This document shows positions 1 to 40,000 of a stretch of DNA of 40,000 nt, piece after piece. Positions within the stretch are counted from its first letter, which is position 1, and every line of letters begins with the position of its first letter. Position numbers and translations under genes: made by a program. The notes beneath the pieces are model-generated. The model was not told the DNA's origin and searched no databases. It saw nothing but the letters and a program-made list of their open reading frames with translations. The stretch covers positions 1 through 40,000 of the forward strand of contig CALSCQ010001423.1 of NCBI GenBank assembly GCA_943704525.1, given 5' to 3'. The DNA comes from Pigoraptor vietnamica. Taxonomy: Eukaryota; Opisthokonta; Filasterea.

Positions 1-571
1 CGGCGATTCGCTACGCATTATCATCCCCATTGGGGGGGGCCAAATAGCAGGTTAAGTAGATTTTGTACGCCGAATGTTATGACGGACTCACTCATACAAA
101 TGGCTAAAAATGAAGTGACACATAAAAAATTACTTAAATTCAGATTTGTGATGTGTGACCATCCGGGGTAGGATCCAAAGAACCCCTGCCCTGCCCCGTA
201 TGTATCGTCGCCGAGCCGCGGCCGCCCGGACTGTCGCCGGCCGCCGGCCGCCCGGCCCGCCGGGACAGAGACCCGCCGAGTCGCCGCGTGCCGCCCGATC
301 CGTGCAGCACTGCATCTGTAATTGGGCACCCGACGCCCGCCGACTCAGTGCCGGCCTGATGCCGACTGGCCACGAACCGACTGAGTTGAAATCGGCAGTG
401 GCCGACCGGCGGCGGCCGACCGATACTGAAAAACTGTTGCCTGACTCAGCCACCAACGCCTGCCGATGCCACGATCACAGCCACCCAGTCAGCGTGCACC
501 GACCGTCAGTGCCGTTCCGGTGTATTTTGAGCCACAAACAGACGCACAAGAGGGCTCTAGCAAAGCGATGT
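1..571. other. intergenic, no gene recognised
   Basis: This stretch lies 3' of the lysyl-tRNA synthetase gene. Positions 1-150 are moderately AT-rich. Positions 180-500 are very GC-rich with many short CCGAC/CGGCC words, and the open frames there encode only Arg/Pro/Ala-rich strings without any family likeness. One copy of the 10-bp motif ACCCCGGATG lies at 160-169 on the minus strand. I see no RNA gene or mobile element. Confidence 0.5.
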
Positions 572-3816
<3,245 letters not shown>

Positions 3817-4555
3817 TCCCGCCAAAATACACGCACACGAGTGCCGCACGCAGGTACAGAAGAGACGAAAAGGAGGATGCAGGGTCTCTAAGTGCACCTG
3901 CGTGTTTATCAGCTGTGAGTCAGTCACACGCAATGGACTAACACCCACGTAACCCTCACCCCGCCCCACATCGATTCACGTGGCGCACGATTCATCACGT
4001 GACATGCGATCCCACCCCGGATGGTTACATTGTAACCGAAGTCTCGGAAGATATTACGCAACTCTTCCGAGTTCTCGGCAGGAGGTCATGTGGACCATCA
4101 CCCCACTCGCCGCAGCCAATGGCGTGCTGCGCTTTCTTCATTATGGGCTGAGTATGGTGGCTTGGGTTGCACACAACACGCGCGCAATTTGCGTTTCGCG
4201 GACACCGTCGACGAGGTTGCTGACACACACACACTCGCTCTCGTGCATTCTGCGCAACCCGTGGGCAGTGGCTACACCCGCCGTGTGCGCTGTGCGTTGT
4301 CCGCGTACGCACGTGTGTGTGTGTGTGTGCGTGCGTGCGTCGCTGACATTCCGCTCGTGCCACAGCCACAATAAGTCCCAACCCCCGTCAACAAGAGTGC
4401 TTCACCGCCCTCAGTGCCCCACATCGCTCACACGGGCGGTGCATTTTGGCTCACCATGCGGCCGTCTTTCTCCTCTCCGCGGGGTACGTGTATGCCGTTG
4501 CGATTTTGTTATCAAAGTACGCTGTGCTAACGTTCTCGCGTGTCCGATCGCAACG
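3817..4555. promoter_or_regulatory. divergent promoter region KARS / TULIP-PqiA
   Basis: 739 bases between two divergent start codons. Seen here: two E-box-like sites (TCACGTGG at 3976-3983 and the palindrome TCACGTGA at 3995-4002), then ACCCCGGATG at 4014-4023. A short CA/GT-rich stretch lies at about 4220-4340. The frame of the TULIP-PqiA gene stays open upstream of its ATG, but the upstream translation is composition-driven. The regulatory role is inferred from position and motif recurrence only. Confidence 0.45.
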
Positions 4556-7500
4556 ATGGCTGCAGGATCTTCCCGCCGCGCGCTGCTCGTCGCGATCGTC
4601 GCCCTGCTGCTCTCCTCCCTCGCTTTTGCGGAGGGCGCGTCGCGGCGCATCCGCCTCCCCGCGAACCTGCGGGCGACGACCGACCCGTGCAACCTACAGT
4701 GCTGGCTCAACAAGCTCGTCATCCACATCCCGGACCAGACGTTTGACGTTGCGCTCGGCGCCACCGGCAGCATCAAGAACGGCGTGTGCACGGGCATTCT
4801 CATTGGCAATCTCGACTCGAGCCTTGTGGGGCCGAATGGCGCGCCCACGGGCGTCCACTTTGTCGCGTCGGGGCTGAGCATCGCGTGCACGATGGACTGG
4901 GCCATCAGCGGCCTCATTCCCATCTCCGGTAATGCCGCCGCCACGGTCGCAAACTCCGGACTCGACGCGACGCTGCAGCTGCAGCACGACGCGGACGGTC
5001 TGGCGTCGTCGGCGTCGATGCCGTCGTGCAGCGCGAACATTCAGATTGCGAGCCTGACGTTCTCCGGCGACCTGAAGGGCCTGCTCAACGTGTTCAAGGG
5101 CCTGGTGACGTCGATTCTCCAGTCGCAGCTTAAAGGCATCATCTGCGACGAGATGTCCAAGGCCGTCTCGACGCAGCTCACGGGCCTCCTGCAAAAGGTT
5201 GACAACTCGATTCGCCCGTACCTCAAGCCGCAGCCGCCCGCCATGCCGCCCAAGCTGCCGCCGAACATGGTGGACCTCAGCAAGAACTCGCTGATGGGCG
5301 CGATCGACTACGTGCTCGACGAGGTGGTCGGCGTCGACGGCGTGCTCAACGTCAACAAGGTCATGAACCGCCTCACGAAGGACACGGGCAACTTTTCGAT
5401 GAGCAACATTGGATTTGCCAAGTCATTCCCCGTGTCGACGCTCGGCACGATCGGTATTGAGCTCAAGTACGTGAACCTGACGGGCCTCAACACGTGGGGC
5501 GACCTCACTCTCCTCGTGCCGTCCGGCCCGACAAACCTCACGTCGCACACGAGCCTCAAGACGCTCTCGATCGCCGTCGGCTTTGGCATCAACGTGACGG
5601 TGGGCAGCGAGCTCGGCAACGCCTTCCTCCACGAGGACGCGGCCATCTTTATCCGCGTGGACAACAACCGCCTGTCGTCGGACCTGCAGCTGGGCATCAG
5701 CCGCACGCGCCTCGACCAGCTGTCGGACAACCAAATGACGGTCGCGGGCTGCCTCGCCTCGACGCTCGCGGGCCTCAACCTCACCCAGCTCGACTTCTCG
5801 TTTGTGCTCTCACAGCTCGAGATTTTGGCGGCAAACGGCGGCACGGAGGCGCAGCTGGACGGAGCCATCAACAACGTCTTTGCGCTCCTCACGAGCTCGT
5901 TCCAGGTCGCCATTCCCGCGTTCTTCAACGGCGTCGTCGCTGGCCCGGTGCGAGGCCTCGCCAACGCGCAGTTTGAGAAGCTGATAACCGGGCAAGACGA
6001 CTGCTACGAGCCGGCCGAGGTCGAGACGTTCAACCGCAAGTCGACGGCGGCGGCGCTCGGCGGCGCGACTGGCGTGTTTGCGGTTTTCCTTCCGATTGTG
6101 CTGTTTGTGGCAGCTGCGGCGCGTCGCCGGCGTGGCTCGAAGGCGGGCTCTGTGCGCTCCGAGGAGCTGACCGAGCCGCTGATCACGGAGGACGCCCATG
6201 TCTACGGATCGAATGGCGACATTGCGAAGGCGTCTGCCGGGCAGGCGCGCGGCAACAAGTGGCTGACGGCGCTCCTCTTCTGCCCGAAGTACCACCCCGT
6301 GCTCCGCTACGGCATCGTGTTTTTCCTCCTCTGCAACATGGCGCTCTTTATCTCGTCGAACACGTCGGTTGGCGCGTCGGTGTACGTCTACATCACGGTC
6401 GACGGCAGCCAGACGAAGCTTCCCTCGCTCTTCGACTTTACGCTCGCGAACAGCGTCCACGACATGTGGGTCGCGAAGGTCTACGCGCTGTCGCTCCTCA
6501 TCGCCGTGTTCTCCGGGGCGTGGCCGTACCTCAAGCTGCTCATTCTGCTTTTGTGCTGGGTCCTCCCCGTCGGCTGGCTCCCGCGCCGCCGCCGCGAGCA
6601 GTGCCTGATGGCGCTCGACGTCCTCGGCAAGTGGTCGCTGATCGACGCGTTCGTCATGACGCTGATGATGGTGGCCTTCCACTTTGACATTATTCCGCCG
6701 GCGTCCAAGTACGTCGCCCCGGGCTCGGTCGCGATTGAGGCGTACGTCGAGCCGCACTGGGGCATCTACTCGTTTATGATTTCGACGATGATGTCGCTAA
6801 CGGTCACGCACGTGATTCTCGCGTGCCACCGCAAGGAGCTGGTGCGCCCGATGCCCCAGCACGTGCTTGATGTCATCGAGTCGCACGAACGCGAGGCCCT
6901 CCACTCGCACGCCTTCAAGACGAACCGGTTCCTCGCGCGCTGTCCGCGCCTCGTCACGGTGACGGTGACCTCGCTGCTGTCGCTGGCAATTGGGCTCGTC
7001 GTGGCGGGGTCGGTGCTCGACTCGTTCCAGTTTCAGTTCAAGGGCGCGTTCAAGCTGCTCCTCGACTTCCTGCACGAGAACGCGAACCAGGCCTTTTCGA
7101 TCGTGTCGCTCGGCTCGAAGCTGCCCGAGAGCGCGTACGACCCGAACTCGTTTGGCGTGCGGTTTATCCAGGCGACGTGGTTCCTCTTTGCGATTGTGCT
7201 GCCCCTCTGCTACCTCGTCTTCCTCCTCACGCTGTGGCTCGTCCCGATGACGCCGCGCGTCCAGCACAAGATGTTCCACGTGACCGAGGTCTTCAACGCG
7301 TGGTCGGCGCTCGAGGTCGTCGTCGTGTCTGTGATTGCCGCGCTCCTCGAGCTGCGCCAGTTCGCGCAGTTCATCATCGGCGACAAGTGCACCAAGATCA
7401 ACCCGCTCCTCGAACAGTACCTTGGCGACGTCCTCGAGGGCGATGCCAAGTGCTTTGACGTCGTCACGACGCTCGACAGCGGCTGCTGGCTGCTGTTTTG

Positions 7501-7654
7501 CGCGTGCCTCATCTACATTGTCGTCGGGCTTCTCGTGCAGCTCGCATGCCACAAGGCCCTCAAGGAGCGCGAGTCGAAGCTCATGATGGTCGCCGACGAC
7601 GAGGAGCCGCTCGTGCAGGACTCGCTCAACCACGCCGTCGAGGGCGGCCAGTAA
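4556..7654 (+). CDS. TULIP (BPI/LBP-like) ectodomain fused to PqiA-like multi-span membrane domain
   Basis: Single exon, 1032 residues. Residues 1-25 form a signal peptide (Arg-Arg, then a Leu/Ala/Val core), which fixes the start. Residues about 40-490 resemble BPI/LBP lipid-binding proteins: a region with paired Cys, SLTFSGDLKGLLNVFKGLV and a helix like the BPI segment that ends in QPYL (here IRPYL), followed by a second half with several N-glycosylation sequons. A single hydrophobic span lies at about 500-520 and an Arg-rich stop at 521-525. After a cytosolic linker, about 572-715 and 792-995 form two multi-span blocks that resemble bacterial PqiA. The best evidence is the segment CPKYHPVLRYG and LGKWSLIDAFVMTLMMVAF, the latter matching the PqiA GKWSM-DVF pattern. 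The tail DDEEPLV could be an endosomal sorting signal. Bacterial PqiA partners MCE lipid-transfer proteins; a lipid-handling role here is inference. Family assignment is by eye. Confidence 0.82.
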   Translation: MAAGSSRRALLVAIVALLLSSLAFAEGASRRIRLPANLRATTDPCNLQCWLNKLVIHIPDQTFDVALGATGSIKNGVCTGILIGNLDSSLVGPNGAPTGVHFVASGLSIACTMDWAISGLIPISGNAAATVANSGLDATLQLQHDADGLASSASMPSCSANIQIASLTFSGDLKGLLNVFKGLVTSILQSQLKGIICDEMSKAVSTQLTGLLQKVDNSIRPYLKPQPPAMPPKLPPNMVDLSKNSLMGAIDYVLDEVVGVDGVLNVNKVMNRLTKDTGNFSMSNIGFAKSFPVSTLGTIGIELKYVNLTGLNTWGDLTLLVPSGPTNLTSHTSLKTLSIAVGFGINVTVGSELGNAFLHEDAAIFIRVDNNRLSSDLQLGISRTRLDQLSDNQMTVAGCLASTLAGLNLTQLDFSFVLSQLEILAANGGTEAQLDGAINNVFALLTSSFQVAIPAFFNGVVAGPVRGLANAQFEKLITGQDDCYEPAEVETFNRKSTAAALGGATGVFAVFLPIVLFVAAAARRRRGSKAGSVRSEELTEPLITEDAHVYGSNGDIAKASAGQARGNKWLTALLFCPKYHPVLRYGIVFFLLCNMALFISSNTSVGASVYVYITVDGSQTKLPSLFDFTLANSVHDMWVAKVYALSLLIAVFSGAWPYLKLLILLLCWVLPVGWLPRRRREQCLMALDVLGKWSLIDAFVMTLMMVAFHFDIIPPASKYVAPGSVAIEAYVEPHWGIYSFMISTMMSLTVTHVILACHRKELVRPMPQHVLDVIESHEREALHSHAFKTNRFLARCPRLVTVTVTSLLSLAIGLVVAGSVLDSFQFQFKGAFKLLLDFLHENANQAFSIVSLGSKLPESAYDPNSFGVRFIQATWFLFAIVLPLCYLVFLLTLWLVPMTPRVQHKMFHVTEVFNAWSALEVVVVSVIAALLELRQFAQFIIGDKCTKINPLLEQYLGDVLEGDAKCFDVVTTLDSGCWLLFCACLIYIVVGLLVQLACHKALKERESKLMMVADDEEPLVQDSLNHAVEGGQ

Positions 7655-7848
7655 CTTGTCGCGTCGTTTTGCGTTTGTGCGCGCTGTTTGAGATAAATAT
7701 TCGACCTGTGACAGTCTGAACAAATTTTCAATACGAACTGGCCCATTCCACCCCGGATGTGTCTGTTGCTGACGCTGGCAGAGTGAGTCAAAAAACATCA
7801 CTGCCCCAGGACACCCCCGCCGTGCGCACTCGCGCACACTGACCGCAG
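7655..7848 (+). promoter_or_regulatory. short spacer with ACCCCGGATG upstream of FCP1
   Basis: 194 bases separate the TULIP-PqiA stop from the FCP1 start codon. ACCCCGGATG occurs at 7750-7759, about 90 bases before the ATG, in the context CCACCCCGGATG that is also seen at 4012-4023. GATAAA at 7692-7697 could act as a poly(A) signal for the upstream gene. An in-frame TGA just before 7849 supports that ATG as the FCP1 start. Confidence 0.4.
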
Positions 7849-10086
7849 ATGGGGATGCTTTCTCTGCCAACAACGCGCGCGGCGACGGTTGTGTCGTGGC
7901 TTGTGGGGATTGGCGACACGTTCACTGCGGGCGAAGTGGTGGGCAACTATCGCGAGCACGGGGCGCACGCAGACGCGGTGCTCACGGCCAAGTGCGATGG
8001 GCGCGTGGCGCGGCTACTCGCGGCGGAGGGAGACTCGGTGGACGCTGGGTGCGTTGGCGTGAAACTTTGTTTGAAGTGTTTCCTTCGGATGCTGACGGCC
8101 CAATTGGCGCAGCGGTGACGTGTTGGAGTACGAGTGCGCCCACGCAATAGTGCTGCACGGACTGTGCGCAGAGTGCGGCATCGACCTCTCAAAGTGAGCT
8201 CACGGAGTGCATGCGTGTCAAGGGCTGTGTGTGTGGGTGCCACGTGCGTGTGTGTCTTGCGTGTCAGTGTGTGCAAGTGTGTCCATGGACTCCATCGGAT
8301 GAAAGGGTTCACGTGCCTTCGTGTTATGCCTGCAGTGAGATTGCGGCCCAGCAGTCGCAGTTTGGCCAGCACGCGCCGCAGCACTTTTCGATGGTGCACG
8401 GGATGCCCGGCCTTGTCGTCGAGAAACACGTGCGTTTCGAACCCACTGGCGACTGCATCGCGTCTGACAATTTGAGCGGTGCCTATCGAGAGGACGCATT
8501 TCTTATCCTTCTGCGCTGCTCTGTCCGCAGGAGGCGCATCGCATTGCCGGCCACGACGAGAAGCGGCTGCGGGAGGCGCGCAAGCTGACGCTGATTGTGG
8601 ATCTCGACCAAACGCTCATCCACGCAACGACGCAGTGCGCGCCGTGGATGATCGACAAGCTGGCTGCGCAGCCCGCGGAGGGGCTCAAGGTGCGTCTCGT
8701 GCCCTGCGTGCTCTACGAGGGACCCGGTGCAACCGCAGTCGCCCTCTCCCTGAGCCCATTCCCCCGTAAGCTTGTTGCTGCTCGCAGTCTGCCGACGCTC
8801 ACGCGCGCATCCCTCCGTAGGACATGGTGTCGTTTGTGCTGCCCGGCAGTCCAATAGTGTACTATGTGAAGGTTCGGCCGCACACTGCCGAATTCCTCGC
8901 TTCGCTCGCGCCGAAGTTCGAGATGCACATATTCACAATGGGCACGCGGCCATACGCGCGCGAGGTGGCCGCCGTGATCGACCCCACCGGCGCGTACTTT
9001 GCGGGGCGCATTCTCTCGCGCGAGGACCTTGGCGGCATATCGGACTCGAAGACGTCGCGGCTGCAGCACCTCTTCCCCACCGGCGACTCGATGGTCGTTA
9101 TTGTGGACGACCGCGCAGACGTGTGGGAGGCGTGCCCGAACCTTGTGAAGATACGGCCGTACGTGTACTTTATGGGCGCCGCGGATGTCAATGCGCTCCC
9201 GAAGGACGCGGCCAAGGCGAAGGGCGACGGAGAAGCGCAGGCACACCCCGCAGTGGCGCCGTCGGACGACGACGACGACCACCTGCTGAGCGTGCGCGAC
9301 TTTGTGGCGCATGTGCACGAGGCCTTTTACGCAGAGGAAGGCGTCGAGACGGTCGCCGACGCGGACCCCGACGCGCGCGACGTGCGCCAGATTGTGCCTG
9401 CGCTCGAGGCGCGCGCGCTCGAGGGCGTGTCAATTGTGTTCAGCGGCGTGATACCCTTGCACGAGACGCGGCCGGAGCGGCACCCGATCTGGCTGCGGGC
9501 GGTGGGCATGGGCGCGACGTGCTCCAATGCGCTGCACGGGGGTGCCACGCACGTCGTCGCCGCAAAGTCAGGAACGGACAAGGTGAACGCGGCCGTGGCA
9601 TGCGGCGGTATGTATATCGTGCACGTCGGATGGCTCACGGCGAGCATAGACCGACACTGCCGCGCGGACGAGCACGCGCACCCGCTCGAGGGCGTTCCTG
9701 TGCTGCCCGCGCGTCGCCTCTTGAGCGACGACAGCGACGAAGACGACGACGAGGAATTTGGCGTTGTTGGTGACGGGGATGAAGGGGATGGCATGGAGAG
9801 TGGCGAAGGTGACGCCGAAGGGGCCTATGAAATGGGCGCGGCGGAGGGTGAGGGCGGAGGCGACAGCAGCTCTGTGTCGGGCGAGGGGGGCGGGGATGCG
9901 GGCCATCCGGGCGCCAACAAGCGCAAGCGGGACGTGGATGACGACATGGGGCCGTCTGACGTCAGCGAGGGCAAGGAGGGGGAAAGGGGCGTCGCGGACG
10001 ACATTGATTTTGGGGGAAGCGACGAAACGTCCGATTCGTCGTCGAGTGATTCCGACGAAGGGGACGACGACGACCTCCTCTCGTAG
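7849..10086 (+). CDS. FCP1: RNA polymerase II CTD phosphatase, FCP1 type (5 exons)
   Basis: Dephosphorylates phosphoserine in the Pol II C-terminal repeat to recycle polymerase. Exons: 7849-8048, 8113-8193, 8336-8429, 8531-8689, 8821-10086, giving 599 residues. Residues 1-75 form the biotinyl/lipoyl-like domain found at the N-terminus of FCP1. Then comes the short Cys motif HGLCAECGIDLS, also present in human CTDP1. The FCP homology domain carries the catalytic motif DLDQTLIHAT (about 149-158; the first Asp is the nucleophile) and the second motif VVIVDDRADVWE. A BRCT domain lies at about 378-472. The C-terminus (about 473-599) is Asp/Glu/Ser-rich with a Lys/Arg patch, like the acidic FCP1 tail that contacts TFIIF. 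The gene converges on GOSR1 across a minisatellite. Identity is secure. Confidence 0.95.
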
Positions 10087-10129
10087 CAGATAAAAGAGCG
10101 CTGCGACTAATGTGACGGCGGCTGTTTGT

Positions 10130-10625
10130 TGGGCACGCGTGAATGTGCGTTGGTGTGTGCGCACGAGTGAATTTGAGTTGGTGTGTGCGCACGAGTGAAT
10201 TTGAGTTGGTGTGTGCGCACGAGTAAATATGAGTTGGTGTGTGCGCACCGAGTGAATGTGCGTTGGTGTGAGCGGCTGAGTGAATGGACGTTGGTGTGTG
10301 CGCACGCGTGAACGTGCGTTGGTGTGTGCGCACGAGTGAATTTGAGTTGGTGTGTGCGCACGAGTGAATTTGAGTTGGTGTGTGCGCACGAGTGAATTTG
10401 AGTTGGTGTGTGCGCACGAGTGAATTTGAGTTGGTGTGTGCGCCCGAGTGAATTTGAGTTGGTGTGTGCGCACGAGTGAATTTGAGTTGGTGTGTGCGCA
10501 CGAGTGAGTATGCGTTGCTGTGCGCGCACCGAGTGAGTATGCGTTGGTGTGCGCGGCTGAGTGAATGGGCGTTGGTGTGTGCGTACACGAGTGAATGTGC
10601 GTTTGTGTGTGCGCACTGAGTGAGA
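10130..10625. repeat. 28-bp minisatellite, about 17 units
   Basis: Tandem units close to GTGCGCACGAGTGAATTTGA followed by GTTGGTGT, period 28, lie between the 3' ends of two convergent genes. Several units are exact copies; others vary, including two with GGCTGAGTGAATG (near 10270 and 10555) set in similar neighbour units, which suggests a higher-order duplication. Each unit contains the palindrome TGCGCA. Because 28 is not a multiple of 3 and no stop occurs, open frames run through it on the minus strand, but the peptides are pure repeat. Confidence 0.93.
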
Positions 10626-10684
10626 GAACGCCTGCGCTAGTCAACTGCCGGGAGGACGCGCCAAAACACGGCCGATTGCACTGT

Positions 10685-11941
10685 TTATGCGGACGTCCCA
10701 CCAAACTTATACAGCAGAATGAGAATGATGCACGTCGCAATGACGGCGCCCAGAATGAGCGTGTCTCTTCGCTTGCGCACGTTAATGCGCTGCATGAGGT
10801 TGTTGATGGCGGGAAAGCGGCCTGCGCGCGCGTCGGGCGTCAATCACGTGCACGCAAGCCGCACACTCCCAAACGCACTCGACGGCACGAGCACGCGGTA
10901 CACAACGCACACGGAGAGGCACAAACAAATACACCGTGCCATCCGGGAGTAGCCTGTCGTTACAGCACCACAGTCAGCGACCAACTCGAGTCACGTGACA
11001 CCCACTGAACATTCCGCCGACGCGTGCGGACATGTTGCTGAACGTTGACCGTTGTGCAGTGAGGTTCTCTTTCGTCGCAACGGCGATCCTGCGCAGACAG
11101 AGCCGCACTCAGCCGCTCGAAAAGCAACAGAATGGCGCTCCAACCTCCGCGACCGCTACGCAACAGCTTCATCCACCCTCGTCCCCTCTCGTCCCGCCCA
11201 GTCCACGCAGTCGCAGATAACACCCACCCAAGCGTCTCGTCTGCCATCCGCGTCGAGTTCATAATGTGTTCGTTCTCCTTGACGTAGTACTCGGACCGTC
11301 GGTTGAGTCCGGACGACTTCAAGGCGCTGTTCCGCCCGTCCCTCCGAGAGCCCAGCAAGTCCTCGCGGTCTCGGTGCGCCTGTGCCTTGCGAAATTCTTG
11401 TGTGTAGTCGCGAAGTATATCCGCGTGGCGCTGCAGATTGTGCGAGAGCGCCGGGCTCGGCGTCGGACACCTCATCACAAAGCTGCTCATCTCGTCGTTC
11501 ACCGCTGCAAGCTGCACGTGGCGCACGTGCGCGCAAAGAAGAAGAGGCGCATAGAGTGAGAACAGACAAACAATCGACGCCGTCACGCGCGTTCGTCCAT
11601 TGAACACGCTCGCACCTTGCCGAGAAGCTGCTCAATCTCGAGTGCCATCGTGTCGAAGAGGTGCTCCCCCGAAGACACCAGCGGGGACGTGTCGTGCTCA
11701 GTGCCATAGCCCGAACACAGCTTCGCAAAGGACACGAGCTTCGCCTCAATGTCGTTCTCCAGCTGCCGCGCATCCTTCCGGAGGTCTACGCATGTGCACG
11801 CGTCAGCGACAGTCAATCTCAGGAAAAAGAAAAGACGCACACACGCGATCACGGGCATTCCAAAACGTGACCAATGCAAACTACCGGAGACTGCGCACAC
11901 GAACCCTCCCAGCGCCCCTGGTCGACCCCGGAGGACGCCAT
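10685..11941 (-). CDS. GOSR1: Golgi Qb-SNARE GOSR1/GS28 (5 exons)
   Basis: Membrane-fusion SNARE of ER-Golgi and intra-Golgi traffic. Exons (minus): 11941-11905, 11785-11616, 11511-11228, 11088-11006, 10821-10685, giving 236 residues (human 250). The start MASSGVDQGRWEDLRKDARQ matches the family (WEDLRKQARQLE). Other matches are LEIEQLLGKLAAVNDEM, LQRHADILRDYTQEF, and the SNARE motif with VATKENLTAQRS, whose Gln (about 176) is the expected zero-layer residue. The C-terminal tail anchor is NVRKRRDTLILGAVIATC and a short luminal end (about 213-236). Introns 3 and 4 use GTGGGT donors. It is divergent from NRAMP. Identity is secure. Confidence 0.94.
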
Positions 11942-12466
11942 CGTGCGCATTTGCCGCCAAGTGGCGCGAAAGTCGAGTGCAGTGTGCGCTGTTCAGAACA
12001 ATACGACGCGTGCGCTCGCCAACAGCGCTGAGAGCGAGCCTGTAATGCACACCGCAGCACACGCGTTCGCTCACCCTTTTGCGCGTGTGGCGTTTCTGTT
12101 TCACTGCTACGACTTTGGCGCTGTCCGACTTGCCGATATCTCGGCGAGAAAATATGTGACGCCCAATCCGTGTCATTTCGACATGCGGAACAATAGGCTG
12201 CATCACGTGACCAGCAGATCCATATCATAGCCTAATTGTAGTGTGATGAAGGGTGGGTGTTTACTCGTGTGATGCAACTCTAAGCAATGATTGGCGCGCC
12301 AGCTGCCGTCACACTCGTGACTGGTCTCGCCAAGCGCGCCGACCCACGTGCACAGACTCTCGCCCCCTTCATCAAAACACACTCTCATCTCGAATACATT
12401 GCGTGTGCGCGACCCCTTTCCGCCGCCCCTGTCCCGCCGTTTGCTTCCGCGCGGCCGCTCGAGAAG
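11942..12466. promoter_or_regulatory. divergent promoter region GOSR1 / NRAMP
   Basis: 525 bases between divergent start codons. The palindromic E-box TCACGTGA lies at 12203-12210, near the middle. The NRAMP frame is open upstream to an ATG at 12287, which would add 60 residues without family likeness. Regulatory function is inferred from position. Confidence 0.4.
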
Positions 12467-14452
12467 ATGACGAAGGCGTCGTACGGCCCGATTGTGCCCA
12501 CGAACGAGCTCACGCCGCAGTTGAGGCGGGAGAGCTCGAGCCTGCACGATGTGGTCATGGCCAGTTCGATCGCCATTCCCGAGGACGAAACGGACAAGCT
12601 TGAGGAGGAGCAGGCGCGTTGTATTGGCGGTGCGCGCTTGTGGCACGTGCACGTCACTCCTGTGCTTACACATGACGCGACGACCACAGATCCGCTTCAG
12701 CCTGCGCAAGCTGTGGGCGTTTGCGGGACCCGGCTTCCTCATGAGCATCGCCTACCTCGACCCCGGCAACATTGACTCGGACCTGCAGGCCGGCGCCGCG
12801 GCGGGGTACCACCTCCTCTGGGTGCTCTTCTGGGCCACCATGCTCGGCTGGATATTGCAGTCGCTCGCCGCCAGGCTCGGTGTCGTGACGGGTGCGTTTC
12901 GCGTTCTTCGCTGAGTTTTGCTGCTGTTTTGTCCCTAGGTTCGGCTGTTCCGTGTTCGTCTGTGCCATTCGTTGTGTCGTTTGTGAGTTCATATTCGCGT
13001 CGTGAAGAATGCATGATACCGCGCACTGTCCCTCGTCTCTCGTCTCACACTCGGCCGCGCGTGTGCAGGTAAGCACCTCGCCGAAGTGTGCCGCGAGTCG
13101 CACCCGCGCGCGCCCCGCATTGCGCTCTGGATCATGACGGAGCTTGCGATTATCGGCAGTGACATACAGGAGGTCATTGGGTCGGCAATTGCAATCAACA
13201 TTCTCTCCGCCGGCAAGGTCCCTCTCTGGGGCGGCGTTCTCATCACGGCGTTTGACACGTTCACGTTCCTCTTTCTCGAGAACTACGGCCTGCGCAAGCT
13301 CGAGGCCGTCTTCGCGGTGCTTATCGCGACCATGGCGGCGACGTTTGGCGCGCAGTATGTGATTGCGTCGCCGAACCAGGCCGACGTCATCCGGGGTGTG
13401 GTCGTGCCGTCGCTTCCGAGTGGCGCCATTACGCAGGCCGTCGGTCTCATTGGCGCGGTGATCATGCCGCACAACATCTACCTCCACTCGGCCCTCGTCC
13501 AGGTGCGTGGATGCGCTGAGTGTGCATTGCGTGTGCCTGTGTGGTGTGTTTGTGTGGCTGTGTGCCTCTTTTTCTTTTGTGTGCACTTGTTGGCTGTATT
13601 CATGTACCCTGCTGACGGGTATGCCGTGCTATGCAGTCGCGGAGCATCGACCGCAAGTCGCCCAAGAAGATCCGCGAGGCCAACTACTACTACCGCATCG
13701 AGACGGCCATTGCGCTGCTCGTCGCGTTCGTCATTAATCTCTTTGTCGTCTGCGTCTTTGCGCACTCGTTCTACGGGCAAGGGTACGACTCGGACGCCTT
13801 CGACATTTCGAGCGCGGGAACGAAGCTTGCGGAAAAGTTTGGCACGTACGCCAAGTACGTGTGGGCGGTCGGCCTGCTTGCGGCGGGGCAGTCGTCGACC
13901 ATGACGGGCACCTACGCCGGCCAGTTTGTGATGCAGGGCTTCCTGGACCTGCGCATCGTCCCGTGGAAGCGCGTCCTCCTCACGCGGTCGGTCGCGATCA
14001 TCCCCGCGATCATTGTGGCGACGGTCACGCAGGACTCGTCGCAGGTGCTCTCGACCATGGGCGAGTGGCTCAACATTCTGCAGAGCGTGCAGCTGCCGTT
14101 TGCGGTCATCCCCGTCCTCGCGGCGACGTCGTCGACGGCGATTATGGGCGCGTTCCGCATTGGGCGCAAGCTGGAGGTCTTCTGCTGGGCGGCGGCGGTG
14201 CTTGTCATCGGGACCAACTTTTATCTAATCGAGAATTTCGCGAGCGAGAATCTTCCGCACGCGCCGTACGTGTACGTGCTGCTCGGCCTGCTCGCGATTG
14301 TGTACGTCGGCTTCATCGGGTACTTGGCGTCGCGCTCTGAGCTCGGCGAGGCCATTCGCGGGCTGCTGTGCCGCGGCAAGGCTGCGAGCGACGACGAGCG
14401 GCGCCCGCTCATTCGCGACGAGAGCGCCGACTCTGTGAACAACGCCAACTGA
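12467..14452 (+). CDS. NRAMP: NRAMP/SLC11 divalent metal ion transporter (4 exons)
   Basis: Proton-coupled import of Fe2+/Mn2+ across a plasma or endolysosomal membrane. Exons: 12467-12613, 12690-12891, 13069-13502, 13637-14452, giving 532 residues, the usual NRAMP length. TM1 holds the metal-binding DPGN (about 73-76) and TM6 the MPHN motif with its metal-selective Met (about 249). [26 protein letters not shown] and [20 protein letters not shown] are hallmark segments. The C-terminal tail has DERRPLI (14394-14414), an ExxxLI acidic dileucine signal. Intron 1 is uncertain: the reading given uses a GC donor (GCGCGT, 12614) and a 76-bp intron. A GT donor at GTGCAC downstream also keeps frame but leaves an intron of only about 43 bp. 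A longer N-terminus from 12287 is possible but unlikely. Confidence 0.95.
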
Positions 14453-14612
14453 GCACTGTTGGGTTGGGGCTCAAAGGGCAGGCGACGGCCTGTGCGTTGC
14501 GCGTGCGTGCGTCTGCGGCATCACTAAAGCTGCACTTTCACTGTATCCATTTGCCAACAACACGCAATTGACCCGAAACGCAAGCGATGCCAGTCTTTTG
14601 TCCGACGTTGCT

Positions 14613-16201
<1,589 letters not shown>

Positions 16202-16448
16202 GGCCACAGGAGGTGTTCGCAACTACAACATCTCAGAAGGCGCCACTTCGTTCGTCAGTGCGACGCTGTGTCTCCGCGAAAGTGTGGGCGTGTGTGTGTG
16301 TGTGTGTGGCGTGCTTTTGGGTATAGTCAGCAGCAGAGTCACACGGGGACTGATGATGGCATGCTTGCTCCACTTCGTCATGTGGTCAAACTCCAGTGGT
16401 GCATCACATCAAGCTGCAGTACCCAAACGCCACGATCGCGTCTCGGCC
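16202..16448. promoter_or_regulatory. short divergent spacer PDSS2 / PAAT-like gene
   Basis: About 250 bases between divergent start codons, with a short GT run near 16289-16310. No E-box or ACCCCGGATG was seen here, although GTCACGTGGG occurs just inside the plus-strand gene at about 16455. The divergent arrangement implies a shared promoter. Confidence 0.35.
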
Positions 16449-17696
16449 ATGGACGTCACGTGGGCACTCTCCGCCAACTGGGCGTCGGACGGCGCCTCTC
16501 CTCTTCCGTCAGCACTTGCGCTGCGCAGCGAGCAGTCGGTGAGCAGTGTGGTCGCGGCTGGCGCCGTGACGGCGTCTGTCGCTGCGTGGGAAGGCACGTG
16601 CGCCTTGCGTCGACCGGCGGAGGGCGTGCGCTGCGAGATCAACGTCAGCGTGCTTTCGGTTGGGGCGGCGCTATGCAAGCTGCGCATCGATTCGATCTCC
16701 ATACGTTCCTCCGCACGCGTGTGCGAGCTCTTTTCAGAGGGCGCGTATGTCGGATCAGCAAAGTCCGCTCCCGTGGCTGCGCCGCAGAGCGCGAGTGGCG
16801 AGTCCCAAGACAGCGCGGCTTTGCCGAGTGGCGTTGCGTTCTTCGACGTTGCCATTCGCCCGGATGCGCTTGTTGTGCGCACGGACGTCCTGCCAGCAAG
16901 CGAGCGCGCGCGCGGTCGACTCGTCCTCAGATTTGCGTCGCTGGCAAACGACGCGTCCGTTCTGCATCTCGCCGCTCTCACCGTGCGCTACTCTTCGGTA
17001 CCAAACGACGCACCGGCCGGCGCGGGCATTGACATGGCGGCCGTGCGCGGCATGCTGGGCGGTGGCGAGGGCGCCATGCACCCGGGCGCGCGGGCACTGA
17101 TGGACGCAGTGGAGCGGCAGCAGCGCGGCGCTCTTCCCGCGCACCAGCTGCTTGCCTCCGGTGCCGCACTCATGGGCCTTGCTGGCGCACTCGGCGGCGC
17201 ACGGACATCGGCCCTCACCGCGCTCCCTGTGCCTGCCATCCCCATGACTACTACGTCCATCCACGTAGCAGGCGACGGCCTCTCGTCATGCGCTGCACCC
17301 GCCCAACGGGATTCTGAAGAACCTCCGCAACGCATGCCCGAAGCGCTGTCGTCACACAGACCATCACCATGCGTGCCCGAAGCGACATTGTCGCATGCGT
17401 CCACGTGCGAGAGCGCCGGCGGCAACCTCGATGGGCAACAGTCACCACAACGGAGCGTGCTTGATTCTGCCATCACTCGCGACGGCCATGATGTGCCGGG
17501 CAACAGCGACGAGGACATGCGTCGCATTGTGCGCGAGGAGTTGCGTGCGATGGAGGCGCGCCTGGCGGGCCGTGTGGAGGCGGCGTGTCGCGACGCGTGC
17601 GATGCGGCTGTTGCGCGGATTGAGCGTCGCATTGACGAGGTCGCCGCACAACTGCGACTTGGACTTGCGCTGCGTGGGCTTGGGGCGCCCTCGTGA
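16449..17696 (+). CDS. PAAT-like protein (C10orf88 family), tentative
   Basis: Single exon, 415 residues. The N-terminal 190 residues look like a compact beta-rich domain (alternating hydrophobics, CEINVSVLSVGAALCKLRID, GRLVLRFASLA). At about 202 comes MLGGGEGAMHPGARALMDAV, then EERQQ-like sequence. As I recall, this pattern resembles the MSPGAQQLM segment of human ATPase PAAT, a mitochondrial protein linked to ABC transporters. A low-complexity Ser/Pro/Glu stretch (about 270-350) follows, then a C-terminal amphipathic helix with MRRIVREELRAMEARLAG and IERRIDEVAAQLRLGL, a likely coiled coil. No signal peptide or membrane span is seen. The frame is open further upstream; this ATG was chosen because the domain begins right after it. 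The family call is from memory and may be wrong; a real gene is likely. Confidence 0.6.
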   Translation: MDVTWALSANWASDGASPLPSALALRSEQSVSSVVAAGAVTASVAAWEGTCALRRPAEGVRCEINVSVLSVGAALCKLRIDSISIRSSARVCELFSEGAYVGSAKSAPVAAPQSASGESQDSAALPSGVAFFDVAIRPDALVVRTDVLPASERARGRLVLRFASLANDASVLHLAALTVRYSSVPNDAPAGAGIDMAAVRGMLGGGEGAMHPGARALMDAVERQQRGALPAHQLLASGAALMGLAGALGGARTSALTALPVPAIPMTTTSIHVAGDGLSSCAAPAQRDSEEPPQRMPEALSSHRPSPCVPEATLSHASTCESAGGNLDGQQSPQRSVLDSAITRDGHDVPGNSDEDMRRIVREELRAMEARLAGRVEAACRDACDAAVARIERRIDEVAAQLRLGLALRGLGAPS

Positions 17697-18002
17697 CATC
17701 GAAGCCGTTCATTTTACTCGCACGCGCCACCCGCACCTTCAGCGCTCGTCTCGCTCTCGGCCAGTGTTTCCCTGTGTGACCGTTTTGCCGCACTCTCCAA
17801 TAATCGCCTGTCGTCTGCGGTGACGTGCGGGCCCTAGCATGTGGCGCATTTATAGGGCACTTTCGCACGCGCTTTGCCCTGTGTGCCCCAATCGACCCTC
17901 ACTAGTTATGTGCAACTATTGCTGGAGATGGGTCGCAATAACAACTGCTCCGAATTCGCAATATTTGTATGGAAATTGCCGCATTCATTATGTTATTTTT
18001 TT
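17697..18002. other. intergenic, nothing recognised
   Basis: 306 bases after the stop of the PAAT-like gene. It becomes AT-richer toward 18000 and includes a run of nine T at about 17998. I see no motif match or coding signal. Confidence 0.4.
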
Positions 18003-18590
18003 TTTGTCACGCTATTGTCAAAGCCCCTTCTGTTTGAGCTCGTCCTTCTTCCACTCGAGCCATCCTTCGCAAGCGAACATCCCTCGTCCACTACCGCACT
18101 ACGAATTAGCGCAATGCCCCTCGCCTCGTCACGTGGCACTCCAACTGTGCCACTGTAGAGATGACATCCGAAGCCACTCATTGCCGCAAAGTGGCCCACT
18201 ACGGCCTCTCCCACTGCGCAAGAGCCGCCGGCACGTCACGTGGCACGCCGAGCCAATGTATATGCAACAGCCGAGTAAGAACATCGCCACCACACACCCG
18301 CCGTGCGCAGACGCCACGAAGAGCGAATGCGCCTTCACAGGTCCACTTCCGTCCCAATGCACTCCAAGTAGCCATAACCCCATCTCAAACGCAGCACGCA
18401 CGGGGTCGCCCTCGTCGCCAGCGCAGAGAAGGAGAGACGCACTCGAACAAGCACGGCCTTGCGATGCTTCGTCGCCTCTTGATGAGAAGGGCCGCCCAAT
18501 CTGCAACAATACAGCACGCTAAGCGACACGTGAGCGCGCGCCTCCTCCACTTCGGAGCGCCTCTCCGAACAGCGTCCGCGCACGCTTCAG
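18003..18590 (-). pseudogene. Sel1-repeat gene relic, copy 1
   Basis: On the minus strand the peptides MGEAVVGHFAAMSGFGCHLY, GTVGVPRDEARGIALI, SAVVDEGCSLAKDGSSG and KAHSLFVASAHGGCV show the spacing of Sel1/TPR-like repeats (Ala, Gly and aromatic residues about every 36 positions). They fall in different frames, so no intact gene is present. The first part (revcomp of about 18380-18540) is roughly 80% identical by eye to plus-strand DNA at about 29915-30105, the second relic here. Both are therefore copies of one host gene family. No start codon or full set of repeats is left. Sel1 proteins act as scaffolds, but no function should be assumed for this relic. Confidence 0.65.
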
Positions 18591-18825
18591 TTCGAACGGC
18601 GCAAAGTGAAACGCCCTCAACCCGCACTCAACGAGTTATCCTAAGGGAATGCGTGCCTTCACCTCTTCACGAAATGTGGCGTCTTCAAAGTACTTTCGAG
18701 TGCAAAGCGACACACGCGTTCACGGCGGACGAGGCGAAAGAGACGAGCGCACGTCTTGGCCAGCGCGCTCCTCTCTCCATTCGTCAGATAAGGAAGCACG
18801 TGATGACAATCGTCTCCGGGGAAAG

Positions 18826-19041
18826 ATGTCTAAGTTTGGCAAAGCGGTCGCGAGGTTCAAGGCAAGGCAGATGGGACAGGCCCCCATGCTTGCGAAGGGA
18901 ATTGAACGAATGACAGCCGGTGAAAAACAAGTGTGGAGGGGGGTCACGTGTGCGTCTGCGTGTGTGTGTGTGCGTGTGGAGGGGGGGTCACGTGTGCGTC
19001 TGCGTGTGTGTGTGTGCGTGTGTCAGCGCGCGAGATTGTGA
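18826..19041 (+). CDS. small ORF or first exon, unknown
   Basis: An ATG with a purine-rich leader (GGGGAAAG) begins MSKFGKAVARFKARQMGQAP and a further 15 ordinary-looking residues up to TAGEKQ, where CAA|GTGTGG could be a splice donor. Beyond that the frame runs through a tandem duplication rich in GT and stops at 19041. The basic, amphipathic start could be a mitochondrial or ribosomal small protein, but I recognise no family and found no convincing second exon. It may be chance. Confidence 0.2.
   Translation: MSKFGKAVARFKARQMGQAPMLAKGIERMTAGEKQVWRGVTCASACVCVRVEGGSRVRLRVCVCVCQRARL
18931..19023. repeat. tandem duplication of a 43-bp GT-rich unit
   Basis: GTGTGGAGGGGGGTCACGTG followed by a GT-rich tail occurs at 18931 and again at 18974, the second with one extra G. 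Each copy contains CACGTG. Confidence 0.85.
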
Positions 19042-19262
19042 TCACTACGAGGCAGCTGCGATACTGAGACAATAATAGGACATTCGAAGCACGTAAGCTA
19101 ACGCCAACTCTCGTTGCAAAGCCTACAGCGGGTGAACCATGAGGCACACTCACACGCAAGTCAATACGAGGAATCGAACACATGACACTAAGAAAATAGT
19201 CGACTGACGGACAACACACGGACATGAAACGCTGACCGTACCACCAGAATTGAGTGCGCATC

Positions 19263-19470
<208 letters not shown>

Positions 19471-19482
19471 ACTCTCTCTCTC

Positions 19483-20164
19483 TTCTTCCAAGTCGTTACG
19501 TCGTGAAAAGCCTTCTTCCTCAACAGCTGCTCGCCAAGCAGTTATGTCAGCAAGCGAGCACGCTCACGGAGTTTTTATCCCCATGCTCGCAGCAACTTCG
19601 GGGCCGCTGTGCGAGGAATGCTTCAGTCGCTCGTGTCGAGCGAGATGCGCGTGAGAGGGACTGAATCCCTTTAAGTGATCCCACTCTCATCCGGGGTGCT
19701 CTTTGCGCTTTGGCTCGAGCACGCCTCCTGGGAATGGCCCGTTGCCCCCCACGACCGATCGGAGGGGCTGTCAAATTGAAAATGCGCCCAATTTCAGTGC
19801 ACATTTGGCCACTTCTTCAAATAGAACTGGGCGCCTTTCCCGCCCAGTGTCCGGGTGACGGGCCACTCGGTCATGCATTGGCTATTCCTCTGCACGCACA
19901 AACGACGCACGAACACTCGCACTGCGCCATCTCACCTTTTACACACCGCTCTCTTCGTTGCGACGTGGCCCACACTCGCGTACGGACGCGTTGTATGTGG
20001 CGATTCGATAGCGCGGGGGAATCGTTTTCCTCGCGCCGTTTTTGCGCGTGTGTATGTACGTGCCCGTTTGAGTGACGCGCGTTTAACGGCACACGCCGCC
20101 AACCATGCGGTGAACAGCCCACGAGTGCCCGGGTGCTTCCGCGCCCTCGGCGTGCACCGCTGCG
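19483..20164 (+). promoter_or_regulatory. upstream region of the adenylyl cyclase
   Basis: 682 bases with no supported gene. ACCCCGGATG is present on the minus strand at 19688-19697, about 470 bases before the cyclase ATG. An in-frame TGA at 20114-20116 upstream of that ATG supports the start at 20165. Short open frames here have no family likeness. Confidence 0.35.
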
Positions 20165-23100
20165 ATGGTCCTTGAGCACATGCCCCGCCCTGCTTCGGCG
20201 GGTGTGCGGGACTCTGTCGCTATCGTCAATGTCAGCCTCTCGACGGCGCTCGCCGACGTAGCGCATCCGGAGGGCTTTCGTCCCAAACCGAAGGTACGAA
20301 CGGCCGCTGTGTGGGACACTGCGTGCATCCTTTTCTGTTTGCGACGGAATTCTTTGAATTGTTGCAGTGTGCTCTGTCGTTATTTCCGCTTTTTTGTTTG
20401 CGCAATGCCCTTGGTTGCCGTCCCTCACGAGTTGCCGCACGCACGCAGACGCCCGTGCGTGGCAAGCGGCCGCCGCTGTGTCGCACCATTGTAAGCGAGT
20501 GCGTCATGGCCCTTCGCCGCGCGCCGGTGGTGGAAAACATTCGCACGCTCGAGAGTTTGGCGCGAACGAGCGAAGACATTTCCCGCCAATTGGTCCGAGA
20601 GGGCGCCGTGAGCGAGCTTTTCCGCGTGATGCAAATTCAGCCGCAGCTCACAAGCATCCTAGGCCACTGCCTCCGCGCACTCGCCGCCCTCAGCACGACG
20701 TCAGAGGGCGACCGCGCCGTGTGCGCCGGCGGCGGCGTGCGGACGGTCCTCGCTGCCGCCGACGCCATCTTCTCGCAGAGTGACGACTCGCCGCGTGGCA
20801 TCAGCGCATCTCCGGAGAGGCGAAGTGTGCTGGAATCTTCCGTGCGCTCGGCGGGTGTGCGTGAGCGAACGGCGCAGTCGGGGACGCACAGAAAGGCCGT
20901 CAGCGCAACCGACGGCTCTCCACGTCAGTTCCATGCGCACGCCAGCGGGGACTCGTCCGGCAGTTCGGGCTCCGGCGGCTCGTCCGCTAAAGGCCCGCGG
21001 TCACGACACGCGGAGGGCGAGGGGCGCGAGGACGACAGCAGCGCGCGAGTGGCCGAGCACGTGCGGCACGGGAACGGCGTGCGCCTGCAGCCGATCCTGT
21101 CCACGCGAGAGGACGACGTGCACGGGTCGAACACGACGCTCGCATCCCAGGGATCGTCGCCCGCCAGCCGCGGCGAGAACGGGTCCGGGCAGGAGCAGAA
21201 AAGGGACACTTCAGGCGCTGTGCGGGAGAGGCGCGCTTCAATTTCGCGCCGCACGCGTCCCTCGCTCTCGATGGCCGACCACGCGCTTGTGCACGACAGC
21301 GCGAACGGGCGCCGCGCGTCCGTGTCCCTTTCAGCCTTGCCGGCGCGCACAAACCTCGGCTTTGCGACCGACTGCGACTCTGACGCAGTGGGGCTCTTTG
21401 GCGTGAAGCTCGGCACCTTCGAGCGGCGCGTGGTGCCCCGCAGGTCCTCTGGTTCGCAGAGTTCGCTGCGCGGCCTCGCCCAAATTGGCAGCGTCGCGGG
21501 CGGAAGTGGGTCGTCCTTGTTCTTCGGTTCGAACCGGTCGAGCGTCGCGGAGGGTCCGGTGTCCACGACGCGCGTCACTGAGGAGCCCGAGGACGCGGAA
21601 ATTGTGGATGTGACGGAGCGATTGCTGGAACTGTTTCGCGAGCAGGTGCGCGGCAGCCAGCGCGCGTTGCAGTCCGAGTCGCTGGTGGAGGCCGTGGGTC
21701 GCATGGACGTTGCAGAGCTGCGGCGGTCACTCGTGTATGCGTCGGGAATGTTCGGCAGGCTCGGTAGGCTTGTCGCGCTCCTCGAGAGCATTGGCGCAGA
21801 GGTGTGTATGCGTGCGTGTGTGCGTCTGTGTGCACGTGCGAGTTCAAATATGCGAGTGTGTGCGTGTGTGTATGTGTGTGTGATATTGTGCTCTCGCAAG
21901 CATGCATTATCCTAATGCCTACCTTCCTTCCATTTCAGGTGTCTGCCGAGTCGCTCACCGTCCCACTCACGGAGGCCGTGCGCGAGTTGCTTTCTGTGCG
22001 CTACGCGGCGCTTTACGTTATCGACTTTGAGCGCAACGAGCTGTGGACGTCCTGTCCGCCGTTTGTCGAAGGGGAGTCGCCCCCGGCGCCCGCGCACCCG
22101 CACTACAAGCGGTGGCTTCCCATCACGGCCGATGTGATGGGCGCTGTCGTGCGCACGGGAGAGAGCGTCTACCTCGAGTGCCCATCGCGGTGCGTGGGCT
22201 AGTTTTTCTCCCGTTGTTATACTCCCTGGCCGGCCGCCTATTTAAGCCGTTGCGTGTGCCGTGTACTGTGCCGAGCACAGTAGCAAAACTTGCTTACGCG
22301 TGCACCGCACTTCCTTTTTCAGGGATCCCCGGTTCCAAATGTCCGAATTCGGGTCCAACACGACGCTCTGCGTGCCCGTCAAATCCCCGCCCTCGGGCGA
22401 CTCTCCCGGCGGACGCCTTCTCGGCGTGCTTGTGGCTGTCGCGCTGGACCAGGACGTCGAGACTCCGCTGTGTCCGGACGCGTCGGTCCGCACGCGGTTC
22501 GATCCGGAGGACGAGCTGCTCCTTCGCACGCTTGCGCGGGAGAGCGCATCTGTGCTGCAGAAGGCGCTGGACCTGCAGGTGCTGCTGAAGGCGCAGCAGC
22601 GCGTGTCCGTACTGCTGGACACGACGCGCATTCTGTCGTCGGAAGTGGAGCTGGACGGCCTCATCCGCGTCATCTCGCAGTCGGCCAAGACGCTGCTGCA
22701 GGCGGACCGGTGCACCATCTTCCTGCTGGACACGAACACGGTGCGCTCTGTTCCCTTTGCCGTCGCCCGCTGAACGGGTTGTGCTTATTGTCTGCGTCGA
22801 TTTCCACACACACACATTCTCGTTTTGAATCGATGGGTTCCATTTTACGACTGCCTCTGCACTGAGGTTTCTGGAGTTTAGCCACCGGTGTTAATGTCTT
22901 CTGCTAATTGTCGCAGTCTGAGCTGTGGACAAACGTGTACGATTTTGACGGCCGCGTGCGCGAAATCCGCATCAAGACGACGATTGGAATTGCGGGCGCC
23001 GTTGCTACCACCGGCCGCGTCGTCAACATCCCCGACGCATATCTCGACTCGCGGTGTGTGTGCGTGCGGCTACGTTACAGACCTGTAACTTGTTTAGTCG

Positions 23101-25799
23101 ATCGTCTATATATGCGCGGCGCGTACATAGCAGGCTTTGTTTTCCGTTCAGCTCTATGGTACGCGGCTGACCCTAACCCTGCCCTTGTGTCGCGCAGCTT
23201 CAACCAGGACATTGACCGGCGCACGGGGTATCGCACGAAGAGCATGATCGCGATGCCCATAGTGAACATTGGGGGCGAAATCATCGGCGTCATCCAGATG
23301 ATCAACAAGCTCAGCGGGTCGCACTTTACGAACGAGGACGAGCGCCTGCTCAACGCGTTCTCGTCGCAGGGTACGCGTTGGCCCTCGTGTCGCATTCCGC
23401 TGCAGGCACACATGCACGCACGTGCGCACTCATGGACACACGCACACACGCACCGCTCCTCTTTAGCGCTCCTGCTCAGTGTATCATGTCTGACGCCGCC
23501 TGCGAATCCCCCGCAGCGGCCGTTGCCATCGAAAAATCGAAGCTCTTCCAGAAGTCGGCGCACATGCGACAGTACCTCGAGAACATCCTAGGAAGCATCA
23601 ACAGCACGGTCTTCACGCTCTCGCCCTCGGGACACCTGGTGCGTGACGATGGCCTGTGCAAGCATCCCCACACACACACACACACACACACACATGCACC
23701 ACTTGCGTGACTGTCTCTGACCGTCTGCTATCTGTGCAGGTGACGCTCAACCGCACGGACCTTCTCTCGCGCCTCGGGGTGTCGCGTGCGATAATGGCGA
23801 ACGGCTCGTACTACTCGTGGCTTGGCGATGCGAACCGAGGGCTCGCCGAGGCCATAGAGCGCGTGTACAAGACGGGCGTGGCGGTGCAGGGCACGGACTT
23901 TGTGCTCGTCGGTCCGCAGGGCAGCGTCGCCGTCAACTACAGCCTCGCGCCGCTCGAGGGGCGGCTGAAGCGGGACGGCAACGTCTACTGGTCGCGCATT
24001 CGCAACTGCCTGCGCCGTCTGCAGGGCATCAACAAGCACGTGCGCAGCGCGAAGGAGGCGCGTCGTCAGAGCCTGGAGGCGGACGGGTCGTTTGCGCTGG
24101 CGGCGGACCCCGACGGTGCGGAGATTCTCAACTTTGAGCAGAACTTCTGGGCGACGTACCGCGCGCAGCAACAGTACCATCGGACGGAACAGGAGTTCAA
24201 CGGCGTCGTCGTTGTGATTGACGACATATCGAAGGAGAAGAAGATGATGGCCACCCTCGGGAGGTACGTGCTTGTTTGTGTGTGTGCGTGTGCGTGTGTG
24301 TGATGTGAGGTGCATGTTGCATTTGTTCTGACTGTGTTCTTCTGTGCTTGTGCTTCGCAGGTACATGTCGCCGTCGCTTGCGCAGCAGGTGCTCGAGGAG
24401 GGCGGGCAGAAGCTCGGTGGCACTCGTCAGAAGGTGACGGTGATGTTTGGGGACGTGCGGGGCTTCACCAACATGAGCGAGTCGATGGACCCACGTGACC
24501 TCGTCGACACGCTCAACGGCTACTTTGAGTGCGCCGTGGAGGCCATCAACCAGAACAACGTGCGTGACGCGCAGACATTCCTTCCACTCCCACCCTGTGT
24601 GATGCATGTTGCCAGCAGTCCTCGCCCTCTTCTCTTGTTACTGAGGAACAGGGTTTCTTTCCCTCATCTGCTCTTTATATTACTGCGACTATGCTGCCGT
24701 GTCTCTCGCTTGTTTCTCACTTGTCTGTTACTCCATCCCATCGCCGTTCCCGCCACTGAAATCGGCCGCGTGCGCAGGGTATTCTCGACAAGTACATTGG
24801 CGATGCGGTGATGGCCGTCTTCGGCGTTCCCTTCGTCGCGGCGGACGACGCCGTTCGCGCGTGTCGCACGGCGCTCCAAATGCGGCGCACTGTGGGGCGC
24901 CTCAACGACCGCCGCTCACAGCGCGGGGAGGCGCGCCTCGGCTTCGGCATTGGGATCAACACGGGTGCGTGAGAGCGCGCAGCATTTGTCCGTTATGTGT
25001 GCTTGTCGTGGCACGGGATGTTTTGCGTCGTATTCATCGAATCGCGTGAGCGTCGTCTGGACAACTGCGTCGCAGTGCTGCGAGTGCGCTGTGCTCAGCG
25101 TGCGTCATCTGCGCTGCAGGCGTGGTTGTCAACGGCAACGTCGGGTGTCTCAAGCGCATGGAGTACACGGTCATCGGCGACAGTGGGTGGCTGCTTTGAT
25201 TGCGTCACATCGGCGTCACTCTGCATGCACGCATCCGCTGTTCCTCGTTGTGTAGAGGGCTGTGAAGGGCGCGCACGTGACAATATTGCCCAGCACACAT
25301 CCGCCGTAGTAGAGAACTGCAGAGGGCTCTCACGTGACATGCTTGCTGACCGTTCGCTTTACCCATTCCAGGCGTCAATCTGGCCTCGCGTGTAGAGGGC
25401 CTGACCAAGAAGTACCACGTGACCATCCTCATCACCGAGTTTACGCTCGCGGACACGGGCGATCTCTTTGTGGTGCGGGAGGTCGATCGCGTGCGCGTCG
25501 TGGGCAAGAAGCGCCCCATCGCCATCTACGAGCTGCTGTGCGAACGCGCCGCCGACCCCTCGGTTGCCGCGGAGGCAGAGGACGCCGACGTGCAGCGCGC
25601 GCTGTCGGTGGCGCCCGTGTATGAAAAGGGGCTTGTGGCGATGAGGGAGAGGCGGTTTGGCGATGCCATTGCGCTGTTTTCCGAGTGCTCGGGTGCGGGC
25701 GACGCCGTGTCTGAGATGATGCTTGAGCGGTGCCAACACCTGAGCGAGGCGGGGGTGGGCGAAGACTGGGACGGTGTGTGGAACGCCGACGGAAAGTAG
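20165..25799 (+). CDS. class III adenylyl cyclase with GAF domains (12 exons)
   Basis: Makes cAMP from ATP; no signal peptide or membrane span, so probably cytosolic. Exons: 20165-20293, 20449-21801, 21939-22189, 22323-22740, 22917-23053, 23198-23370, 23517-23638, 23740-24263, 24361-24559, 24778-24964, 25120-25182, 25372-25799, giving 1327 residues. Residues about 45-430 are Ser/Arg/Gly-rich and probably disordered. A GAF-like domain (about 495-690) is followed by a GAF with NK (799-800), F806 and DE (810-811), the NKxnFx3DE signature of cyclic-nucleotide-binding GAFs. A PAS-like region (about 830-1010) joins the cyclase domain. That domain has metal Asp1067 (VTVMFGD) and Asp1111 (DKYIGD), adenine-selecting Lys1107 and Thr1181 (YTVIGD), and catalytic Asn1188 and Arg1192 (VNLASR). 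Lys/Thr marks class IIIb, the group of CyaB1 and soluble AC. A C-terminal helical stretch follows (about 1240-1327). Cyclic-nucleotide feedback is inference. Confidence 0.94.
23667..23696. repeat. short (CA)n tract in cyclase intron 7
   Basis: About 28 bases of CA repeat between exons 7 and 8 of the adenylyl cyclase, interrupted by ATG near its end. Confidence 0.85.
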
Positions 25800-25942
25800 A
25801 GAGGCTGCGTGCGTGCGTGCGGAGCGTGCGTGCGTTCAGCAGTGCCTTTAATTTGCGTTGTATGATAAAATATGCTATGCGGCCCAAGTGTCAGAGGATT
25901 TCTATATTAGGAATTCAAGCGGCGCTGCGGGCCAGAGATGGC
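25800..25942. other. convergent 3' spacer
   Basis: 143 bases between the stop codons of the adenylyl cyclase (plus) and GPI-PLD (minus). GATAAA at 25864-25869 is a possible poly(A) signal for the cyclase. The 3' untranslated regions probably overlap. Confidence 0.4.
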
Positions 25943-28900
25943 CTAGAGGGGAAGCAGGTACACGGCACCGCCCACCCGCTCGCGGGAAGGGCTGAACGGC
26001 GCGCCAACGGCCACCGACATTTGTCCGCTGCCATCGAAATCGGCCACCACAAACGAGTACGCAAACCGCGACGACGCCTGGAACGGGCGGAAAGACGCCG
26101 CAGACGCGTCGTCCGGACACGGCCGCGACAGGGTCGTCAGCTCGCAGCGCGTGAGCGTGGGGTTGCCGCCAGCCAGCGCTTCGTACATGTACAGCATGCC
26201 CTCGTCGCGTCCGGAAGCGTCCATGCCCGCGGGATCCTCCGTCCGCTGCGGCGCAGACACAAACAAGGCGTCGCCGGCAGACACGCGGGCGGCCACAAGG
26301 CGCTCTCCGAAACGCGCGCCGATGCGGTCGCCCTGGAGCGTCGCGTACGGCGACAGCGCGGCCGACGTCGTGCCGTTCGTCGAGGCAAGAAGCATCTCGA
26401 GGGGGTAGATGTTGACCTCGCCGGCCTGCACCCACTTGGCGGCCCCAAAAAGGAGCTTGCCGTTGACAGTCTTGCGCGGCGACGACACGGCCACCAGCGT
26501 GCGCCCGTCGGCCGCGAAATCGCCGACAGCGAATGAGCTGCCGTACGTCTCAAACTCCTCGGTGCCCACAACCCACGCCACGCGCTTCGGCACAAACGCC
26601 GCGCCCGCAGCGCATCCGGTGAAGTCGAATATGTGGAGGGCGCCAATGCCCTGCACGTCGCCCTCGTCAAAATCGCAGTCCTCGCGGCGACAGTCGCGCG
26701 CATAAGGCTCGGCAACAAAGAGGTACCGCGAGGCACCGCCCTTCGGCACGACGACCTCGGTGTTGTACCCAAACCAGCCGTACTTCGCAGGGCCCTCAAG
26801 AACAAAATCGGTGGCAGCCGACACGTTCATCGTGGAACCGAGCGACTGGCGGCGCGCGTGGCTCGACGACAGCAGCACCCACACCGCGCCCGACTGCGAG
26901 CGCCCATTGTAGTTGGCGTACGGAGACGACACGATGAGGTCCGCGTGGCCGTCGGCGTCGATGTCGCCCGCGGAGAGGCGCAGGCCAAAGTTTGAAATGT
27001 CCGACAGCACGAGGTCGGGTCCCTCGCCGATAATGGTGAGGTCGGGCTTGTCGAACACGGGCGTTGCATCGCGACGGCCGTAGTAGACGTAGAGCGCACC
27101 GCGATACGAGATCGTCTCGGAGAACGCCGAGGGCGCACCGACGGCAAGGTCATCGATGCCGTCGCCGTTCAGGTCGCACGCGCAGACGCTCTCTCCAAAG
27201 CGCGAAAACGGCATGTCCCCCTCGAGCGACAGCGACGCCGCGACGTCAAGGCTCATCGGTGAGCGCGGCGCGTATCCCGACGGCGACAGAGTCACAATGA
27301 CCGAGCCGACGTGCGTGTCGCCCGGCTGTCCGCTCCCGGGCGCACCGACGGCAAGGTCGGGAACGCCGTCGTCGTTGAAATCGCCGGCCGCGACCCCCGC
27401 GCCCAGCCGCGCGTACGTGCCAAGCGACGGCGCATCGAGCGGCCGCACGGGAACAGACGGGTCGATACCTTCCGCGGGTGCGCGCTTGCTCTTTGCCTCG
27501 CTCCGCAAGAGGTCCGCGAATCCAGCCATGTCGAGCGAGAGGCGCACGCCGCGAAGGTGGGGCTCGACCTTCACCAGCGACGCGAGCTTGTCTGCGAACG
27601 GCTCGGTAATCTTCTGGCGAATTTCGTAGTGGCGCCTTATCTCCTCGGCCTTGGGGAGAGGGCGCGCGCTGGACGGAGGCACGCGCGAGGCGGGCGACTG
27701 CGTGTCGTTGCAGCGCACAAAGAGGGGGTTTGTCGGGAGGTCGCAGCCGTCCGATCCGTGCTCCACAATACGCACGACGGCATCCCATATGTTCGCCGTC
27801 CACTGCGCCATGTCGTCCACGCCGCCGAAAAAGTACGTGTAGAAGTTGTCCGAGAGGAACGGCGAGCGCCAGCCCTCGAAGCCCGCGAGCGTGCCGTCGC
27901 TCGTGTCCTCGTAGGCATTAGAGAGTGCCAGCTTCTCGCCGAAACGGCCGAGGAAGAGGACGGTGGTGCACTTGAGCAGCGTGTAGTCCGTTACGTCGGA
28001 CTTTGCGTCCATCTTGCGATAGATGGGCACGAGGTCCTTCAGCGGAATGTACCTGCAGTTACAAGTGTCAGTTCGGTTACGTCCATTAGAAAGCATGTCG
28101 CCAAAACTTCATCCAATCGCATTCACAGAGCGAGGGAGAGGGTTTCAGGGGAACAGGTGGTACTGCACGTATGACAGAGAGATAGGAGGGGAATACGGGT
28201 TTGGGCACATGGCAGTAAGGAGGGAGGCCAAGCGGTGAGGGACAACGACGCATCGCGGGCGCTCTGCCGCACGCACCAGTGCCCCACAGTCTGGTCGTAG
28301 CCCATTTGCAGGTCAAATTGGACCATCGCGTCGTCAAGGCGGTCGCCGAGCTGCGAATGGCGACCGATATGCGCAAAGTTAGAGAGGGACTGCGATAGCA
28401 AGCACGGACCTGCGCGACCGCGCGTCCACAAAGAGCCCTCAAGCACACGGCACCGCATACGACTCCATAATAGCGAGCGTGTGTGCGAGACGCACCGCCT
28501 GCGCGCGGCCGAGACCGTCGCCGTGGAAGTTAGTGCCGCCCATCGACGTGAGAAGGCCCTGGTCAATGCCCAGCGAGTGCCAATTGATGTCGGCCACCTG
28601 CGGCGCGATGACAGAGGCAAGAGGCCACTTGAGAGACTCGCGGACGCCGCACAGCGAACATGCAAAAGTACACACGCACGCATTCGTCTGCAAACCGCGC
28701 AGACGCTGACATGCGCTCGAACGCACCTGGTGCGACACGAGGCCCAGCAGGAACACGACGAGCTTCTCCGTCGCCTCGTCCCAAGGGCGCGGGTATGTCT
28801 CGTGGATGTACTCGGCTGCGGCGCGCATGAACGGCGTCCAATGCGTGCTCTCGGCGTCTGCGCCGTTGGCACCGCACGGCGCGAACATGGCATCAGGGAA

Positions 28901-29293
28901 GGGGTTGCCCGCCTGCGCAGGTGTGCGTCAGTGGCGCAACAAAATGGCATGCAAATCGAAGTTGCGCGTGTGTGTCTACACAGCCATAGAGCGCCTGTGG
29001 GCATGTGTGTGTGTTTCACACACCACGCGGACGCAATGGAAACGGCTGTGGGCATGTGTGTGCGGCATGTATCATGCTGACCACAGAAACGCACGGCGGC
29101 CACGCACCTGGAAGGCGTCCTGGTGCTTGTTGAGCAGCGCATAGTAGTCTGGATGCGCATTCGAATCAAAGTACTCGATCGCACGGTGTCCCACTTCAAT
29201 GTGCGTGCTGATACCACACGCGTGAACATGAGGAGGGACCACCGCCAGGACGGCCAGCACGGCCACGACCAGGGGGAGACTGCAGGGCGCCAT
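25943..29293 (-). CDS. GPLD1: GPI-specific phospholipase D (5 exons)
   Basis: Cleaves the inositol-phosphate bond of GPI anchors and releases anchored proteins; secreted or lysosomal. Exons (minus): 29293-29108, 28912-28727, 28597-28496, 28389-28277, 28052-25943, giving 898 residues (human 840). Residues 1-25 are a signal peptide ending HA, then CGISTHIEVGHRAIEYF as in the human enzyme (CGLSTHVEIGHRA). The zinc-dependent phospholipase C-like domain (about 26-245) keeps ESTHWTPF, INWHSLGIDQGLL, NFHGDG and WYIPLKDL; the His/Asp/Glu of these motifs are the expected metal ligands. A linker leads to FG-GAP repeats from about 409 to the end, about seven blades, with Ca-binding loops such as GDFNDDGVPDLAVGAP, CDLNGDGIDDLAVGAP and GDIDADGHADLIVSSP. 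All four donors are GTGCGT. The gene converges on the adenylyl cyclase. Identity is secure. Confidence 0.96.
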
Positions 29294-29561
29294 TCTCAAC
29301 GGACGATCCCTCTGTCGCACGCAGGAGAACGCGATGCCCCTATGGCCACAGTGCTGCAATATGAGCATACGCACGCACTACGCACATGCGCACGCACACA
29401 CACGCACAGACGCCACACGCGAGCAAAGTGCGTTGTGTATGGAGTGGCTGTAAATTGCTGCTCCGCGAACGGCGATTGGCTGAACGGCCTGCCCCATGAC
29501 CAACCGGTGTGATGACGCCACTGTGACGGATCATAAACCGACAAGTGGCTGTCAGACTTTC

Positions 29562-29562
<1 letters not shown>
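29294..29562. promoter_or_regulatory. upstream region of GPI-PLD
   Basis: 269 bases before the GPI-PLD start (minus strand), with a short CA-rich stretch near 29390-29420. No E-box or ACCCCGGATG was seen. Promoter role is inferred from position only. Confidence 0.3.
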
Positions 29563-29607
<45 letters not shown>

Positions 29608-29619
29608 TTTTTTTTGTTT
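29563..29619. repeat. poly-T tract
   Basis: 44 consecutive T (29563-29606), then two shorter T runs separated by single G. It sits immediately upstream of the F-box/Sel1 relic. On the minus strand it reads as a poly(A) run, but no retrocopy body ending there was recognised. Confidence 0.95.
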
Positions 29620-29639
29620 CGTTTGTTGTTCAGAGGTTG

Positions 29640-30480
29640 CGTCTTCAGCAACCCAACTGCTTGCGGAGGCCAGGCGTTTCGCCGGTGGCCGCTTCGGCAG
29701 TTTGTGCTGACGGCGATCAGGACTGCACCGCCGTGTTCCCGTTTCAGCGGAGCCTCGACCCAAGACATTCAATCGTCCATGTGCTGCCCTATCTGACGAA
29801 TGGCGAGAAGGGCGCGCTGGCCAAAACGTGCTGTCGTCTCTTTGGCCTCCTTCGCCACGAGCGCGTGTATCGCCTGTCGTCGCTGCACACTAGTCGCAAG
29901 GACCTCGAGGACGCCATTTTGCGTGCTGTATTCTTGCGGATTTGGCAGCAGCCCTTCTTGTCAAGAGGTGATGAAATATCACAAGGCCGCTGCTTGTGCG
30001 AGTGCATCTCTCCTTCTCTGTGCTGGCGACGAGCGCGACCCCGTGCGAGCGTTTGAGATGGGCTACCTGTTACTTTGAGGGCATTGGGACGGAAGAGGAC
30101 AATGCGAAGGCGCATCAGTCGCTCTTTAGGTCTGCGAACGGCGGGTGCGTCGGCAATGGTCCGCCTTCAGTTGCTGTGTGCTTGTTCAAAGGTCGTGGTG
30201 TGTCATGTAACAAATCTGCGGCGGTTGCGCTGTGGGAGGGCGTCTGCGATATCGATGGGCCACTTTCAATTGGGGCAATCACATATTATGTCAGGTGCAG
30301 TGGCTCGGCGGCGCTAACCTTGCAATTTTGGCTTGGGAGTGCCACATGATGAGATGAGGGGAGTGGCGTTGTGGCGGGGTGCCGCAGTGGACGAGGGCAG
30401 GTGAGGTTTCTGGAGAATTTGGAGTGTCACGAGTTGAAGCAACTGAGGGGCTTTGAAGAGACTGAGCGAGAGTGAGAATG
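29640..30480 (+). pseudogene. F-box/Sel1-repeat gene relic, copy 2
   Basis: A plus-strand frame from about 29640 to 29940 has an F-box-like helix (HVLPYLTNGEKGALAKTCCR), then a linker (TSRKDLEDAILRAVF). Sel1-type repeats continue in other frames: SCQEVMKYHKAAACASASLL, CAGDERDPVRAFEMGYL, GIGTEEDNAKAHQSLFRSAN and GGCVGN, with a degraded end near 30370 (ALWRGAAVDEG, cf. ALIRSAVVDEG in copy 1). At least two frame changes and early stops make an intact protein unlikely. About 190 bases (29915-30105) align to copy 1 at 18380-18540 on the opposite strand with roughly 80% identity by eye. The poly-T tract adjoins its 5' side. Confidence 0.65.
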
Positions 30481-30680
30481 ATATGTGTGCATTTATTTAC
30501 GAGCCAGAAACAGACGAATTAACAATCGTAGCCCACTGCCGTGTGCCGTATAGCCCTCGAGGGAAGCAGAGGCGTGAATCGAGATACAATGCGCGCCCGA
30601 TTTTGCATACAATTCGAATGTCCTTTGAAGAATTGTCCAGGCAGACAAACTGAAGGGACGACAAATGAAAACTTATGATC

Positions 30681-30800
30681 AATTTGCAGCCAAAAAGTCC
30701 CAATAATGTGTTCAAGTTGTGCGGCCGGCAGCCAGGGCTGGCCTTGCTCGCACACCTTGCTCGCACAAAAACACGCGCGCGATACGCAGCTCAATTCAAT
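30681..30800 (+). repeat. dispersed direct repeat, copy A
   Basis: About 100-120 bases containing AAAGTCCCAATAATGTGTTC, GTGCGGCCGGCAGCCAGG, CCTTGCTCGCAC and AACACGCGCGC. They recur at 31971-32075 in the same order and orientation with small differences. In both places the segment follows a piece that resembles the 3' end of the Sel1 relic, so it is probably the flank of a duplicated Sel1 gene segment. Confidence 0.8.
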
Positions 30801-31107
30801 AACGCGAGACAGCTGAGGTGCCAGTGAAAGAACGGCAACGGACGGACACTCGGCTCTGCTCAGCACTCGGCTGACGGCGACACGAGAGCTCGAGAGGCTA
30901 GTACGGGCCACTACTGACAAACTTAAGGCCTGGGGCAAATCTTCCTTGAGTTCGCGTATAAGCACAGCCTTTAATTCCCAGGCCACTGACGAATTAAACG
31001 GAGTTTTACGATCCCCACGCACGCCAACTCTTACGCACGCCGCCACCTGAGCACACGCCACCGACGCCACAACGCAACATTACAAGCTCGCAAAACGAAC
31101 ATCCAAA

Positions 31108-31470
31108 TCACTTAATCGGACACAGCACTCCTCCACGGTCTGTTGCGTCGCTGTCTTCGCGTTTTCCACCGACTGAGCCTCTGCGTCGCGCCGGCACGAT
31201 CCACACCATGACGTACTTCCACGACGTGACCGTCGCCACCGTTTCTCGAAAGGGTTTGACGCCGTCGCCTGAGAAAAACTCCAGCGACTTCACGTGGTCA
31301 CGGATCGCCGGCAGTGACACCTGTACCGCATAGATAGTACCCGTCGTCGCGGTTGTCGTCGTTTTGGACGCGCCCTTCGCTGCCTTCCTCTTGCCCTTTG
31401 ACGCCTTCGCAACTTCGACGATGACCGAGTCCACAGACTTGTAGTTGAACGCAGCAGGCACGAACTGCAC
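31108..31470 (-). pseudogene. fossil of a CRN/RHS-type REase-like effector domain
   Basis: The minus-strand peptide has the order of features seen in the C-terminal restriction-endonuclease-like domain of Crinkler (CRN) and RHS proteins: FVPAAFNYKSVDSVIVEV, a Lys-rich variable insert, TIYAVQVSLPAIRDHVKSLE, then YVMVWIVP. The Asp of SVDSV and the QVS position fit the usual D and QxT/S catalytic pattern. Only this domain is recognisable; the N-terminal header and NTPase parts are missing, so the copy is broken. It lies between two copies of a duplicated flank in a gene-poor stretch. The assignment is by pattern only, and age cannot be judged. Confidence 0.4.
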
Positions 31471-31724
31471 GCACGAGTCGCTATCGCATTTCAGTTGCCG
31501 GTACCTCGCTGAAGTTTATCGTCTTAAAACGGCAATTAGGGGGCCAAAGGCTCAATGCCTTTGAGTAGGTGCGTAACGGTGCGTAGTTAAACCTACAGCT
31601 ACGCGCTGCCCTTTCAAAGCGCACTACTCGGGGCGCCGGTGATGACCCCGGCCGCCTATCGTTCGTCCGGAAATCGAGCGGTTGCATCTGGACGCATTAC
31701 CGATTTGCCAACTTTTAACTACAC

Positions 31725-31856
31725 GCGTCTGCGCCTGATTGGCCACTTTAGGGGACTGGTTGCGTTGTTGCGGACTAAGTGGAGAGGGCGAGTGGTGTGC
31801 GAAGAGTTGGAAAAATTACGAGTTGAACCGAAAGGCGCTCTGAAGCCTGAGTGAAA
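31725..31856 (+). pseudogene. Sel1-relic 3' end, copy 3 fragment
   Basis: Plus-strand DNA here (TTGCGTTGTTGCGGAC, then GTGGAGAGGGCGAGTG and TACGAGTTGAA) aligns in order with 30360-30470 at the end of relic copy 2 (GTGGCGTTGTGGCGGGG, GTGGACGAGGGCAGGTG, CACGAGTTGAA). It is preceded by TTGGCCACTTT, also shared with copies 1 and 2. Only the 3' end of the family is left here. Confidence 0.5.
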
Positions 31857-31970
31857 CAAACACATTACACGCACACACATATATACAGATCGGAGTTGTC
31901 TTATCAGCGGAGGCGACAACGAGACGACAAATTACCGCCTGACGCACCAGGCTTTTGCGGCACTGTACAA

Positions 31971-32075
31971 TATGATGCCCAAAGTCCCAATATAAAGTGT
32001 TCGAGTTGTATTGTGCGGCCGGCAGCCAGGCCTTGCTCGCACATAAACACGCGCGCAAAACGGAGCTCAATTCAT
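31971..32075 (+). repeat. dispersed direct repeat, copy B
   Basis: Second copy of the segment at 30681-30800, including AAAGTCCCAATATAAAGTGT, TGTGCGGCCGGCAGCCAGG, CCTTGCTCGCACATAAACAC and GAGCTCAATTCA. It ends 85 bases from the stop codon of the IPC synthase gene on the other strand, so it may lie in that gene's 3' untranslated region. Confidence 0.8.
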
Positions 32076-32159
32076 AGGGAAGGCGGGGCACCCGTTACAA
32101 ACGGGCTGCCAGCGTCCAATCCCAGTGAGAAAAATAAGAGACGAAAAACAGACGCAAGC

Positions 32160-33419
32160 TCAGACGTACAGGCACTCGGCAGAGTTGATGATGCGCGCCA
32201 TCACCGACTCTGACCAGTACCCCGAGGGGCGCTTGGCAGCCGCGCCAGACGAGAGAAAGTCGTCGCCGCTCTTGTTCATCGCGTCGAGGTCGCCCGAGCT
32301 GACCGAGACCGGCAGGACGGCCGCCTCAATCGTGTGGTTGTGGAACGGCGAGTAGAGGCGCGCCGTGAGGAAGCTCACGACAAACACAATCGCAATGCCC
32401 ATGAGCGCGTCGACGCCGTAGTGGTGGTTCGAGTACATGGCCGCCCACGAGATCCAAATCACGTGACCGACCGCAAAGCGCATGCTGATCCACGGGCGGC
32501 TCACGAGGACGACCGTCGGCCACGCAACGTGCAGCGACGGGAACGCGCCAAACTTGAGCGGCGAGTGCGCGTAAATGTTGTGGAAGAGCGGGAAGCCGAG
32601 CATGCGGTCGACGCGGATAAAGCCCGCCTCCGGAGGTCCGACGTCGATGAGGTGGCCCTCGGCATCAAACTTGGCGGAGTCCGTGAACCACGGGGGCGCC
32701 GTCGGAAAGAAAAACTGGAACAGCACCGTGACAAAGTTGACCCAACCCGCGAGCCACAGGAAGGGGAAAATGTCGCGGCGGCGGCGCGGCGTCACGTAGA
32801 GATAGACGACGAAGAGAACGGGGAGCGGGAAATGGAGGAGGTACGGGATGGCCGCCATGATGTCGAGAAATGGGTTCGCGTACTGCGCAAAAATGCGGTG
32901 CGGCTGGCAGCGGAAGACGAGCTCCTCCAGCCACGGCAGGAACGTGAGGCTCGGGGGCATCAGCGTCGCGATTCCCGTCGCGGCGCGAAGAAAGTTGTAG
33001 TTCTTAAACAGGAGGAGGTAGCAGAGAAACGGCACCGCCGCGAGGAGAATCTTGCGCCAGGGGACGACGGCGAAGCGCTCAAAGTACTCATCCTGCGAAT
33101 GACAAACCACGGTGGAGTGTGAGCGCGCGTCATTCTTTCAAAATAAAAAAAAATTCGCCGGCTTTTTTGGACAGCGCACTGACCTTCTGGTTCTCGAAAT
33201 AGAGGACGACGGCGTCGCGGAGTGCGCTCGTGAAACGGTTCCACGTAATCACAACCTGCACGACAGAAACGGGCAAAGTCAACTTTTGTGTTGTGTGACT
33301 CAAAATACAACCGGCATCCGATTTCACTTCCGAAGGACCGACAAACGCACCTTCCACTTCTGCTTGTAGTGTTTGAGCTGCAAGTCAGGGTCCTCGTGCT
33401 GAATGGTGATGCAGTCCAT
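32160..33419 (-). CDS. AUR1: AUR1-like inositol phosphorylceramide synthase, PAP2 superfamily (3 exons)
   Basis: Transfers phosphoinositol from phosphatidylinositol to ceramide in the Golgi. Exons (minus): 33419-33351, 33255-33184, 33092-32160, giving 357 residues (yeast Aur1p 401). There are about six membrane spans from residue 65 to 300. The lipid phosphate phosphatase-type motifs are GAFPSLHVAWP (His about 235) and NHHYGVDALMG (His about 271, Asp about 275), which form the His-His-Asp catalytic set of Aur1 and SMS enzymes. The sequence between them, PTAPPWFTD, is typical of AUR1-type enzymes. The start MDCITIQHEDPDLQL is short and cytosolic. The C-terminal tail is Ser/Asp-rich. A related PAP2 acyl or glycolipid enzyme is possible, but the motif set fits IPC synthase best. 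Confidence 0.87.
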
Positions 33420-34322
33420 CTTCGCACGCCGGCGACGCACACACGCCGCCAAACGCAACGAGAGACGCGAAACAAGAGGGCGAGCGACTCGCTCCCACAC
33501 GAACAAACCGGATCGGCTGTTGAACTCTTCGTCGATGCAGAGGTGCCACGAATATGTACCCAAGAGTCATTGTGCGGGCCACAATGGGGAACGCGACCAG
33601 AATGCAGGGTGAGGCGCGCATTCGTGCCGGAGTGTGTGTGGTCGTGTGTGGTTGTGTTGGCGGTCGTGTGTGTGTGTGTGTGTATGTGTGTATGTTGGAG
33701 TCGCTCATTCGAAAGGATTTATTATTCGTTATTTTTGCGGTCAGTTTCCATAGTTAACCCATAGTCAGCGCGCCCGCAGTCCATTCGGCGTTGTTGTGGA
33801 CCCTAATTGGGCCTTGGCATTTGTGCAATTATTAGCGCGCGCGAAATGTATGGCGCGACTATGGAAAATCAAATTTATTTTGGTGCCCTAATTGACACAA
33901 TTACCCCTCGTGAAAATCGGCTTAATCCCCATTTCAATTCTCACATACATGGTCGTCCATGTGTACAGAATGTATTGAATCCAAATTATCTATTGCTTTG
34001 TCGTTGTGAGGGCGTTTGCATCGAATGTTTCATACAAATTGGGAACACGTGTTTTTTTTTTATTCATCACGATGGACCAATCCAATTCGCCATTCCAGAA
34101 AGACCGACCAATCCGGTGCCTATCATCACGCTCAAGTGGCTTTTGGAGCCCGGCGTGCGCAATGTCCGGGCAAAGGTTGTTCTTTATCCAGACACAAGCA
34201 CCGTGTCTTGGTCGTCTGTGCCGACAGCACGGCACGTAAGGTGACCGACAGGCCGCCATCTTTCGCACGCACGCACGTTTATGCACACACACGTAGCCGC
34301 ACTCTCTTCTCCCACACTCGAC
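33420..34322. promoter_or_regulatory. gene-poor stretch, AT-rich, with two CCAAT boxes
   Basis: About 900 bases upstream of the IPC synthase. A GT-rich run lies at 33655-33695. From 33820 to 34060 the DNA is distinctly AT-rich, with an inverted repeat TAATTG/CAATTA near 33890. Two GACCAATCC boxes occur at about 34074 and 34105 on the plus strand, followed by a small ORF at 34323. No gene was recognised inside. Confidence 0.4.
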
Positions 34323-34457
34323 ATGGGTCCGAAGAGGGGCGCAGCCGCACCCGCTGCGGACAAGACGCCGGCAGCTCCAGTGGCCATCGTCGAAGGGGAC
34401 ATGTTGCCAGTGCCTGCTGTCGCCAAATTTGAAAGATGTTGTAGGAGAATACTTTAG
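34323..34457 (+). CDS. small ORF, unknown
   Basis: 44 codons starting MGPKRGAAAPAADKTPAAPV, then an acidic/hydrophobic part (IVEGDMLPVPAVAKFE) and a basic end. It begins 220-250 bases after two CCAAT boxes and stops 43 bases before the stop codon of the minus-strand GNAT gene, so the two would converge. I recognise no family. The Ala/Pro/Lys start resembles N-termini of ribosomal or chromatin proteins, and this could be a first exon, but no good continuation was found. Confidence 0.25.
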   Translation: MGPKRGAAAPAADKTPAAPVAIVEGDMLPVPAVAKFERCCRRIL

Positions 34458-34499
34458 TATACTTGCCCGAGAAATGCGTCTCCACAATTTCTCTGCGTA

Positions 34500-37112
34500 T
34501 TACTGGGATTCGCGCATGACAGTGTCCGACTGCGGCCTATTTTGGGCAGCGGGCTGGCAGATGTTGCCAGAAATGTACACGTGCGGCTCCGGGTGGCCAA
34601 AACCGAGCTTGTTGAAGAAGCGAATAGCGCCCGCGTTCTTGGCCTCCGTGTCGATGATCATCATGCGGGCCTGCAGAGTACATGAGTACGTCAGAGGAAG
34701 AGCATTCGGCAAGAGTTGACAACCGCGGACTTGCCTTGGCGTTCACGCAGATGGACCGAAAGCACTCGAACATCCGCACGGCCAACCCGCAACCTTGCAG
34801 CTCGCGGCTCACACCCAGCCACGTGAGATAGCCGTACTGCGCGCGCGAAAAGGGTAAACAAACCAATGCCGGAATTCTCAATGCACAGCGACATACGCAC
34901 CTTCCATGCCGACTGCCGCTTCTCGATTGTCGTCCCGAGGCAGAACGCGACAATTTCGCCCGCGTCCGTTGCCGCGACGAGGCACATCTCGGCATCCGTT
35001 TGATAAAGCTCAACAACTGCAACAAAACGGTCATCAATACCACCAACAGAGATTGCATGGGGCAGTTGCCGTCCCACCTCCAGTCTCGTCCCAGAAGCGA
35101 TAGAGGTTGGGATTCATGTCCGTGAAGAGCCTGCATGCCCGACAAGAGTCAGATGATTAAGCGCGCATTCGTGTGTATGTGTGTGCATGCATGCCTGCTG
35201 CGGGCGCTACAATCCGCGTGCAACGTGCGCGACGATCGCAGCGTGTCTTTTGCGCATGCCTCCGAACGCGTCACCCACTGATTCCCGAGCTCGTAAACGG
35301 AGTGGAGGTCGTCCAACACCATCTGACGAATGTTCACGCTAATCTTTTTCCGGCGGTCCGTCGCCAGCGCACCCTTTCCGGTGCCGTTGCGTGCGTCGCG
35401 CGGCACAATCTCCGCAGTGAAGCGGACGTTGACGCTTCCCGCCACCACGTTCAGCTGCTTGGTACCCTTCCCGCGCTCTCCCTTGCCCTCGCGCGCCTTC
35501 TTGTCATTGGACGAGTCGTATCCACTGGCCGACGCCTGCAAAGGCAGAGGAGATGGTTAGGTATCGCGTACTTTGAACTCTTATGCGAACGCAAGTCACA
35601 CTGTGAAGACAAGAGTACCCGCTGAGACGCACGCGCACGCGCGCAGTGAGCACGAGATTGAGGCTCACCCCTGCCTTCTCCAGGTTCAGAGAGAGGTAGA
35701 CGTGGTCGACGGGAATGTCCAGTCCCATCTTGGCCATGAAGCAGAGCGAGGGGAAGTTGTTGCGCTGCGTGTCCGCCACGACCGCCGTCGCGTCATACTC
35801 CTCGATTGCCTGCGGTTGCAGTGAAATCAATGGGTGAATAAATCGGCAAAGTTTCGCAAAAGGGACGGGCGGCGTGCTACCCACAGCCGTTTTGAAGCGG
35901 TTATACATCGCCGTCGCAACGCCACGCCTCTGGTACGGAACTGCGACACCGAGGTACTCGACGTACGCTGCGACAGAAGGACGCCAATTAAGAGTTGGCA
36001 CAGTGAATGTGCGACTACGGACGCGAAAATTACTGCGCACAATAAACGTTGGCGCCACGTGTTCATGCTTTGCGTGCACGCCCACGTGAAGCAGAGCAAG
36101 GTGTGCGTGCGACACGAACCGATGTGGTGCGCCTCCTTGTTGATGACGTAGCCCAGCAAAAAGCCAATAACCTGCATTACACAAAGACACATGAGCCGAT
36201 AAGCCCGCACAATGCACGCAAACGCACGCTACGCCCGACTGCTCCCGCGCGCAGGCGGCAAAGTACACACGCGATGGCACACCGCATGCTTTATATGCTG
36301 GCTCCATATACCTCGGGCCGGCCGCCGGGAACTGAGGACGGCATTTTAGCTACGAAGCATGTGTCCGGGCTCGCGGAGAAGGCTTCCGTCTGCGACAGCA
36401 CGGACAAGCAGTTCAGTACGGACACGGTAGTCATGTGTCAGTCACACTTACGTGACTGACATCAGAGCAAAAGACTCACCACAACGTACTCGTCCCACAT
36501 GCGAAAAATGTTGGGAAGTGTCTTCGCGGAGAAGAGGCCCTCGCCAAGGTGAAACACCGCAGGCACATCGCTGTAAAACGGCAATACTCAGACGTCCACG
36601 CGAAGTGTACACATACGCTCACACGCACGCACACGGGCTCGTGCACACACACAAACACCACACCTGCTCCGGCTCTCACTACTTCACTCACTCATCACTC
36701 GCTCAATCACAAGCACGCACGCACACGCACGCACACTACAGATTTACATGCAGCACAAAGCAAGGGCTCACCGAATTCCCAGCGGCGTAATCTCCATCCC
36801 CATTACTTCTAACACGGGCGCGGCCGGATCGCTAGTCGCCGTCGCAACATCAGCCACGTCCGCAGCGTGCCCATCGCCCACGTCGTGCGAAGGGCCCGTG
36901 CGCTGCCGCTTTGCCGAAGGCACGCGCTGCGCAGACGCGCATCGCCGCCTCAGATTGTACTTTGTCGAAATGTTGTCTGTTGTGGGCGCGGCGTTGAAGC
37001 GCGCGCGGTGGGAGCGAATCGTGTGGTCGAGGGGCGCCGATACTTGCAGCGGAGGCACAATGGCGCAGTTGGGCATGTCGGATCGCAAGAGGGACTCGTC
37101 GGGTGTGTCCAT
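34500..37112 (-). CDS. tandem GNAT acetyltransferase (11 exons)
   Basis: Acetyl-CoA-dependent N-acetyltransferase fold, present twice. Exons (minus): 37112-36772, 36570-36480, 36389-36312, 36171-36120, 35967-35885, 35809-35669, 35535-35279, 35130-35078, 35016-34901, 34836-34735, 34670-34500, joined in frame to 494 residues. Residues 1-100 are low-complexity with a basic patch. Domain 1 (about 100-260): RDVPAVFHLGEGLF, CoA loop QRRGVA (200-205), then NFPSLCFMAKMGLDIP. A Lys/Gly-rich linker follows (about 265-290). Domain 2 (about 320-480): LDDLHSVYELGNQLF, CoA loop QGCGLA (418-423), then NAGAIRFFNKLGFGHPEP. Both keep the QxxGxA pyrophosphate loop and the motif B helix. Intron 10 appears to have a GC donor (GCAAGT at 34734). 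The substrate cannot be told from the sequence. The start is the ATG at 37112; the frame upstream lacks another ATG. Confidence 0.85.
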
Positions 37113-37569
37113 TTTTCTCACGCCGCGTAATCGGCTGTTATCGAACGAACTCACTCACTGTGCTAAGATTGTCGCAGCCCGCAGTGCGATTGAGAGCCGC
37201 GCGCACGTTGCGGTCGCTGAAACTGGTCTGTTTCCGAGAAGACAGAGAAAATGTGGTCTGTGCGGACTCGGGTAAAGCGGCGGTAGCAGTGGTGAGAACA
37301 GAAAACAGCGGTGCGGTCAGGACGCCGGACACGGGTGTCGTCGGACGTGGACATGGCACGTGATCACCACCCACCAAAACTGCGTACAGAAACATACAGC
37401 AGCAGGCGGGCGTGCTAAGGATGAGATCGTTGTCCATTGTGGCCTTCACTTCGCACGTTTCCGACGCCACCAGCGAAGGGCGGGCACAAAAAATTGCAAC
37501 TGTGAAGATCGCAGCAGCGTGAAGGGGCTGCGCCGAGCGCGGCCGCACCCGGCGGGCGGAGGCATGGGC
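37113..37569. other. spacer upstream of GNAT gene, no gene supported
   Basis: 457 bases between two minus-strand genes. A minus-strand frame (37138-37548) opens without ATG at its upstream end and encodes a hydrophobic stretch, but no family likeness was seen. GGCACGTGATCACC, an E-box, lies near 37354. It may hold the GNAT promoter. Confidence 0.35.
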
Positions 37570-38961
37570 TCATCTGTGCCAGCGCGTGTCCTGCCTTCCA
37601 TTTTGGTTCAAAGCGCATGAAGACGCATAGAAATTGCGCGCGAGTTGTCTCCAGTCAGTGCCGTTCACACGCCCTTGTTGAATGGTTTTAGGCGGTGCGG
37701 CCCTTTTGTCAGCCCAAACGTGCGCATTGCCCAGTACACCTGGGCAGTTCGCAATGGCCACGTTAAGGTGCAAAGCGCACAAGAGCACGACGAAGGCGTG
37801 GAAGACATAGGACACTCTCTCAAACACTGGACATCTCGAGGGCTGCAACTGGCTGGTGCGCAGTTGTGCCTGCTTCAAATTTTGGGCGGATACACCAACG
37901 AGCAAGTGTGCCCCGATAAGGAGAATCACGACGTGAAAGAGGCCATATCCGGAACTCGGAGGCTCCGTCTGCCCCATAAACAGGGATGCCGAGTCCTGCA
38001 GGGACAAAAGCGGCGGCGTGTGAGCATCTGCTGCGAGAGATCTGGGCACCGGCCGCTCGTCAACTGTCACGTTAAGCACAGAAGCGAACACACCAACATA
38101 AATTCCCACCCGCCCAGCATCCCCCTGTTGTTGTTGTTGTTGTTGCTCTGCGCCCGCCGCGCCCGCGCCGGCATCGCGCACTTCCTTCTGCGCCTCCACG
38201 CCTTTCTCCGCGACGTTCTCCGCAACGTTCCCTGCGACATTTTCCGCGTTGTTCACTCGCGCATCGTCCGCTCGTCCGTGCTCGCCTTCGCGAAATTCGT
38301 TGCCGTGATTTTCGCTATCCACAGCCGGGACACATTTGTACGCGCACTTGACATGCGTCTCGTCCGTGCCGTCGCAGCAGTCGCAGATACCTAAAATCCA
38401 AACCGGAATTGAGAACAACAACGCACGAGACAAGCGCAACACTCAAACGAAATCGGCACACGCACCATCATCCACGCGAGAGGACGGGATGAATTCGCCC
38501 GTAGAGCCCTTATTCAAACAGTAAAATTTGAACTGAGGGCACGCAGCCGTCCCTGCAAAAAAAAAAAAGGTGTAAGCCCACGCGTTTTGCGTGCCGCAGT
38601 AGCGATCAATATGCACTCACCCGGCTCGTCGCTTCCATCCACACAGTCGCAGTAGTCATCGTTGACAACGGACACGTCAAACGTGCGAGTGCCGTCCAAA
38701 CACAGAAATGATGGCTGTGAGTAGCGCCACGCAGCTGCACGGAGGCAAAGTGTCAGCCGCACCTAATTTTCACCACAGCACGCAAATCACTCGCAACGCA
38801 CCGGATGGATGGACACCACGCACTCCAGCAGGCGCTTCAGGCACGTCGGGCAGAGGAGGGGCAACAACGCCGACAATTGCGAACGCGCAGATAAGGAAAA
38901 CGGCCGTGGCTCGCAGCGTAGCACACGGTCGCCGCAAGCAGCGGTCGCCTGCGCCGCGCAT
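37570..38961 (-). CDS. PRKCSH-like LDLa protein with membrane-spanning C-terminus (4 exons)
   Basis: Exons (minus): 38961-38802, 38734-38621, 38552-38466, 38390-37570, giving 393 residues. An N-terminal hydrophobic segment (ATAVFLICAFAIVGVV, about 18-34) is a signal peptide or anchor. RGVHPSAAWRYSQPSFLCLD and NDDYCDCVDGSDEPG, then RVDDGICDCCDGTDE, closely match the two LDLa-type Ca-binding modules at the start of glucosidase II beta (PRKCSH), including the intron-spanning Cys pattern. After about residue 135 the likeness ends: an ENVAGNVAENVAE repeat (about 169-182), seven Gln (203-209), and two likely membrane spans (about 269-287 and 313-334) replace the coiled coil and the C-terminal MRH domain. 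The gene is therefore not an ordinary glucosidase II beta. It probably sits in the ER or Golgi membrane. Loss of later exons by misprediction is possible but the last exon is open to its stop. Confidence 0.83.
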
Positions 38962-38997
38962 CGTAAAATTTCTAAACGCAGTACTACCGTGCCATAG

Positions 38998-39213
38998 TCA
39001 CAACAGACACAGCGACGTAAGTGTTGCCACTTCGCACACAGAAAAGGATATGTGATTCAACAAAGAGAGAGGCTCGCACACTTGCGCCGAGATGACGTCC
39101 CAAAAACGCACCATCTTTTGTGTCTGGACGTGTAACCTGAAATTTTGTTGCATCCGACTAGCCACCCCGTATGTAATAAATCCAGCCAATGAGAGTGCGC
39201 AAAAAAGCCCCAT
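38998..39213 (-). CDS. small membrane ORF, weak HIG1-domain likeness
   Basis: ATG at 39213 (minus) with an in-frame stop just upstream opens MGLFCALSLAGFITYGVASR, then MQQNFRLHVQTQKM. A hydrophobic span followed by Gln/Arg-rich sequence ending RxxVQxQ recalls HIG1 respiratory-complex factors, but the match is short. After AAGATG comes GTGCGTTTT, a strong donor by this genome's consensus, so this may be a first exon; no clear second exon precedes the PRKCSH-like start at 38961. It could also be part of that gene's 5' leader. Confidence 0.22.
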   Translation of the reverse strand: MGLFCALSLAGFITYGVASRMQQNFRLHVQTQKMVRFWDVISAQVCEPLSLLNHISFSVCEVATLTSLCLL

Positions 39214-39713
39214 GTGACGGGGCCATTGGACTCAGTGTGGCTTGCGCATTGCAGTCCGGGTCGAAATAAATGCACATTTCCATACAATTTTCATATTAAG
39301 TGCATCGAGTAATTTAATTTTGTAAAACCCGACGGACACATTCCATAAGTAGCAATTTTCCCTCCATAAGAAATATATAGAAATTTCACGCGTAACAATA
39401 CATGCGAAATTTTCTATATGGCCCATAGAGCACGGTGGTTAACTATTGAACATTTCGATACATTTTAGAACGCGATTAAGTAAATTCCCAATTAAGGCGT
39501 GTGGGGTCACGGGCTAGTGCGTGCAGCCACGCTAGCCACCCTGCGCACTCTTCCACGCGACTTCGCTATTTACAACACCATGGACAGCGATTGGACCTTT
39601 GTCCCAGGCAAGCGGCGTTGTGGCGCACGTAATAAGACGCAGCTGCCTCTTCGGATCAGGGGGTCATAGGAGCAACTCAAGAGGGACAAGCAACGCTGAG
39701 TGAAACTGAGAAA
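39214..39713. promoter_or_regulatory. AT-rich region upstream of the lipase
   Basis: Positions 39240-39490 are clearly AT-rich against the GC-rich surroundings. They hold an imperfect inverted repeat (39374-39392 with 39401-39419; arms close to ATATAGAAATTTC). A 29-codon upstream ORF lies at 39580-39669 ahead of the lipase ATG at 39714. Promoter role is inferred. Confidence 0.4.
39580..39669 (+). other. possible upstream ORF in lipase leader
   Basis: ATG at 39580 (context ACACCATGG, a good initiation context) opens 29 codons, MDSDWTFVPGKRRCGARNKT and nine more, and stops 44 bases before the lipase start. It could regulate translation if the mRNA begins upstream of it. The peptide has no certain family match. 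Confidence 0.3.
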
Positions 39714-40000
39714 ATGGCGCGCTACTTTGCAGTCGCCATCATTCTGGCGGCCATCGCTGCGTCGTCGGTGGGCGCGCACGACCCCGACGAGGACCGCAGC
39801 TGCGACCAGCTCATTGCTGCCCGAGGATACCCTGTCGAGACGCACACGGTGCAGACTGGTGAGTGACGCATCTTTTCCATCGCGCACGGATTGGGTGTTA
39901 TCAGAACGTGACTCACGCGCCGTTCACCCCATCAGAGGACGGCTATCTCCTCACGACGTTCCGCATTCCGCACGGAAAGGACAGCACGCTCCCCCGTCGC
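39714..40000 (+). CDS. acid/gastric-type lipase, 5' part only (runs off window)
   Basis: Secreted or lysosomal neutral-lipid hydrolase. Exon 1 is 39714-39858; exon 2 starts at 39936 and continues past 40000. Residues 1-20 are a signal peptide (MARYFAVAIILAAIAASSVG). Then come SCDQLIAARGYPVETHTVQT and EDGYLLTTFRIPHGK, the N-terminal lid-proximal region of the AB-hydrolase-associated lipase family (lysosomal acid lipase, gastric lipase, plant and fungal relatives). The catalytic Ser, Asp and His lie beyond the window. The donor is GTGAGT. The match is short but characteristic. Confidence 0.88.

Follow-up and report, generated by a model that had tools for sequence, protein, structure and literature searches.

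In bacteria, the movement of lipids by PqiA and LetA is poorly understood, and the partner that feeds lipids to these membrane proteins is a separate tunnel protein. In bacterial MCE proteins such as LetB and PqiB, reach or capacity would be set by the number of rings. In the lysosome, the lumenal lipid-binding protein NPC2 hands its lipid over to the polytopic membrane protein NPC1; for the protein described here this system is a working analogy only, the folds being unrelated and NPC2/NPC1 consisting of two chains. Excerpts of PMC10897342 characterize PqiA as a member of a putative transport system, with a predicted unique fold and homology only to LetA, and place the bacterial MCE protein PqiB on the periplasmic side. 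According to passages of PMC13067283, LetAB and PqiB are among the routes by which phospholipids have been proposed to reach the outer membrane, and the mechanisms are called controversial. PqiA does not appear in the excerpts of PMC6791001, which is devoted to bacterial TULIPs. As stated in an excerpt of PMC8163842, the 28 gene groups that indicate phagotrophy include one annotated lipid-binding serum glycoprotein.

We analysed a window, i.e. the whole stretch of 40,000 nucleotides from contig CALSCQ010001423.1 of Pigoraptor vietnamica, which encodes a protein with TULIP domains and a PqiA-like membrane module in one chain. This architecture is not new; it is mentioned briefly in a 2017 review, the authors of which we take to be Wong and Levine. 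In the relevant passages of that review (PMC5507252), a C-terminal PqiA domain is ascribed to a small number of CETP/BPI proteins from protists and amoebae; this corresponds to the architecture of the window protein. These passages already propose that one lipid is handled by both parts and locate the proteins in the plasma membrane; a linker motif, a Lys/Asp shift, a loss of zinc ribbons and a variable TULIP number are not mentioned in them. CETP/BPI proteins are described there as mostly secreted, whereas the window protein differs from mammalian LBP, BPI and CETP in its attachment to a membrane module that resembles a transporter. The original prediction knew of no characterised example of this combination, and among the matches listed in open-licence PubMed Central no experimental study of it was found, the architecture itself being on record in the passages of PMC5507252. 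As far as searched, neither the motif in the linker nor the shift of the Lys/Asp block has appeared in print; the zinc-ribbon loss, the TULIP number of one to three, and the lack of an MCE match in the genome are, within the same search, also new. The motif, the shift and the zinc-ribbon loss were not part of the original prediction. Compared to E. coli LetA (YebS) and PqiA, the window protein is devoid of zinc ribbons, carries the Lys/Asp block first instead of second, has a TULIP partner in cis instead of an MCE partner in trans, and possesses an additional span and a signal peptide.

Coding frame and domain architecture

The complete coding frame for 1032 amino acids, deduced from translation, third-position G+C content and full-length relatives, spans positions 4556–7654 of the forward strand, to which all coordinates of this gene refer, and comprises 1032 uninterrupted codons and a stop codon. 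At 0.896, the G+C content of the third codon position exceeds that of the remaining two (0.603 and 0.412), and a EukProt protein (P0002) aligns over 99% of the window protein with 70% identity; the frame is therefore coding. P0002 is labelled Opistho-2, which we take to be Pigoraptor, a filasterean genus. An in-frame GTG upstream of the ATG at 4556 would extend the open reading frame. In favour of the ATG, a hydrophobic stretch that resembles a signal peptide comes after it, and the N-terminus of P0002 preceding TULIP-N is longer by only 13 residues. An artefact, i.e. two neighbouring genes or a fusion caused by mis-assembly, was rejected on the basis of full-length relatives, transcripts, the intact frame and the G+C content by codon position. 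It is extremely improbable: nothing was found in its support, and the full-length relatives are of varied provenance, with four Trinity transcript ORFs among them. Because these Trinity-labelled ORFs (P0015, P0020, P0022 and P0025) cover 94–98% of the chain, TULIP and PqiA parts belong to one transcript in the species concerned, and the single gene postulated by the original prediction is supported over two separate ones.

Along the chain, a signal peptide precedes two TULIP domains of the BPI/LBP/CETP type; these are followed by a single span, a linker in the cytosol, and a pair of PqiA blocks with four helices each. Hydropathy assigns residues 1–27 (positions 4556–4636) to the signal peptide region with a hydrophobic core at 9–27. 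Hydropathy and loop charges locate the single span at residues 504–522 (6065–6121), after which RRRR stands on the cytosolic face; in both hydropathy and the structural model two blocks of four spans come next. Five N-glycosylation sequons are found in the ectodomain and a sixth at the membrane edge (residue 602), and the presumed cytosolic loops contain none. Since the lysine plus arginine content of the loops and the sequons agree, the ectodomain is predicted to be outside or lumenal, and each PqiA block to begin and end in the cytosol. The order of signal peptide, ectodomain, span, linker and two multi-span blocks, which had been proposed from the letters alone, is thus in accordance with hydropathy, loop charges and sequons.

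The ectodomain matches the Pfam profile LBP_BPI_CETP (PF01273) with E = 1.8e-8, above the curated cut-off, and its model has a TULIP fold, in agreement with the BPI/LBP-like ectodomain of the original prediction. The closest solved folds are LBP and BPI, and Foldseek alignments to BPI/LBP/CETP span about 480–510 columns. From these alignments and the beta/alpha pattern of the model, TULIP-N was assigned to residues 45–226 (4688–5233) and TULIP-C to residues 240–486 (5273–6013). The presence of two domains is supported by model and Foldseek, more weakly for TULIP-C, which was assessed within the whole ectodomain. Their relative placement is poorly modelled (rmsd of 21–22 across both BPI domains). 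Cys158 and Cys197 of TULIP-N occupy aligned positions at which the BPI N-domain also has cysteines, Cys399 and Cys483 of TULIP-C are conserved, and the ectodomain Cys pair is present in 31 of the 32 rows of the family alignment.

For the C-terminal half, the Pfam PqiA match (PF04403) has E = 3e-14 and a score of 53.6 bits, compared to a curated cut-off of 23.8, and consists of two stretches that correspond to two tandem blocks. The model of the membrane module has the LetA fold; E. coli LetA was the sole Foldseek match under 0.001. The expected PqiA-like half matches PqiA by profile and LetA by fold. Profile score (27.7 bits), column counts and fold place block 1 at residues 577–766 (6284–6853), which include N602, P657/K660 and K692-W-S-L-I-D697. 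By the same kinds of evidence (38.9 bits), block 2 comprises residues 790–1004 (6923–7567); it is without the Lys and contains the conserved Cys945 and Cys966 in a predicted lumenal loop. Both of these cysteines (window positions 7388–7453, forward strand) occur in all 30 sequences that cover them and possibly form a disulfide of the TULIP-PqiA family module.

The TULIP-PqiA family and its membrane module

A full-length search yielded 31 relatives, which together with the window protein make up a family alignment of 32 members. One of the relatives (52%) is ACA1_252520 from Acanthamoeba castellanii. PqiA was matched in all 32 members and LBP_BPI_CETP in 13 at E 0.01 (Pfam); for members without the latter match, the TULIP assignment comes from family profiles. 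A profile of the PqiA module, scored only against 7998 candidates sharing most words, gave 67 matches, 64 of them new, and thus 95 relatives in all. Five of these bear the name of a eukaryote (Acanthamoeba castellanii, Balamuthia mandrillaris, Thecamonas trahens, Arcella intermedia and Cymbomonas tetramitiformis), twelve more are supplied by EukProt, and none bears a bacterial organism name. Because the other 78 carry no organism label, we infer that the whole family is eukaryotic from the likeness among its members.

To determine the TULIP number, family profiles of the two TULIP domains, N and C, were run against 96 proteins, of which 17 were tabulated. Among these 17 it ranges from one to three. 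Twelve contain both domains, two (P0027 and P0031) only TULIP-N, and two (P0030 and P0032, the latter being cut after block 1) an extra C-like stretch in addition to both; neither profile matched P0072, which is an incomplete protein. In the single-TULIP proteins P0027 and P0031, which were examined as predicted proteins and not as DNA, the TULIP is followed by a span and a full PqiA module. Several matches of about 500 amino acids begin just before the module. They were not accepted as PqiA without TULIP; they are short-contig predictions from which upstream exons are possibly missing.

For comparison with bacteria, 150 genomes from the phylum of a Franconibacter locus, presumably Pseudomonadota, were sampled; PqiA was present in 84. 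The 30 best-scoring loci, which are not a random choice, were taken, each having two blocks. These are fused in 15 loci and encoded by separate neighbouring genes in the other 15. The block profiles do not include nine genomes in which PqiA was matched just once and more weakly. With E. coli LetA and PqiA added, 32 of each bacterial block were compared with the full modules of 61 of the 96 proteins. In the column of LetA K328, Lys occurs in 32/32 bacterial second blocks and 61/61 family first blocks, as against 5/32 bacterial first and 0/61 family second blocks. The column of D367 contains Asp in 32/32 bacterial second and 61/61 family first blocks, but in only 3/32 bacterial first and 26/61 family second blocks (Glu in 34). 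Asn in the column of N281 is found in 31/32 bacterial second, 56/61 family first, 20/32 bacterial first and 0/61 family second blocks. In the column of K178, 32/32 bacterial first blocks carry Lys, as opposed to Glu (53) or Gln (8) in the second blocks of the family. At least two CxxC motifs precede 58 of 60 bacterial blocks, whereas neither block is preceded by two or more in any of the 61 family modules; a single CxxC before block 1 was found in one of these, some of which are short upstream, and the window protein contains no CxxC anywhere. As judged from aligned columns, the Lys and Asp that are invariant in the sampled bacterial second blocks thus stand in the first block of the TULIP-PqiA family, which has retained the conserved polar set in the other block and dropped the zinc ribbons.

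A clean block swap is not supported by profile scores. Both family blocks (E1, E2) match bacterial block 2 (B2) best, with global hhalign scores of 58.6 for E1-B2, 46.7 for E1-B1, 65.3 for E2-B2, and 38.5 for E2-B1. The best tree groups E1 with E2 (98/97), and a grouping of E1 with B2 or with B1 was not rejected (p = 0.208 and 0.24); note that 64 of 186 blocks were used, that the bootstrap had not settled, and that letA_1 forms a very long branch. The shift may have come about by a swap, by reciprocal loss or by a separate duplication. A recent gene transfer from bacteria was rejected on the basis of the one phylum sampled, in which the family module profile matched 299 genomes at best distantly (best 40.8 bits; E up to 0.01 in 136), and of a pattern scan of genome contigs, in which none of 15 pattern matches was confirmed.

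Within the genome of the window, PqiA was matched only twice, once per block of the window protein, and the sole LBP_BPI_CETP match lies inside the TULIP-PqiA gene. The MCE domain (PF02470), which was matched in 4 of 14 control genomes, had no match; a split domain could be missed, and the assembly may be incomplete. Since exons were searched apart, these three negative results are not proof of absence.

Linker motif and proposed function

The linker was defined as the region from the single span to the PqiA module and was usable in 59 of the 96 proteins. Linkers were excluded if span or module start was not usable or if their length was outside 15–130 residues, as were those of P0049, P0060 and P0079, in which a segment other than the span had been picked; some of the 59 span picks, e.g. 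that of P0025, may be wrong. Of the 59 linkers, 29 contain the textbook pattern of canonical acidic dileucine motifs, [DE]xxxL[LI] (mean of the shuffles 2.5, maximum 8). A looser pattern, acid...PL[LIVM], which was picked after the linkers had been seen, occurs in 27 (mean 0.9, maximum 5). Either class is present in 42 linkers and neither in 17, compared to a mean of 3.3 and a maximum of 9 in 1000 shuffles, which do not remove the relatedness among linker sequences; in a less redundant set the motif count is 35 of 52 (mean 3.0, maximum 8). The median distance from the span is 21 residues. The window protein contains a variant of the motif, EELTEPLI (residues 536–543, positions 6161–6184), with acids at -5 and -6 and not at the canonical -4, so that only the looser form is present. 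Its L542 is almost invariant in the 32-member alignment. Acidic dileucine-type motifs are normally read by endolysosomal adaptors and lead to endolysosomal sorting. Their frequency in the linkers relative to the shuffles suggests a location in endolysosomes or phagosomes rather than in the plasma membrane.

By sequence as well as by fold, each half is a member of a lipid-handling family, and it is reasonable to assume that the two may act on the same lipid. We tentatively propose, with a probability of about 0.42, a single-chain lipid transfer and transport protein of endolysosomes or phagosomes, in which the TULIP pair replaces MCE and the lipid is handed to the PqiA module. The TULIP domains would reside in the lumen of these compartments, or outside the cell en route there, and would pick up single lipids, e.g. 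from digested prey bacteria. A short tether would hold them beside the eight-helix module of the LetA/PqiA type, which lies in the same membrane and would accept the lipid and insert or move it into the membrane. The TULIP pair would thus take the place of the bacterial MCE tunnel partner on the same side of the membrane; the non-cytosolic position of the TULIPs deduced from topology matches the periplasmic side of PqiB given in the excerpts of PMC10897342. Further support comes from the presence of PqiA in all 32 family members, the varying TULIP number, the missing MCE match in the genome, the linker motif and perhaps the lipid-binding serum glycoprotein annotated among the indicators of phagotrophy. 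Against it stand the non-canonical motif of the window protein, the 17 of 59 linkers without motif, and the plasma membrane named in the passages of PMC5507252. With the zinc ribbons missing and Lys/Asp in the other block, the bacterial mechanism may not carry over. We infer the lipid cargo, the compartment, the hand-over between the halves, its direction, and the lifestyle of the organism, which is probably a free-living protist.

The wording of PMC5507252, as far as excerpted, together with the signal-peptide-like stretch and the ectodomain, would fit a protein of the same architecture that hands over lipids at the plasma membrane and scavenges them from the environment. This location is unlikely, given linker motifs far above shuffles. 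Transport could also proceed in the opposite direction, with the PqiA module loading the TULIPs with membrane lipids for the lumen, for prey or for the surface, and bacterial routes are unsettled according to the passages of PMC13067283. Such an export is quite improbable, as the TULIPs would be tethered to the donor membrane and a second membrane as target is not obvious. Finally, the likeness of the ectodomain to the solved LBP and BPI folds would agree with an antibacterial or LPS-sensing function as in BPI/LBP, the PqiA module being mostly an anchor. We consider this to be rather improbable too, because an anchor would not need eight helices; moreover, Lys and Asp are kept in predicted membrane helices in 61/61 sequences, and block 1 contains 23 of the 24 invariant columns of the 32-member alignment, in which incomplete rows depress the count elsewhere.

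One might imagine that bacteria-eating eukaryotes took over a bacterial PqiA-type module and swapped the MCE tunnel for TULIPs, which would have created a one-chain endolysosomal lipid importer. The TULIP number would then set reach or capacity, and the working Lys/Asp centre would have changed its place from block 2 to block 1, perhaps via a separate duplication. We regard this course of events as doubtful. A natural single-chain version with a different, fused lipid carrier would help to separate what is essential, the Lys/Asp bundle, from what is replaceable, the MCE tunnel and the zinc ribbons. The TULIP-PqiA chain is a ready construct for reconstitution and suggests a lipid-salvage route in phagotrophic protists.

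Neighbouring genes

A Pfam scan of eight frames from the window gave a match in three. The frame at 8824–10086 (forward strand) is FCP1-like, with an NLI-interacting-factor-like phosphatase (4.8e-18) and a twin BRCT (4.7e-5). An exon-like frame at 13631–14452 (forward strand) matches the Nramp metal transporter family (1.6e-45). The 717-residue frame at 25943–28096 on the reverse strand contains FG-GAP repeats (PF01839, 9.2e-37, three stretches) of an integrin-alpha-like type. By eye only, the beginning of what may be a gene for a biotinyl/lipoyl domain, interrupted by a short GT...AG intron, was noted at 7849–8195 (forward strand).
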